A DNA stretch of 64,000 bases, from positions 252,556 through 316,555 of the forward strand of contig PKUO01000002.1 in assembly GCA_002869585.1 (NCBI GenBank), written 5' to 3'. Origin of the DNA: Sedimenticola sp. Lineage in GTDB: Bacteria > Pseudomonadota > Gammaproteobacteria > Chromatiales > Chromatiaceae. A program made the translations under genes and the position numbers. Numbering within the stretch: position 1 is the stretch's first letter; the number at the start of each line of letters is the position of its first letter. The notes below the pieces were generated by a model. That model did not search any database and was not told the DNA's origin. It saw only the letters and a list, made by a program, of their open reading frames with translations. Positions 1-64,000 of the stretch are shown in pieces.

Positions 1-1
1 G

Positions 2-2275
<2,274 letters not shown>

Positions 2276-2312
2276 CCTCGGTCAACCATAGTCGCTACAA
2301 GGGAAGTTGGGT

Positions 2313-3524
2313 ATGTCGGAACAAACACTCGATTTTCATCCGGTACCCGGTATTCGGCTGGGCACGGCCGCCGCCGGAATAAAGTACCCCGACAGAAAGG
2401 ATGTGGTGATTATTGAACTGGCAGAGGGTTCTACCTGTGCCGCCGTGTTCACCCGCAACGCCTTCTGCGCCGCGCCGGTCACCGTGGCCAGGGAACATCT
2501 GGCAGCCATCATGCCCAGGTACCTGCTGATCAATTCAGGCAATGCCAACGCAGGAACAGGTAATGATGGATTGCGAGCCGCCCGCGAGAGTTGCAAGGCG
2601 GTAGCGGCTGCGCGCGGCTGTGCCATCAATCAGATTCTGCCCTTCTCCACCGGTGTCATCGGTGAGCCTCTGCCGGTGGACAAGATTGCGGTCGCGGTAC
2701 CGGATGGGCTGACCTCGCTCAGTGAACTGGGCTGGGAGACGGCGGCTCGGGCGATCATGACCACAGACACCGTGCCAAAACTGGTTTCCCGCCAGTTCGA
2801 CTATGCCGGCCGGCAGATCAGTGTGACGGGAATGGCGAAAGGCTCTGGCATGATTCGACCGGATATGGCGACCATGCTGGCCTATGTGGCCACCGATGCG
2901 ATGGTCGACAAGCACCTCCTGCAACGCTGCCTGGAACAGGCGGTTGAACCCTCATTCAACAGCATCACTATCGATGGCGACACTTCGACCAATGACGCCT
3001 GTGTGTTGATCGCCAGTGGCCTCAGCGGGGCGCCGCCGATCACCGATGACAGTTCCCAGGCATTTGCCGATCTCTGTGATGCGGTGCGTGATGTCTGCAT
3101 GGCCCTGGCGCGGGCCATCGTCAAGGATGGTGAAGGGGCCACCAAACTGGTGGAGGTGCAGGTCGAAGGGGCAACAGATCTCCAGGAGGCCCGTGATGTC
3201 GCCTACACCATCGCCCAGTCACCTTTGGTGAAAACCGCACTGTTCGCCTCCGATCCCAACTGGGGGCGTATTCTCGCGGCCGTAGGTCGTGCGGGTCTGC
3301 AGAACCTGGATATCGACAAGGTGCGAATCTGGCTGGGTGATGTGAACATCGTCCGTGATGGCGGCAGGGCATCTGACTATTCCGAAGCGGCCGGACAACG
3401 GGTCATGTCCCAGGATGAGATTTTGATCCGGGTTGCCCTTGGACGGGGCGATGCCGAGGTCAGGGTGCTCACCTGCGATTTTTCCTATGATTATGTGAAG
3501 ATCAATGCCGAGTACCGTAGTTAA
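2313..3524 (+). CDS. argJ: Bifunctional ornithine/glutamate N-acetyltransferase ArgJ
   Basis: ArgJ recycles the acetyl group in arginine synthesis, moving it from N-acetylornithine to glutamate, and in bifunctional forms also uses acetyl-CoA. The 403-residue precursor has the self-cleavage motif KGSGMIRPDMATMLA; the nucleophile is the Thr at about residue 187, where autoproteolysis gives the alpha and beta chains. I prefer ATG 2313 over the in-frame TTG at 2307 because GGGAAG at 2301-2306 lies six bases upstream. The order secA-argJ-mutT is common in gammaproteobacteria. Whether the enzyme is mono- or bifunctional cannot be read from sequence alone. Confidence 0.95.
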   Translation: MSEQTLDFHPVPGIRLGTAAAGIKYPDRKDVVIIELAEGSTCAAVFTRNAFCAAPVTVAREHLAAIMPRYLLINSGNANAGTGNDGLRAARESCKAVAAARGCAINQILPFSTGVIGEPLPVDKIAVAVPDGLTSLSELGWETAARAIMTTDTVPKLVSRQFDYAGRQISVTGMAKGSGMIRPDMATMLAYVATDAMVDKHLLQRCLEQAVEPSFNSITIDGDTSTNDACVLIASGLSGAPPITDDSSQAFADLCDAVRDVCMALARAIVKDGEGATKLVEVQVEGATDLQEARDVAYTIAQSPLVKTALFASDPNWGRILAAVGRAGLQNLDIDKVRIWLGDVNIVRDGGRASDYSEAAGQRVMSQDEILIRVALGRGDAEVRVLTCDFSYDYVKINAEYRS

Positions 3525-3555
3525 GCGGTTTCCTGCCAGACAATAATCTATTCAA

Positions 3556-4497
3556 ATGCCTCCGGTTCATGTGGCTGTCGCCGTCATTCAGAACAGATCC
3601 GGTCAGATACTTCTGAGCAGACGTCCTGAGCATGTGCATCAAGGCGGGCTCTGGGAGTTTCCTGGCGGTAAAGTGGAGACCGGAGAGTCGCTGACTGAAG
3701 CCCTTCAGCGGGAAATTCATGAAGAGCTGGGAATCAGGGTGAAAAGCCACCAGCCACTGATCCGTATCACCCATCACTATGCCGATAAATCGGTTCTCCT
3801 CGATGTCCACCGGATTGCCTCCTTCACGGGTGAGCCTGAAGGTCGTGAGGGGCAGCCGCTGGCCTGGGTCGGACTGGATGATTTCGAGCTATACCCGCTG
3901 CCCGCGGCGGATGTACCGATAATCAATGCGTTACGTCTCCCGGCGGAATATCTCGTTACCGGTGCAGATCCAAATCAACCCGAGCAGTTTCTTGAAAAAC
4001 TCGAGCTTGCCCTGGTAAACGGGGTGCGAATGGTGCAATTGCGCGCGCCGGGTCTGGCGGTTGCGGCTTATCAGGATCTGGCCAGGCAGGCGCTGGTCAT
4101 CTGTAACCAGCACAATGCCCAACTGCTGCTCAACGCCGATCCACATTTGGTCACGGATCTGGGTGCGCATGGTGTTCATCTCAACAGTCGACGACTGATG
4201 GCACTGGAAACCAGGCCATTGCCGGAAGGTCTCTGGGTGTCGGCCTCTTGCCACAACTCGAAGGAGTTGGCGCAGGCCCAGCGGTTGGGTCTCGACTTTG
4301 TGGTGCTATCCCCGGTGTTGCCCACGCAGAGCCATCCGGCTGCCGAGCCACTCGGTTGGGAAGGCTTTGAGCGGCTGTGTGACCTGATATCAATCCCGGT
4401 TTATGCGCTGGGTGGTGTATGTCATGATCATCTGGAGCAGGCGCGCCGATCAGGCGCCCAGGGGATTGCCGGAATTACGGCCTTCTGGCCCGACTGA
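3556..4497 (+). CDS. mutT: Nudix hydrolase (MutT-type) fused to a thiamine-phosphate-synthase-like domain
   Basis: The N-terminal ~130 residues form a MutT-like Nudix domain with a complete Nudix box (G38-x5-E44-x7-R52-E53-x2-E56-E57-x-G59-I60), expected to hydrolyse oxidised dGTP. The C-terminal ~170 residues resemble the ThiE/TenI barrel (for example MVQLRAPG, LLLNADPHLVTDLGAHGVHLNSR and VYALGGV). This two-domain form is known in many gammaproteobacteria; the role of the ThiE-like half is not settled. The usual ThiE pyrophosphate-site motif is only partly recognisable, so thiamine phosphate synthase activity is doubtful. The gene is convergent with yacG, whose stop lies four bases away. Confidence 0.9.
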   Translation: MPPVHVAVAVIQNRSGQILLSRRPEHVHQGGLWEFPGGKVETGESLTEALQREIHEELGIRVKSHQPLIRITHHYADKSVLLDVHRIASFTGEPEGREGQPLAWVGLDDFELYPLPAADVPIINALRLPAEYLVTGADPNQPEQFLEKLELALVNGVRMVQLRAPGLAVAAYQDLARQALVICNQHNAQLLLNADPHLVTDLGAHGVHLNSRRLMALETRPLPEGLWVSASCHNSKELAQAQRLGLDFVVLSPVLPTQSHPAAEPLGWEGFERLCDLISIPVYALGGVCHDHLEQARRSGAQGIAGITAFWPD

Positions 4498-4500
4498 GTA

Positions 4501-4701
4501 TCAGTCTGGATCGAACTCGGGCGGTAAGAAGGGTGAGCCTGGATCGGTTTTATCGGGAATCTTATAGCCCTCGTCCAGCCATTCACCCAGATCAATCAGC
4601 CGGCAACGCTCACTGCAAAAGGGTCTCCAGGGTGAGCTGGTATCCCAGATGATCTGTTTGCTGCAGGTAGGGCAGGAAATTTTGCGCTTTTCTTGTGACA
4701 T
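4501..4701 (-). CDS. yacG: DNA gyrase inhibitor YacG
   Basis: A 66-residue zinc-ribbon protein with the four zinc-binding cysteines at residues 10, 13, 29 and 33 (CPTC and CSERC), followed by the family hallmark [15 protein letters not shown]. YacG binds GyrB and inhibits gyrase. It lies directly downstream of zapD in the conserved coaE-zapD-yacG order, with six bases between them, so it is probably co-transcribed. Length and motifs match the family fully. Confidence 0.95.
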
Positions 4702-4707
4702 CTGTCT

Positions 4708-5487
4708 TCAGAGAATACAACAGTTGAGTGAGAAGGGGACATCATCCTTGACCGGGGATGGACGTTCATTCTCCTCGGGGGTCAGAAAGCGGATACTGAA
4801 GCGGTGCTTGCCGCCACTGATTTCCGCCACCAGGCGGGCGTCTTTGGGCAGGCCTACCCGGATCAGTTGCGCTGGAGACTGGGCATCCAGGCTTTTCTGG
4901 AAGAATCCCTGCTCGGCAATCTCCTTGGTGGGTGTGGTGCTGCCCCTGATCAGTGACAACAGCAGCTCAACCGCGGAATCAATGGGCGTGAGTGTTTTCA
5001 GCCAATGGGTAATCTCCGCCTGGCGATACTCATGGGGCTGTTCCAGCCAGTAGTGGTAGATCGGCAGATCGAAATCGCAGCTGCCACCAGGGATGGAACT
5101 GCGCTGCATGATGCTTTTCAGAAATTCGTTTTCACGTATCTCCTGTCCAATCTGACCACTGAATCGGTATAACCGGCCGCTGATTTCATCCAGTTCACGC
5201 AGAATGTGATTCAGACGTTCGGTGTCGATGCCCGGCGTCTGGCGCATTGAATTCAGTTTGCCCTTGTGGCGATCCAACTCCTTGATGAGATCGGCCTTGA
5301 TATCGGCGCGGGCAAAGATGCTGACCATGTCCAGCAGCGCGGTGATTGCCGCACGACTGCTCCAGACATCGGGTTTCGGCAAATGGAAGGCCGATTCCCT
5401 GAATAGATGCTCCAAACGCAGGATTGTTCGCGTCTTTTCGTTGAGCGGGTGCTCGTAAATAATCTTCTCTGACGCGGTCGATGGCAT
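4708..5487 (-). CDS. zapD: Cell division protein ZapD
   Basis: A 259-residue protein of the ZapD (YacF) family, which cross-links FtsZ filaments and stabilises the Z ring. Family segments are the N-terminal IIYEHPLNEKTRTILRLEHL, the central FDLPIYHYWLEQP and the C-terminal RFSIRFL. Length is typical (E. coli 247). It sits between coaE upstream and yacG downstream, as in most gammaproteobacteria. The start at ATG 5487 gives the expected N terminus. Confidence 0.94.
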   Translation of the reverse strand: MPSTASEKIIYEHPLNEKTRTILRLEHLFRESAFHLPKPDVWSSRAAITALLDMVSIFARADIKADLIKELDRHKGKLNSMRQTPGIDTERLNHILRELDEISGRLYRFSGQIGQEIRENEFLKSIMQRSSIPGGSCDFDLPIYHYWLEQPHEYRQAEITHWLKTLTPIDSAVELLLSLIRGSTTPTKEIAEQGFFQKSLDAQSPAQLIRVGLPKDARLVAEISGGKHRFSIRFLTPEENERPSPVKDDVPFSLNCCIL

Positions 5488-5583
5488 GATAGAGATTCAA
5501 TGGGTCCGGGTAATTCTTTCGACTGACGTCAAAAGTCACAATATTCCTGCTATTTTCATATTTTTTGAGGGATTGGTAAACAG

Positions 5584-6189
5584 TTATGCCGGGTTGTGTG
5601 AGGCAAGTTCAAGATATTTACGATGGAGATTTTCCACCTGGGTATGCAACTCGCTGAATGTTCCGGTGTTTTCAATCATGTCATCCGCTGCATCGAGTCG
5701 CCGCTGGCGTGGAATTTGCGCAGCGATGACGGTTGCTGCCTCCTGCGGCGACATGCCATCTCGGGCACAGACACGCTCTATCTGCAGTTGTCGGGGAACA
5801 TCAACAACCAGCACGCGATCAACCGAGCTGTTCTGTCCGGTTTCCACCAGCAGAGGGATCTCCAGGATCACATAGGGTGTTGTTTGCCGGTGTGCCAGTT
5901 CCCACATGCTTGCGCGGATTCTGGGGTGGAGGATCGCCTCCAGATCGGCCTTGGCCTGCGGGTCTGAAAAGATGATCTGTCGCAGTTGCTTTCTGTCCAG
6001 TCGCCCATCACTGGCGAGAATCTGGGAACCGAACCGTTGTTCGATCTCTTTCAGTGCCGGCAGTCCCGGTTCCACCACTTCTCGGGCCACGCTGTCGGCA
6101 TCGATAACCGGAATGCCCAGTTCTGAGAAACAGCGAGCGACTGCGGACTTTCCACTGCCAATACCGCCCGTCAGGCCGATAATCAGCAT
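5584..6189 (-). CDS. coaE: Dephospho-CoA kinase
   Basis: CoaE phosphorylates the 3'-hydroxyl of the ribose of dephospho-CoA, the last step of coenzyme A synthesis. The 201-residue protein begins with the P-loop GGIGSGKS (residues 8-15), followed by the DADSVAREV segment that binds dephospho-CoA and the lid region with paired arginines. It follows pilD with a three-base gap (6190-6192) and is probably in the same transcript. Length is normal and there is no damage. Confidence 0.96.
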   Translation of the reverse strand: MLIIGLTGGIGSGKSAVARCFSELGIPVIDADSVAREVVEPGLPALKEIEQRFGSQILASDGRLDRKQLRQIIFSDPQAKADLEAILHPRIRASMWELAHRQTTPYVILEIPLLVETGQNSSVDRVLVVDVPRQLQIERVCARDGMSPQEAATVIAAQIPRQRRLDAADDMIENTGTFSELHTQVENLHRKYLELASHNPA

Positions 6190-6192
6190 TGC

Positions 6193-7068
6193 TCAGCTCA
6201 GGCCGGCCCAGGTCAGGTAGGCGTGATTGATGGAATCGCCCCACATCAGGCTGATCCATCCGGCGGTGGCGATATAGGGGCCAAAGGGGATAGGGATGTT
6301 TCTGTCACGCCACAGGAAGATAATCAGTAACAGTCCGATAACAGCGCCAACGACCGATGACAAGAGGATGATTTGTAACAGGTATTGCCATCCTAGCCAG
6401 GCGCCAAACAGGGCGAGGAGCTTGAAATCACCATAGCCCATACCCTCTTTTCCCGTAAGGATCCTGAAGATATGGAAGATAGACCAGAGGGAGAGGTAGC
6501 CGAATACTGCGCCGTAAATCGATGAACCAGGATCGGTGAAAATCCCGAAGGTGCTTAGTATCAGACCCAGCCAGAGGAATGGGAGCACAATTGAGTCGGG
6601 AAGCAGCTTATGATCGAAATCGATCATGCTCAGGGCAATCAGCGCCCAGGTCAGGGGCAGGGCGGCAGCGGTTTCCCAGGTGAATCCGAAATGCCAGGCC
6701 ACTACTACGGAAAGCAGTGCAGTGGCGGCTTCAATGATCGGATAGCGGGGGGATATTCCCGCCTTGCAGGAAGAGCATTTTCCCTTAAGAATCAGATAAC
6801 TGACAACAGGGATGTTTTCCCAGGCACGGATTTTGTGCCCGCAATGTGGACAGGTTGAAGCAGGCTTGCTCAGGGTGATTTTTTCTAATGATGTTTCTTC
6901 CTGCTCAATTTCCAGAAGTTCACGGCATTGAGTGTGCCATTCTGATTCCATCATTTTAGGAAGGCGGAGAATCACCACATTCAGAAAACTGCCCACGGCA
7001 AGGCTGAAAAGCGAAACGGTTGTCAGGAACAGGAGTTGGTTTTCCTGGAGTAGAGACAGAAGGGTCAT
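6193..7068 (-). CDS. pilD: Prepilin peptidase / N-methyltransferase PilD
   Basis: PilD is the inner-membrane aspartyl protease that removes the leader of type IV prepilins and pseudopilins and methylates the new N-terminal Phe. The 291-residue protein has the cytoplasmic zinc site CPHC...CSSC, the catalytic Asp in MIDFDHKLLPDSI and the second catalytic Asp in GYGDFKLL. About eight hydrophobic segments are visible. It is the last pil gene before coaE and processes the PilA encoded about 4 kb away. Confidence 0.96.
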   Translation of the reverse strand: MTLLSLLQENQLLFLTTVSLFSLAVGSFLNVVILRLPKMMESEWHTQCRELLEIEQEETSLEKITLSKPASTCPHCGHKIRAWENIPVVSYLILKGKCSSCKAGISPRYPIIEAATALLSVVVAWHFGFTWETAAALPLTWALIALSMIDFDHKLLPDSIVLPFLWLGLILSTFGIFTDPGSSIYGAVFGYLSLWSIFHIFRILTGKEGMGYGDFKLLALFGAWLGWQYLLQIILLSSVVGAVIGLLLIIFLWRDRNIPIPFGPYIATAGWISLMWGDSINHAYLTWAGLS

Positions 7069-7134
7069 TTATTATTTTAATTTCGAGTTTAATTAAGGGT
7101 CGTAGTCACTGCTGGCTACGACCCTGTTAGGCGG

Positions 7135-8361
7135 CTACACGACAGATGCCATTTTGAAAATAGGCAGGTACATGGCAACAACCAGGCCACCTACCAGGGT
7201 ACCGATGATCACCATAATGAAGGGCTCAAGCAGGCTGCTCAAGGCGTCTACGGCGTTATCAACTTCTTCTTCATAGAAATCGGCGACTTTGCTGAGCATG
7301 TCATCTAGTGCGCCAGATTCTTCACCAATAGCTACCATTTGGATCACCATATGGGGGAATAGTCCCTGCTGCTTCATGGTGAGCTGCAGAGATTGTCCGG
7401 TGGCAACATCCTCTCGCATACGCATCACTGCATCTGAATACACCATGTTACCTGTTGCCCCAGCTACTGACTCAAGAGCCTCAACTAAAGGAACACCTGC
7501 AGCAAACATAGTGGCAAGAGTGCGTGCATATCGGGCTATTGATGCTTTATTGAGAATTACTCCGAGAACAGGAAATTTGAGCAGTATTTTGTCGAGAGTC
7601 TGTCTAAATTTGCGTGAGCGTTTCCAGATGTTCGAAAGTACATAAGTGGAGGTGATTATTCCCAATAAGAGAGCCCACCACCATTCTTGCATCCATTCAG
7701 ATAAGGCAATAACCGCTTTAGTAAATGCGGGCAGATCACCACCGAAATTTGCGAACAGACTTTGAAATTGTGGGATAACAAAAATCATGATTACGGCAGT
7801 TACAACTAGTGCCACGATTATTACTGCAGCGGGATAGAAGAGTGCCTTTTTAATTTTCCCTTTGAGGGACTCTGTTTTTTCCTTATAGGTTGCAATTTTA
7901 TCAAGCAGGATTTCCAGTACACCTGCAGCTTCCCCTGCTTTCACTAAATTACAAAATAGGTCATCAAAATAGAAAGGATGTTTCCCGAGAGCTTCTGCCA
8001 ATGCCGTGCCACTTTCTACATCTGATTTCACTGCGAGCAGCAGATCTTGCATGGCTGGATTTTCATGCCCTCTACCAACGATATCGAAGGCCTGTACCAA
8101 GGGGACACCGGCATTCATCATAGTCGCCAACTGGCGGCTGAAAACGGCAATATCGCCTGCGGTAATTTTCCTCTTTCTGGCGCTCAGGAGCGTCGACTTC
8201 TTCTTTATGGTTCCCGGAATTATTCCTTGCCGGCGCAGTTCGGCTCTAACCATACTCTCCCCGGCAGCTCGGCTTTCACCCTTGACCTTTCGTCCATGTT
8301 TGTCAGACCCACTCCACTGAAAAATCATGGGCTTTTCAGTTTTTTGTGTAGCAGCTGCCAT
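7135..8361 (-). CDS. pilC: Type IV pilus inner-membrane platform protein PilC
   Basis: PilC is the polytopic platform protein that couples the PilB/PilT motors to pilin insertion and removal. Its 408 residues hold two GspF/PilC repeats (around DIAVFSRQLATMMNAGVPL and ARYARTLATMFAAGVPL) and three main membrane segments, ending in MYLPIFKMASVV, typical of the family. It starts five bases after the pilB stop, in the usual pilB-pilC order. The coding sequence is intact even though pilB upstream is interrupted. Confidence 0.96.
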   Translation of the reverse strand: MAAATQKTEKPMIFQWSGSDKHGRKVKGESRAAGESMVRAELRRQGIIPGTIKKKSTLLSARKRKITAGDIAVFSRQLATMMNAGVPLVQAFDIVGRGHENPAMQDLLLAVKSDVESGTALAEALGKHPFYFDDLFCNLVKAGEAAGVLEILLDKIATYKEKTESLKGKIKKALFYPAAVIIVALVVTAVIMIFVIPQFQSLFANFGGDLPAFTKAVIALSEWMQEWWWALLLGIITSTYVLSNIWKRSRKFRQTLDKILLKFPVLGVILNKASIARYARTLATMFAAGVPLVEALESVAGATGNMVYSDAVMRMREDVATGQSLQLTMKQQGLFPHMVIQMVAIGEESGALDDMLSKVADFYEEEVDNAVDALSSLLEPFIMVIIGTLVGGLVVAMYLPIFKMASVV

Positions 8362-8366
8362 AATAG

Positions 8367-10076
8367 TTAATCCTTAGTGACGCGGTTGATTTCTTCCAGG
8401 CTGGTTATTCCCATACGTACTTTTTGGAGTCCTGATTGTCTCAAGGAGCGTACTCCCTCTTCGTCGGCCTGTTGCTCTAATTGGATAGAGTTAGCTCCTT
8501 CCATAATCATTTTACCCATGGCATCGGAAACAGGCATTACCTGAAATATACCAACTCGTCACTTGTAGCCTTGAGTGCAGAGTTCACACCCTACAGCTTT
8601 GTATACTTTAAGGTTTGGTATCTCTTGCTACGTAAAGCCCTCTTCCAGCAAAGCTTCTTTTGGAAGTTCATCGATTGTTTTGCAATGCTCACAAAGACGA
8701 CGCGCCAGTCTCTGCGCCATGATCAGGTTGACCGATGAGGCGATATTGAAGGGAGGTACTCCCATATTAGCCAAGCGGGTTAGTGTTTGTGGGGCATCGT
8801 TGGTATGCAAAGTGGACAAAACCAAGTGGCCCGTTTGTGCAGCTTTAACCGCAATTTCGGCAGTTTCCAGGTCACGAATCTCACCTACCATTATGATATC
8901 CGGGTCTTGGCGTAGGAATGCCCTGAGTGCTTCCGCAAAGGTCAAGCCGGTTTTTACGTTGACGTTTACCTGGTTGATGCCTGGCACCTGGATTTCCACG
9001 GGGTCTTCTGCTGTAGAGATATTTACATCAGGTTTGTTAAGCATATTTAAACCTGTATACAGAGATACCGTCTTACCGCTACCTGTAGGACCAGTAACCA
9101 GGATCATTCCATAAGGTTTTTTTATTGCCGCCTCAAAGGCATCCCGCTGCTGTGGCTCAAAACCAAGGGCTTCGATACCAAGTTGTGCACTGGTCGGGTC
9201 GAGGATACGCAGTACAATTTTCTCGCCATAAAGGGTTGGGCAAGTGTTTACGCGAAAATCGATGGCCTTATTTTTCGATAAGACCATCTTGATGCGCCCA
9301 TCCTGCGGAACTCTCCGTTCAGCGATATTAAGGCGGGACATTACCTTGATACGTGCGGTCATTCTCGCGGCAGTGTTCACAGGGGGGGATGCAGCCTCGT
9401 GCAGAAGACCGTCGACCCTATAACGAACGCGGAAATTCTTTTCGTAGGGTTCGAAGTGGATGTCTGACGCTCCGGTGTTGATTGCATCAAGAAGCATTTT
9501 ATTCACATAGCGAACTATTGGAGCGTCATCAATCTCTAAGTCGCCTTCTTGGGGTTTTTTATCATCATCCATACTAAAATCGAGATTATCCAGATCAGCA
9601 TCCAGCAGATCGGACATGCTTGTGTCATTTGCACTAAGCACCTTCTCGATGTTCTTGGCGAGTTTATCTTCTTCAACGATGACGGCTTCTATGGTCAGCC
9701 CAGTGTGAAACTTGATTTCGTCTAGGCCCTGCGTGTTAGTCGGATCGGAGACGCCGAGAAAAAGTCGATTTCCTCGTTTGAATAGTGGCAGGGCGTGGTG
9801 CTTACGTATCAGCTTTTCCTCGACCAATTGTACCGGTGTGGCCTCAAAATCTAAGGCAGAAATATCGAAAAGTGGCACGCCGAATTCGGATGAAGCAAGT
9901 TCAGCAATTTTATGACTTTCGGCTAGTACTTTTTCAACTAGATGACTGACAAACGGTTGTTTGTTCTTATACGATGTCTGTAGTGACTGTTCGGCGGCCT
10001 CCTCACTCAGCAGGCCTTCCTGAATCAGCCTTCGGGCTAGGCCGCTTAAGTTGATCAGCGGATTGGGTATAGACAT
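8367..10076 (-). pseudogene. pilB: pilB, type IV pilus assembly ATPase, interrupted by two in-frame stop codons
   Basis: PilB is the hexameric extension ATPase of the type IV pilus. One frame runs from ATG 10076 to TAA 8367 and would encode 569 residues, the normal family length. It has Walker A GPTGSGKTVS, Walker B DPDIIMVGEIRD and the zinc tetracysteine LCEHC...CELC. It is broken by TAG at 8628-8630 (after LLEEGFT) and TGA at 8559-8561 (after TQGYK). Homologues have Glu near the first position and a strongly conserved Gly (GYKGRVGI) at the second, so GAG>TAG and GGA>TGA explain both. The uninterrupted N-terminal part (8628-10076, 482 codons) keeps the ATPase core but loses half of the zinc site and the C terminus. 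The reading frame is unchanged between and after the stops. Real nonsense mutations and sequence error cannot be told apart here. Confidence 0.9.
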
Positions 10077-10538
10077 CTCTCGCTCTCGTCTGTTCAGTAA
10101 TAGGTGCCAATCAACATTGACGTCTAGGCGTTTGAAAACGAATTATATTCTCCACGTTGGTATTGGTTTGGATGGGGTAATTATATTTCTTAAGATTCAT
10201 TACTCGTATCAAAACAGCCTGATTTTTTCACAGGCAGGATTTCATGCATCAACAGGTTTCGTAACTTTACATATTCTGTACAGTCCACATATTAACCTGA
10301 ATTATATGTACATACGTTAAAAAATAATAGTAATCAATTGAAATTATGAGAGATTATGCTTTAAGTGTACGGGTATTTTTACAGATTTTATTAGCTCGAA
10401 AGTGCATATTCCTGCTTTAAAGGGTGTTTTCTTTATCCCCACAAGGAAAAGAGACCGCCGAAGCGGTCTCTTTTGGCATCTCAGAGATCTATGCTAGGAC
10501 GCTTTGCGTACTTTGCATTCTCTCATGCCTCTTCCAGA
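10077..10538. other. Intergenic region pilB/pilA, no gene
   Basis: This 460-bp AT-rich stretch separates pilB from pilA. It contains the pilA terminator at its right edge (10447-10474). The rest should hold the pilB promoter and leader, but I cannot pick a convincing -35/-10 or sigma-54 site. The open frame 10051-10320 on the plus strand shows no family features and I do not regard it as coding. Confidence 0.5.
10447..10474 (-). terminator. Rho-independent terminator of pilA
   Basis: A perfect 12-bp stem (AAAAGAGACCGC and its complement) with a CGAA tetraloop lies 65 bases beyond the pilA stop. On the minus strand it is flanked by A and T tracts, so it can work as an intrinsic terminator. 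Confidence 0.88.
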
Positions 10539-11060
10539 TTAACGACATTCGGAGGGAGCATACTTGGCTGGCAATGTGCCTACTGCAGCAGTGACCAAAC
10601 CGCGGGTGGTTGCTGTAGTGCTGCCAATTGAAGCGCATGCCCAGTCGACAGCGCCTGTTACACCAGCAGCTACGATTGCTCCCTGTACGTTTGGTGTGAA
10701 TACCAGAGTTGTTCCTGCTGCATCCGTTGGAAAACCGGCAGTTGCGGCAGCTTCCAATGTGACCGTGATTGCGCCATTTGTATTGTCAATTTGGATGTCG
10801 TTAACATATTTGGTCTGCTTGTCGGCAATAGCTCGTGCGTTGTATTCGTTCGCCGCTGCAGTTACACCAGCCAGCCCGTCGCTTTGGAAGGCTTCGCTGA
10901 TTAAACTCTTGGGTGAGGTGGCCTGAATAAGTGCTTCAGAAACCTTGCTTCGCACGGTGTAGTCCTGATAAGCCGGCAGTGCAATAGCAGCCAAAATACC
11001 AATGATCGCAACTACGATCATGAGTTCTATCAATGTGAAACCTTGTTGGATCTTTTTCAT
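10539..11060 (-). CDS. pilA: Type IV major pilin PilA
   Basis: A 173-residue type IVa prepilin. It has a short basic leader (MKKIQQG), the PilD cleavage site QG|FTLIEL with Glu at mature position 5, and the hydrophobic N-terminal helix ([21 protein letters not shown]). The C-terminal region has two cysteines (DWACAS and SECR) that can form the D-loop disulfide. A strong ribosome site, AGGAGAG, precedes ATG 11060. The gene has its own sigma-54-type promoter and a terminator, as expected for the pilin regulated by PilS-PilR. Confidence 0.96.
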
Positions 11061-11143
11061 GTTCTCTCTCCTAGAGGGAAGGGTTGTTAGTTACCTGAAG
11101 TTCTGTCAATGAACGAGGGCTTCCAAGTTCTGGTTAAGAGTAA

Positions 11144-11158
11144 GCAGGTGTCGTGCCA
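11144..11158 (-). promoter_or_regulatory. Sigma-54 promoter of pilA
   Basis: On the minus strand the sequence is TGGCACG-ACAC-CTGC, one base off the TGGCACG-N4-TTGC consensus, with GG and GC at the correct spacing of ten bases. It lies about 85 bp upstream of the pilA start. PilR-activated sigma-54 promoters are established for pilA in Pseudomonas. Confidence 0.88.
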
Positions 11159-11310
11159 GTTTTTTATTTGATGGGGTTAAAAAATGCTGAAAATCATAAC
11201 TAGTTGGCAAAAAACAATGAGTTATATGATTGATGTTGCTGAAAATTATTAATCCAGACTGCACCCGACTTGCTTTGCCGGATATGTTTTAGGTTTAAAG
11301 TTATAGACAT

Positions 11311-11333
11311 AAAGTGACAAAATTTGTCACTTT
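11311..11333. repeat. 23-bp perfect palindrome between pilR and pilA
   Basis: Two 11-base arms (AAAGTGACAAA and its complement) are separated by a single A. The palindrome begins nine bases past the pilR stop and lies about 150-190 bp upstream of the pilA sigma-54 promoter. It is too AT-rich to be a strong intrinsic terminator; an operator or activator site for a dimeric regulator is equally possible. The TGTCAC arms loosely recall the TGTC half-sites described for PilR, but this is only a resemblance. Confidence 0.55.
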
Positions 11334-11341
11334 TACTCAGA

Positions 11342-12703
11342 TCACCCTAGACCCAGCTTCTCAAGTTTGTAACGCAGCGCACGAAAGCTGATGCCGAGTT
11401 GTTTCGCTGCCGCTGTGCGGTTCCACTTGTTCTCATCCAGCGCCTGGGTGATCAACTGGCGTTCGATCTCTTCCAGGTGACTCTCCAGGAAGAAACCGTC
11501 CGGATCATCAGGTAGTTTGTGGTTGGTTTCTGTGGTTCTTTGTTGTGGCAGGTTCAGGTCTTCCGGTTGAATCAGGCTCTCCTCCGAGAGTGCCGTAGCG
11601 CGTTCGAGAATATTCTCCAACTCCCTGATATTTCCAGGAAAATTGTATTCCATCAGTCGCTTGAGCGCATTGCGCTCAATCTTTGGCTTATCCACCCCGG
11701 ACTGTTTTGCAATGCGGGTGAGGAAATGGTCGATCAGCGAGGCGATGTCGTCGCGGCGTTGGCGCAGGGGTGGGATGTTCAGATCGATGACATTGATGCG
11801 ATAAAAGAGATCCTGGCGGAAATCGCCTGTATCGACCAGGGCCGGAAGGTTTTTGTGGGTTGCGCTGAGGATGCGCACATCCACTGGGATCTCCTGCTGG
11901 GTGCCAATCGGGCGGATCGATTTCTCCTGGATGGCCCGTAGCAGTTTGACCTGCATCGACAAAGGCAGGTCAGCGACTTCATCGAGAAACAGGGTGCCGC
12001 CTTCGGCAGCCTGAAACAGCCCGTTTTTATCGGTAACCGCGCCGGTAAAACTCCCTTTCTTGTGGCCAAAGAACTCGCTCTCCATCAGTTCCTGGGGAAT
12101 CGCGCCGCAGTTGACGGCGATAAAGGGCTGATCAGTGCGCGGCCCGAGCCTGTGGATCAGTCGGGCGGCAAGCTCCTTGCCGGTGCCGGATTCGCCGCTG
12201 ATGAACACGGGTGCCTGGCTGCGTGCCAGCTTTCGGATCATCTTTCTGATCTGCTCGGTAGCCTCAGATTTGCCGAGCAGTTCGTCGATGCTGTGGTCTT
12301 TGCTGATGGATGATGTGGTGGGTTGTTTGCCCTCGTCCGTGAGCTTGAGGGCCTTTTCCACCAGTTTTCGCAGCATGCCGAGATCGACCGGCTTGGAGAC
12401 GAAGTCGAACGCGCCGAGCTTGAGTGCCTGAACCGCCGCTTCAACATTGCCATGGGCGGTGATTACCGCAACGGGCAGATTGGGGTACTGCTTGCCGATG
12501 AGTTCGACAATCTCCAGGCCACTGCCGTCTGGCAGGCGCATATCGGTCAGGCAGAGATCGAAATGCCCCTGATTCAGCAGGGTTTGTGCCGAGCGCACAT
12601 CTTCCGCCTCGCGGGTTTCAATGTTCATCCGCCCCAGGGTGATACTCAGCAGTTCCCGGATGTCGGGTTCGTCGTCAATGATCAGTGCTACGGGTTGTTT
12701 CAT
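11342..12703 (-). CDS. pilR: Sigma-54-dependent pilus response regulator PilR
   Basis: A 453-residue NtrC-family activator. The receiver domain has DDEPD and phospho-acceptor Asp in LTDMRLPDGSG. The AAA+ domain has GESGTGKE, GSFTGA (Ser instead of the usual Ala in the sigma-54 contact loop) and FLDEVADLPL. The C-terminal Fis-type helix-turn-helix is NRTAAAKQLGISFRALRYKL. The start at ATG 12703 is set by the receiver alignment; upstream in-frame codons are not conserved. Its partner pilS is normally adjacent and co-transcribed, but here a toxin-antitoxin pair on the other strand separates them, so pilR probably needs its own promoter. Confidence 0.95.
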   Translation of the reverse strand: MKQPVALIIDDEPDIRELLSITLGRMNIETREAEDVRSAQTLLNQGHFDLCLTDMRLPDGSGLEIVELIGKQYPNLPVAVITAHGNVEAAVQALKLGAFDFVSKPVDLGMLRKLVEKALKLTDEGKQPTTSSISKDHSIDELLGKSEATEQIRKMIRKLARSQAPVFISGESGTGKELAARLIHRLGPRTDQPFIAVNCGAIPQELMESEFFGHKKGSFTGAVTDKNGLFQAAEGGTLFLDEVADLPLSMQVKLLRAIQEKSIRPIGTQQEIPVDVRILSATHKNLPALVDTGDFRQDLFYRINVIDLNIPPLRQRRDDIASLIDHFLTRIAKQSGVDKPKIERNALKRLMEYNFPGNIRELENILERATALSEESLIQPEDLNLPQQRTTETNHKLPDDPDGFFLESHLEEIERQLITQALDENKWNRTAAAKQLGISFRALRYKLEKLGLG

Positions 12704-12817
12704 GGTGTTCAGCTTACCTGAATAGGGAGTGTTGTTAAACGGGCCCATTCCTGTAAAAGTAGTGTTCCAGTACACTCTGAAATATAAGGCATAAGCCTGA
12801 TTTGTGGGGATGGAAAC

Positions 12818-13210
12818 TTGATTAACCAGAATGAACTATCACGGGTGCTCGAGGCCGATCCTTCCTTGCAGATAGTCATTTTATTCGGCTCAATGGCAAA
12901 TGGCCAGATACGCACCGACAGTGATATCGATATTGCAGTGGCAGCCAATAAGCCTCTGGATGCCGGGGCCAAGCTTGCGTTGATTGACTCTATAGGGGAG
13001 AGGATTGGGCGACCAGTAGACCTGGTCGATCTGCGTAATGCCGGTGAACCACTTTTAGGGCAAATCCTGCGCAAAGGGAAAAAACTGCTCGTTCGAGACA
13101 GGCGGTTGCTGGAGGCGTTGATCAGCCGGCACCTTGTCGACACTGAAGACTTCCTTCCCTATCGGCACCTTATTTTGGAACAGCGGAGGCGTGAATGGAT
13201 AGGGAAGTAA
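12818..13210 (+). CDS. mntA: MntA-type minimal nucleotidyltransferase antitoxin
   Basis: A 130-residue MNT-domain protein with the motif G24-S25-x10-D36-x-D38 of the polymerase-beta nucleotidyltransferase fold. In type VII toxin-antitoxin systems MntA AMPylates the HepT toxin on the Tyr of its RX4HXY motif and so neutralises it. The start is TTG 12818, the first plausible codon, with GGGGATGG just upstream. The stop overlaps the start of the HEPN gene by 16 bases, typical for this pair. Confidence 0.9.
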   Translation: MINQNELSRVLEADPSLQIVILFGSMANGQIRTDSDIDIAVAANKPLDAGAKLALIDSIGERIGRPVDLVDLRNAGEPLLGQILRKGKKLLVRDRRLLEALISRHLVDTEDFLPYRHLILEQRRREWIGK

Positions 13211-13614
13211 TCACAGAAAAACTTGAGGCATTGCGCTACTGCCTTTCTCGGTTGAGCGGCAAGTGCCCGGATCAGGTTGCCACGCTGAGTCGTGATCCCG
13301 ATCTTCAGGATATCGTGGCGATGAATCTCGCGCGGTCAGTGCAGTTGTGTGTTGATATTGCGGTCCACATCGTGGCGGAGAGCCAATTGCCCGTTCCTAA
13401 CACCATGGCTGAGGCCTTTGATGATTTGCATACACTTGGCGTATTGACTGGGGACACAAGCCGGAAAATGCGAAAGGCCGTGGGTTTTCGCAACATCGCT
13501 GTGCATGCCTATGGCAGGATTGACTGGGCCGTGGTGCATGACATTTGCCAGCATCGACTGGTGGATTTCGAACGCTTTGCTGAGGAGATCCAGGATGCGG
13601 CTGCTTTGAAATAA
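13195..13614 (+). CDS. hepT: HepT-type HEPN toxin (DUF86 RNase)
   Basis: A 139-residue all-alpha HEPN protein. The catalytic motif R99-x4-H104-x-Y106 (RNIAVHAY) is intact, so the RNase/toxin should be active unless AMPylated by MntA. It overlaps mntA by 16 bases and ends ten bases before the pilS stop, convergent with it. The module sits inside the usually contiguous pilS-pilR locus, which points to acquisition by insertion. Confidence 0.9.
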   Translation: MDREVITEKLEALRYCLSRLSGKCPDQVATLSRDPDLQDIVAMNLARSVQLCVDIAVHIVAESQLPVPNTMAEAFDDLHTLGVLTGDTSRKMRKAVGFRNIAVHAYGRIDWAVVHDICQHRLVDFERFAEEIQDAAALK

Positions 13615-13624
13615 CGAATCAGTG

Positions 13625-15241
13625 TTAAACCCCACTGGGAAATGTCAGCCGGAACCGGCTGCCGCCAGTCGGCACCCCAAGATAATCGATGGTCAGGCGG
13701 TTGGTTTCGCACAGCTCCTTGGTGATGTACAGACCAAGCCCGGTGCCTGAATTCAGGGTGGTGAAGAATGGCTCGTACATCTGACGGACCGCCTCGGCTG
13801 AGATGCCCGGACCGTTGTCGATGATATCGAGAAAGGCGCCACCCGCGTCCCGGGCGATACCGCCGTGGATCTGCAGTTTCAGTTCGCTGATCTCTCTGTC
13901 GAAATGCCGCACGGCATTTTCGCACAGGTTGGTGAGGATCTGGCGCAGTTGTGTCTTGTCCGACATTATACTGGTTGAGTCGGGCTCAACCTGTAGCGTC
14001 AGCTGAGAATCGGGCAGATTCTGGGTTCTCATGAAATCATCTGCGAACTTCTCCAGCCAGGGCTTCAGTTCGATCTCTTCGGGCTGGGATCTGTCCCGCC
14101 GGGTCAGGTGGAGAATGCTCTCGATCACCTCGATTACCCGTTTTGAGTTGGTGTTGATGATGTCGATCAGCCGCTGGTCGGCCTTGGGCAGATCCGGCGA
14201 TTCTCGCAGGAGTTGCTCGGCGTGGCTGATTGCACCCAGGGGGTTGCGAATCTCATGGGCGATACTGGCGGTCAACCTGCCCAGAGAAGCGAGCTTCATC
14301 TGTTGCGCCTGCTGGGTCAGGGTGGCGGCATCCTCGATGAAAATGACCACCCCGGCATTGCCAAGCCCGGCCATATTGGCGCTCAGGAGCCTGCCGCCCG
14401 CTTTATTTGTGAAGTTCTCCCGGCGCAGATGCCTGTCGGCCTGCCAGGATTTGAGCTGTTCGGTCAGTTCATAGCTGGCGCGCTCCAGCGCCACCCCGGC
14501 CCTGGCGTCGGGCATGCCCAGCAGATACCAAGCCGCATCGTTCATCATGCGGATACGCTCCTCGTCATCCACCACGAGTATGCCCATCTGCATATGCTGG
14601 ATGATGTAGCTGTTGAGTTCCTCCAGGTTGGCGAGGTCGATTTCCCGTTGCGAGGCCAGTGCCTGGCTTTGCCTGAGCCTCTTGGAAAAGACGTGGGAGA
14701 GGGTGGCGATGGCGAAGAAGCCGATACCGAGAAAGCCGGACTGGGTATAGTCGGTCGTGCCCGATTCATAGAGTTTGAAAAAGATCTGCTCGGTCAGCAC
14801 CGCAAGGCTGGCCAGGGCGGCGAGCAGGATAGCCGGACTGCCCTGGATAATCAGGCTGCCGGAGGCGATAGAGACCACCATCAGCATGCCGATGCCGGTC
14901 TCAATCCCGCCACTGGCGTGCATCAGCAGGGTAATGGCGACGATATCGACGAAAACCATCATGAATATCTGGTTTTTTACCGGCCGATCGGTCGATGTGA
15001 ACAGAATTACCACACTGGCGGTGATCATTCCCAGGAATATGAAGATCACCAGAGAGAAGAATTCCGGGTTGTGACGACCGAGTATCGAGTTTTCCGTCCT
15101 GGACAGAAACAGAATGGCCAGAATCAGCGCAAAGAGTGCGCGGTAGATGAAGTAGATATTGACCGGAAGCCTGGATTCTACCGGGTCTGGTTCGAACTCC
15201 TGGTCGAAGGGTTGGGTGCGGTCGGTCTTCGATAATGCCAT
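13625..15241 (-). CDS. pilS: Pilus sensor histidine kinase PilS
   Basis: A 538-residue membrane sensor kinase. About six membrane segments occupy residues 25-190, then come a PAS-like region (MQMGILVVDDEERIRMMNDAAWYLLGM), the HisKA H-box SIAHEIRNPLGAISHAEQLL and the HATPase motifs (NLCENAVRHF, DNGPGIS, GTGLGLYITKEL). In the well-studied Pseudomonas system PilS senses pilin in the membrane and phosphorylates PilR. The sequence is complete; only its linkage to pilR is broken by the hepT-mntA insertion. Confidence 0.95.
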   Translation of the reverse strand: MALSKTDRTQPFDQEFEPDPVESRLPVNIYFIYRALFALILAILFLSRTENSILGRHNPEFFSLVIFIFLGMITASVVILFTSTDRPVKNQIFMMVFVDIVAITLLMHASGGIETGIGMLMVVSIASGSLIIQGSPAILLAALASLAVLTEQIFFKLYESGTTDYTQSGFLGIGFFAIATLSHVFSKRLRQSQALASQREIDLANLEELNSYIIQHMQMGILVVDDEERIRMMNDAAWYLLGMPDARAGVALERASYELTEQLKSWQADRHLRRENFTNKAGGRLLSANMAGLGNAGVVIFIEDAATLTQQAQQMKLASLGRLTASIAHEIRNPLGAISHAEQLLRESPDLPKADQRLIDIINTNSKRVIEVIESILHLTRRDRSQPEEIELKPWLEKFADDFMRTQNLPDSQLTLQVEPDSTSIMSDKTQLRQILTNLCENAVRHFDREISELKLQIHGGIARDAGGAFLDIIDNGPGISAEAVRQMYEPFFTTLNSGTGLGLYITKELCETNRLTIDYLGVPTGGSRFRLTFPSGV

Positions 15242-15292
15242 GGCGTTTACGGGTGGCTTATCTCAGTGTGACTGAATTTAATGTTTTCATAA

Positions 15293-15535
15293 TCAATGAG
15301 ATATATCTTTTTTGTATTCCAGTAAATGCTCCTGGCTGCAAAAATAGTCATCGCTATCACAGAGGGCCTCATGGCGGGGCAGGTGGGTGCCGCACTGTTT
15401 GCACTGCACCATATCAACGGCTGGTCGCTGCTTATCAGCCTCGGCCTTTGCCGCAAGACGCTTTCTGTATGCATTTCGGATGACGATAAAAAGCAGCCAG
15501 ATGCCGAGAATAGTGATGAAAAAACGCAAGCCCAT
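15293..15535 (-). CDS. PP0621-family small membrane protein
   Basis: An 80-residue protein with one N-terminal membrane helix (FFITILGIWLLFIVI) and a C-terminal soluble tail. The tail carries the conserved pattern MVQCKQCGTHLPRHEAL...YFCSQEHLLEY, a likely metal-binding treble-clef site (CxxC...C...H). It is the usual gene next to pilS in gammaproteobacteria. Function unknown. Confidence 0.82.
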   Translation of the reverse strand: MGLRFFITILGIWLLFIVIRNAYRKRLAAKAEADKQRPAVDMVQCKQCGTHLPRHEALCDSDDYFCSQEHLLEYKKDISH

Positions 15536-15626
15536 AACAATTTTTTATCCGGGTATTTTTTTATTTTGATTATTTGTCAGAATTCGAACAGAATAGCACT
15601 TTTTTTCAGCGGACTGGTTGCAAAGA

Positions 15627-16793
15627 ATGAATCTACACGAGTATCAATCTAAACAGTTATTCGCCAAATATGGACTGCCTGTTTCCGAGGGTGTTCCGGC
15701 AATCACGGTCAATGAAGCCCGTGAGGCGGCTCAATCTCTGGGCGGTGAGCGTTGGATGGTCAAGGCGCAGGTGCATGCCGGTGGACGCGGCAAGGCCGGG
15801 GGTGTGGTGCTGGTTGACAGCCTGGATGCCGTCGAGGCGGAGGCCGAACGCCTGCTGGGCAGTCGTCTGATCACCAAACAGACCGGAGAGCCGGGTCTGC
15901 CGATCAATACCCTGCTGATAGAGTCTCCCACCGATATCGAACGTGAACTCTATCTGAGTGCGCTGGTTGATCGCGCCGAGCGCAAGATTCTGTTCATGGC
16001 CTCCAGCGCAGGCGGCATGAATATCGAAGAGGTGGCGGAGGAGACGCCGGAGCAGATCCACACCATCCACATCGATCCCGCAGCAGGGCTGCAGGGTTAT
16101 CAGTGCCGCAAGCTGGCCTTTGCCCTGAATCTCGAAGGCGCGCAGATAAAGCAGTTCCACAAACTGATGACCGGTCTGTGCAAGCTGTTTACCGCCTGTG
16201 ACGCCAGCCTGGTGGAGATCAACCCTCTGGTGGTCACCAAGCAGGGCGATCTGCTTGCCCTGGATGCGAAGATCAATCTCGATGACAACGCCTTTTATCG
16301 CCAGCCCGAGCTGATTGCGATGCGCGATGTCAGCCAGGAAGACGAACGCGAGGCCAAGGCCAAGGAGCACGACCTCAACTACATCACCCTGGATGGCAAT
16401 ATCGGTTGCATGGTCAATGGTGCCGGTCTGGCGATGGCGACCATGGATCTGGTGCAGCTCAAGGGCGGTTCGCCGGCCAACTTCCTGGATGTGGGCGGTG
16501 GCACCACGGCCGAGCGCGTGGCCGAGGCATTCAAGCTGATCCTCTCCGACAGCAAGGTAAAGGCGGTGCTGGTCAATATCTTCGGCGGTATCGTGCGCTG
16601 CGACCTGATTGCCGACGGCATCATTCAGGCGGTGAAAGAGGTCGATATCAAGGTGCCGGTGGTGGTGCGTCTGGAAGGCACCAATGCCCCCCAGGGTCTG
16701 GAAAAGCTTGCCTCCAGCGGGTTGGCGATCGAGACCGCCGCGGATCTTGCAGAGGGCGCGGAAAAAGTGGTTGCAGCCGCGGCCAACAGCTGA
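15627..16793 (+). CDS. sucC: Succinyl-CoA synthetase beta subunit (ADP-forming)
   Basis: SucC holds the ATP-grasp nucleotide site of succinyl-CoA synthetase, which converts succinyl-CoA, ADP and phosphate to succinate, CoA and ATP in the TCA cycle. The protein is 388 residues, exactly the common length. It starts [16 protein letters not shown] and has [12 protein letters not shown], the metal-binding [21 protein letters not shown] and [14 protein letters not shown] 15627 is chosen over the in-frame TTG at 15618. sucD follows after 24 bases. Confidence 0.97.
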
Positions 16794-16817
16794 ACACCGG
16801 ATACAGGAATATAAACA

Positions 16818-17684
16818 GTGAGCATTCTCGTAAATAAAGATACGCGTGTCATCTGTCAGGGTTTTACCGGCAAGCAGGGCACATTTCACACCGAACAGGC
16901 GCTCGCCTATGGCACCAACATGGTCGGTGGCGTCACCCCCGGCAAAGGCGGCCAGACCCATCTCGGCCTGCCGGTTTTCCACACCGTGCACGATGCGGTG
17001 GAGGAGACCGGCGCGGACGCCAGCATGATCTACGTACCGGCTACCTTTGCCGCCGATGCCATCCTGGAAGCGGCCAACGCCGGTATCAAGGTGATCGCCT
17101 GTATTACCGAAGGCATCCCGGTGCTGGATATGCTGAAGGTCAAAGCGGCGCTGGCCGACTATGACTGCCGGCTGATTGGCCCCAACTGTCCCGGCCTGAT
17201 CACCCCCGGCGAGTGCAAGATCGGTATCATGCCCGGCATGATTCACCAGCCGGGCCGGGTCGGCATCGTCTCCCGCTCAGGCACCCTGACCTACGAGGCG
17301 GTGTATCAGACGACCAAGGTCGGGCTGGGTCAGAGCACCTGCGTGGGCATCGGTGGCGATCCGATTCACGGCATGAATTTCATCGACTGCCTGGAGCTGT
17401 TCCAGGAGGACCCCCAGACCGAAGGCATCGTCATGGTGGGCGAGATCGGTGGTTCGGCCGAAGAAGACGCGGCTGAGTACATCAAGGATCATGTTACCAA
17501 ACCGGTGGTGGCCTATATCGCCGGTGTCACCGCGCCTCCGGGCAAGCGCATGGGCCATGCCGGCGCCATTGTCAGTGGCGGAAAAGGCACCGCCGACGGC
17601 AAGTTTGCCGCGATGGAGGCCGCCGGAGTCGCCACGGTGCGCTCTCCGGCCGAAATTGGCAGTCGCATGCTGGAGTTGATGTAG
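16818..17684 (+). CDS. sucD: Succinyl-CoA synthetase alpha subunit
   Basis: SucD binds CoA and carries the transiently phosphorylated histidine, here in [18 protein letters not shown]. The 288-residue protein also shows the Rossmann CoA-binding start [16 protein letters not shown] and [19 protein letters not shown]. The start is GTG 16818 with AGGAAT upstream. It is co-transcribed with sucC, followed by two hairpins, the second of which looks like an intrinsic terminator. Confidence 0.97.
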
Positions 17685-17704
17685 TAGTTTTTTTTACTGC
17701 ACAG

Positions 17705-17731
17705 AGGTCGGAGCCAATTGACTCCGACCCC
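17705..17731. repeat. Palindrome with GGTCGGAG arms downstream of sucD
   Basis: An inverted repeat with GGTCGGAG and CTCCGACC arms around a CCAATTGA-type centre, 20 bases after the sucD stop. Similar GGTCRGAGTCAATTG palindromes are scattered in many proteobacterial intergenic regions; only this copy is seen in the window. It may be a dispersed repeat rather than a terminator, since no T tract follows. Confidence 0.55.
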
Positions 17732-17747
17732 TGTCAATATATGATAG

Positions 17748-17781
17748 AACCGCCTTCGGGGATTCCCGTTGGCGGTTTTAT
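17748..17781 (+). terminator. Intrinsic terminator of sucCD
   Basis: Stem AACCGCC-TT-CGGG with a GATT loop and the matching CCCG-TT-GGCGGTT arm, followed by TTTAT. It lies about 30 bases before the nadE start and should end the sucCD transcript. Confidence 0.75.
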
Positions 17782-17807
17782 AACTTTCAGGACCCGGTGA
17801 ACCCACC

Positions 17808-19430
17808 ATGCTTAGAATTTCAATGGCCCAGCTCAATTTTCTGGTGGGAGACATCGCCGGCAATGCCCGGCGCGTGTTGGAGGCGGTCACCCAGGCCCGT
17901 TATGATCAGAATGCCGATGTCATTGTCTTTCCCGAACTGACCCTGACCGGCTATCCCCCCGAGGATCTGCTGCTGCGCCCTGATTTTATCCGTCGGGTGG
18001 AGATCGAACTGACGAATTTGACCGGACAGATCCACGGTATCGACGTGGTGCTGGGTTATCCGCGCTGCCGCGATGGCAAGCTGTTCAACTCCGCAGGTGT
18101 GATTCGCGCCGGCAAGATCATCGCCGAATACGACAAGGCACTGCTGCCCAACTACAGCGTCTTCGATGAGAAGCGCTATTTCGAACCGGGTGGCGAGCCC
18201 TGTGTCTGGGAGGTGAAAGACATCTCCCTGGGTATCACCATCTGTGAGGACATCTGGTACAAGACCCCGGCACAGCGGGCGGCTGAGGCGGGCGCCAAAC
18301 TGCTGCTCAATCTCAACGCCTCGCCCTTCCATTCGGGCAAGGCCCCGGAGCGCGAACAATTGCTGCAGAAACGCGCTCAGGAGTCGGGTCTGCCCATCGT
18401 CTATGTGAATCTGGTGGGCGGGCAGGATTAACTGGTGTTCGATGGCGGTTCGTTTGTGGTCGATGTCGATGGCAAGCTCACGCAACGCTATGATTTTTTT
18501 CAGGAAGGCTTGGATCTGGCGCAGTTCGAGATGAAGGCGGGACAGCTTCACGCGGTGCCGGGCGAGATCGCCCCGCAGGCGAGCGTTGAACAGGGCATCT
18601 ATCGCGCCCTGGTCTATGGAATTCGCGACTATGTCCGGAAAAACGGTTTTCAGGGCGCGGTGATCGGTCTCTCGGGCGGTATTGACTCGGCCCTGACCTT
18701 GGCGCTGGCCGTGGATGCCCTGGGTGCGGAACAGGTTGAAGTGGTGTTGATGCCGTCGCGCTACACCGCCGATATGAGTAACGAGGATGCCGCGCAACAG
18801 GCCAGAACCCTCGGGGTAAATTATCGCTCGATACCCATCGAGCCCGCCTTCAACGCCTTTCTGGGCATGTTACAGGCCGAGTTTGCCGGCACTGAACCGG
18901 ATGTCACCGAGGAGAATATACAGGCTCGTTGCCGTGGTATCATCCTGATGGCGATCTCCAACAAGAAAGGCAAGATCCTGCTGACCACTGGCAACAAGAG
19001 CGAAATGTCGGTGGGATACGCCACGCTCTACGGTGATATGGCCGGCGGTTTTGCCCCGATCAAGGATGTTCCCAAGTTGATGGTCTTCCGTCTCGCCCGG
19101 TTTATCAACCGGGACAGAGAGATTATTCCCTGGCGGGTGATCGAGCGGCCCCCGTCAGCGGAACTGGCCCCCGATCAGAAGGATTCCGACAGCTTGCCCG
19201 ATTACGCGGTGCTGGATCCGATCCTGGAGCGCTACGTCGAGATGGACCAGTCAGTCGATGAGATAGTGGCGGCGGGGTTCGATCAGGCGGTGGTCGCCCG
19301 GGTGACACGCCTGGTGGATCGCAATGAATACAAACGCCGCCAGGCTCCGCCGGGGGTCAAGATCACCAAAAGGGCCTTCGGCAGGGATCGGCGCTATCCC
19401 CTCACCAGCGGATATGCCATCTCCAAATAA
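17808..19430 (+). pseudogene. nadE: nadE, glutamine-dependent NAD+ synthetase, interrupted by one in-frame TAA
   Basis: NadE converts deamido-NAD+ to NAD+ using glutamine and ATP. The frame from ATG 17808 to TAA 19428-19430 would give 540 residues, the normal two-domain length. The N-terminal nitrilase-type glutaminase has its Glu (FPELTLTGYPPEDL), Lys (EYDKALLPNY) and Cys (TICEDIWY). The C-terminal synthetase has the PP-loop GLSGGIDSALTL and TTGNKSEMSVGYATLYGDM. A TAA at 18429-18431 interrupts the very conserved GGQDELVFDG after GGQD, so GAA>TAA explains it. The Gln usual in VNQVGGQD is also Leu here. The halves are 17808-18431 (207 codons) and 18435-19430 (331 codons). If the stop is real, the second half could in principle be an ammonia-dependent NadE if reinitiated at GTG 18435, but no ribosome site is evident. 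Confidence 0.9.
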
Positions 19431-19491
19431 GCGGTGAAAACCTATATCATGGGCAAAACCAAATTCCCCCGCATCCGCGGAAAGATTTTGA

Positions 19492-19848
<357 letters not shown>

Positions 19849-19866
19849 TCGTTCGAGGGTAAATTC

Positions 19867-19889
19867 CGGGGAGCCGGTCGGGCTCCCCG
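19867..19889 (+). terminator. Intrinsic terminator between glnB and bamD
   Basis: CGGGGAGCC and GGCTCCCCG arms around GGTCG, followed by a modest T-rich stretch. It lies 19 bases after the glnB stop and just before the convergent bamD stop, so it may serve both strands. Confidence 0.78.
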
Positions 19890-19894
19890 TTCAA

Positions 19895-20722
19895 TCAGTT
19901 TTCATCCAGCTTCAGGTAATCCCAGAGCTTTCTGCCGAGTGAGGGCGGCTTGCCTGCATTATCATCGGGGATATCGAGGTTACCCGCCTGTTCATTCACG
20001 GCAAGCACCCGCTGGGCGTCTGCCGAGAGCTGGGTCAGCCCCATGATGTCGTAGGCCTCGACCAGAATTTCCAGGGCCTCCTTGACCGGTGGGGTGCGCT
20101 GGTACTTTTCCACCACGTTCTTGGCACGATTGGCCGCCGCAACATAAGCACCGCGGCGCATGTAGTAACGCGCCACATGCAGTTCGCTCATGGCCAGATT
20201 GTTTCTCAGATAAATCATACGGCTTCGGGCATCGTCCGCATATTCACTGTCGGGAAAGCGGCGCACCAGTTCGGCAAAATCATTGAATGAGCTGAGCGTG
20301 GCGCTGGCATCACGCTGGGAGGTGTCGGTTGGGAAGAAACGCGAGAAAAAGCTGAGATTGCGATTGAAGTTGACCACCCCTTTCAGATAGTAGGCATAAT
20401 CGACAAAGGGGTTGCGCGGATGCAGCTTGATAAACCGGTCTGAGGCGGCAATCGATGACTCGTACTCGCCATTCTTGTAATAGGCGTAGGCGACATCCAG
20501 CTGGGCCTGCATCGCATAGCGCCCGAATGGATAGCGTGCTTCCAGGCCTTCGTAATACTTGATGGCTGTTTCATAGTCGCCTTCAGACATGGCCAGGCTC
20601 GCTTCCGTGTAGAATTTCAGCGCACTCCAGCCCTTGGTCTCATCCTCCTGCTCGGGTAAAAGGGAGCAGGCAGAGAGCGAAACAACCAGTAGTATTAAAA
20701 TCAGGGAACGAAAAATAGCCAT
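19895..20722 (-). CDS. bamD: Outer-membrane assembly lipoprotein BamD
   Basis: BamD is the essential TPR lipoprotein of the BAM complex that inserts beta-barrel proteins. The 275-residue precursor has a lipoprotein signal ending in SLSAC with lipidated Cys19, followed by five TPR-like repeats (for example YETAIKYYEGLEARYPFGRYAMQAQLDVAYAYYK). I take ATG 20722 as start because it gives a clean signal peptide. It is divergent from rluD, exactly as in E. coli. Confidence 0.95.
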   Translation of the reverse strand: MAIFRSLILILLVVSLSACSLLPEQEDETKGWSALKFYTEASLAMSEGDYETAIKYYEGLEARYPFGRYAMQAQLDVAYAYYKNGEYESSIAASDRFIKLHPRNPFVDYAYYLKGVVNFNRNLSFFSRFFPTDTSQRDASATLSSFNDFAELVRRFPDSEYADDARSRMIYLRNNLAMSELHVARYYMRRGAYVAAANRAKNVVEKYQRTPPVKEALEILVEAYDIMGLTQLSADAQRVLAVNEQAGNLDIPDDNAGKPPSLGRKLWDYLKLDEN

Positions 20723-20827
20723 TATTACCTGAAGTCGTGATAATTGATAAGGAGCCAAAGTATAACCCAAAAGCGGGCCCAGGCACGATGAAGATTAACC
20801 CTTTTTCAGTTTAAGAAGACCAGATCA

Positions 20828-21787
20828 TTGAATGAACGCATAGAGTATTTTAACGCCAGCATCGATCAGGAGTTGGCCGGGAAGCGTCTCGACCAGGTGC
20901 TGCCGTTGCTGTTTCCCGACTTTTCCCGCAGTCGTCTGCAGCAGTGGATCAAGCAGGGGCAGGTGACCCTGGACGGCAAGGCCTGCCGCATCCGGGACAA
21001 GGTCGTTGGTGGCGAACGGGTTGAGTTGGCAGCCCGGCTGGAAGATCAGGTCGAGTGTCAGCCACAGGCGATCGAGTTGGAGATCATCTTCGAGGATGAG
21101 CAGATTCTGGTGGTCAACAAGCCGGTCGGGCTGGTGGTCCATCCGGCCGCGGGAAACCCGGATGGGACCCTGCAGAATGCCCTCTTGCACCACGATGCCG
21201 AGTTGATTCAGCTGCCGCGGGCGGGGATTGTGCATCGTCTGGACAAGGAGACCAGCGGTCTGCTGGTAGTGGCCAAAACCCCTGGGGCGCACCGCTCGCT
21301 GATCGAGCAGTTGCAGGCCCGCGAGATCAAGCGCGAGTACCGCGCCCTGGCCTGCGGGGTGATGACCGCCGGAGGAACGGTCGATCAGCCGATCGGCCGG
21401 CATCCGAGTCAGCGTATCAAGATGGCGGTGGTTCGCTCCGGCAAGCCGGCGGTGACCCACTACCGGGTGATCGAACGCTTCCGCGCCCATACCTATCTGA
21501 AGGTGTTCCTGGAAACCGGTCGTACCCATCAGATCCGGGTGCACATGGCGCACATCCACTATCCGCTGATAGGCGACCCACTCTACGGGGGGCGTCTGAA
21601 ACTGCCTGCCGGGGCGACCGAGGCCCTCCGGCACCAGCTTCAGACCTTTCGGCGGCAGGCGCTGCATGCCCGCCAACTTGGCCTCAAGCATCCGCTCAGC
21701 GGCGAGTGGATGGAGTGGCAGGCGCCTATTCCAGCGGATATGGAAGAGCTGCTCGAGGCGCTGCGCGAGGATGCCGCCAGTGGCTGA
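20828..21787 (+). CDS. rluD: 23S rRNA pseudouridine(1911/1915/1917) synthase RluD
   Basis: A 319-residue RluA-family pseudouridine synthase. The N-terminal S4 RNA-binding domain spans about residues 16-80, and the catalytic motif GIVHRLDKETSGLLVVAKT contains the nucleophilic Asp. RluD modifies helix 69 of 23S rRNA. The most likely start is TTG 20828; the nearby ATG at 20832 is in another frame. It overlaps pgeF by 17 bases and is divergent from bamD, matching the bamD-rluD-yfiH-clpB neighbourhood of E. coli. Confidence 0.95.
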   Translation: MNERIEYFNASIDQELAGKRLDQVLPLLFPDFSRSRLQQWIKQGQVTLDGKACRIRDKVVGGERVELAARLEDQVECQPQAIELEIIFEDEQILVVNKPVGLVVHPAAGNPDGTLQNALLHHDAELIQLPRAGIVHRLDKETSGLLVVAKTPGAHRSLIEQLQAREIKREYRALACGVMTAGGTVDQPIGRHPSQRIKMAVVRSGKPAVTHYRVIERFRAHTYLKVFLETGRTHQIRVHMAHIHYPLIGDPLYGGRLKLPAGATEALRHQLQTFRRQALHARQLGLKHPLSGEWMEWQAPIPADMEELLEALREDAASG

Positions 21788-22511
21788 ATGGATTGTTCCG
21801 GATTGGCCGGCCCCGGCCGGAGTCAGGGCCGTCGCGACGACCCGCCAGGGCGGGTTCAGCCTGCCGCCCTATGACAGTCTCAATCTGGGTGATCATGTTG
21901 GCGATGACCCTGACAAAGTCGCAAAAAACCGGGTGCAGCTGAGGAGAAGTCTCGCCTTGCCGGCAGAACCGAACTGGCTGGAGCAGGTGCACGGCTGCGA
22001 GGTTGCAGCCTGTGGCTCGGGACAGAACAAGGCGGATGCGGTGATTGCCGGTCAGGTTGGAGAGATCTGCGCCGTGCTCACCGCCGATTGCCTGCCGCTG
22101 CTGCTGTGCAACCGCCAGGGTACAACAGTGGCCGCAGTACATGCGGGCTGGCGGGGACTGGCCGGCGGGGTGATCGAGAATGCAGTCGCCGCCTTCAGGC
22201 AACCGGGCGATGAGTTGCTGGCCTGGATGGGGCCGGCCATCGGTGCGCAGCAGTTTGAGGTCGGTGATGAGGTGAGAGAGGTGTTTATTGCCGCCGATCC
22301 TGCCGCCGAAACGGCCTTTGGTGCCCATGGTCCCGGCCATTGGCTGGCGGATATCTACCTTCTCGCGCGCCAACGGTTGGCTTCACTCAATTTGGGGTAC
22401 GTCGGCGGGGGAGAATACTGTACAGTATCTGACCCAGAGCGTTTTTTTTCTTATCGTAGGGACAGCGTAACCGGACGTATGGCGGCGCTGATCTGGATCG
22501 AATCGGATTAA
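21771..22511 (+). CDS. pgeF: Peptidoglycan editing factor PgeF (YfiH, polyphenol oxidase family)
   Basis: A 246-residue YfiH/DUF152 protein. The conserved metal/active-site motifs are TADCLPLLL, VAAVHAGWRGLAGG and the C-terminal CTVSDPERFFSYRRD. The family removes mis-incorporated residues from peptidoglycan precursors, although it was first annotated as laccase. The start at ATG 21771 lies within the end of rluD, so translation is probably coupled. Confidence 0.93.
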   Translation: MPPVAEWIVPDWPAPAGVRAVATTRQGGFSLPPYDSLNLGDHVGDDPDKVAKNRVQLRRSLALPAEPNWLEQVHGCEVAACGSGQNKADAVIAGQVGEICAVLTADCLPLLLCNRQGTTVAAVHAGWRGLAGGVIENAVAAFRQPGDELLAWMGPAIGAQQFEVGDEVREVFIAADPAAETAFGAHGPGHWLADIYLLARQRLASLNLGYVGGGEYCTVSDPERFFSYRRDSVTGRMAALIWIESD

Positions 22512-22529
22512 ATCAATAGCGGGTTTTTT

Positions 22530-23036
22530 ATGGCTGAATGGAAAATGTTAACCCTGGTCGGTGAAGACCGCTCGGGGATTGTGGCGCGTCTGACCGATGC
22601 CCTGTTTCGAGGCGGATGGAACCTGGGCGAGGCGTCGATGATTCGCCTGGGCGGGAATTTCACCATCATGATGATGATCAGCGGCAGCGGCGATGTACAG
22701 CCGGTCGTTGAGCCTGTGGCACAGGAGATGGGGCTGCATCTGCATATCGACGAGATCTCCGGCGGACTGCATCAGCATCTGGTGCCGAATGTCCAGGTAC
22801 GGGTGACGGGCGCGGACCGCGCCGGGATCGTGGCCCAGGTGACCGGCGTCCTGGCAGAGTCGGGCTTCAATATTCTCGAGCTTGAATCGGATGTGGCCGG
22901 CTCGGCCAGCAAGCCGGTGTATATCATGAATATCCAGGGTTATGCCGACACCACGCTGGAGGCCATCGAGGCCGCTTTGAATGAACTCGGGGATATCGAT
23001 GTCAGTGTCTCCTCCATTGAGACACTGATTGGCTGA
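22530..23036 (+). CDS. gcvR: ACT-domain protein, glycine cleavage repressor (GcvR) type
   Basis: A 168-residue protein made of two ACT domains (MLTLVGEDRSGIVARLTDALF and VRVTGADRAGIVAQVTGVLAESGFNILELESD). This is the GcvR layout; in E. coli GcvR binds glycine and GcvA and so represses gcvTHP. No gcvA or gcv genes are nearby, so the target is not shown by context. It is 18 bases after pgeF and five bases before def, probably all one transcript. Confidence 0.82.
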   Translation: MAEWKMLTLVGEDRSGIVARLTDALFRGGWNLGEASMIRLGGNFTIMMMISGSGDVQPVVEPVAQEMGLHLHIDEISGGLHQHLVPNVQVRVTGADRAGIVAQVTGVLAESGFNILELESDVAGSASKPVYIMNIQGYADTTLEAIEAALNELGDIDVSVSSIETLIG

Positions 23037-23041
23037 GCGAT

Positions 23042-23560
23042 ATGGCAGTATTGGAAATTCTTACTATCCCGGATGAGCGGTTGAAACGGGTGTCGCAGCC
23101 CGTTGAGGTGTTCGATGACGAACTGCGCGCCTTTATTGACGATCTCGAGGAGACCCGGCTCGACGGTCCGGCGGCGGTGGGCATCGCCGCCCCGCAGGTG
23201 GGGCGCGAGCAGCGCATCCTGATCATGGATGTATCCAACACCCGCAAGCCGGTCCCCAATCACGGATATTTGGTGCTGATAAACCCGGAGATCACCCACT
23301 GGGATGGTTATGAGATGGGGCGCGAAGGCTGCCTGTCGGTACCGGATTACACCGGCAACGTGATCCGCGCCACGCACATCAAGGTCAAGGCCCAGGATCC
23401 CCACGGCCAGCCGCTGGAGTATGAAATGGAGGGCTACGAGGCGCGTGCCCTGCAGCATGAGATGGATCACCTGGATGGCATGCTGTTTATCGATCGCGTG
23501 GTGAGCCGACGTACCGACCTGTTCCGCCGCAAGGTCTACCAGAAGGGTGGCAAGGGCTAA
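23042..23560 (+). CDS. def: Peptide deformylase
   Basis: A 172-residue zinc/iron metalloenzyme that removes the formyl group from nascent proteins. All three motifs are present: GIAAPQVG, EGCLSVP (metal Cys) and QHEMDHLDG (metal His pair and catalytic Glu). It is not next to fmt here, which is the commoner arrangement, so this may be a second deformylase of the genome. The gene is intact. Confidence 0.95.
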   Translation: MAVLEILTIPDERLKRVSQPVEVFDDELRAFIDDLEETRLDGPAAVGIAAPQVGREQRILIMDVSNTRKPVPNHGYLVLINPEITHWDGYEMGREGCLSVPDYTGNVIRATHIKVKAQDPHGQPLEYEMEGYEARALQHEMDHLDGMLFIDRVVSRRTDLFRRKVYQKGGKG

Positions 23561-23635
23561 CCGAAGCACTGTTCTGATGAATGCATCGGGGCCCGGGGCC
23601 ATTGCTGGGTCCGGTCCCTTACCCGCTCTGCTGAA

Positions 23636-24346
23636 ATGGATTGGAATAGTAGCTCGATGGATTACCTGATCCTGCTCATTTGCCTGGTTCTGCTGATGCT
23701 TGCCGTCTGGCAGTTGCGACGCCTGGTAAAGGCCGCGAGACGGGCCAATCGGGTCGACTGGGGGCATGGTTGGATGAATCTGCTGGATGGCATCAACCGG
23801 CTGTTTTGCTACCGCTATCACCGTCTCAATGTCACCCGGCTGAGATTGCCGCGCAGCGGTCCCTGCGTGGTGGCGGCAAATCATGTCTCAGGGCTGGACC
23901 CGATGCTGTTGCTTGCGTCGGCCCGGCGGCCACTGCGTTTTCTCATCGCCCGGGAAGAGTATCAGCGCTTCGGGATGACTTGGCTGTTCGATGCCATGGG
24001 CTGCATCCCGGTGGATCGGGAGCGCAAGCCTGAACAGGCGCTGCGTGCGGCGCTGCGGGCCCTGAAAGAGGGCGAGGCAGTAGCGCTTTTCCCTCACGGC
24101 AAGATCCATCTCGATAGCGATCCCCCACGGAAGATCAAGAAGGGTGCGGTTCGCCTGGCCCATCTGACCGGTGCGCCAATCATTCCCCTGCGCATCACCG
24201 GCATTCGCGGAGCGGGTGGTGTGGTCTCCGGGGTGCTGTTGCGCGGCCGCGCCCAGATCGAGATCTATCCTTCCCTATCCCCCGATACGCTCAGCGAGCA
24301 AGCCCTGAGTGAGCAGTTGCAGCAGATTCTCGACGGCAAGGGGTGA
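23636..24346 (+). CDS. 1-acyl-sn-glycerol-3-phosphate acyltransferase-like protein (PlsC family)
   Basis: A 236-residue membrane-anchored acyltransferase. One N-terminal membrane helix (LILLICLVLLMLAVW) is followed by the HX4D motif NHVSGLDPM and a downstream GCIPVDRERK and LFPHGKIHLD. PlsC enzymes make phosphatidic acid; related proteins acylate other acceptors. The FPEG motif of classical PlsC is FPHG here, so substrate use is uncertain. ATG 23636 is assumed; ATG 23657 is an alternative. Confidence 0.85.
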   Translation: MDWNSSSMDYLILLICLVLLMLAVWQLRRLVKAARRANRVDWGHGWMNLLDGINRLFCYRYHRLNVTRLRLPRSGPCVVAANHVSGLDPMLLLASARRPLRFLIAREEYQRFGMTWLFDAMGCIPVDRERKPEQALRAALRALKEGEAVALFPHGKIHLDSDPPRKIKKGAVRLAHLTGAPIIPLRITGIRGAGGVVSGVLLRGRAQIEIYPSLSPDTLSEQALSEQLQQILDGKG

Positions 24347-24412
24347 TCCTGCCGGCTGGGTGCGGCGGCCGCTGGCCGGGTTGTCTGTACATCTGTTGTC
24401 GAAATATACCCT

Positions 24413-24441
24413 CTTGATTTTTCCGGTATTCCCCCCAATTT
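24413..24441 (+). promoter_or_regulatory. Sigma-32 (heat-shock) promoter of clpB
   Basis: CTTGATT at 24413-24419, a 13-base spacer, then CCCCAATTT at 24433-24441. This is close to the sigma-32 consensus CTTGAAA-N12-15-CCCCATNT and lies 35 bases upstream of the clpB start. Confidence 0.8.
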
Positions 24442-24475
24442 CAGGGATAACCTTAGATTTTTCGGAGTTGTTTCG

Positions 24476-27049
<2,574 letters not shown>

Positions 27050-27068
27050 TCTGAGGACCCGCAGCGAG

Positions 27069-27126
27069 ACGCGGATACCGGCGAATGATCTCTGGGAGAG
27101 ACATTGGCGGGTATCCGCGTTTTTTA
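27069..27126 (+). terminator. Intrinsic terminator of clpB
   Basis: A long stem starting ACGCGGATACC, with its complement at 27110-27120 and two mismatches along about 19 pairs, a purine-rich loop and a run of six T residues. It begins 20 bases after the clpB stop. Confidence 0.88.
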
Positions 27127-27199
27127 TTGTCGGCAGAAAAAGATTTTCCGTCAGCGGCCGCTATAGATTCAATCAACGGAGCGATTGAACTGAACAACG

Positions 27200-29569
27200 A
27201 TGCGAGAGATAGGCCGTTTCAAGGTGATGAAAAAGCTGGGTGCCGGCGCGCAGGGTACGGTTTACCTGTGTCTGGATCCGGAATTGCAGCGCAAGGTAGC
27301 CATCAAGCTCCTGGATCGGTCGCTGTTTGGCGGTGGCCGCGAGGAGATGGATTTTCTGCGCGAGGCTCGCGCTATCAGCCGTATCCAGCACCCGAATATC
27401 GTCTCCATCTTCGATGCCGGCCGGACTGGGAGCCAACCCTATCTGGTGTTCGAATATGTTGATGGCGAGCTGCTTTCCGACCGATTCGCAAAGTCCGCGC
27501 CGGCGATAACCAAGACCCTGGATATCTGCGCCGGGATTCTGAACGGTGTGGCCCAGGTCCACCGCGAAGGGATTGTGCATCGCGATCTGAAACCCTCGAA
27601 TATTATTCTGAACGGCAACTCGATGCCGAAGATCATGGACTTTGGTCTGGCGCGGGTGCTTACAAAAAATGCCCAGGCCGACACGATACGTGCCGGCACA
27701 CCCCGCTACATGGCCCCGGAATATATCGCCGAGGGGGTCGTCAGCAGTCAAACCGATGTGTTTTCCCTGGGCGCGATCCTGTTTGAGCTGCTGAGCGGAC
27801 AGTATGCCTTCGACGCCAAGAACCAACAGGCGCTACTCAAGAGTATCCAGCTGGATGCCGTGGTTCCGCCCTCCACTCACAATGTCGATGTGAAACCCAG
27901 GCTGGACGCCATAGTCATGAAGGCGCTGGAAAAAGACCCGGCCAGCCGTTATGAGAGCGCCGATGAGATGTACCAGGCGCTGCTCGACTATCGACTGGCC
28001 AGCGATCGGCAGAGCGGTGATCCGACAGTCAGGAAGGGTACGGTCGAGTTTCTGATTCGCCGCATGCAGCACAAGAGCGATTTTCCGGCGCTCTCCGAGT
28101 CGATCCGTACCCTCAATCAACTGGCGGCCTCGGAAGACCAGGACATGAGTCATCTCGCCAGCATTCTGATCCGGGATTTCGCCCTGACCAACAAGATACT
28201 GCGTGTGGTCAACTCCGCCTATTACAGCCGCTTTGCCGGGAAGATCGGCACCATCTCCCGGGCCATTGTCGTGCTCGGAATCAATACCATCCGCACCATC
28301 GCCGCCTCTCTGATATTTTTTGAGCATCTGCATAACAAGACCCAGGCCGGACGGCTGAAGGACCTGATCGCATCCGCGGTATTCAGCGCTACTCTGGCGC
28401 GGCAGGCGGCGGAGGATGCCGGCATGCAGCACTCGGAGGAGGGTTTTCTCTGCGGCATGCTGCACAATCTCGGCAATGTTCTGGTGGCCTACTACCTGCA
28501 TTCCGAGAGTGAGGAGATCGACCGACTGGTCAGGCAGGAGGGTGTCGATCCGGAACAGGCACAGCGGCGCGTCCTGGGGATGACCTTTCAGCAGATGGGA
28601 ATGGCGATCGCCAAACAGTGGAATTTCCCGGAAACCATTATACAGGGGATGATGAAGGTCGACCCGGTAAAACCCGGGGATCTCAAGAATGAGGATGTGA
28701 AGCTGCGCCTGATCGCCAATTTTTCCAATGAGGCGGCAACTGTAATCGGTGAGACGGATGAGGATGACCGTCCAGTAAAGGCTCTGCTGCGGCGTTTTCG
28801 CATGAGTCTGGCCATCAGCGAAAAGCGTTTTTCACGGATGGTGGAGGAGGCGCGCAATGAGTTCAGCCAGTTGAGCAGCCTGGAGAGCCGGCATAAAAGC
28901 CCCTTCATGCGGCGTCTTACCTCCCAGCCGATTCTTCAGCACACCGTGAAGAAGCCCCGTGATCCGGTGCAGGATCTGACCCAGACCCTCGCCCTGGAGG
29001 TTTTTCAGGAGGCTGTATTTGATGCCGGGGGCAATCAGGAGCAACAGAGCCAGGTCCCCGAGACGATCCTGACTGAGGGTCTACAGGAAGTCAGTGCGAT
29101 GCTGCTGGACGATCAGGTGAATCTGAACCAGGTGTTCAATGTGGTTCTAGAGACCATCTACCGGGCCATGTCATTTTCGCGCGTTGTGCTCTGTCTACAG
29201 GATGTCACCCGGAAAAACTACTCTGCCCGGCTCGGTTTCGGCAGGGAGATCGAGCACTTTATTGAGTCGTTTCATTTTCCCCGAAGCTACAGCCCCGACG
29301 TGTTCCATGCGGCACTGAAAAACGGGGTGGATGTCTATATCGCCAATACCCAGGATCACCGGATCAGCAGTGATATTCCCGCCTGGTACAAGACGCTCTC
29401 CACGGCTGGTTCTTTTGCGGTATTTCCACTGGTTATCAAGCAGAGCCCAATCGGGCTGATCTATGCCGATCACGTCAGCCCGAAGGGGATTACCTTTGAA
29501 GGGAAGTCGGTGAACCTGATCAAGGCCCTGAGGAATCAGTTGGTCCTGGGGTTCAGGTCTCGCCTGTAG
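27200..29569 (+). CDS. Serine/threonine protein kinase - HDOD - GAF-like fusion protein
   Basis: A 789-residue soluble signalling protein with three modules. Residues 1-270 are a Hanks-type kinase with glycine loop GAGAQG, catalytic Lys36 (VAIK), HRDLKPSN with Asp129, DFG Asp147 and APE at 172-174, so it should be active. Residues ~295-490 resemble an HDOD domain (LASILIRDFALTNKILRVVNSAYY, FLCGMLHNLGNVLVAYYL), a non-catalytic HD relative used in bacterial signalling. The last ~180 residues look like a GAF sensor (LNQVFNVVLETIYRAMSFSRVVLCL, FPLVIKQSPIGLIYADH). No membrane helix is seen. It stands alone between clpB and small genes, with no obvious phosphatase partner. The inferred role is sensing a small molecule through GAF and phosphorylating unknown targets. 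Confidence 0.88.
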   Translation: MREIGRFKVMKKLGAGAQGTVYLCLDPELQRKVAIKLLDRSLFGGGREEMDFLREARAISRIQHPNIVSIFDAGRTGSQPYLVFEYVDGELLSDRFAKSAPAITKTLDICAGILNGVAQVHREGIVHRDLKPSNIILNGNSMPKIMDFGLARVLTKNAQADTIRAGTPRYMAPEYIAEGVVSSQTDVFSLGAILFELLSGQYAFDAKNQQALLKSIQLDAVVPPSTHNVDVKPRLDAIVMKALEKDPASRYESADEMYQALLDYRLASDRQSGDPTVRKGTVEFLIRRMQHKSDFPALSESIRTLNQLAASEDQDMSHLASILIRDFALTNKILRVVNSAYYSRFAGKIGTISRAIVVLGINTIRTIAASLIFFEHLHNKTQAGRLKDLIASAVFSATLARQAAEDAGMQHSEEGFLCGMLHNLGNVLVAYYLHSESEEIDRLVRQEGVDPEQAQRRVLGMTFQQMGMAIAKQWNFPETIIQGMMKVDPVKPGDLKNEDVKLRLIANFSNEAATVIGETDEDDRPVKALLRRFRMSLAISEKRFSRMVEEARNEFSQLSSLESRHKSPFMRRLTSQPILQHTVKKPRDPVQDLTQTLALEVFQEAVFDAGGNQEQQSQVPETILTEGLQEVSAMLLDDQVNLNQVFNVVLETIYRAMSFSRVVLCLQDVTRKNYSARLGFGREIEHFIESFHFPRSYSPDVFHAALKNGVDVYIANTQDHRISSDIPAWYKTLSTAGSFAVFPLVIKQSPIGLIYADHVSPKGITFEGKSVNLIKALRNQLVLGFRSRL

Positions 29570-29635
29570 CGGGTATTTTCCGGTTGAATTATCGGTTAGG
29601 ATGCCGCTGTTTATCGCCGTTCACTGGATTTGCGT

Positions 29636-30043
29636 ATGCTTGAGTACATCTTTTTTCATGCCACCCCGTGGGAACATTTCATCGATTTTCTGCAGGCGCG
29701 GGGTCTGGCGCATGATGCCGCCCAGGAAGAGCAGGGGTTTATGGTGAGAATCCCCGAAGAGACGGATGACGGCCTGATGGATGAGATCGAGGCGTACTAC
29801 GATCGCCTGCTCGATATGAACGAGGCGTTGTTCATCGCCGAGGAAGAGGGGCAGCAGGTGCATACCGCAGGGGTCAGCGTCAATCTCTCGGATGGACGCA
29901 GCGTACAGGCCGCGGTGGATCCGAAACTGCTGAATCGGATACTGGAGTCCGTTTCGATCGATGAGTTGGGTGTGTTCATCAATGCCATTGTGGATGCGGT
30001 TGAGAATCCCGATGAACGGCCATTCTGTCAGCGGGTTTACTAG
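29636..30043 (+). CDS. Conserved protein of unknown function (135 aa)
   Basis: A small acidic protein starting MLEYIFFHATPWEHFIDFLQARGL. I recognise no catalytic motif; it looks like a conserved gammaproteobacterial protein of unknown function. ATG 29636 is preferred over TTG 29630. It sits alone between the kinase-HDOD gene and a convergent small membrane protein. Confidence 0.72.
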   Translation: MLEYIFFHATPWEHFIDFLQARGLAHDAAQEEQGFMVRIPEETDDGLMDEIEAYYDRLLDMNEALFIAEEEGQQVHTAGVSVNLSDGRSVQAAVDPKLLNRILESVSIDELGVFINAIVDAVENPDERPFCQRVY

Positions 30044-30061
30044 GGCCTCTGGAGTTTGAAA

Positions 30062-30292
30062 TCATTTGTCCTGCTGCTGCATATCCCCGTTTGTTGATGA
30101 CGAGCTGCTTTCGTCAGCTTCGGATTCAGCTTTTTTTTCCAGCTTCTCGGCCTTGTTCTTTTCCACCATCTCGATGTACTCCTTTGGCGTCAGTGTCGAT
30201 GCCCCCTCGGGTTTGCGGTCCGGTGCATAGTAGGCGTAGATGATCACGCCGATCAGAACGATAAAAACGGGAAAAAATGGCTTGACCGTCAT
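30062..30292 (-). CDS. Small single-helix membrane protein, unknown function
   Basis: A 76-residue protein with an N-terminal membrane segment (FFPVFIVLIGVIIYAYYA) and a highly charged Lys/Glu-rich tail ending in a serine run and glutamines. No family assigned. Its stop is 18 bases from the end of the preceding convergent gene. It might belong with the downstream-facing HAD gene on the same strand (84 bases apart). Confidence 0.6.
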   Translation of the reverse strand: MTVKPFFPVFIVLIGVIIYAYYAPDRKPEGASTLTPKEYIEMVEKNKAEKLEKKAESEADESSSSSTNGDMQQQDK

Positions 30293-30375
30293 GGGGGGTT
30301 TCCTGGTTCGTTGCTATAGATTCTAGCCAAGATCGGTGAACTTGTTGCCCGGTTTGATTGGATCGGCAAGTGCAT

Positions 30376-31035
30376 TCACTCCTCTCTGAGTGAAATGATT
30401 TGCCAGCCCTGCTGTTCGGCGTGCGCCCTAAGGTTGTCGTCAGGATCCACGGCCACCGGGTTGTCCACCCGCTCCAGTAACGGGATATCATTGTGGGAGT
30501 CGCTGTAGAAGTAGCTCCCGACCAGGTCCTGGCCATGGGCTTTCATCCAGTCATTCAGGCGGGTGACCTTGCCCTGCTGGAAACTGGGGATACCCATGAC
30601 TTCGCCGGTATATTGTCCCGCTACCAGTTCAGGATCGGTGGCGATCAGATGATTGATGCCGAGTAGCTCTGCGATCGGGGCGGTGACAAAGGCATTGGTG
30701 GCGGTGATGATCATCAGGGTATCGCCGGCTACCCGGTGTTTTTCGACCAGTTCCCTGGCCTTTGGCAGGATGATCGGCTCGATTTTCCGGGTGATGAAAT
30801 CCTTGCGCCACTGTTGCAGGCTCTCCAGGGTGTTGTCCTTCAGGGGCTTGAGAGAAAAACGCAGGAACTCGAAGATATCCAGGCGTCCTTCCTTGTACTC
30901 GCGGTAAAAACGCTCGTTCTCGGATTCATAGTGATGCCGGTCGACTATTCCCAGTTCCGAGAGATAGACGCCCCATAGATAATCCGAATCATCGGCCAGC
31001 AGGGTATTGTCCAGATCGAAGATCGCCAGCGCCAA
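30376..31035 (-). CDS. HAD-superfamily (subfamily IB) phosphatase
   Basis: A 219-residue HAD hydrolase with catalytic FDLDNTLL (nucleophile Asp and acid/base Asp), the TATNAFV motif II and a distal SDSHNDIPLL motif IV. The subfamily IB fold resembles phosphoserine phosphatase and CicA, but the substrate is unknown. The start is TTG 31035 with GGAG seven bases upstream. It is divergent from rppH, the same neighbourhood as in Pseudomonas (HAD-rppH-ptsP). Confidence 0.88.
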   Translation of the reverse strand: MALAIFDLDNTLLADDSDYLWGVYLSELGIVDRHHYESENERFYREYKEGRLDIFEFLRFSLKPLKDNTLESLQQWRKDFITRKIEPIILPKARELVEKHRVAGDTLMIITATNAFVTAPIAELLGINHLIATDPELVAGQYTGEVMGIPSFQQGKVTRLNDWMKAHGQDLVGSYFYSDSHNDIPLLERVDNPVAVDPDDNLRAHAEQQGWQIISLREE

Positions 31036-31198
31036 GGTCGTGCTCCAGTAATTTTCAGGTATAAATCGCCGATTCTATCAGAAATTGCTGATATTTTTAT
31101 GTATTTCCAGGACTTACCGGGACTAATGAGTGGTTGCCCTGCTGGCGTTGAATATGGAACAATCTATTTAACTTAACAAGATTGATATAGGTTTTCCT

Positions 31199-31723
31199 TT
31201 GATTGACTCAGAAGGTTTCAGGCCTAATGTCGGTATAATTATTTGCAATCATCAGAATCAGTTGTTTTGGGGCAGGCGGGTAGGACAGAACGCCTGGCAG
31301 TTCCCCCAGGGTGGAATCAAGGAGCAGGAGACACCCGAGGAGGCGATGTTCAGGGAACTCGAAGAGGAGGTTGGTCTCAGCCGACTGCAGGTCGAAATTC
31401 TCGGAACAACTGATGATTGGTTGCGTTACCGATTGCCTAAAAGATACATCCGTCACCATTGCCAGCCGTTGTGCATCGGGCAGAAACAACGCTGGTTTCT
31501 GCTACGGGTAAAATGCAATGAGACGGATTTTTGTCTCGACAGCTCAACCAAGCCGGAATTCGATCATTGGCGCTGGGTGAAATACTGGCATCCGTTGCGC
31601 GAAGTGGTCTATTTCAAACGCAAGGTCTATGCCCGGGCGCTGGAAGAGTTGGCGCCGCTGCTGTTCCCGGATGGCACACCGGTACGCAGCCACGTTAATT
31701 ACCTGCGTCAGCATCGCCGTTAA
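31199..31723 (+). CDS. rppH: RNA pyrophosphohydrolase RppH
   Basis: RppH removes pyrophosphate from the 5' end of mRNA and so triggers decay. The 174-residue protein has N-terminal [16 protein letters not shown] and the Nudix box [23 protein letters not shown]. The start is TTG 31199, inferred from alignment with the E. coli N terminus. It is followed by ptsP, the conserved order in gammaproteobacteria. Confidence 0.95.
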
Positions 31724-31776
31724 TCCTTGGTTTGTCTGGCTGTTCCGGACTGCCTAGCTGGAGTTGAAACTCTCTG

Positions 31777-34044
31777 ATGCTCGAAGTGCTGCATCGAATT
31801 GTTCAGGAGGTGAACGCTGCGCCGGATCTGGCCAGGGCGTTGCGTATCATCGTCGAGCAGGTCAAGCAGTCGATCAGCGCCGATGTCTGCTCGGTCTACC
31901 TGACCGATTTTGAGCAGCGCAATCATGTGCTGATGGCCACCGACGGTCTGCGCCAGCAGGCGGTGGGAAAGGTGACAATACCCTTTCATCGCGGTCTGGT
32001 CGGTCTGGTTTGCGAACGGGCCGAACTGCTCAACGTGGACGACGCCACCACTCATCCCCGATATCTGCGTATTACCGAAACCGGCGAGACCTCCTACCGG
32101 GGTTTTCTCGGTGTTCCGATTATTCAGCACCGCAAGGTGTTGGGTGTGTTGGTGGCGAGACAGAAGGCGCCGCGTCGCTTTGACGACGACGAGGTGACCT
32201 TTCTATTTACCTTGGCTGCCCAGCTCGCGGGTGCGATCACCCATGCCCAGGCAACCGGCGACACCCTGCTCAATCAATACGGTTCACTGGATACCCCCAG
32301 CCGCTTTTTGCAGGGTCGCCCCGGGGCATCCGGCGTGGCCATCGGTTCCATCGTGGTCGCTTTCAGGCAGGCCGACCTGGATGCGGTGCCGGATCGCACC
32401 ACGGAGAAGCCTGAGGAGGATATCCAGGAATTTCACAATGCCGTGGCGCATGTCCAGGACGATCTTCGGAAAATGAAAGAGCGTCTCAGCCATACGCTGT
32501 CGGTGGAAGATCAGGCGCTGTTTGATGCCCTGCTGATGATGTTGAGTGGCGATACCCTGATCAGCCACACGGTGGATCGTATCAAGAAGGGTGAGTGGGT
32601 GCAGTCTGCCCTGCACTACACTATCGAGGAGCATACCCGGGTATTCGACAACATGGATGACCCGTATTTGCGTGAACGGGGTTCGGATGTCAGGGATCTG
32701 GGGCGTCGCATCCTCCACTATCTGCAAACCGACAAGCCCCGGGTGATCGAATATCCTGCACTCACCGTTCTGGTGGGTGATGATGTTAGCGCTGTGGACC
32801 TGGCAGAGATCCCCAAGGAGCATCTGGTGGGAGTCATCTCCGCCAAGGGGTCGAGTTCGTCACATGTGGCCATTCTCGCCCGTGCCATGGGTGTTCCGGC
32901 AGTGATGGGTGTTACCGATCTGCCGGTCAGCCGGGTCGAGGGGCGTGAAGTGATTCTCGACGGCTATCGGGGGCGGGTCTATATCGCGCCCCCGCCGTCG
33001 GTGAAAGAGGAGTATCAGCGGCTGGCCAAGGAAGATCAGGAACTCTCGGAAGAGTTGCAGTCTTTGCTGGGTGAGCCGTCGGAGACTACCGACGGGGTGA
33101 AAATTCCCCTCTATCTGAACACCGGCCTGGTATCGGAAATGAGCAGTCTCGGAACCCAGGAGGCGCAGGGCGTGGGGCTCTACCGCACAGAGTTCCCCTT
33201 CATGGTGCGTGACCGATTCCCCGGAGAAGAGGTGCAGGTCGCCAATTATGCCAAGGTGCTAGAGACCTTTTCACCACGACCGGTGATTCTGCGTACCCTG
33301 GATATTGGTGGGGATAAACCACTGCCCTATTTTCCCATTGAGGAGCCCAATCCCTTTCTGGGCTGGCGCGGTATCCGTATCTCGCTTGATCATCCGGAGA
33401 TCTTTTTGACCCAGATCAGGGCCATGCTGCGTGCGGCTATCGGGTTCAATAACCTGCAGATTATGCTGCCGATGATCAGCAGTGTCTCCGAAGTTGACGA
33501 ACTGATGATTCTGATTCAGCGCGCCCACGACGAGTTGATCGAAGAGGGGTTTGTGGTCAGCATGCCGCGGGTTGGCGTCATGATCGAGGTTCCATCGGCT
33601 GTTTACCAGGTGAAAGAGTTGGCCCGGCGGGTCGATTTCCTCTCGGTGGGCACCAACGATCTGACCCAATATCTTCTTGCGGTCGATCGAAACAACCCGT
33701 TTGTCGCAGAGATTTACGATGACCTGCACCCGGCCGTACTGCGCGCACTGGTTCAGGTGATCGATGGGGCAAAGGAGTATGGCAGTCCGGTCAGCGTCTG
33801 TGGTGAGATGGCCGGTAATCCGTTGGCCTGTGTACTGTTGCTCGGCATGGGTGTGGACAGTCTCAGCATGTCGGCCGGCAGTCTGCTGAAAGTGAAGTGG
33901 GTAATACGCAGCTTCAGCCGTTCATGGGCCAAGCAACTTTTACGGAATGTGCTGCGCATGGAGAATCCCAAGGAAGTTCGGAATTTCCTCACCGGTGCAT
34001 TGGAAGATATGGGACTGGGGGGCTTGGTGCGTCCGGGTAAATAG
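31777..34044 (+). CDS. ptsP: Nitrogen PTS phosphoenolpyruvate-protein phosphotransferase PtsP (enzyme I-Ntr)
   Basis: A 755-residue enzyme I-Ntr. An N-terminal GAF domain (about 1-165) is followed by the EI domains with phospho-His363 in AKGSSSSHVAIL, the PEP-binding GLYRTEFPFM and LRTLDIGGDKPLPYF, and the catalytic Cys in SVCGEMAGNP. It phosphorylates NPr (PtsO), starting a regulatory cascade linked to nitrogen and potassium state. It sits 53 bases after rppH. NPr and EIIA-Ntr are not in the window. Confidence 0.96.
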   Translation: MLEVLHRIVQEVNAAPDLARALRIIVEQVKQSISADVCSVYLTDFEQRNHVLMATDGLRQQAVGKVTIPFHRGLVGLVCERAELLNVDDATTHPRYLRITETGETSYRGFLGVPIIQHRKVLGVLVARQKAPRRFDDDEVTFLFTLAAQLAGAITHAQATGDTLLNQYGSLDTPSRFLQGRPGASGVAIGSIVVAFRQADLDAVPDRTTEKPEEDIQEFHNAVAHVQDDLRKMKERLSHTLSVEDQALFDALLMMLSGDTLISHTVDRIKKGEWVQSALHYTIEEHTRVFDNMDDPYLRERGSDVRDLGRRILHYLQTDKPRVIEYPALTVLVGDDVSAVDLAEIPKEHLVGVISAKGSSSSHVAILARAMGVPAVMGVTDLPVSRVEGREVILDGYRGRVYIAPPPSVKEEYQRLAKEDQELSEELQSLLGEPSETTDGVKIPLYLNTGLVSEMSSLGTQEAQGVGLYRTEFPFMVRDRFPGEEVQVANYAKVLETFSPRPVILRTLDIGGDKPLPYFPIEEPNPFLGWRGIRISLDHPEIFLTQIRAMLRAAIGFNNLQIMLPMISSVSEVDELMILIQRAHDELIEEGFVVSMPRVGVMIEVPSAVYQVKELARRVDFLSVGTNDLTQYLLAVDRNNPFVAEIYDDLHPAVLRALVQVIDGAKEYGSPVSVCGEMAGNPLACVLLLGMGVDSLSMSAGSLLKVKWVIRSFSRSWAKQLLRNVLRMENPKEVRNFLTGALEDMGLGGLVRPGK

Positions 34045-34257
34045 ACTTTTTGGCATGATGGGTCAATTTATGGACTAGATTTTTTATGGTTTATGGTTAA
34101 TTATTAAGCATAAGGAACAATAAAAATAACGTGGCGGGGTTTCTTCAACGGCTCATTGAAGGGATGCCTCAGATATAACAAAGACTTGGTCCCACCCATT
34201 AAGGGCGTGATGTGTAAGCGGGTGGAGACAGAAGCAAACTGATTTGGGGTGATTGCC

Positions 34258-35184
34258 ATGCGGGAACGGGTAATCAAGCAGTTCTCTCTTTTTTCAATCC
34301 TATTCTTCGTTTCGCTGGGTTTATATGCCCAGGCCAAAGATGAGGCCTTCGATTTTGAATTGGAGGTTCTCACCAAGGATGACTGCAGGCTTTGTCATAG
34401 TGGACAGGCTGTGGCCTATTTCTCAAGTCTGCATGGCCAGTCAGAAAATGCAGTACATGAGAATCCCATCAAACAGTGTGAAACCTGCCACGGTGAGTTT
34501 TATGCTCACATCAAATCACGTGGTGAGAGTCTGGATGGCGTGGTGAGTTTTGCCAACAAAAATGGCACCTTTCTGGAAAGGAACCAGCGTTGTATGAACT
34601 GTCATGAGGACAGTCGCCGCATGCACTGGCAGGGCAGTATGCATGAAACCAGCAGTATGGATTGCAGTAGTTGCCACAAGATTCATGGTAAGGATGCTGT
34701 CTTGGCAAGAAACGAAGAGTCCAAAGTTTGCTTTAGCTGCCATCAGAAAATACGCGCAGATTTACACAAGCCATCGAGTCATCCGTCTGGAGAAGTGATG
34801 AGCTGTCGCGACTGTCACAACAGTCATGGTTCAACTGGTGATAAATTACTGAGGCATTTTGATGTCAATCTGGTCTGTTATGAGTGTCATGCCAATCTGC
34901 GTGGACCATTTCTCTGGGAACATCCCCCTGCATCAGACAATTGCCTGACCTGTCACGAGGCTCACGGTTCAAGTCATTATTCAATGCTGAAGAGGCGGGC
35001 TCCGTTCCTGTGCCAGCAGTGTCATCAAAATGAGGTAGGTTCCCGTCATGTTCGACGCGTTATGGATCTGGATGCACTTGCTGAAGTGGGTGAGGGGAGA
35101 TTTATTGCAGCAGGATCATGCATGAACTGCCATTCCAAAGTCCATGGTTCAAACCACCCCTCAGGAGTTGGATTGTCTCGTTGA
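34258..35184 (+). CDS. Periplasmic decaheme c-type cytochrome, MtrA/DmsE family
   Basis: A 308-residue secreted cytochrome. After a signal peptide (to about residue 26) there are exactly ten CXXCH haem sites: CRLCH, CETCH, CMNCH, CSSCH, CFSCH, CRDCH, CYECH, CLTCH, CQQCH and CMNCH. Length and haem count match the MtrA/DmsE/PioA family, which threads electrons through an outer-membrane barrel. ATG 34258 is chosen because GGGGT precedes it by seven bases. The barrel gene follows directly. No terminal reductase or extracellular cytochrome is nearby, so the external electron donor or acceptor is unknown. Base composition is AT-richer than in neighbouring genes. Confidence 0.9.
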   Translation: MRERVIKQFSLFSILFFVSLGLYAQAKDEAFDFELEVLTKDDCRLCHSGQAVAYFSSLHGQSENAVHENPIKQCETCHGEFYAHIKSRGESLDGVVSFANKNGTFLERNQRCMNCHEDSRRMHWQGSMHETSSMDCSSCHKIHGKDAVLARNEESKVCFSCHQKIRADLHKPSSHPSGEVMSCRDCHNSHGSTGDKLLRHFDVNLVCYECHANLRGPFLWEHPPASDNCLTCHEAHGSSHYSMLKRRAPFLCQQCHQNEVGSRHVRRVMDLDALAEVGEGRFIAAGSCMNCHSKVHGSNHPSGVGLSR

Positions 35185-35199
35185 TAGTGCGAGGAAGTG

Positions 35200-37194
35200 A
35201 TGAATATACAATGCCGGCAGTATACGGAAGTAATCGCAATCTTGTGTCTAACTGGATTTAACTCCACCAGCTTTGGTCTGGAAAATGACAATGATACAGG
35301 TGTCATAACCTATGGGAGTATATCCTATGAACATGGTTATGAAATGGCGCAGAGTGCAAATCTGAATGCCGATAGTTATCGTTTAAATATCAACGTGGGA
35401 AAGACGGCACAGTTTCATGCTGGGCTTACGGCAGACAAAATCACAACCAGGCCTTCCTTGGGTACAATGACGCTGTATGAATCTGTAGGTTCAGATACGC
35501 TCGTATTGCCGGATGATTGGGTTAATGTAGGCAGAGTGGAGAACATCGACCCAGCCGATCTTAACGCTGTTAAAATCAATACTGAAAGGAAGCGGATAGC
35601 GGGTGATGTGACTCTTATGTCGGGCTCCGGTTGGCAGGTCAGCTTAAACATGGGTCGGGATAAAAAGGAGGGTCTTAAAAAAGCGGGCGCTGCTTTTGCG
35701 ACGAATACAAATGAGATTGTGAAGAATGTAAAGGCTGTAATTCTTCCCGAACCTGTTGACCACGTTACCGATCGTTCAAATCTGATTTTCGATTATCAAA
35801 AAGAGAAGTATCAACTCCAGGCATCGCTGCACGTTTCCAGATTTAATAATAATAATGACTCGTTGAGTTGGGAGAATCTTTTCCTTACAGGCGCTGATGT
35901 GGGTGTAATGAGCCTTGAGCCAGATAATACTTTTTACCAGGCAAGTCTGGTTGGTAGCTATAAGCTCAGTGATGCTACAAAAATGACGGCTTCTTTGTCG
36001 TCAGGCATTATGAAGCAGGATCAGCCGTACCTCCCCTACAGTTCCAGTGATGAGCTAAACGGACAGTTGCCGCAAGACTCCCTTGATGGTGAGGTGCTTG
36101 TCAATTCCATCGGCTTGAAAGTTTCGTCGCGGTTCTCTGAAAAGCTTCGTCTGAATGCAAAATACCAGTTCAAGGAACGGGATAACAATACTCCACAGAA
36201 TACCTATAATCCTGTATTACTGGACTATTCTAGCTATGGTTTGTATACCAATCGACCCTATAGTTACAAGAAACACAATTTTGATCTGGGAGCCAACTAT
36301 CAGCTAAATTCCGCATTGGATTTTGATCTTGATTATGAGCATGATGATGTTAAAAGATGGCGCTCTGAGGTAACTGAGGCCACTGAAGACATGCTAACGG
36401 GGCGCGTTAATTTTAATATTAATCCGAACTGGAACGTCGCTCTCAGCACAGGGCATGGGCAGAGAGTGGGTAGCAACTATGTGCCTTTTAGTGATCCGGT
36501 AACAACCACCAATCCATTATTGAGAAAATTTGATGTTGCAGACCGGTTGCAGCACCGTTATGGGGTTAGCGTTAACTATCTCCCCTCGGATAATCTGATC
36601 ATTGCCGGAAGTATGAATCTTCTGCAGGATGAATATCCCGATACAAATATTGGCCTGCATGAAAACGATAATCTTGATACTTCTCTTGATGTCAATTATC
36701 AGATCAATGAGAAAATCAATCTCCATGGATTTATAAACCGCAGTAAAAGCCAGATGTCACAGGCTGGATCGGATGCCTATCCGGAGCCGTCCATTGATCC
36801 GAACTGGTACGTGGATATAAAAGACCGGTTCTATAGCCTTGGTCTTGGGCTTGAAATGCTTTCAGTCATGCCAAATCTGGATATGGGTATTGACTACACG
36901 CATAGTCGCAGCAGGGGGCGGACCATTATAAATGATCTGACTACAGGGACGTCCATCGTATCCGAGTATCCGGATCTGATAACCAACTACAAGGGCCTCC
37001 AACTCTATGGGCGCTACAGGTTTAGTCCGAACCTGATGGGACGGCTTGCGCTTGTGCGCGAGAAGTATGATTCCAGTGATTGGGCCTATGATGACCTGGA
37101 TGCAAATTCACTGACCTCTCTGTTGTTGCTGGGCGAAGAGAGTCAGAGGTACTCCAACACCTTTGTCGCCTTTACCATCCACTACACGTTTTGA
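35200..37194 (+). CDS. MtrB/PioB-family decaheme-associated outer-membrane beta-barrel
   Basis: A 664-residue outer-membrane protein. It has an N-terminal secretion signal, many alternating-hydrophobicity strands and a C-terminal aromatic strand ending AFTIHYTF, typical for BAM substrates. Family assignment rests on size, the barrel pattern and the position immediately after a decaheme cytochrome. MtrB forms the sheath that holds MtrA across the membrane. No CXXC near the N terminus is seen, unlike in Shewanella MtrB. ATG 35200 follows GAGGAAG at short spacing. GC content is lower than the flanks, suggesting transfer. Convergent with the ABC permease gene. Confidence 0.85.
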   Translation: MNIQCRQYTEVIAILCLTGFNSTSFGLENDNDTGVITYGSISYEHGYEMAQSANLNADSYRLNINVGKTAQFHAGLTADKITTRPSLGTMTLYESVGSDTLVLPDDWVNVGRVENIDPADLNAVKINTERKRIAGDVTLMSGSGWQVSLNMGRDKKEGLKKAGAAFATNTNEIVKNVKAVILPEPVDHVTDRSNLIFDYQKEKYQLQASLHVSRFNNNNDSLSWENLFLTGADVGVMSLEPDNTFYQASLVGSYKLSDATKMTASLSSGIMKQDQPYLPYSSSDELNGQLPQDSLDGEVLVNSIGLKVSSRFSEKLRLNAKYQFKERDNNTPQNTYNPVLLDYSSYGLYTNRPYSYKKHNFDLGANYQLNSALDFDLDYEHDDVKRWRSEVTEATEDMLTGRVNFNINPNWNVALSTGHGQRVGSNYVPFSDPVTTTNPLLRKFDVADRLQHRYGVSVNYLPSDNLIIAGSMNLLQDEYPDTNIGLHENDNLDTSLDVNYQINEKINLHGFINRSKSQMSQAGSDAYPEPSIDPNWYVDIKDRFYSLGLGLEMLSVMPNLDMGIDYTHSRSRGRTIINDLTTGTSIVSEYPDLITNYKGLQLYGRYRFSPNLMGRLALVREKYDSSDWAYDDLDANSLTSLLLLGEESQRYSNTFVAFTIHYTF

Positions 37195-37207
37195 TTTGCT
37201 GGCGGGA

Positions 37208-38212
37208 TCATTCCCAGCGAAACAGATAGGCGCCTATGGTCATGAAAACTGCGGTCATGCCACCCAGAATAAATAGATGATGGCTGATTTCGACCAGTCC
37301 GGAGCCATCGATCATTACCGCCCTCGCTGCATCGATGATGTGTGTCAGTGGCAGCAGTTGCGCTGCCTGACGAACGAGTTCGGGTGATCCCTCCAGTGAA
37401 AACCAGACGCCGGATAACAGCATCATTGGCCAGCTGACCAGATTCAGCAGACCATTGGCTGTCTCTTCGCTGGCCATGCGTGCCGCGATAATGAGGCTGA
37501 GGCTGATCAGGCTCAGTGTGCCAAGGGTCAGAATCAGCAGGAGGGTGGCGTAGGAGCCGAGCATTCTGAATCCAATAAAAAAATCGGTGCCAATATATAC
37601 CAGAATGGTAAACAGCAGGATAAGCCATAGCCGCGAGAATACCTGCGCCGAGAGAAACTCAAAGGCGCTGAGCGGGGTTGCTTTCAGGCGCTTCAGTACG
37701 CCGTTCTTGCGGTAACGCACAATCACATAGCCGATACCGAACAGGGAGCTGAACATCACGTTCATGCCCAGTATGCCCGGGATCAGCCAGTCCACGTAAC
37801 GAACCGCCTCGCCGCTGACCAGTTGTTTGCTGAATCCGGGTGACAGGCTGTTGAGTAACCGTTCCAACATGTATCCCTTGGCGGATGTTTCATTGATCCA
37901 GTACTGCTTTGTGCCAATATCGATCAGCATATCGTACTGATGGCGTTCCACCTTGCCGATTGTTTGGTCCAGGTTTTCGATGTTGATGAAGCTGACATGC
38001 TCTGTCGCGAGAAAGGCCTCGGCTGTGGCGGGCTGGGCCTGTATTTCCTTGACTGCAACCTTGAACAGTTCGTTGTCATCGGTATGAAAGGCAAAGGCAA
38101 AACCCATAACGATCAGCACTGGAAAAATGATGTTCCATGCAAGTGCCGACTTGTCACGTAAGAACTCCCGGTTGCGCGCCCCCAGGACGGCCAGAAAACG
38201 TTTGAGTGTCAT
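37208..38212 (-). CDS. ABC-2 type transporter permease
   Basis: A 334-residue membrane protein with one N-terminal helix (ALAWNIIFPVLIVMGFAFAF), a periplasmic segment of about 110 residues and five further helices, ending in a C-terminal membrane hairpin. This is the layout of ABC-2 export permeases (DrrB/NatB/YadH-like). It overlaps nothing and lies seven bases after the ATPase gene on the same strand. Substrate unknown. Confidence 0.9.
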   Translation of the reverse strand: MTLKRFLAVLGARNREFLRDKSALAWNIIFPVLIVMGFAFAFHTDDNELFKVAVKEIQAQPATAEAFLATEHVSFINIENLDQTIGKVERHQYDMLIDIGTKQYWINETSAKGYMLERLLNSLSPGFSKQLVSGEAVRYVDWLIPGILGMNVMFSSLFGIGYVIVRYRKNGVLKRLKATPLSAFEFLSAQVFSRLWLILLFTILVYIGTDFFIGFRMLGSYATLLLILTLGTLSLISLSLIIAARMASEETANGLLNLVSWPMMLLSGVWFSLEGSPELVRQAAQLLPLTHIIDAARAVMIDGSGLVEISHHLFILGGMTAVFMTIGAYLFRWE

Positions 38213-38219
38213 TTTTGTA

Positions 38220-39107
38220 TCAGGCTCTCAGGTTATGGCCAGTGAGTTGGAGGAACAGATCTTCCAGCGTTCGTTCGCGAACCTGTAGTTGTGTCAGCGG
38301 GACTCCGGCGTCGATCAGCAGATGAATGGTCTTATCCACATCATCGCTTAGAATGTCAGCGTACCCGTTCGCCTGATGGCTAACCAGTTGATCCCTGCAT
38401 GCCGGGTGGTTGCGGAAATTTGTGCTTGGAAGGGTGATGACGGTATTCTGGAAATGGCTTTTCAATAGGTCCCGTGGTGTGCCCTGAGCAATGATGCGAC
38501 CATTATCCATGATCGCAATCTCGTCACACAGCTCATAGGCCTCTTCCATGTAATGGGTGGTGAGCAGCAGGGTTTTCCTCTCGGCCTTGATTTTGTGCAC
38601 CAGTTGCCAGAAATTACGCCGTGCTTGCGGATCGAGGCCTGTCGTGGGTTCATCAAGAAAAATAATTTCCGGGTCGTTGATCAATGCAATGGCAAGTAAC
38701 ACCCGCTGCCGCTGACCGCCCGACAGGCGTTTGGTATCGCGATCGAGAAATTCGCCCAGTGCGCACTGTTCGATTAACTGCTCCATAGGCCGGACGCGAG
38801 GATAAAAATCGGCGAACAGACGCAACGCCTCCCTGACAGTGATGTGCTCCTGCAAGGCGGTATTCTGGAACATGATGCCGGCGGTGTTGCGGAACTCAGG
38901 CCCAATGGGTTTCCCCCGGTAGTGGATACTGCCGGAGCTGGGTTCGATAATGCCCTCCAGCATTTCAACGGTGGTGGTCTTACCCGCCCCATTGGGGCCC
39001 AGCAGGCCAAAGCATATCCCCTTGGGGATGGAAAAGCTCACGCCATTAACCGCTTTTACCTCCTTGTAGGACTTGCACAGATTTTCGATGTCGATTATCG
39101 GGTTCAT
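38220..39107 (-). CDS. ABC transporter ATP-binding protein
   Basis: A 295-residue ATPase of the CcmA/DrrA class, partner of the downstream ABC-2 permease. Walker A is GPNGAGKTTTV, the signature is RLSGGQRQRVLLAIAL, Walker B is IIFLDEPTTGLDP and the H-loop is TTHYMEEA. About 75 C-terminal residues beyond the ATPase core are typical of this class. The exported compound cannot be read from the sequence. Confidence 0.93.
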   Translation of the reverse strand: MNPIIDIENLCKSYKEVKAVNGVSFSIPKGICFGLLGPNGAGKTTTVEMLEGIIEPSSGSIHYRGKPIGPEFRNTAGIMFQNTALQEHITVREALRLFADFYPRVRPMEQLIEQCALGEFLDRDTKRLSGGQRQRVLLAIALINDPEIIFLDEPTTGLDPQARRNFWQLVHKIKAERKTLLLTTHYMEEAYELCDEIAIMDNGRIIAQGTPRDLLKSHFQNTVITLPSTNFRNHPACRDQLVSHQANGYADILSDDVDKTIHLLIDAGVPLTQLQVRERTLEDLFLQLTGHNLRA

Positions 39108-39291
39108 TGACCTGCCATAACAGTGCTGAACGTGAATTGTAGCGTAACTGACACGGTCGGGTTACTGCTGTTTTCCCTGTGAAATGTGTTGATAAAGTGC
39201 GTGTAAATCGGCATGCCTGCAACTTTTGTTCTAAATTTGGATTAGCAATCCTGCTACTCTGATAACAGACTCACGCGCAGTGGAGATGATG

Positions 39292-40413
39292 ATGCTGATA
39301 GCTGTCCCCAAAGAGATCAAGAATAACGAATTTCGGGTAGGCCTGACCCCCGCCAGCGTGCGTGAATTGATTGGTCAGGGTCATCAGGTGATTGTTGAAA
39401 CACAGGCCAGTGCCGGTATCGGATTGACGGATGATATCTATCGCACGGCCGGCGCCGAGATTGTGCAGACGGCGGAGGAGCTGTTTCAGCGAGCCGAGAT
39501 GATCGTCAAGGTCAAGGAGCCCCAGCCCGATGAGTGCCGGATGTTGCGGGAAGGCCAGGTGTTGTTCACCTACCTGCACCTGGCCCCGGATCCGCAACAG
39601 ACGCGACTCCTTATCGAGTCAGGTGTCACCGCGATCGCCTATGAAACGGTCACCGACCATCGCGGTGGATTGCCGCTGTTAACGCCGATGTCAGAGGTGG
39701 CGGGGCGTATGTCTATCCAGGCCGGGGCGAATTGTCTGGAGAAGGTGCATGGCGGCTCTGGGGTTCTGCTCGGTGGTGTGGCCGGTGTTGCCCCAGCGGA
39801 TGTGGTGGTGATCGGTGGCGGGGTGGTAGGCACCAACGCCATCCTGATGGCGATGGGCATGGGTGCCAGGGTGACGGTGCTGGACCGTTCACTGGAGCGC
39901 CTGAGGGCATTGGACATGCAGTTTGGCAGTCATCTCAATACCATCTACTCGACCGCCGATATGCTGGAGCAGTACGTGCTCAATGCGGATCTTGTGATCG
40001 GTGCCGTACTGGTGCCGGGCGCCTCAGCGCCCAAGCTGGTTACCCGGGAGATGTTAAAAGGGATGAGGCCGGGTTCCGTACTGGTTGATGTGGCCATCGA
40101 TCAGGGGGGGTGTTTTGAGACATCCAGGGCGACGACCCATGCCGAGCCCACCTTCATCGTTGAAAATATCGTGCATTACTGCGTCGCCAATATGCCTGGT
40201 GCTGTTCCCCACACTTCAACCTTTGCGCTGAATAACGCGACTCTCCCGTTTGTTAGCAGACTCGCCAATTCGGGTTCTGCGAAGGCCCTCGCGGGTGATC
40301 ACAACCTACTGGCCGGTCTGAATGTGCATCGCGGGCAGGTGACTTATGAAGCCGTGGCGCAGTCGCTGGGATACCCCTATGTGCCAGCAAAACAGGCGCT
40401 GGGTATTGATTAG
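39292..40413 (+). CDS. ald: Alanine dehydrogenase
   Basis: Converts L-alanine to pyruvate and ammonia with NAD+. The 373-residue protein starts [21 protein letters not shown], has the NAD-binding glycine motif [11 protein letters not shown] and the catalytic region [22 protein letters not shown], plus [19 protein letters not shown]. Of several in-frame starts (39280-39292) I choose ATG 39292, which has GGAG six bases upstream and matches family N termini. It is divergent from the ABC exporter. Confidence 0.95.
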
Positions 40414-40483
40414 GCCTGTGCAGATGCTGGCAGATAGGCGCTTTGGTTCAGCCTTGTTTCAGCCAAACGGGCACGGTGGCGTT

Positions 40484-42400
40484 TTACCAGCCGCCACCGC
40501 CACCACCGCCACCACCACCACCGGAAGAACCGCCACCCCCTGAACCGGATGAAGATCCGGGTGCAGTGGATGAGGAGGCGATGGCCGAGCTCATGGCCGT
40601 GCCGACAGTTGCCGCAAAGTGGCTGAAATCGCCGCGCTGCCAGCTGTTGCCGTGATACCAGGCCGGATGATAGGGCTGATTATCGGTCTGCGCCTGTGCC
40701 AGGATGCGGGAAAACTTGTCGGCCCATTGTTGCTCCACCCCCAGGGCAATGGCATAGGGCAGGTAGCGCTCAAACAGCTCGGGTGTTTTTTCGGGCGGGT
40801 GTTTGAAATCCAGCTCATCCTTTTCGGCGACCGAGAGATAGAGGCTGAAGCCCTCTGCCTTCTGCCTCAGCTTCTGCCCCAGGCGGGTGGGTGCCTTCAT
40901 CCATTCGTAGAACAGCAGATTAATCACCACCAGCAGCGCCAGGCAGATGGTCAGCGGAATCGAGCCTTCGACCAGCATTATACCAAGACCCACCACGGCG
41001 CCCAGCACGAAGGGGATGGAGAACAGTGTGGACGTGATGGCTGAGACCAAGCCTTTTCGGGTCTGCAGGTAGCTGCGCCAATTGCCGAGCACGCCCCTCA
41101 GCAGTGCAAACACGGCAATGCTCCAGATCGACAGCCACACAGCCATGAAACCGATTAATGCCTTCTGGTCGGGTGAGTCCAGGCTGAGCACCGCCAGGAC
41201 CAGAGTGCCTATGCTGAGCAGAAAACCGGGCACCAGGTAGCGTTGGTTGGTGCGGAAGTGGGTGGTTTCATAATTTTTCTTCAATGCCTTTTTATGGGCA
41301 TTGAGAGCAGATCGCAGTTTACTGTGATTGCTCTGTTTGAGGGTTATCGTGGTACTTCCATCACCAAACAGCGCCGAGGCGAGTGCACTCTCGCCCGGGG
41401 CGAGATGGGGCATATTGCCGGTTTTTGTCAGGGTGAATTCGTTATTGCTCCCCTCGGTGATCTGCAGATAGCCGGCAACGGCCATGTTGACGATGGCGGC
41501 ACTGAAGGTTTTGTTGTCATAACCCATTTGCTGTACGAAGCGCAGCGAGGCAGGCGAAAACTCGGGTGGTGGTGTGTACTCGGGAATGATGACACCCATC
41601 TCCGGATCACGCCCGACCTTGTTCCAACTGTAGCCGTAATAGAGCAGCAACAGGATGATGCCGCCTATGCCGATGGCCGATTCCTGATTGTCTGCTAAAA
41701 ACCATGCCAGTTTTTCACCCTGTCCCGGTTGCTGGATTTGCCCCTTGGGCCAGGTGGTGACGATGGTCAGCCCCTCGGAAGGGTTGAGTGGTTGGGTGGT
41801 TTCGAAGATTGCCGTGCCGTCATATTCCACCCAGGCATCATAGGCCTGCCCGGTCGCACCCTGATACCCGGTGTAGCCTTCCACGTGAATCTTGTCCTCG
41901 GCTATCCCTTTCGGCAGGTGGACGCGGGCGCTCGCCTTTTCGATCGGGAAGTCCCAGCCATTGCCTGTAACATTCCAGTAGAGTTCGTCGTGTTGTTCGA
42001 AAAAGCCCAGCTGCCGGGTGGTCAGATAGCGAAGGGTGTAAGTATAGGTGCCGGTCTGAAGAAAGAGATCCTTGTTGCCAATATAGATGCGAACGCCGTT
42101 GCCCCTGGTTTCCATACGATGGGTTTCCGCAGAACCGTCCTTGTCCACCCCGAGCAGTTCAAATCCGACCTTGTAGCGGTTGCCTGTCTTATCCTTGTAG
42201 TCGGTGGGAAAATCACGAAAGATGCCGCGTTTGATCTTGTTGCCTTCTGCGCGGACCTTTATTGTCTCCTCAACCAACATGCTGCCATCTGTTTGAATGA
42301 CAATGTCACTGCTGAACTCAAGGATCGACTCCACGGCGGACGTGCCGAGGGAAATGAACGCCAGAGAGAGAAAAGCGAAAAGGGACAGGTAGGTCTTCAT
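40484..42400 (-). CDS. DUF2207 membrane protein with glycine-rich C terminus
   Basis: A 638-residue protein with a signal peptide, a large periplasmic DUF2207 domain (start VESILEFSSDIVIQTDGSMLVEETIKV), a membrane helix near residue 235, a soluble part, and three to four further helices around 385-495. The last ~35 residues are nearly all Gly and Ser, ending in a Gly run and Trp. Such tails are common in this family. It overlaps lemA by four bases, and LemA-DUF2207 pairs are recurrent. Function unknown; a role in envelope stress has been suggested for related proteins. Confidence 0.88.
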   Translation of the reverse strand: MKTYLSLFAFLSLAFISLGTSAVESILEFSSDIVIQTDGSMLVEETIKVRAEGNKIKRGIFRDFPTDYKDKTGNRYKVGFELLGVDKDGSAETHRMETRGNGVRIYIGNKDLFLQTGTYTYTLRYLTTRQLGFFEQHDELYWNVTGNGWDFPIEKASARVHLPKGIAEDKIHVEGYTGYQGATGQAYDAWVEYDGTAIFETTQPLNPSEGLTIVTTWPKGQIQQPGQGEKLAWFLADNQESAIGIGGIILLLLYYGYSWNKVGRDPEMGVIIPEYTPPPEFSPASLRFVQQMGYDNKTFSAAIVNMAVAGYLQITEGSNNEFTLTKTGNMPHLAPGESALASALFGDGSTTITLKQSNHSKLRSALNAHKKALKKNYETTHFRTNQRYLVPGFLLSIGTLVLAVLSLDSPDQKALIGFMAVWLSIWSIAVFALLRGVLGNWRSYLQTRKGLVSAITSTLFSIPFVLGAVVGLGIMLVEGSIPLTICLALLVVINLLFYEWMKAPTRLGQKLRQKAEGFSLYLSVAEKDELDFKHPPEKTPELFERYLPYAIALGVEQQWADKFSRILAQAQTDNQPYHPAWYHGNSWQRGDFSHFAATVGTAMSSAIASSSTAPGSSSGSGGGGSSGGGGGGGGGGGW

Positions 42401-42945
42401 TGCTCAAGGTTTCCGGTTGTCGAGGTCAACGGCCGGTCAAACTCAAAAAACTCCGCGGGCCTGAACCTGAAAAAACCTGCAATCAGCATGTCGGGGAAGG
42501 AGTCTATTCTGACATTCAGGCTCTTGACACTGCCGTTGTAATAACGCCGGGCATACTGAATGTGGTTTTCCACCTCGCTTATCTGTTGCAGAAGATCGAG
42601 ATATTGGCTGTCCGCCTTGAGTTCAGGATAGGCCTCGGCAACAGCGATGAGCGTCTGTAACTGGCCGGTCAGAGCCGTTTCCGCCGCTGACTGTTGGGTC
42701 GGGTTCTGGGCGCTCTCGGCGCTTTTTCGCATGCGGGTGATCTCGTCCAGCGTGCTGCGTTCATAGTGGGCATAGGCGTTGACCGCTTCGACCAGTTTCG
42801 GGATCAGATCATGGCGACGCTTCAATTGAACATCGATATCGCTCCAGGACTGCAATACGCGGTTCTTGTCCCGGATCAGACTGTTGTAGATCACGATGCC
42901 CCAGATCAAAAGTGCAATGGGAATCAGCAGCAGTGCTTCCAGCAT
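42397..42945 (-). CDS. lemA: LemA family protein
   Basis: A 182-residue protein with one N-terminal membrane helix and a LemA four-helix domain (LQSWSDIDVQLKRRHDLIPKLVEAVNAY, ENHIQYARRYYNGSVKSLN). The family is membrane-anchored with unknown function. The stop codon overlaps the start of the DUF2207 gene (ATGA), so translation is coupled. Confidence 0.93.
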   Translation of the reverse strand: MLEALLLIPIALLIWGIVIYNSLIRDKNRVLQSWSDIDVQLKRRHDLIPKLVEAVNAYAHYERSTLDEITRMRKSAESAQNPTQQSAAETALTGQLQTLIAVAEAYPELKADSQYLDLLQQISEVENHIQYARRYYNGSVKSLNVRIDSFPDMLIAGFFRFRPAEFFEFDRPLTSTTGNLEQ

Positions 42946-43112
42946 GGGCGGGTATACCTTCTTGATATGTCAGTCGTATTTACGATCCTGTCAGAAATCC
43001 TATGATGGTGGATGACTGAATAAAATGAAAGCTTGATATAAGTCAGTGTTTACCTATCTACTTAGATTTATTATAAAGAACTTATATCCTTATAAAAAGA
43101 TCAGAGGGGCAT

Positions 43113-44066
43113 ATGGCTGAGGAAATCACCACAAAAGCGGAAGCGAAAGCAAAGACAGATAAAAGCGCGAAGAACACGGCAAAGCACTCGGATGATCTCA
43201 AGTCCATGGTTGCCCAGAAAGTCGCTGAACAGGGGTCAAGGATCAAGATCGATGTCGATGCCAAACAGCTGAAAAAAGACGCTGAAATCTACTACCCCTA
43301 CAAGGAGAAGATGAAGCGCGATGAGTATGAGGACATCAAGTATCAGCTACAGATTGAGTTGCTGAAGATGCAGAACTGGGTCAAGGAGACCGGGCAGAAG
43401 ATCGTCATCCTGTTCGAGGGTCGGGACGCCGCCGGGAAGGGTGGCACGATCCAGCGCTTTATGGAGCATCTCAATCCCCGAGGCGCGCATGTGGTCGCAC
43501 TGGAAAAACCTTCGGAGAGCGAACAGGGTCAATGGTATTACCAGCGCTATCTGAAGCACTTGCCATCAAAGGGTGAGATCGTGCTATTTGACCGTTCCTG
43601 GTACAACCGCGCCGGTGTCGAGCGGGTAATGGGCTTTTGCAGCTCTTCCGATTACCTGGAATTCATGCGTCAAACTCCCGAGCTAGAACGCATGTTTGCG
43701 CGATCCGGGATACACCTGTTCAAGCTGTGGTTCTCGGTGACCCGCAAGGAACAGTTGCGCCGCTTCCAGTCGCGCGAACTGGATCCGCTCAAGCACTGGA
43801 AGCTGAGCCCGATCGACCTTGCCTCACTGGCGCGTTGGGACGACTATACCGAGGCCAAGGAGAACATGTTCTTCTATACACATACCGCTGATGCACCCTG
43901 GATCGTCGTTAAATCGGACGATAAGAAGCGCGCGCGTATCAATGCGATACGACATATTCTGCATACGTTGCCCTATAACAATAAAGATCCGAAGATTGCG
44001 CATGAGCCGGATTCCCTGATTGTCGTCGATCCATCAGTGGATCATATTAAACCGAATGAACTCTGA
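43113..44066 (+). CDS. ppk2: Polyphosphate kinase 2 (PPK2)
   Basis: A 317-residue PPK2-family kinase. A Lys/Ala-rich N-terminal extension (about residues 1-50) precedes the catalytic domain with Walker A FEGRDAAGKGGT, Walker B VLFDRSWYNRAGVERVMGF and the lid region. PPK2 enzymes move phosphate between polyphosphate and nucleotides, in class I mainly making GTP or ATP from polyphosphate. It heads a two-gene plus-strand unit with a 76-residue gene and faces ppx, whose product degrades polyphosphate. Confidence 0.93.
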   Translation: MAEEITTKAEAKAKTDKSAKNTAKHSDDLKSMVAQKVAEQGSRIKIDVDAKQLKKDAEIYYPYKEKMKRDEYEDIKYQLQIELLKMQNWVKETGQKIVILFEGRDAAGKGGTIQRFMEHLNPRGAHVVALEKPSESEQGQWYYQRYLKHLPSKGEIVLFDRSWYNRAGVERVMGFCSSSDYLEFMRQTPELERMFARSGIHLFKLWFSVTRKEQLRRFQSRELDPLKHWKLSPIDLASLARWDDYTEAKENMFFYTHTADAPWIVVKSDDKKRARINAIRHILHTLPYNNKDPKIAHEPDSLIVVDPSVDHIKPNEL

Positions 44067-44081
44067 CTGGAGAGACAGTAA

Positions 44082-44312
44082 ATGACCGAACACTATGTAA
44101 AGAACGCGCGTTCCATCGTAAATGGCTTCAAAAGCATGCTGAGCGATGAGGTGGTCGAGGCGGTTGGTGATGAGAATTTTGCCCAGCTCACAATGCTGGT
44201 TGAGTCGGGTATGGCGAACCTATTGCTGCAGAATATGGAAAAGGTAGCGGATCAGGTAGAGGCGCTGGCCCACGCCATCCGCGATGATGCTGAAAACTTT
44301 GACGATAATTGA
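44082..44312 (+). CDS. Small acidic protein next to ppk2, unknown function
   Basis: A 76-residue, largely helical acidic protein (MTEHYVKNARSIVNGFKSMLSDEVVEAVGDENFAQL...). I recognise no family. It starts 16 bases after ppk2 and precedes a bidirectional hairpin, so it is probably co-transcribed and may relate to PPK2, but this is inference from position only. Confidence 0.7.
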   Translation: MTEHYVKNARSIVNGFKSMLSDEVVEAVGDENFAQLTMLVESGMANLLLQNMEKVADQVEALAHAIRDDAENFDDN

Positions 44313-44323
44313 GTAGATTTACT

Positions 44324-44353
44324 CTCCGGTCATACCGTGACGGTTGACCGGAG
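44324..44353. terminator. Bidirectional terminator between ppk2 unit and ppx
   Basis: CTCCGGTCA and TGACCGGAG arms around a 12-base loop, between the convergent 76-residue gene and ppx. T-rich sequence lies on one side only, so termination may be stronger in one direction. Confidence 0.72.
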
Positions 44354-44362
44354 ATCCGCCCC

Positions 44363-45883
44363 TCAGTCTACCTTCAGCTTGAAACCTGCCGCCTTCATTC
44401 TTTTGGCTTCCTGCTTTAATTCCATATGGGACAGAGGGTGGCTATCGAGCCACCCTACAGGGAACTGCAGTTGCAGGGTGTTTTCAGATACTGAGAGCCG
44501 GATGTCGATCTGGGCTATCAAAGAGCGTGAACGGTGCAAAAGCACCGCGAGGCGTAATATCGTGCAGAGTTGCAGCACACAATGCATGATTGAGTCGGGC
44601 AGTTCCTGCACAGTATCCATCGAGATCTTCCGCCGGTGGTTACGAATCAGCGCCGCCAGCACCTTCTGCTCCTGGCGGGAAAATCCCGGCATGTCGGAGT
44701 TGGCGATGATGTAGGCGCTGTGCTTCTGGAACTGGGTATGGGATATGGTTAGGCCTATCTCATGCACGCGGGCAGCCCAGCCCAGCATCTCGGTGTACTC
44801 CCGGTCGATAAGTCCCCAACACGGGGCGACCTGGGCAAACAATTTGCGGGCCGTGGCTTCGATACGTCTGGCATGCTCCATGTCCACATCATAGCGCTTG
44901 CACAGGGTTCTGATAGTCGCTTCCCGGACATCTTCGTGATGGATGCGTCCCAGCATTTCATAAATCAGCCCCTCGCGCAGCGCCTTGTCAGAGACCTGCA
45001 TCTGATCAATGTTGAGGGCCTTGAATACAGAGCGTAATACCGCCACACCCCCAGGAAAAACTGGACGCCGCTCAACGCTTAGTCCTGGCAAGTCGATCTT
45101 TTCGACGGTGCCCGCCTGCACCAGGGCGTTGCGCAATTTCTCCAGGGCAGAGGCGGTGATTACGTCGGAGTTGTCGCTCCAGCCGGCCTCCTTGATGACT
45201 TTGCCAATGGCGCGAATGGTTCCCGAGCTGCCGATCGCCATCTGCCAGCCGGCACTGCGATACTCATTCTTCACAGGCCGCATATCGATGGCGCCAGTCA
45301 GTTCCGCCGCATGCATGGCCTTTTCGCTGATCACGCCATCTTCGAAGCGCTTGCGGGTCATGCTCACGCAGCCCATATGGATGCTCTCCATATGCCTGGG
45401 CCGGAATCCATCGCCGACGATCAGTTCGGTGCTGCCGCCGCCGATATCCACCACCAGTCGCCGCTCATTGCCTGCAGCCAGGCCGTGGGCCACGCCAAGG
45501 TAGACCAGTCGAGCCTCTTCTCTCCCGGCAATGATCTCGATGGGGTGCCCAAGCGCCTGTTCCGCGAGCCTGAGGAATCGTCTGGAGTCTTTGACCTGTC
45601 TCAGGGTGTTGGTGCCGACAGCCCGTACGGCACCCTGGGGCAGGGATTTCACCCGCTGACCAAAGCGTTCCAGGCAGGCGAGGGCACGTTGTTCCGCTTC
45701 GGGGGTCAGGTTTTTCTGTTTGTCGAGCCCCGCGCCCAGTCGGACCATTTCACGCAGTTTGTCGATGACCTGGAAGTTGTTGTCATCGACCTTGACGACA
45801 ATCATGTGGAAGCTGTTTGAGCCCAGGTCGATTGCCGCCAGGGTATCGGGTGTTCCAAGGGATTTGGATATATAGTGAAACAT
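44363..45883 (-). CDS. ppx: Exopolyphosphatase (Ppx/GppA family)
   Basis: Splits terminal phosphate from polyphosphate; the family also includes pppGpp hydrolase. The 506-residue protein has the ASKHA phosphate loop DLGSNSFHMIVV, VDIGGGSTELIVG and a C-terminal HD-like helical domain (IHHEDVREATIRTLCKRYDVDMEHARRIE). Its position facing ppk2 supports a polyphosphate role over GppA. The coding region is complete. Confidence 0.94.
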   Translation of the reverse strand: MFHYISKSLGTPDTLAAIDLGSNSFHMIVVKVDDNNFQVIDKLREMVRLGAGLDKQKNLTPEAEQRALACLERFGQRVKSLPQGAVRAVGTNTLRQVKDSRRFLRLAEQALGHPIEIIAGREEARLVYLGVAHGLAAGNERRLVVDIGGGSTELIVGDGFRPRHMESIHMGCVSMTRKRFEDGVISEKAMHAAELTGAIDMRPVKNEYRSAGWQMAIGSSGTIRAIGKVIKEAGWSDNSDVITASALEKLRNALVQAGTVEKIDLPGLSVERRPVFPGGVAVLRSVFKALNIDQMQVSDKALREGLIYEMLGRIHHEDVREATIRTLCKRYDVDMEHARRIEATARKLFAQVAPCWGLIDREYTEMLGWAARVHEIGLTISHTQFQKHSAYIIANSDMPGFSRQEQKVLAALIRNHRRKISMDTVQELPDSIMHCVLQLCTILRLAVLLHRSRSLIAQIDIRLSVSENTLQLQFPVGWLDSHPLSHMELKQEAKRMKAAGFKLKVD

Positions 45884-45941
45884 CGTTCAGCAACCCTAAA
45901 AAATTGACTGGGATGCTAGCAGGTTATGCTGTGTAAATCGA

Positions 45942-46448
45942 TCAAATCGCCAGATCGCGTAACTGCCTCGGGGTCAGAAACCAGTCCATCTCTGCCCGTC
46001 CGGCGGCTGGTTTGGCGACGCTGTTCAACAGGCAGGCAGCGCCTTTTTTAAAACGCACGAAACTGCTGTTTGTCCCGCAGCAAAGCCAGGCGATGAGTTG
46101 CGACAGATCGGGTTCGTGGCCGATCAGGGCTATGCTTGCATCGGCCGGCAATGAACCCAGATACTCCGCGAGTATCTAAGGCGTAGCACCGGGTGCGAGG
46201 TGGATCGTCTCTTGACGGGAGGCGTAGGGATAGAAATCATGGAGAATATTGGCTGTTTGAATGGCGCGAAGCAGCGGACTGCTGATCAGATAGTCGATCT
46301 TGTGGTGCTGACGCGACAGGCCTTTCGCTGCCGCTCGCATTCTTTTCTTCCCTTTCAATGTCAGCGGCCGCTTGTTGTCGTCATCGTGTTTCATGGCAAA
46401 GACGGCAGGCTCTTCGGCTATGGCGTGTCTGACTAATAGGATATTCAT
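45942..46448 (-). pseudogene. sixA: sixA, phosphohistidine phosphatase, interrupted by one in-frame TAG
   Basis: SixA removes phosphate from histidine phosphotransfer proteins. The frame from ATG 46448 to the stop at 45942 would encode 168 residues, about the family length. It has the catalytic RHG-type motif LLVRHAIAEE with His8 and the second His in LIGHEPDLSQLI. A TAG at 46176-46178 after LAPGATP interrupts the frame; the flanking ILAEYLGSLPADA continues in frame, and homologues commonly have Glu there, so GAG>TAG explains it. The parts are 46176-46448 (90 codons) and 45942-46175. It follows the NYN gene on the same strand. Confidence 0.85.
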
Positions 46449-46460
46449 GGCAGTACCTCT

Positions 46461-47288
46461 TCAGTAACCCACGGAGTAGACCATTTTGACCTTCTTGGCG
46501 ATCAGTCCTTCGTCGACATCGCTCTCTTCGATGTAGAATTCAAGCACAGTCTCGCGTTGCATCATATCTTCCGGCTTTATAGTATCCGCCAGTTCATTGA
46601 TATGGCAAAAGACGCTTTCGTAGGGTGATGCCGGATCCCTGGGGTCGGTGATCCAGAGATCGGGAGATATATGCTTGATAAAGCGCAGGAAGCCATAACC
46701 CTTATCGGGGAACCACTTGGTGCAGACACCGCGGACACAGGAGCCCGGTTTGCCCCATTCATTGCGCGGTTCGTTGGTGAACGGCAGCAGATCGGGGATC
46801 AGATAGCCGCGGTAAAAGGCATCGACCTGCCGCTGCAGCTGCTTTGAAACATTGTTGAAGCCGAGGAGTTCAACGCGGCACCCGCGGTTTTGCAGCGCGG
46901 TCACCACTTGCAGAAAATCCCCGTCGCCGGTCACCAGGAGAATCAGATCGAGGTTTTCAACCTGCAGCATGGCGTCCACGGCCAGATCCAGATCGGCATT
47001 GGCCTTGGTCGTGACATTGCCCTCTTCATCGGTGTAGCGCTTTACGTTTTTAACGATGATCTTCCAGCCAAAATCACGCACCATCTGTTGGTAGATGGCG
47101 GATTTCTTCTGGTACTCCTGATCATCCCGGGCTCTCTCCTGGTCGTATGCCAGGTAGGTGTTGAGGCGCAACAGCGTGCCGCCATCGCGTGAGGCAAACA
47201 GCCGTAGGATGTCGTAGCGCAGTTGGTAGCCGCCGTTGAATTTTACGTTTTCGGCATCCACGAAGACGCCCACTTTCAGGTTGCTCAA
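46461..47288 (-). CDS. NYN (PIN-like) ribonuclease-type domain fused to a cold-shock-like domain
   Basis: A 275-residue protein. Residues 1-165 form a NYN domain (LabA/DUF88-like) with acidic metal-site residues in VGVFVDAENV, ADLDLAVDAM and LLVTGDGDFLQVV. Residues ~185-260 look like an OB-fold cold-shock domain (GVCTKWFPDKGYGFLRFI, VFCHINEL). NYN proteins are predicted RNases, and the second domain would bind RNA. It lies just upstream of sixA with 12 bases between. Confidence 0.87.
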   Translation of the reverse strand: MSNLKVGVFVDAENVKFNGGYQLRYDILRLFASRDGGTLLRLNTYLAYDQERARDDQEYQKKSAIYQQMVRDFGWKIIVKNVKRYTDEEGNVTTKANADLDLAVDAMLQVENLDLILLVTGDGDFLQVVTALQNRGCRVELLGFNNVSKQLQRQVDAFYRGYLIPDLLPFTNEPRNEWGKPGSCVRGVCTKWFPDKGYGFLRFIKHISPDLWITDPRDPASPYESVFCHINELADTIKPEDMMQRETVLEFYIEESDVDEGLIAKKVKMVYSVGY

Positions 47289-47470
47289 TTGTACAGGCCT
47301 CGATGTAATATATTGATATTAGAGATAAATATTTACAGGCATGGATTGCGATATTATTAGAAGGGTTCATGCCTGGTGTGACTGAAAAATTGATATTTTC
47401 TGCTGAATTCTGTACCTGGCCGTTATTCCCCTGCAAGATAAACCGAAGGGTGTTGTGGTACGCCGACAAA

Positions 47471-47495
47471 AAAGGCGGATATCCATTCCGCCTTT
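47471..47495 (-). terminator. Intrinsic terminator of acs
   Basis: AAAGGCGGA and its complement around TATCCAT, with a run of T residues on the minus strand after the stem. It is 27 bases beyond the acs stop. Confidence 0.85.
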
Positions 47496-47521
47496 ATTGC
47501 CGTTGATGGAAAAACCGCGTT

Positions 47522-49462
47522 TTATTTGTTTTCGCGATTGTTGATCAGCTCATCCACTACGGTTGGATCCGCCAGGGTCGAGGTATCGCCCAGGGTATCG
47601 AGTTCGTTGCAGGCAACCTTGCGCAGGATACGACGCATGATTTTACCTGAACGGGTCTTCGGCAGTCCGGGTGCCCACTGGATGAGGTTGATCTTGGCGA
47701 TTGGACCGATCTCGGCGCGTACCAGATTGATCAACTCCTTCTTCAACTCATCGGTCGGTTCAACACCGGCCATCGGGGTGACATAGGCGTAGATGCCCTG
47801 TCCGGTGATTTCGTGGGGATAACCGACGACCGCCGCTTCAGCAACCTTGTCGTGCAGAACCAGGGCCGATTCGATTTCGGCTGTACCCAGCCGGTGGCCG
47901 GATACGTTCAGTACGTCATCGATACGCCCGGTGATCCAGTAGTAGCCATCGGCGTCACGGCGTGCGCCATCGCCGGTGAAGTAGGTGCCCGGATACTGGG
48001 AGAAATAGGTATCCCTGAAACGTTGATGATCGCCATAGAGGGTGCGCATCTGCGCGGGCCAGGGGCGGGTGATGACCAGTGCGCCTTCACACTCACCTTC
48101 CAGCTCTTCGCCGGTTGCGGCATCCACAATCGAGGGTACGACGCCGAAGAAGGGCCGTGAGGCCGAGCCCGGCTTGAGCGGGGTTGCGCCCGGCAGCGGG
48201 GTGATCAGATGACCGCCAGTCTCGGTCTGCCACCAGGTATCGACAATCGGGCAGCGTTCACCGCCGACCACCTTGTGGTACCACTCCCAGGCCTCTGGAT
48301 TGATCGGCTCACCCACCGAACCGAGCAGTCGCAGGCTGGAGAGGTCATGTTTTTTGACGGGCTCATCACCCACACGCATCAGTGCACGGATTGCGGTTGG
48401 TGCAGTATAGAAGGTGTTGACCTTGTGCTTTTCGCACACCGCCCAGAAACGCCCGGCATCCGGGTAGGTGGGGATGCCTTCGAACATCAGGCTGATGGCG
48501 CCGTTTGCCAGGGGGCCATAGACAATATAGGTATGGCCGGTCACCCAGCCCACATCGGCGGTACACCAGTAGATTTCCCCCTCTTTGTAATCGAAGGTGT
48601 ATTTGTGGGTCATGGCAGCGAACAGCAGGTAACCGCCGGTGGTATGCAGTACGCCCTTGGGTTTGCCGGTTGAGCCGGAGGTGTAGAGGATGAACAACGG
48701 GTCTTCGGCATCCATCTGTTCGGGTTCGCAAACGGCATCGGCAGTGGCCATTGCATCGTTGTAGTAGATGTCGCGGCCCTCTTTCCAATCAACCTTGCCG
48801 CCGGTGCGTTTCACCACCACGCAGGTATGCACATTCGGGCATGACTTCAGCGCGATATCGGCATTGGACTTGAGGGGGACATTCTTGCCGCCGCGAACCG
48901 ACTCGTCTGAGGTGATCAGGGTCTGACAGTCGGAGTCGAGAATACGGCTGGAGAGGGCGTCAGGCGAGAAACCGCCGAATACGATGGAATGGATGGCGCC
49001 GATGCGGGTACAGGCCAGCATGGCAACCGCTGCTTCGGGGACCATCGGCAGGTAGATGCAGACACGATCGCCCTTCTTCACGCCACGGGATTTCAGCACA
49101 TTGGCAAATTTACAGACATCCGCGTGCAGTTCACGATAGGTGATTTTTTTGTCTTCGTTGGGGTTGTCACTCTCCCAGATGATGGCCGTTTGATCGCCGC
49201 GCGTGTCCAGATGCCGGTCGAGACAGTTATAGGAGACATTCAGCTTGCCGCCGATGAACCACTTGATGTCGGCAGTGTGGTAATCCCATTCAGTAACCTT
49301 ATCCCACTTCTTGTTCCAGGTTACGAACTCCTCCGCCATGTCCGCCCAGAAACCATCGGGATCATCGACTGAGCGTTTGTACATCGCATCGTATTTTGCC
49401 GCATCAATGTGTGCATTCGCAGCGATGTCAGCTGGGACGGGATAGACCTTGTGTTCGGACAT
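47522..49462 (-). CDS. acs: Acetyl-CoA synthetase (AMP-forming)
   Basis: Activates acetate to acetyl-CoA via acetyl-AMP. The 646-residue protein has the AMP-binding loop [11 protein letters not shown], the acetate-pocket and adenylate motifs WWQTETGG and [31 protein letters not shown], and the C-terminal acetylatable lysine in [11 protein letters not shown]. The start is ATG 49462 with AAGGAGA upstream; the longer frame from 49495 is not supported. Acetate transporters and a sigma-54 two-component system lie in the next 15 kb, so the region forms an acetate-uptake and activation block. Confidence 0.97.
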
Positions 49463-49892
49463 GTTTTGTCTCCTTAATAGGTGTCTATTCGACAACAGGG
49501 TGGACTGTTGTCGGTCTTCACTTCAATTGATTTAGATATACCCGGTATCGGACCGGGGCTGCGGATTTTTATTGTTATCCGCCAGTTTCACACATTGCAT
49601 AGAAAGGCTGTTTCGCTCATAACACAGGCGATATTATAAAAACGAGGAATCACGAATAGAAATGCTGCCGGTCATCTCCACTCTGTTCCACCAGTATTTT
49701 TTGGTTCTCAGGCTCTGCGGGTGAATGCCCAGGCCGGCGCAAGAGAACACGCTGGTAAATGGCACCCCACAGAGTCGATCCGGTCGCCGATGCAGGGATG
49801 CCTGTTGTCTGCATGAACTGACCATTCTTACAGTTTCACAGGCATTGTCAATGACATTACGGTCGATTGGTTTGCCCGGTGTATTGGACGAC
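49463..49892. other. Intergenic region upstream of acs, no gene
   Basis: This 430-bp region has no convincing gene: the minus-strand frame 49634-49912 and the plus-strand frame 49725-49907 lack family features. It holds the acs leader hairpin (49490-49513) and a weaker CCCGGT...ACCGGG hairpin at 49541-49557. I did not find a sigma-54 promoter with correct GG-N10-GC spacing or a GTTACC-type site like those at the symporter operons. Confidence 0.5.
49490..49513 (-). promoter_or_regulatory. Perfect hairpin in the acs leader
   Basis: A 9-bp perfect inverted repeat (CGACAACAG / CTGTTGTCG) with a six-base loop, 28-51 bases before the acs start and upstream of its AAGGAGA ribosome site. It could be a transcript hairpin affecting translation or an operator. 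Confidence 0.55.
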
Positions 49893-51776
49893 TCAGAATA
49901 TGTCTGATGCATACTCGTCTTTCAATTTATCCTGAAAACGTTTCACAGCTCGCATGGCCATCCGTAAGGTGCTGCGCGATTGACGCGACAGCTTGTCGGG
50001 ATCAATCAGTTTATTCAGCTCACGGCCACTTTTGGCCTGTGAGATCTGGTGTGTCAGCAGCAGATCAAGCAGTTCCTCGTAGGCCTCCTGGACAGAATCC
50101 TTGAAATCCTGGGAGAGTCGGCCAACCCGCACCAGAGCATTCAGGCGGCTGCTGGTATTCTGGGCGGCAATGCCACTGCCCAGCGCCATGATCCGGGCGG
50201 CGTTGGCGATGATGCGCAGGCCGTTGCGTTTGATGTCTATCCACTCGCCCTGATCATTTGAGGTGGTTGTGATCAACTGGTTGAAAAAGCCGATGGCGGG
50301 CTTCCCCTCCGAGTCGTCATCCGCCATCATTTTCAGCAGCCTGGGGTACTCCTTGAGCTCTGCCAGGACATGATGCCAGAGTTCGGTGGTCAGCAGGTCA
50401 TTGCCGTACAGGGTATCAAAGTCGAATACGACATTGGCCCAGCGTGCCGCCTTTGCTGTGGGCCTTCGGTTGATGTGGGAAACCTGTTTTTTCCACTGTT
50501 TCAGGGTTTTTCGGTACATCGGGTTGCGCGCCATGATATCCCCGGGACAGAGCGGATAGCCGATGCGGTCCAGGTTTTTATTCAGGCGTTTGCAGAAGCG
50601 CTCGAACCACTCCTGGACCTCCGGGGTGTCGCTCTGCGGCGAGTCGGCGATGATGATGCCGTTGTCCTGGTCGGAGTTGAGCAGCATCTCCTTGCGGCCA
50701 CATGAGCCCATGTTGAGGATGGCATAATCGAGGGGAGGTCCGCCGTAGCCTTTTGTCTCCATCCATCTCAGGGCCAGTTCCACGGCCCGGCGCTGCGCCA
50801 CCAGGTGGGTTTCGCTGAGCAGACGCACTGCGTCGCTGGGGCGGTGGTTGGTCTCCTGGGCATCGATGGCCGCGTCGATCAGTCGCGCGGTGAGTCCTGC
50901 CAGTTCCTGGATGCTATCGGTTTCCCTGAACCTGTTGGTCAGCGTGCTGGGACGCGAGATCAGGGTGCGCAGAATGTCTGTTTCCGAAATCATGCCGATC
51001 GGGGTCATGCCATCCACCACGATGAGGTATTTGGCGGTGTAGCGTTTATGAATCTCCTCGGCCTCCCAGAGTGCCGTGTCGGGATCAATCACCCTGGGTA
51101 TTTCACAGGCCACGTCCATCACGCTGTCGTCGGCTTTTGCCCCTTTCTCTATCGAGGCCTCTGCCAGGCCGGCGAATGTCAGCAGGCCTTTGAGATGGTT
51201 TTTCTCATCGGTGACCACGAGACTGCCGAGCTTGCGCTGCTGCATCAATGTCAGGGCCTGGTGTATGGTGGTGTCGGGGCCACAGGTGACAACCGGTGAT
51301 TTCATCACCCGTGTGACCGGCTGGGCCAGCGCCCCTGAGCTGATTGTTCGATCGGGACTGCGTTCACGCAGTTTTTCCGCGATGATCCTGTTCAGTGCAT
51401 TGAAGATGTCCGGGTTGGACTGTTCCAGCTGTTGCAACGCCTCGGCCGGGATTACCAGTATCTGCGATTCAGTGGTGGCGACCGTCTTGGTGGTGTAGTC
51501 CTGGTGGTCCAGGTAGTTGGCCAGGCCGATGAAGTCGCCGGCCAACACAGTGTCCTGGCGTCCGGTTGGACGGTGCATGATGATGCTGCCCTCGACCAGG
51601 ACATAGACCAGGTTCTTGTATTTCTCTCCCGGCTTGAACAGGGTTGCACCGCCCGGAATGGTCTGCAGACTGGATTTCTCCACCAGCGCATCAATCGACT
51701 CGGCAGAGACCTCCCTGAATGAGCGGGTGCCAGCCAGTTGCTGTTCGGTGGTGATGGTCTTGCTTTCGTTAATCAT
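49893..51776 (-). CDS. cNMP-binding / CBS-pair / DUF294 nucleotidyltransferase-like protein
   Basis: A 627-residue regulatory protein. It has an N-terminal cyclic-nucleotide-binding-like domain (about 25-140), two CBS motifs (about 180-300) and the DUF294 nucleotidyltransferase domain with GSCGRKEMLLNSDQDNG, followed by the DUF294 C-terminal helical domain. The layout resembles GlnD-type nucleotidyltransferases, but the target is unknown. It is the first of two such proteins in the acetate block. ATG 51776 is chosen because the cNMP domain begins soon after. It is divergent from a 55-residue membrane protein. Confidence 0.88.
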   Translation of the reverse strand: MINESKTITTEQQLAGTRSFREVSAESIDALVEKSSLQTIPGGATLFKPGEKYKNLVYVLVEGSIIMHRPTGRQDTVLAGDFIGLANYLDHQDYTTKTVATTESQILVIPAEALQQLEQSNPDIFNALNRIIAEKLRERSPDRTISSGALAQPVTRVMKSPVVTCGPDTTIHQALTLMQQRKLGSLVVTDEKNHLKGLLTFAGLAEASIEKGAKADDSVMDVACEIPRVIDPDTALWEAEEIHKRYTAKYLIVVDGMTPIGMISETDILRTLISRPSTLTNRFRETDSIQELAGLTARLIDAAIDAQETNHRPSDAVRLLSETHLVAQRRAVELALRWMETKGYGGPPLDYAILNMGSCGRKEMLLNSDQDNGIIIADSPQSDTPEVQEWFERFCKRLNKNLDRIGYPLCPGDIMARNPMYRKTLKQWKKQVSHINRRPTAKAARWANVVFDFDTLYGNDLLTTELWHHVLAELKEYPRLLKMMADDDSEGKPAIGFFNQLITTTSNDQGEWIDIKRNGLRIIANAARIMALGSGIAAQNTSSRLNALVRVGRLSQDFKDSVQEAYEELLDLLLTHQISQAKSGRELNKLIDPDKLSRQSRSTLRMAMRAVKRFQDKLKDEYASDIF

Positions 51777-51885
51777 TAATCTGCGACTGTGCCAAGGTGC
51801 TAAACTGCGTGATGTACAGAATCCCGGCGGCGATAGGTCTGGTTGCCATTTGTCTATTGCCATAGAGAATGAACAGGTTTCGCTG

Positions 51886-52053
51886 ATGATTGACTGGATA
51901 TTACTCCTGGTAACCGGCTTTATTGCCTATCATGCCCTGACCTTCCGGAATGAAGAGGGAGAGAATGACATCGGCCATCTGCTGTTCGGTGCAATCGCAT
52001 TGTTATTTTTCATGCGTGTCCTGTTTGTCGATATTCTTAAACTGGTCGGCTGA
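51886..52053 (+). CDS. Small membrane protein (55 aa), unknown function
   Basis: Starts MIDWILLLVTGFIAYHALTF and is predicted to form two membrane helices with a short acidic loop (RNEEGENDIGHL). It is divergently transcribed from the cNMP-CBS-DUF294 gene and convergent with the TPR gene. Similar tiny genes are often found with acetate symporters, but I cannot assign a role. Confidence 0.6.
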   Translation: MIDWILLLVTGFIAYHALTFRNEEGENDIGHLLFGAIALLFFMRVLFVDILKLVG

Positions 52054-52074
52054 CAATCGGTCAGACGGGGCATC

Positions 52075-52725
52075 TTACATCCTGTAACTGCGTTGCTGGC
52101 TGTCGATTTCCGGTTTTTGTAGCAGCCTCTCTGAGGCAGGCAAGGCCAGCTGTTTGGTTAGATAGTCGGCGCGGTCTGCGATGGTTGGCGGCGCCTCGGC
52201 CTGATTACGCAGGAAACGCGTCAGCAGGCCCGGGCCCTGGGCGACTTCCGGTTCCAACCGCATGGCGGTTCGATAGTCGGCGAGGGCGCTCTGGTGATCG
52301 CCCAGCCAGTCGTTGACAATGCCCCGGTTGGCGTAACTGACGGCCAGCAGGGAACGGTTGCTATCATCGATGCCGTTGCCCTGTTCCTGCCCGATCAGCA
52401 GGTCGAAGCCGCTCAGGGATTCTGCGAGATAGTCTGGCGCTGCCGGTGGAGTGCTTGTGACCCGTTGCGCCGCGCCAAGTTGCATCAATGAGAGGGCTTC
52501 CCCATAGAGCGCCTGGCTGTTTTCCGGATTGTTTTCCAGTATCCCCTGATAAACCTGTAGTGCTTCGATGTACTGCCCGTCTTCGATATACCGTGATGCC
52601 GCCGCCAGAGATCGGGCTTCGGGAGTGCCATTGCCGAGGCCGAGCTGGTAGAGCGTCCAGCCAATCCACAGCAACGTCAGCAGTACGGCACTGCGTACCA
52701 GCCATCGGTGCAGGCGGCTATCCAT
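52075..52725 (-). CDS. TPR-repeat protein with N-terminal membrane anchor
   Basis: A 216-residue protein with one N-terminal helix (SAVLLTLLWIGWTLYQLGL) and TPR-like repeats (YIEDGQYIEALQVYQGILENNPENSQALYGEAL, ALADYRTAMRLEPEV). It probably serves as a scaffold. It starts inside the end of the 78-residue gene (8-base overlap) and follows the symporter on the same strand, so it may belong to the symporter operon. Confidence 0.75.
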   Translation of the reverse strand: MDSRLHRWLVRSAVLLTLLWIGWTLYQLGLGNGTPEARSLAAASRYIEDGQYIEALQVYQGILENNPENSQALYGEALSLMQLGAAQRVTSTPPAAPDYLAESLSGFDLLIGQEQGNGIDDSNRSLLAVSYANRGIVNDWLGDHQSALADYRTAMRLEPEVAQGPGLLTRFLRNQAEAPPTIADRADYLTKQLALPASERLLQKPEIDSQQRSYRM

Positions 52726-52954
52726 GGCTCGCTCCACCCAGCAGGCGCAGATTGAATAGCCAGGCGAAGGCGAGGCTGACCAGCAGGGCAATTAGGCTCG
52801 CCCGGAATCTCTGGCCGCGCAGTTCGCTGTCCAGCAATGGGCGGTCCAGTTTCTTTTGCATGCGCCGCACACTCAGCACCCAGATCAGTTTGCTGACGGG
52901 GAAAAACAGCAGTAATGCAAGCACCGTAACCGACAGGTAGAAATACAGGCTCAT
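52718..52954 (-). CDS. Small membrane protein (78 aa), unknown function
   Basis: Two hydrophobic segments (YFYLSVTVLALLLFFPVSKLIWVL and ASLIALLVSLAFAWLF) flank a basic loop (RRMQKKLDRPLLDSELRGQRF). It overlaps the TPR gene by eight bases and follows the symporter after a hairpin terminator. No family recognised. ATG 52954 is preferred over longer in-frame options. Confidence 0.65.
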   Translation of the reverse strand: MSLYFYLSVTVLALLLFFPVSKLIWVLSVRRMQKKLDRPLLDSELRGQRFRASLIALLVSLAFAWLFNLRLLGGASHG

Positions 52955-53054
52955 GGATAGCGTATACCCTGGGTTTCGCCAATGATCGATATCGCCCGCC
53001 TTCTGCATGACAATGTGCAGACCGGTATTGTTTGTCTGTTCTGCGGAAAAAAAG

Positions 53055-53075
53055 CGGGGGAGAATAACTCCCCCG
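53055..53075 (-). terminator. Intrinsic terminator of the minus-strand symporter
   Basis: Perfect stem CGGGGGAG / CTCCCCCG with an AATAA loop and, on the minus strand, a run of about eight T residues. It lies 18 bases past the symporter stop. Confidence 0.88.
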
Positions 53076-53092
53076 AAGCCACAGACAAACTG

Positions 53093-55084
53093 TTAGCCAG
53101 GACGGTCAAAATCCATCTGGATGTCACCAATATCTTCATGCAGGGCTTCCACCTCTTTATTCGGAATGGTTGACATCTCCATCTTGTAAGCGAGAAACCA
53201 CATCATAAACACACCCAATGCCCACCAGACGATCTGCCAGGCCCAGATTGACGGGATACCGAACAGCCAGCTCTGGGCGTTGTTCGGATCGCCAAATATC
53301 CAGTTGCCGATGACCGCACCCGGACCTATGCCAAAGAAGAACCAGACAATGGTGATTATCAAGGCGATAGGCACCAGGCTCCTTTTGCTCTCTGGCAGCG
53401 AGGCGTGCTCGCGGAGAAAGTTATGGAAGGTCATGCGGTGTTCACGTTCGTTGTCATTCTGGGTCATGGCCGAGATGATGATGGCCAGGCTGAGATTGAA
53501 CAGGATGCCCCAGCCTGCAGAGTGTATGGTCAACGGCCAGCGTCCCCAGGGCATGAACTGGGCGCCGATATTTTCCGTCAGGGTGACGGCAATCAGACCG
53601 GCGATCAGACCTGCCACGACTCCCTGCCGGGTCAGGAAGGGCCACCAGCAGATGGCGATCAGGGCTGGCAACATCTGAAAGCCATAGGCAACCGCGAGAC
53701 CACCCAGCAACACCAGGGCGTCGGTGGCGGTTGTGGCGACGATCAGTGCTGCGATGACAATCACCGCCACGCCAATCCGGCCGTAGAGCTTCTGCTGCAT
53801 ATGGGTCGCCCGCGGCATGATAAAGCGCTTCAGTATGTCGCGGGTGAGCATGCCCCCGGCCGTGGACATGTAGGCCGCGCCGGTGGATTGCATGGCGGCC
53901 AGGGCGCAGACCGACAACAGGCCGACCAGCCAGGGCGCGGTGGCCGAGAGCAGATAGATCAGTTGCGGGACCAGCATATCCGGCTCGCTGGGGGATATCA
54001 GCAGATCGGTCGCCCCGATTTTTGCGAGCCCTTCCTGCATGACCGGATTGACCAGATCGGGATGTGCCGCGGCAAAGGCGCTGTCGGCACCCAGAAAGTG
54101 CGAACCTATGCCCTGAATCGCGGTAAACACCATCAGAATCAGGCCGATCCCCGCAGACGAGGCCCAGACCTGCTGTGGCGCGAAAGGCTCGGGGCTTTTG
54201 TTGCCGAAGGCCCACATGGAAAAGGCCGGTGCGGACTGTATGCCCATCAGGGCAAACATATAGGTGAGAATCATCATGCCGGTCCAGGCCCCGCCCGAGG
54301 GGTCTTCAACCCCGAGTCCGGAAACCAGCTGGATGGCGCCCGGTATGGCAATGTAGGCACTGTATCCGTCTGGCGTGGTCTCTCCGAAATAGGCAGTTCC
54401 GCTGTCCGGGTTGATGGCGGTCAGGGCGGCCAATCCCGCTTGCAACTGATCGAAACCGCCGATCGCGTGCATGGCGATAATACCGATGACCACTATGCCC
54501 CCCGCCAGCAGGATGGCCTGGGCGGAATCGACATAGGCCACAGCGCGCAGGCCACCGGAGGCAACGTAGATGATCACAACCAGCGACAAGAGCCACATGC
54601 CGACCTCGATGTCGAGCATGTTGTCGGTCAGGATGTTGAACAGGAAGCCCGAGGCGCGCAACTGGATGCCGAGATAGGGTACGGAAAATACCAGTGCGAC
54701 CAGCACCACCAGCAGGCGCACTGTATCGGATTTGAAATAGTAGGCCATCATTTCGCCAGGAGTGATGAAACCAAAGCGCTTGCCGAGCATCCACTGGCGT
54801 TTCAGGAAGACGACCCCGGTGAAGGGAATGGTTATGGCGTAAAAAGATGCATACGCGTATTGGAAGCCGTCACGGTAGATCAGGCCGGGATGTCCCATGA
54901 AGGTCCAGCCGGAAAAGGATGTCGCGGTGGCGGCCAGGATAAAAACCCAGAGCGAGATCTGTCGCCCAGCCACAAAATAGTCGCTCGCGGTCTTGGCGGA
55001 CAATGCGCCCTTGATGCCCCAGAAGATGCAGTACGTCCAGTAGAGAGCAACAAAAATGAACAACCAGACTACTTTTGCGTCCAT
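53093..55084 (-). CDS. Sodium:solute symporter (SSS/SLC5), probable acetate/monocarboxylate carrier
   Basis: A 663-residue transporter with about 13-14 membrane helices of the SLC5 fold (SDYFVAGRQISLWVFILAATATSFSGWTFMGHPGLIYRDG; AAMQSTGAAYMSTAGGMLTRDILKRF). It has an N-terminal periplasmic leader helix and a long C-terminal cytoplasmic tail. Substrate is inferred from family and neighbourhood (acs, second symporter) and is not proven. ATG 55084 is used: GGAGGT precedes it by about ten bases. It is expressed leftward from a candidate sigma-54 promoter at 55159-55173. Confidence 0.88.
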   Translation of the reverse strand: MDAKVVWLFIFVALYWTYCIFWGIKGALSAKTASDYFVAGRQISLWVFILAATATSFSGWTFMGHPGLIYRDGFQYAYASFYAITIPFTGVVFLKRQWMLGKRFGFITPGEMMAYYFKSDTVRLLVVLVALVFSVPYLGIQLRASGFLFNILTDNMLDIEVGMWLLSLVVIIYVASGGLRAVAYVDSAQAILLAGGIVVIGIIAMHAIGGFDQLQAGLAALTAINPDSGTAYFGETTPDGYSAYIAIPGAIQLVSGLGVEDPSGGAWTGMMILTYMFALMGIQSAPAFSMWAFGNKSPEPFAPQQVWASSAGIGLILMVFTAIQGIGSHFLGADSAFAAAHPDLVNPVMQEGLAKIGATDLLISPSEPDMLVPQLIYLLSATAPWLVGLLSVCALAAMQSTGAAYMSTAGGMLTRDILKRFIMPRATHMQQKLYGRIGVAVIVIAALIVATTATDALVLLGGLAVAYGFQMLPALIAICWWPFLTRQGVVAGLIAGLIAVTLTENIGAQFMPWGRWPLTIHSAGWGILFNLSLAIIISAMTQNDNEREHRMTFHNFLREHASLPESKRSLVPIALIITIVWFFFGIGPGAVIGNWIFGDPNNAQSWLFGIPSIWAWQIVWWALGVFMMWFLAYKMEMSTIPNKEVEALHEDIGDIQMDFDRPG

Positions 55085-55158
55085 GTTGAATGTGACCTCC
55101 GGCAATTGGGTTGGGCAGCGGTTCCAGGTCTGGCCAAATGGTTAACGGTGTGTAGTAT

Positions 55159-55173
55159 GCAAAAAATATACCG
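55159..55173 (-). promoter_or_regulatory. Candidate sigma-54 promoter for the minus-strand symporter
   Basis: Minus strand reads CGGTATATTTTTTGC: GG and GC are ten bases apart and TTGC is exact, but the bases after GG deviate from TGGCACG. It is about 75 bases upstream of the gene. The two palindromes 55240-55275 lie about 88 and 109 bp upstream of the -12 element, a typical activator distance. Confidence 0.6.
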
Positions 55174-55239
55174 CATGCAAATACTGAATAAAAACAATGC
55201 GTTAATTGCATATTACTGGCGGCGGGTTATAGGCTATTT

Positions 55240-55254
55240 GTTACCTTGGGTAAC
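55240..55254. promoter_or_regulatory. GTTACC-N3-GGTAAC palindrome (site A)
   Basis: Perfect 15-bp palindrome, upstream of the minus-strand symporter. Its centre is 21 bp from that of site B, about two helical turns, as for cooperatively binding dimers. Confidence 0.7.
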
Positions 55255-55260
55255 GTCTCT

Positions 55261-55275
55261 GTTTACAAAGGTAAC
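55261..55275. promoter_or_regulatory. GTTTAC-N3-GGTAAC palindrome (site B)
   Basis: One-base-changed copy of site A with AAA centre, 21 bp away. Together A and B look like a paired activator site. Confidence 0.65.
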
Positions 55276-55426
55276 GTATGCTGAACCTGGGTTCCGGTCA
55301 GTATCCGTTTTACGCCTGCCAGCGGTTGCTGAATCGAAGGCCATCGGGTTTATTTTAATGATCTGTGACCGGCATCCCGTTGATTGCCTGAGTGGTGGAG
55401 GATGCCATCTGTCGTTTGTTTCATTT

Positions 55427-55446
55427 GGTAACATATCGATGTTACC
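55427..55446. promoter_or_regulatory. GGTAAC-N8-GTTACC palindrome (site D)
   Basis: Perfect inverted repeat with the half-sites in the opposite arrangement to A-C. Its right half GTTACC begins 21 bp before the left half of site C. It lies about 130 bp upstream of the rightward sigma-54-like promoter. Confidence 0.65.
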
Positions 55447-55461
55447 GACTGGGGGCTTTTC

Positions 55462-55476
55462 GCTACCTTGGGTAAC
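55462..55476. promoter_or_regulatory. GCTACC-N3-GGTAAC palindrome (site C)
   Basis: One-base-changed copy of site A with the same TTG centre. It is about 98 bp upstream of the -12 element of the candidate rightward sigma-54 promoter. Confidence 0.65.
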
Positions 55477-55553
55477 AGTAAACGCCGGTAATAACCATCG
55501 GTGAATGTGTTAGTAGATTAAAGAACACTAATAAATCAAATAGTTAGGAATCT

Positions 55554-55568
55554 TGGCCCATTTTGTGC
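55554..55568 (+). promoter_or_regulatory. Candidate sigma-54 promoter for the DUF4212-symporter operon
   Basis: TGGCCCATTTTGTGC: TGGC, then GG and GC ten bases apart and TGC. It is close to TGGCACG-N4-TTGC and lies about 145 bp upstream of the DUF4212 gene. Confidence 0.68.
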
Positions 55569-55714
55569 GATATTAATCCGCGTTGTCCGGATATCAGCCT
55601 GGGTTTGGTTCGTGAAGGGGAGTTGTTGCACAAGAGGTGGCAGAGTGTGCAATAACAGGTGAGCGGCAGGTTCGGATTAGCAAACAATCACTCTAATAAG
55701 CTGGAGGACTTTTA

Positions 55715-55981
55715 ATGAGCACAGCACAAGATATGTCGGGACAAGCCTACTGGAAGGCTAATATCCGGCTAGTAACCATCCACCTGATTGTATGGGCCTT
55801 CGTGTCCTATTTCTGCGGCATACTCCTGCGTCCGATGCTTTCGGGAATCCCAATCGGTGGTACTGACCTCGGGTTCTGGTTCGCCCAGCAGGGTTCCATG
55901 TTTATATTCATTGCTCAGATCTTTATTTACGCTGCGCAGATGAACAAGCTGGACCGTCGATTTGACGTTCACGAAGACTAA
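55715..55981 (+). CDS. DUF4212 small symporter subunit
   Basis: An 88-residue protein with two membrane helices (LIVWAFVSYFCGILL and FWFAQQGSMFIFIAQIFIYAAQM), of the type that always precedes the VC_2705-type sodium:solute symporters and is thought to be their small subunit. A GGAGG ribosome site precedes ATG 55715. The large subunit starts 13 bases downstream. Confidence 0.92.
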   Translation: MSTAQDMSGQAYWKANIRLVTIHLIVWAFVSYFCGILLRPMLSGIPIGGTDLGFWFAQQGSMFIFIAQIFIYAAQMNKLDRRFDVHED

Positions 55982-55993
55982 GGGGTCAAATAA

Positions 55994-57724
55994 ATGGATC
56001 TGCAAACTTTAACGTACATTGTTGTGGGTGCTACCTTTGCGCTCTACATTGGTATTGCCATCTGGGCGCGAGCTGGTACGACAGGTGAATTCTATGCCGC
56101 GGGTCGCGGTATTCACCCGGTTGCCAATGGTATGGCAACGGCAGCTGACTGGATGTCCGCCGCCTCTTTCATCTCCATGGCGGGCCTTATCGCCTTCATG
56201 GGCTACGACGCCTCTATCTTCCTGATGGGCTGGACCGGCGGATACGTTCTGCTGGCCATGCTGCTGGCGCCTTATCTGCGTAAGTTCGGTAAGTTCACCG
56301 TGCCGGAGTTCATTGGGGATCGCTACTACTCGCAGACGGCGCGTATCGTGGCTGTCATCTGTCTGATCGTCGCTTCACTGACCTATGTAATCGGTCAGAT
56401 GAAGGGTATCGGCGTGGCATTCTCCCGCTTCCTGGAGCTGGATTACGAGACAGGTCTCTACACGGGTATGGTTATCGTGTTTTTCTACGCCGTTCTTGGC
56501 GGCATGAAGGGTATCACCTACACCCAGATCGCTCAGTACTGCGTCCTGATTTTCGCCTACACCATCCCGGCGATCTTCATCTCGTTGCAGTTGACCGATA
56601 ACCCGATTCCGCAGCTGGGTCTGTGGGGCAATCTGGAAGATGGCACACCCTTGCTGCAGAAGCTGGATATGACCCTGGTCGATCTGGGCTTTGGCGAGTA
56701 CACGGCACAGAAGGGCGGCACACTGAATATGGTGCTTTACACCTTCTCGCTGATGCTCGGTACGGCAGGTCTGCCACACGTTATCATCCGCTTCTTCACC
56801 GTACCCAAGGTACGTGACGCCCGTTACTCTGCAGGTTGGGCGCTGGTGTTCATCGGTATCCTCTACACCACTGCACCGGCGGTTGGCTCCATGGCCTTCT
56901 ACAACCTGGCAAAAACAGTACAGCCTGGTCCAGTAGCCGAGGCAGATGGCGCGCTCTCCTATGAGCAACGTCCACAGTGGTTCAAGAACTGGGAGACTAC
57001 CGGTCTGCTGACCTTTGAAGACAAGAATGGCGACGGCCGTATCCAGTATCGCAAAGGCGACGCCAACGAGTTGAAAGTTGACCGTGACATCATGGTATTG
57101 GCCAATCCTGAAATCGCCAAACTGCCTAACTGGGTGATTGCACTGGTAGCAGCAGGCGGTCTTGCTGCGGCGCTGTCAACAGCGGCCGGATTGTTGCTTG
57201 CCATTTCGTCATCCATTTCGCATGATCTGTTGAAGGGTATGTTCGCCAAGGGCATCTCGGAGAAAGGCGAACTGCTGGCTGCGCGTGTGGCCATGGCAGG
57301 TGCGATCGTGGTGGCCGGTTACTTCGGTCTGCATCCACCAGGATTCGCGGCACAGGTGGTGGCATTGGCCTTCGGTCTGGCGGCATCGTCGATCTTCCCG
57401 GCCTTGATGATGGGTATCTTCAACAAGCGGGTAAACAATGTGGGCGCTGTAGTCGGTATGTTGGTTGGTTTGAGTGCTACCCTGGTGTATATCTTCACCT
57501 ACAAGGGCTGGTTCTTCATTCCGGGTACCAACACTCTGCCCAACACTGCCGATAACTGGTTCCTGGGTATCTCTCCAGAGGCCTTCGGTGCAGTGGGTGC
57601 CATGTTGAACTTCGCCTCTGCGATCATCGTTTCCAAGATGACTGCCGAGCCTCCGGAGCACATCCAGCACCTGGTCGAAGACATCCGCGTACCCAAGGGT
57701 GCGGGTGGTGCGGTTGACCACTAA
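55994..57724 (+). CDS. Sodium:solute symporter, VC_2705-type (acetate permease ActP-like)
   Basis: A 576-residue SLC5-family carrier with about 13 membrane helices. It starts MDLQTLTYIVVGATFALYIGIAIWARAGTTGEFYAAGRG and contains GMATAADWMSAASFISMAGL and ALSTAAGLLLAISSSISHDLLKGM, typical ActP features. A hydrophilic insert at about residues 315-375 is characteristic of this subfamily. With DUF4212 it forms a two-gene operon ending in a strong terminator. Acetate as substrate is supported by acs and the regulatory genes nearby. Confidence 0.92.
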   Translation: MDLQTLTYIVVGATFALYIGIAIWARAGTTGEFYAAGRGIHPVANGMATAADWMSAASFISMAGLIAFMGYDASIFLMGWTGGYVLLAMLLAPYLRKFGKFTVPEFIGDRYYSQTARIVAVICLIVASLTYVIGQMKGIGVAFSRFLELDYETGLYTGMVIVFFYAVLGGMKGITYTQIAQYCVLIFAYTIPAIFISLQLTDNPIPQLGLWGNLEDGTPLLQKLDMTLVDLGFGEYTAQKGGTLNMVLYTFSLMLGTAGLPHVIIRFFTVPKVRDARYSAGWALVFIGILYTTAPAVGSMAFYNLAKTVQPGPVAEADGALSYEQRPQWFKNWETTGLLTFEDKNGDGRIQYRKGDANELKVDRDIMVLANPEIAKLPNWVIALVAAGGLAAALSTAAGLLLAISSSISHDLLKGMFAKGISEKGELLAARVAMAGAIVVAGYFGLHPPGFAAQVVALAFGLAASSIFPALMMGIFNKRVNNVGAVVGMLVGLSATLVYIFTYKGWFFIPGTNTLPNTADNWFLGISPEAFGAVGAMLNFASAIIVSKMTAEPPEHIQHLVEDIRVPKGAGGAVDH

Positions 57725-57751
57725 TCACATCATCTGAAGTGGTGTAAAATG

Positions 57752-57779
57752 GACCCCGCTATATGCGGGGTCTTTTTTT
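57752..57779 (+). terminator. Intrinsic terminator of the DUF4212-symporter operon
   Basis: Stem GACCCCGC / GCGGGGTC with TATAT loop and seven T residues, 27 bases after the symporter stop. Confidence 0.92.
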
Positions 57780-57828
57780 CTCGTATTCTCAGGGATTGCA
57801 TAACAACACAACTCAACCAGGGTAACGC

Positions 57829-59688
57829 ATGGATATTGAACTACTAGAGATCAGGGATTTTCTTGCAGCCCACCATCCCTTCGATCAGTTGCCAACGGAT
57901 GCCCTCAGCGCACTACCGGCAAAACTGCAGATTCGTTATTTCAGGCGTGACTCAACCATTCCCGAGAGCGGGAATCTGAACAATGATCTCTACCTGGTGA
58001 GAACCGGGGCTGTGGAACTGCGGGATACCGAAGGCGAACTGCTAGCGCGTCTGGGGGAGGGTGATGTGTGCGGCTATCGCACCTCATCCTATGATGAACT
58101 GGCGGAACACCATGGGAGTGCGATCGAGGATACGCTGATCTACCAGTTACCGGCCAAGGAGGTCGATGATCTCTGCCTGCGCTATCCGCCGTTCGCCTAT
58201 TTTTTCGTATCCGAGGGCGGCAACCGCCGGCGCGATGCCTTTTCCAATATCGGACAGGCGGACAGTGCCCAGGTCAACCAGATGACGGTGCCGATTGGCG
58301 ATATCATCCACAAGGCGCCGATCAGCATGCCACCTACGGCGACCATCCGTGAAACCGCCGAGGTGATGAGTAACGAGCGGGTCTCGTCGATATTGATCGC
58401 CGATGCCGGAGGCGCCCTGCTGGGAATAGTGACCGACCGGGATTTGCGCGGCAGGGTGGTTGCCAAGGCCCTTGATTACAACCTCCCCATTGCCGAAATC
58501 ATGACCCGTTCACCGCTCACGGTGGATATTGACGACTATGCCTTCGAGGCGCAGTTGATGATGGCCCGGCAGAACATCCATCATCTGCCGGTCATGAACG
58601 GCGAGCGTGTGGCCGGCATGTTGACCGCCACCGATCTGACCAAGCATCACACCACCTCGGCGGTTTACCTTGTGAGTGATATTTTCAAGCAGACGCAAAT
58701 CGAGAGTCTGCAGGAGATCAGCGCCAAGGTGCCGCAGCTTCTGCTCAGTCTCGCCAGCGCGGAGGCCACAGCCGATAGCGCCGGGCATGTAATTACCGCA
58801 GTGACCGACGCCATTACCACGCGCCTGTTACAACTCGCCGAGCAGAAGCTTGGGGCGCCGCCAGTCCCTTACGCCTGGATAGCTGCGGGTTCCCAGGCGC
58901 GCAATGAGCAGACCGCAAAATCGGATCAGGATAACTGCATGATCATCGACGACGGTTACGATGAAAAACTCCATGGCGAATATTTCCGCGAACTGGCCCG
59001 TTTTGTCTGCGATGGACTGGATGCCTGTGGGTATATCTATTGCCCGGGTGAGATGATGGCGATCACCGATCAGTGGCGACAACCGTTAAAGACCTGGAAG
59101 CGCTATTTCCACAAGTGGATCGAGCAGCCTGAACCCAAGGCCCTGATGCTGACCTGCGTGTTTTTTGACCTGCGCTGTATCTATGGCGAAAAAAATCTGT
59201 TTCGCGATATCCGGGAATATCTGTTACAAAAGACCCGAGGCAACCGGATATTTCTCGCCTATATGGCGGGTAATGCCTTGTCCCATCAACCGCCCCTGGG
59301 CTTTTTTCGCAACTTTGTGCTGATCAAGGGTGGGGAGCATGATCACACCTTCGATATGAAACATACCGGCATAGTGCCGATTGTCGACCTGGCCCGGGTC
59401 TACGCGCTGGCCGCCGGCAGTGAGGCGGTGAATACCCTGAGTCGCCTGGAGGCTGTCGCTGAAGGTGGTGAGGTTTCGGAAAACGGCGCAAGAGACCTGC
59501 GCGATGCCCTGGAGTTTGTCAGCGCCATTCGGATCGAGCATCAGGCAAAACAGATTCGCGCCGGCCTGAAGGCGGATAATTTCATGTCACCCGATGATCT
59601 CTCCCATTTCGAACGTAATCAGCTGAAAGATGCCTTTGCGGTGGTGCGCACCATGCAGAACGTGCTCAGCCAGCGCTATCAACGGTAG
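57829..59688 (+). CDS. cNMP-binding / CBS-pair / DUF294 nucleotidyltransferase-like protein (second copy)
   Basis: A 619-residue protein with the same order as the gene at 49893-51776: cNMP-binding-like domain (about 15-125), two CBS motifs (about 155-275), and a DUF294 nucleotidyltransferase with GSQARNEQTAKSDQDNC plus C-terminal helices. Such genes commonly follow DUF4212-symporter pairs. Sequence identity between the two copies looks moderate, so they are old paralogues rather than a recent duplication. The exonuclease gene follows after eight bases. Confidence 0.9.
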   Translation: MDIELLEIRDFLAAHHPFDQLPTDALSALPAKLQIRYFRRDSTIPESGNLNNDLYLVRTGAVELRDTEGELLARLGEGDVCGYRTSSYDELAEHHGSAIEDTLIYQLPAKEVDDLCLRYPPFAYFFVSEGGNRRRDAFSNIGQADSAQVNQMTVPIGDIIHKAPISMPPTATIRETAEVMSNERVSSILIADAGGALLGIVTDRDLRGRVVAKALDYNLPIAEIMTRSPLTVDIDDYAFEAQLMMARQNIHHLPVMNGERVAGMLTATDLTKHHTTSAVYLVSDIFKQTQIESLQEISAKVPQLLLSLASAEATADSAGHVITAVTDAITTRLLQLAEQKLGAPPVPYAWIAAGSQARNEQTAKSDQDNCMIIDDGYDEKLHGEYFRELARFVCDGLDACGYIYCPGEMMAITDQWRQPLKTWKRYFHKWIEQPEPKALMLTCVFFDLRCIYGEKNLFRDIREYLLQKTRGNRIFLAYMAGNALSHQPPLGFFRNFVLIKGGEHDHTFDMKHTGIVPIVDLARVYALAAGSEAVNTLSRLEAVAEGGEVSENGARDLRDALEFVSAIRIEHQAKQIRAGLKADNFMSPDDLSHFERNQLKDAFAVVRTMQNVLSQRYQR

Positions 59689-59696
59689 AACTGAAT

Positions 59697-60395
59697 ATGT
59701 CGATCTGGAAATACCTGTTCAACCTGGAAGAGCGACGCAACTGGTGGATGCGCAAAATGCCGGACTGCCCGCTGCGGGATTACTACGAAGTGGATTTTCC
59801 CGATAAGGACTCCGATTGGCGGCAGGTGGACTATATCGCGGTCGATTACGAAACCACCGGACTGGATCAGAAGAATGACCAGATCCTCAGTATCGGTTAC
59901 ACCACGGTGCGTGGTTCAAGAATCTACCTGGATGAGGCGGTGCATATCCTGACCAAGCCCACAGTGGATATCCCCGAGTCCTCGGCGGTGGTGCACGGCA
60001 TTCTCGATGATCAGGCGGCGCGCGCCAAACCCATTGAAGAGGCGCTGCCGATATTGTTGTCAGCGCTGGCCGGCAAGGTGATGCTTGCCCATCATGCCGC
60101 TATCGAGTACCACTTTCTCAGCAACGCCTGTAGATATCTCTACGGCTACCCGTTTATTGGTCCGGTAGTGGATACGCTGGCCCTGGAGGTGCGTTCGTTT
60201 CGAAACCGCGACAAGGCCATTCAGGCGGGAGATCTGCGACTGGCCGCCGCACGAGCGCGTTATGGACTGCCGCGCTACCCGGCGCACAATGCCTTGACCG
60301 ACGCTATCGCGGCAGGTGAATTGTTCCTGGCCCAGGTGGCCTACCGGGAAGGTAAACGGCAACCGAGGCTGAAGGACCTGACGGTCATCAGCTGA
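59697..60395 (+). CDS. 3'-5' exonuclease, DnaQ-like DEDDh family
   Basis: A 232-residue protein. The DEDDh motifs are DYETTGLD (Asp-x-Glu), the Exo II region around MLAHHAAIEYHFL and HNALTDAIA (His-x4-Asp). It resembles the PolC/DnaQ epsilon-like exonucleases that accompany cNMP-CBS-DUF294 genes. Translation is probably coupled to the preceding gene. The biological link between this nuclease and acetate transport is not known. Confidence 0.88.
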   Translation: MSIWKYLFNLEERRNWWMRKMPDCPLRDYYEVDFPDKDSDWRQVDYIAVDYETTGLDQKNDQILSIGYTTVRGSRIYLDEAVHILTKPTVDIPESSAVVHGILDDQAARAKPIEEALPILLSALAGKVMLAHHAAIEYHFLSNACRYLYGYPFIGPVVDTLALEVRSFRNRDKAIQAGDLRLAAARARYGLPRYPAHNALTDAIAAGELFLAQVAYREGKRQPRLKDLTVIS

Positions 60396-60412
60396 GTCCA
60401 GGATAACAGACG

Positions 60413-61126
60413 CTAGAACTTCTTCTGGCCGGGCTTTTTCCCACGTTTGTTTGTATCCATGCTCTCGCCCTCTTTCATCCCCAGGTCAACCGCCAGCACA
60501 TTATCGATGAACTTCCAGCCGATACGACGTGCCGTGAGAAACAAAAACAGGGTCTGTGCACCGAACACGAACACATAAATGGCGGTGTACTGGAAGGGTA
60601 CCCCGATCTGCCACAACCAGCTGATGAGAAAAGCCGGTAGAAAAAAGATACTGATCAGATAGAGGTCGCGCAGCATCTGCCAGTGAATGCGTGTGTTCAG
60701 CACGACCGGCACGCTGCCGTGCTGTTTGTGCACTTTTTCCCAGGTGTCGATCTGGGTCTGGGGATTGAAGCCGGAGTCCTTGATCGCCGGGTGCGCCCGC
60801 AACAGAGTATTCGACTCAAAGGGTTGTTTTCTGTTGTTGAGGAAGGCATTGAAGGCGGGGTGTGGATAATCCCGGCGGAAATAGAGCAGGCGGTTTTTCC
60901 ATTCAATGGAGAGTCTGTGGCACAACAGAATGGCGGCTATTGTGAGAATGCTGGCAATGCCGAGCATATAGCCGATCTGTGGGCTGAGCTTGTCCCAAAG
61001 TCGCAGGCTGGCAAAGAAGGGTTCCAGGCCGTAGGGGATTTGCATGAGAAACAGGTAGATCATCATGCCGTTGATCACGGCAAACAGAGTCACCAGTGCA
61101 TTGTGGAAATATCGAAGGAAGTTCAT
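60413..61126 (-). CDS. Multi-helix membrane protein, unknown function
   Basis: A 237-residue protein with four predicted membrane helices: two near the N terminus (FLRYFHNALVTLFAVINGMMIYLFL; IGYMLGIASILTIAAILL) and two around residues 155-205. A cytoplasmic loop of about 70 residues with RRDYPHPAFNAFL lies between. The C-terminal tail is Lys-rich. I do not recognise the family. It is convergent with the exonuclease gene and downstream of the response regulator on the same strand. Confidence 0.72.
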   Translation of the reverse strand: MNFLRYFHNALVTLFAVINGMMIYLFLMQIPYGLEPFFASLRLWDKLSPQIGYMLGIASILTIAAILLCHRLSIEWKNRLLYFRRDYPHPAFNAFLNNRKQPFESNTLLRAHPAIKDSGFNPQTQIDTWEKVHKQHGSVPVVLNTRIHWQMLRDLYLISIFFLPAFLISWLWQIGVPFQYTAIYVFVFGAQTLFLFLTARRIGWKFIDNVLAVDLGMKEGESMDTNKRGKKPGQKKF

Positions 61127-61237
61127 AAGATCCCGTTGTTGTATCTAGTGGCCATTGATTGCCCTGCTTTCAGATGTGCAACATACCCTATTTAATGGGG
61201 ATATGCTGCGACCATCGCCTTGCCTGGTGCATGCTGT

Positions 61238-62581
61238 CTATATTTTTTTTGCCCGGGGTATGCCAAGCCGTTGCCGTCGTTCCCATAGCGCCTTACGGCT
61301 GATACCCAGTTTCTTGGCCAGTTCGGTTTCCGTCATTGCATCCTGGTTGGCGATCAGAAACTGGCAGAAATACTCCTCGAGCGACAGATCCTGGGCGGTG
61401 GATTGGAGGCTTTGGTCGGGGTACTGGGGACCGTTGTCTATCGCCAGCAGGTCTGGGGTGATCAGATTGTTTTCACACAGGATGACGGCCCGCTCCAGTG
61501 CATTTTCCAGTTCCCGGACATTGCCTGGCCAGTCATAGGAGGTAATGGCCTTGATGGCATCGGCTGAGAGTTCGATTGGCGGTCGATTGAGCTGAACCCG
61601 CGCCTTCTCCAGCAGAAACCGGGCCAGATCGACGATATCCTTCTCGCGATCACGCAGCGGTGGCAGATTGAGCTCGACCACCCTGAGGCGGAAATAGAGA
61701 TCGCTTCTGAACAGACTTTCCTGCACCAGTTGTTTAAGGTCCCGGTGGGTGGCCGCAATGAGGCGGATATCGACATGTCTTGATTTTTCCGATCCCAGTG
61801 GGCGTATCTCCCCGTTCTGCAATACCCGCAAGAGCCTGGCCTGCGCGGCGAGGGGTAGCTCACCGATCTCATCGAGAAACAACGTGCCGCCATCGGCCGC
61901 CTCGACCAGCCCGGTGCGGGTTGAATCAGCCCCGGTGAAGGCGCCTTTCAGGTGACCGAAGAGTTCTGATTCAATCAGGGGCTCAGGAATGGCGGCGCAG
62001 TTGACGGTGACGATCGGGGCGTCTTTTCGCGTGCTCTGTTCGTGCAGGGCGCGGGCGACCAGCTCTTTGCCGGTCCCTGATTCACCGAGTATCAGAACGG
62101 TGCTGTCGGTCGGGGCCACCTTGCCGATGCGCTTGAATACCTCCTGCATCGCCTGACAGCTGCCGATAATGCCCCGCACAGGGTAGACCTTGTCCATTTC
62201 GGATTTGAGGACTTCGCTTTTTCTCTCCAGTTGTTGTTGGCGCAGGGCACGTTCCACCAGCAGCAGGAGTTCATCGTGATCGAAGGGTTTGGCAATGTAA
62301 TCAATGGCGCCCTGTTTGATTGAATCAACTGCGGATCGCACACTGGCATAGCTGGTCATCACCAGCACCGGTATGTTCGGCGCCTTTTTGATGACCTCGG
62401 TCCCCGGCGCGCCGGGTAAACGGATATCGGTGAGGATCAGGTTGAAGCTGTTCAGGGAATATGTCTGCTCTGCCTCTTCCACGGAAGCGGCCTCGGATAC
62501 ATCGTAATCCTTGCGTTGCAGCAGGCGTTTCACCGCGCCGCGGATTACCTCTTCGTCTTCGATGATCAGTATTTTATTCAT
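61238..62581 (-). CDS. Sigma-54-dependent response regulator (NtrC/CbrB type)
   Basis: A 447-residue activator. The receiver has IIEDEEV and phospho-Asp in LTDIRLPGAPGTEV; the AAA+ domain has GESGTGKE, the exact sigma-54 loop GAFTGA, and TLFLDEIGELPL; the C-terminal Fis-type HTH is TETELAKKLGISRKALWERR. The start ATG 62581 overlaps the stop of the kinase gene by eight bases, so both are co-translated. Given the sigma-54-like promoters upstream of both symporter operons, this is the obvious candidate regulator. CbrB is an analogue by position, not proven orthology. Confidence 0.93.
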   Translation of the reverse strand: MNKILIIEDEEVIRGAVKRLLQRKDYDVSEAASVEEAEQTYSLNSFNLILTDIRLPGAPGTEVIKKAPNIPVLVMTSYASVRSAVDSIKQGAIDYIAKPFDHDELLLLVERALRQQQLERKSEVLKSEMDKVYPVRGIIGSCQAMQEVFKRIGKVAPTDSTVLILGESGTGKELVARALHEQSTRKDAPIVTVNCAAIPEPLIESELFGHLKGAFTGADSTRTGLVEAADGGTLFLDEIGELPLAAQARLLRVLQNGEIRPLGSEKSRHVDIRLIAATHRDLKQLVQESLFRSDLYFRLRVVELNLPPLRDREKDIVDLARFLLEKARVQLNRPPIELSADAIKAITSYDWPGNVRELENALERAVILCENNLITPDLLAIDNGPQYPDQSLQSTAQDLSLEEYFCQFLIANQDAMTETELAKKLGISRKALWERRQRLGIPRAKKI

Positions 62582-64000
62582 GCGTGCTCTGTGTTTGATT
62601 GTGGGGCAACTTGATGATGATGCGTGTCCCAACATTGGGTGCCGAGTCGATCTCGATTTCGCCCTTGTGATCCTCGATGATCTTGTAAACCATGGAGAGC
62701 CCCAGGCCGGTTCCCTTGCCAGGGTCTTTGGTGGTGAAAAAGGGTTCGAATACCGCCTCCTGCACCTCTTTGGGAATGCCTTCACCTTGGTCCATCACTT
62801 CCAGCTGGACGCTGCCGTTGTTGGCAAAGGCAAAGATTTCAACCCGATCCCCCGGTTTTGAGGCGTCGCAGGCATTGGTCAGAAGGTTGACCAGTACCTG
62901 TGACAGACGCTGGCGATCGCCCACCAGCTGGATGCTGCCGGTGCAGCCGTTGTGGCAGCTGACCTGCTTGCCGGCCTGGGTCAGCTTGACCAGCTGGATT
63001 GCCTCCTGAATGATCTCGTTTAGTTCAAATGACTTGAAATCCGCACCCACGCTGCCGCTACGGCTGAAGTTCATCAGCGACTGCACGATGCTGCTGATCC
63101 GCTTGGTCTGCTGCAGTATGGCTTCGATGCTCTCACTGACAATGGCCGGGTCGGGCTCCTCTCGCAGATTCTGGGCGAGGGAGGCGATGCCGGTGACCGG
63201 GTTGCCGATCTCGTGGGCGACACCGGCGGCCAGACGGCCGATGGAGGCGAGACGATCACTGTGCGCCAGCTCCGCCTCAAGGGTTTCCAGGTCGGTCAGA
63301 TCCTCCAGCAGAATCACCAGGCCGGTGCGTGCACCGGGGTCGTGGAGCGTCAGATCGGGATCGGGCAGGTTCGCCTTGTGCAGGTTATACCAACGTGGCT
63401 TGGTATCGACACTCACCTCCATGTGATGGATATGCTGGTCCTGTACGGCGGCAAAGCCTGCCAACAGCTGGCTCCAGGGCTCCGGCAGGGTGTTCAGTTT
63501 CTTTCCCAGCGCCTGGTGGGCACCCAGGTTACTCATGGTTTCCAACGCCCGGTTCCAGATGACCACGGTCTGATCCGGGGCTATAGCGCAGACACCGAGG
63601 GGCAGATCGAGCAGGATCTGACGGTGATAACGGCGCAGCACATCCAGATCCGCATTCAGGCCACGCAGCCGGCTGCGAGACTCCTCCAGACGGTCTTCCA
63701 TGTAGCGGATGGAATCCGCCAGGGCGGTTTTTGACTGGCTGTCGATCTGCAGTTGCTGGTTGATGATCATGTGCGCCATGTGGGGGCCGACCAGTCCCGA
63801 CAGATTGCGTTCTATGCGATCGCGCAGCCGGCGCAGCTCCCTCGGGCGGGTTTCGTCGTAGCCCAGATTCAGATCCACGAGCGCCTGGTTGACCTCCAAC
63901 TCCGCCGCTTCCGGTCCGACCATGGCGGCCAACCCCTCAGCGAACTGGGCGGGTGAACCGGCAGCCACCACACCGTCCAGGGGGACCGGGATGGTGGCGT
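62574..64000 (-). CDS. Sensor histidine kinase (N terminus outside window)
   Basis: The frame stays open to the window edge. The visible 475 codons hold a helical linker (RRLRDRIERNLSGLVGPHMAHMI), a PAS-like domain (LLDLPLGVCAIAPDQTVVIWNRALE), HisKA with phospho-His in GVAHEIGNPVTGIASLA, and the HATPase domain with DQGEGIP and GTGLGLSMVYKI. In CbrA and CrbS the part before this is an SLC5-type sodium symporter domain; the linker and the acetate context make that likely, but it is not seen. Its cognate regulator follows with an eight-base overlap. Confidence 0.9.
   Translation of the reverse strand, partial: ATIPVPLDGVVAAGSPAQFAEGLAAMVGPEAAELEVNQALVDLNLGYDETRPRELRRLRDRIERNLSGLVGPHMAHMIINQQLQIDSQSKTALADSIRYMEDRLEESRSRLRGLNADLDVLRRYHRQILLDLPLGVCAIAPDQTVVIWNRALETMSNLGAHQALGKKLNTLPEPWSQLLAGFAAVQDQHIHHMEVSVDTKPRWYNLHKANLPDPDLTLHDPGARTGLVILLEDLTDLETLEAELAHSDRLASIGRLAAGVAHEIGNPVTGIASLAQNLREEPDPAIVSESIEAILQQTKRISSIVQSLMNFSRSGSVGADFKSFELNEIIQEAIQLVKLTQAGKQVSCHNGCTGSIQLVGDRQRLSQVLVNLLTNACDASKPGDRVEIFAFANNGSVQLEVMDQGEGIPKEVQEAVFEPFFTTKDPGKGTGLGLSMVYKIIEDHKGEIEIDSAPNVGTRIIIKLPHNQTQSTHE

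Follow-up and report, generated by a model that had tools for sequence, protein, structure and literature searches.

The CbrA-CbrB two-component system has been described as unique to the Pseudomonadaceae, and what CbrA senses is given as an open question in the same review (PMC8871633). In P. aeruginosa, CbrAB is reported to act on acsA via CrcZ and Crc, and cbrB mutants to grow poorly on acetate (available extract of PMC3480352). For P. putida, the accessible portion of one paper describes CbrB subsites TGTTAC/GTAACA, 20-25 bp apart, together with IHF and sigma-54, and stresses that these subsites are non-palindromic (PMC6296734); an extract of another gives an overlap of 17 nt between cbrX and cbrA (PMC6591292). 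Histidine is the published CbrA ligand, according to the available part of a cryo-EM preprint (PMC13022988). CbrA/CbrB homologues are listed in a sulfur-oxidizing gammaproteobacterium (PMC4136832) and cbrAB transcripts are reported in seawater (PMC5073097), in both cases going by extracts of the papers, and searches of the open-licence literature, one of them dominated by taxon names, returned no CbrB regulon or sites outside the Pseudomonadaceae. Two other systems, as portrayed in partial texts, are comparable. In CrbS/CrbR (MxtR/ErdR), a transporter-fused kinase controls acs and an acetate symporter (PMC5715377, PMC9100948), CrbS being a hybrid kinase and CrbR a LuxR-type regulator (PMC9100948). 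In RpuS/RpuR of Sinorhizobium, an SLC5-STAC kinase adjoins the symporter operon under its control (PMC9100948).

In this study, we have explored a control region within a stretch of 64 kb (the window; C85:252556-316555 of genome G000) and its counterparts in related bacteria. Based on our results, we consider it highly likely that two sigma-54 promoters stand back to back here, each served by a CbrB enhancer of its own, for CbrA-CbrB-driven carboxylate uptake; the switches between the two uptake operons are very probably thrown by CbrA-CbrB. The initial annotation had placed the region between two symporter operons, and this is what we find, with the lone SSF gene starting leftward at 55084 and the DUF4212/SSF pair rightward at 55715. 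The features are as follows.

47522-49495, minus strand: acetyl-CoA synthetase gene acs (domain search)
53093-55084, minus strand: SSF-family symporter gene ("lone SSF"), the leftward target (ORF list, PF00474)
55158-55173, minus strand: leftward sigma-54-like -24/-12 element CGGTATATTTTTTGCA (GG-N10-GC)
55195-55207, minus strand: possible IHF site AATTAACGCATTG, weak, one mismatch to WATCAANNNNTTR
55240-55254: site A, perfect GTTACC-N3-GGTAAC, GTTACCTTGGGTAAC
55261-55275: site B, GTTTACAAAGGTAAC, whose GGTAAC half supplies the leftward composite with its distal GTTACC
55427-55446: site C, GGTAAC-N8-GTTACC (GGTAAC 55427-55432, GTTACC 55441-55446)
55462-55476: site D, GCTACC-N3-GGTAAC, GCTACCTTGGGTAAC
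55534-55546, plus strand: IHF-like site AATCAAATAGTTA, full match to WATCAANNNNTTR, candidate by consensus
55554-55569, plus strand: rightward sigma-54-like element TGGCCCATTTTGTGCG (GG-N10-GC), identical in the relative L037
55715-55981, plus strand: DUF4212 symporter small subunit (TIGR03647)
55994-57724, plus strand: VC_2705-family SSF large subunit (TIGR03648, 853 bits)
57829-59688, plus strand: cNMP/CBS/DUF294 protein (domain search)
59697-60395, plus strand: DnaQ-type 3'-5' exonuclease (PF00929)
61238-62581, minus strand: CbrB orthologue, an NtrC-type response regulator (domains, homology, tree)
62574-64000, minus strand: CbrA orthologue, C-terminal part (Pfam, alignment with the CbrA of genome G259)

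The start of the lone SSF gene was taken as 55084, where the ORF list puts 55105; the profile searches for this gene, in which TIGR00813 scored below its cut-off, used the stretch from 55063. The cNMP/CBS/DUF294 gene at 57829-59688 is probably part of the rightward operon, and the CbrA gene (983 aa) extends past the window end to contig position 318080. WATCAANNNNTTR, against which both IHF candidates (55195-55207 and 55534-55546) were read, is what we take to be the IHF consensus. A possible 55-aa ORF also lies on the plus strand at about 51880-52047 (coordinates approximate), between a DUF294 gene and a TPR-like gene.

The half-site array is confirmed as real: six exact GTTACC/GGTAAC half-sites lie in 55106-55714, as compared to a shuffle mean of 0.40 (maximum 3 in 1000 shuffles). 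The initial annotation saw four palindromes in two pairs; the sites are present, but they are not four equal palindromes: more precisely, each promoter has a unit of three ordered half-sites, and there is one extra half-site. Read toward its own promoter, each side carries the composite GTTACC-N15-GYTACC-N3-GGTAAC: leftward, GTTACC (55275-55270), N15 and GTTACC-CAA-GGTAAC (55254-55240), followed by CGGTATATTTTTTGCA; rightward, GTTACC (55441-55446, in site C), N15 and GCTACC-TTG-GGTAAC (55462-55476), followed by TGGCCCATTTTGTGCG. The half-site order of site C is also found in L037, a close relative. The two composites score 18/18 and 17/18, and a score of at least 17 on either strand was reached in 0 of 1000 dinucleotide shuffles of 55106-55714, by a definition made after seeing the sites, for which relatives provide the further test. 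The spacings given earlier (21 bp; 88-109 and 98-130 bp) come out correctly when site centres and the -12 end are taken as reference points. A genome scan for GTTACC-N3-GGTAAC, also proposed in that annotation, showed no enrichment of the bare 15-bp palindrome (at most one mismatch), with 10 places versus 11 for a reversed-pattern control, and it was rejected as a genome-wide marker. Three of the 10 places are nonetheless A, D and a site at cbrX; five of the other seven lie inside ORFs (L003-L006, L010), and L002 and L007 lie outside ORFs of at least 120 aa with no evident target.

As all the sites lie within 240 bp of one another, and sigma-54 enhancers work at a distance and in either orientation, A/B and C/D could form one shared enhancer from which CbrB serves either promoter by looping. 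We find this unlikely, since relatives in which the operons are separated (L055; L162/L201 in G083; L154/L199 in G046) keep a site at each of them, so that each promoter seems self-sufficient, and since the mirror-image layout occurs, among the loci read, only here and in L037.

The second part of our investigation concerns the regulator. The protein encoded at 61238-62581 has REC and AAA+ domains (Pfam), Asp52, a GAFTGA loop and the recognition helix SRKALWERRQ, in a helix-turn-helix (HTH) that was read from the sequence and has no Pfam HTH match. It is 62% identical (542.7 bits; 58% by tblastn) to the response regulator beside crcZ in G259, a genome that we call Pseudomonas-type on the strength of its CrcZ; the next best response regulator of G259 and the next paralogue within the window's own genome both stand at 41%. 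In a tree of 71 proteins, a 99/99 branch splits 63 CbrB from 8 paralogues, with the G259 protein nested among CbrB from other families; according to a warning of the tool, the long branches of the paralogues may be attached falsely to the CbrB side. The SRKxLW helix is present in 63/63 CbrB and 0/8 paralogues, two of which stop before the HTH. Judged by identity and clade, the regulator is a CbrB orthologue. The initial annotation's regulator gene with the GAFTGA loop is thereby confirmed as an NtrC-type response regulator of the CbrB clade, and the resemblance to CbrB sites noted there is borne out by this orthology and by half-sites that match the G259 crcZ promoter. Asp52 of CbrB is the phosphorylation site according to the available part of PMC7918813.

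In G259, cbrB adjoins crcZ, and CrcZ exceeds the Rfam threshold in this genome only among 185 sampled genomes of the class (306.8 bits). In its crcZ promoter, half-site cores lie at -150 (TGTTACC), -130 (GTAACA) and -107 (GGTAAC), followed by TGGCACGACAACTGCT at -27, which fits the subsites published for P. putida. The sites of the window thus look like CbrB sites, with half-sites common to the crcZ promoter. The order of half-sites (F forward, R reverse) is F-F-R here versus F-R-R in G259, and the promoter-proximal pair here forms a 15-bp palindrome. In the window's genome, RF01675 (CrcZ) gave no match under strict filters, and a CrcZ-like RNA in L001 or L011 was rejected, none being found by Rfam. 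Because there is no crcZ match downstream of cbrB, we read this CbrB as an orthologue with a predicted output different from that of the Pseudomonas circuit.

Turning to the promoters, the two divergent GG-N10-GC elements with NtrC-type sites upstream, as first annotated, hold at the level of sequence, with moderate matches (17.3 leftward and 17.8 rightward of 21.5, on an ad hoc score). The start of the last half-site lies 72 bp from the leftward and 83 bp from the rightward element; the former fits the 67-72 bp seen in 15 of 16 lone-SSF promoters of relatives, and the latter is close to L037 (82 bp), which keeps the elements of both window promoters. Promoter positions relative to a lone-SSF gene were counted from its codon 8. 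When promoters with a composite score of at least 14 were compared (lower-scoring ones being omitted), a sigma-54-like element that beats shuffles (p<=0.05) was present in 24 of 37, divided into 16/17 lone-SSF and 8/20 DUF4212 promoters. The other 12 DUF4212 promoters had no significant element in the 110 bp tested, and a wider look at 12 DUF4212 promoters gave one clear candidate, the others being weak or overlapping a half-site. Six DUF4212 promoters of genus g4 (L138, L139, L140, L143, L145, L149) have composites and no clear sigma-54-like element, each with an extra GTAAC 117-149 bp before the gene; these may be sigma-70 promoters. Based on this difference between classes, sigma-54 use appears well supported at lone-SSF promoters and plausible at both promoters of the window, and it is not universal among relatives. 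A generic TGGCAC scan of the window was uninformative (268 matches versus 313 expected).

These relatives with strong composites and no sigma-54-like element are also an argument for promoters that are wholly or partly sigma-70, on which CbrB would bind as an ordinary activator or repressor and GG-N10-GC would be chance or a relic. The conserved operator before cbrX points the same way, since 18 bp from the gene leaves too little distance for an enhancer. Such a reading is improbable for the window, given the constant 67-72 bp at the lone-SSF promoters, the retention of both elements in L037, and the GAFTGA loop of CbrB, which is needed for sigma-54 contact.

We also asked how the sites are distributed in relation to CbrB. 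From 68 fetched loci related to the lone SSF gene, 37 (in 36 genomes) were chosen by hand (lone SSF identity of about 60% or more, enough upstream DNA) and searched for CbrB, which is present in 15/36 genomes and absent in 21; the 15 include one partial protein (L027, genome G295; 66% over residues 2-235), counted as CbrB-positive. By automatic count, at least two GTTAC/GTAAC cores occur within 400 bp upstream of the lone SSF in 15/16 CbrB-positive versus 2/21 CbrB-negative loci, and an exact GTTACC/GGTAAC in 14/16 versus 0/21, with three CbrB-negative loci having an exact half-site between 400 and 700 bp upstream. The CbrB-negative set spans distant genomes and also L015, L019, L023, L024 and L051, whose SSF is 75-79% identical. 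By eye, the half-site array is present in 14/15 CbrB-positive genomes, the exception being L020 (G289). In L020, cbrXAB adjoins the lone SSF gene, yet neither CbrB-type sites nor a good sigma-54-like element is present there; an altered DNA-binding helix as the reason was not seen (SRKALWEK versus SRKALWER here).

A sequence model made from 19 composites (R1) was then run on 99 genomes of the family; it leaves out L085 (a duplicate of L017) as well as L018, L027, L047 and the lone-SSF promoter of L055 (scores below 15), and the two locus sets share genomes (L017=G086, L012=G080, L026=G224, with identical match positions). At E<=1, R1 matches 44/44 CbrB-positive versus 9/55 CbrB-negative genomes (Fisher 1.7e-19, which ignores kinship). 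The best E is below the best CbrB-negative value (0.163) in 34/44 CbrB-positive genomes, the matches of the other 10 being only as weak as those of CbrB-negative genomes. Without the seven genomes that supplied training sequences, 37/37 match, 27 of them below 0.163. In genus g3, the one CbrB-positive genome (G082) matches and six CbrB-negative genomes do not. Binding of the palindromes by another regulator, be it an NtrC-type paralogue or an unrelated dimer, could be suspected from the many NtrC-like proteins of the window's genome (17 scored matches among 76 candidates) and is very hard to credit when R1 matches and lone-SSF half-site cores both follow CbrB, the G259 crcZ promoter has the same half-sites, and SRKxLW is found in none of the eight paralogue rows (two ending before the HTH).

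The predicted regulon is compact. Best-match loci were fetched for 30 of the 44 CbrB-positive genomes, and 29/30 best R1 matches lie upstream of a symporter, cbrXA, acs or DUF294-type gene (lone SSF 7, DUF4212-SSF 16, cbrXA 4, acs 1, DUF294-type 1), with one in a coding region; the match of L148 is inside an ORF resembling ribosomal protein L3 (named by eye). In G052, acs comes after cbrB; half-site cores occur there in three places, and CGGCACAAATATCGCA lies about 69 bp past the last of them. The acs of the window's genome has no detected site, and 0/5 R1 matches of this genome are at acs. A weak match there on contig C103 (E 0.14; L151:1008-1125), with TGTTAC, TGTTACC and GGTAACA about 22 bp apart and then AGGCATATTTATTGCT, would be this genome's third promoter of the CbrB type. 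The gene downstream encodes a periplasmic binding protein (PF13458) like those of urea/branched-chain amino-acid ABC transporters. Genes of this kind have an upstream R1 match in L198 (with a strong sigma-54-like element), L202 and L197 (site 0.8 kb from the gene, without such an element), and in L177 a 68% identical binding-protein homologue follows cbrB, with half-sites and TGGCACGATAATCGC. Another weak match of the window's genome, on C58, was rejected as lying inside an ORF. Among 20 further weak R1 matches chosen from the list, 8 are at regulon genes (L197-L202, L206, L214) and 12 are off them, 9 of the 12 inside ORFs of at least 150 aa.

The kinase gene adjoins cbrB. CbrA has PAS, HisKA and HATPase domains and no receiver (REC) domain by Pfam, and its N-terminus gave no score with the Pfam SSF model at E<=0.001; assignment of its SLC5 part is based on alignment over the full length with the G259 CbrA (52%). 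No second such kinase was found in the window's genome at E<=1e-40. The pocket residues Y51, W55, F71, Y75, K196 and F406, taken from the available text of the cryo-EM preprint (PMC13022988), are kept in 12/12 CbrA compared. As the pocket keeps these six and changes S53 to T, A56 to S/T and F248 to A/S, the ligand here may or may not be histidine. cbrX (66 aa) precedes cbrA with an overlap of 11 nt; in G259, it has 58 aa and the overlap is 17 nt, as published for P. putida. In the window's genome, a single palindrome (L011 13291-13305) lies 1.7 kb past the window end and 18 bp before cbrX. Leaving G259 aside, such a palindrome is found upstream of cbrX in 12/14 cbrXA loci that have a close CbrA, being absent in L020 and L155, and it starts 33 bp before the predicted ATG in 10 loci and 34 or 36 bp in two. 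This is probably a feedback operator for cbrXA, and its closeness to cbrX suggests repression.

We infer, from sequence features, the CbrB binding, CbrA phosphorylation, sigma-54 use, IHF, substrate and feedback sign of the following model. CbrA, a transporter-kinase fusion, would phosphorylate CbrB, which would bind and assemble on GTTACC-N15-GYTACC-N3-GGTAAC, some 70-85 bp ahead of each -24/-12 element. CbrB, perhaps with bending by IHF, would then drive open-complex formation by sigma-54 RNA polymerase, turning on monocarboxylate uptake, most likely of acetate, via the two symporter operons. Elsewhere in the genome, CbrB would also turn on an ABC uptake system, and cbrXA is probably under feedback control through the single palindrome that lies 18 bp before cbrX.

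Across the class, 369 genomes were sampled, and 37 of them, from 23 families, have a CbrB match (E<=1e-120). A kinase adjoins cbrB in 27/27 wider-class loci (L166-L192), and 15/27 have acs, DUF294 (24-37% identity), lone SSF or DUF4212 no more than 1.5 kb downstream. Since CbrB orthologues and candidate sites occur in other families, the description "unique to Pseudomonadaceae" needs revising, the sequences placing cbrAB in many other gammaproteobacteria. R1 matches 8/27 of these loci (0/8 control loci) and gives no match at the G259 crcZ promoter, where the site grammar differs, and we therefore regard the composite as a family feature. In L187 (G496), whose CbrB groups in the tree as sister to that of G259, half-sites and TGGCACAGGGTCTGC follow cbrB. 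Also in L187, about 260-940 after cbrB, lie some 680 nt in which no ORF reaches 90 aa, followed by a pcnB-like gene (by eye); this stretch may be a divergent CrcZ, or a CrcZ analogue, missed by the Rfam model.

In the light of these examples, CbrAB outside Pseudomonas appears to act directly on the genes by which acetate-like carbon sources are taken up and activated. Sites are found right at the symporter genes and, in one relative, at acs, so the connection with acetate physiology may be an old one that is wired differently here. We lean, with some reserve, towards CbrAB as an old gammaproteobacterial system that originally combined direct sigma-54 activation of uptake and activation genes for monocarboxylates (acetate) and amides/amino acids with cbrXA feedback; CrcZ-Crc would be a later rewiring in Pseudomonas, an sRNA replacing the neighbouring symporter, acs or DUF294 gene behind the CbrB enhancer. 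This hints at a route from a direct metabolic switch to a global one that works through an sRNA. The regulon of the window's family, being compact and easy to read, also allows the question of what CbrA senses to be approached by comparison: its symporters and acs point to carboxylates, whereas the published ligand is histidine.

In conclusion, like CrbS/CrbR, the locus encodes a transporter-fused kinase system linked to acs and symporter genes; unlike CrbS/CrbR, it has an NtrC-type regulator, which led us to reject a CrbR-type explanation, and a kinase without a receiver domain in Pfam. Like RpuS/RpuR of Sinorhizobium, it sets a predicted SLC5-STAC kinase beside a symporter operon that it would control, whereas that system has a LuxR-type regulator, a direct repeat and pyruvate. 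The closest counterpart is CbrXAB of Pseudomonas/Azotobacter, with which it has in common CbrB (62%), CbrA (52%), an overlapping cbrX, TGTTAC/GTAACA half-sites and a sigma-54-like element downstream of them. It differs from CbrXAB in having no CrcZ found, sites that adjoin acs and the genes for symporters, DUF294 proteins and ABC transporters, a 15-bp palindrome in F-F-R order, a conserved operator before cbrX, and pocket changes. What is new is a CbrAB system beyond the Pseudomonadaceae with a predicted direct uptake regulon, without CrcZ, and with a putative operator 33 bp before cbrX.
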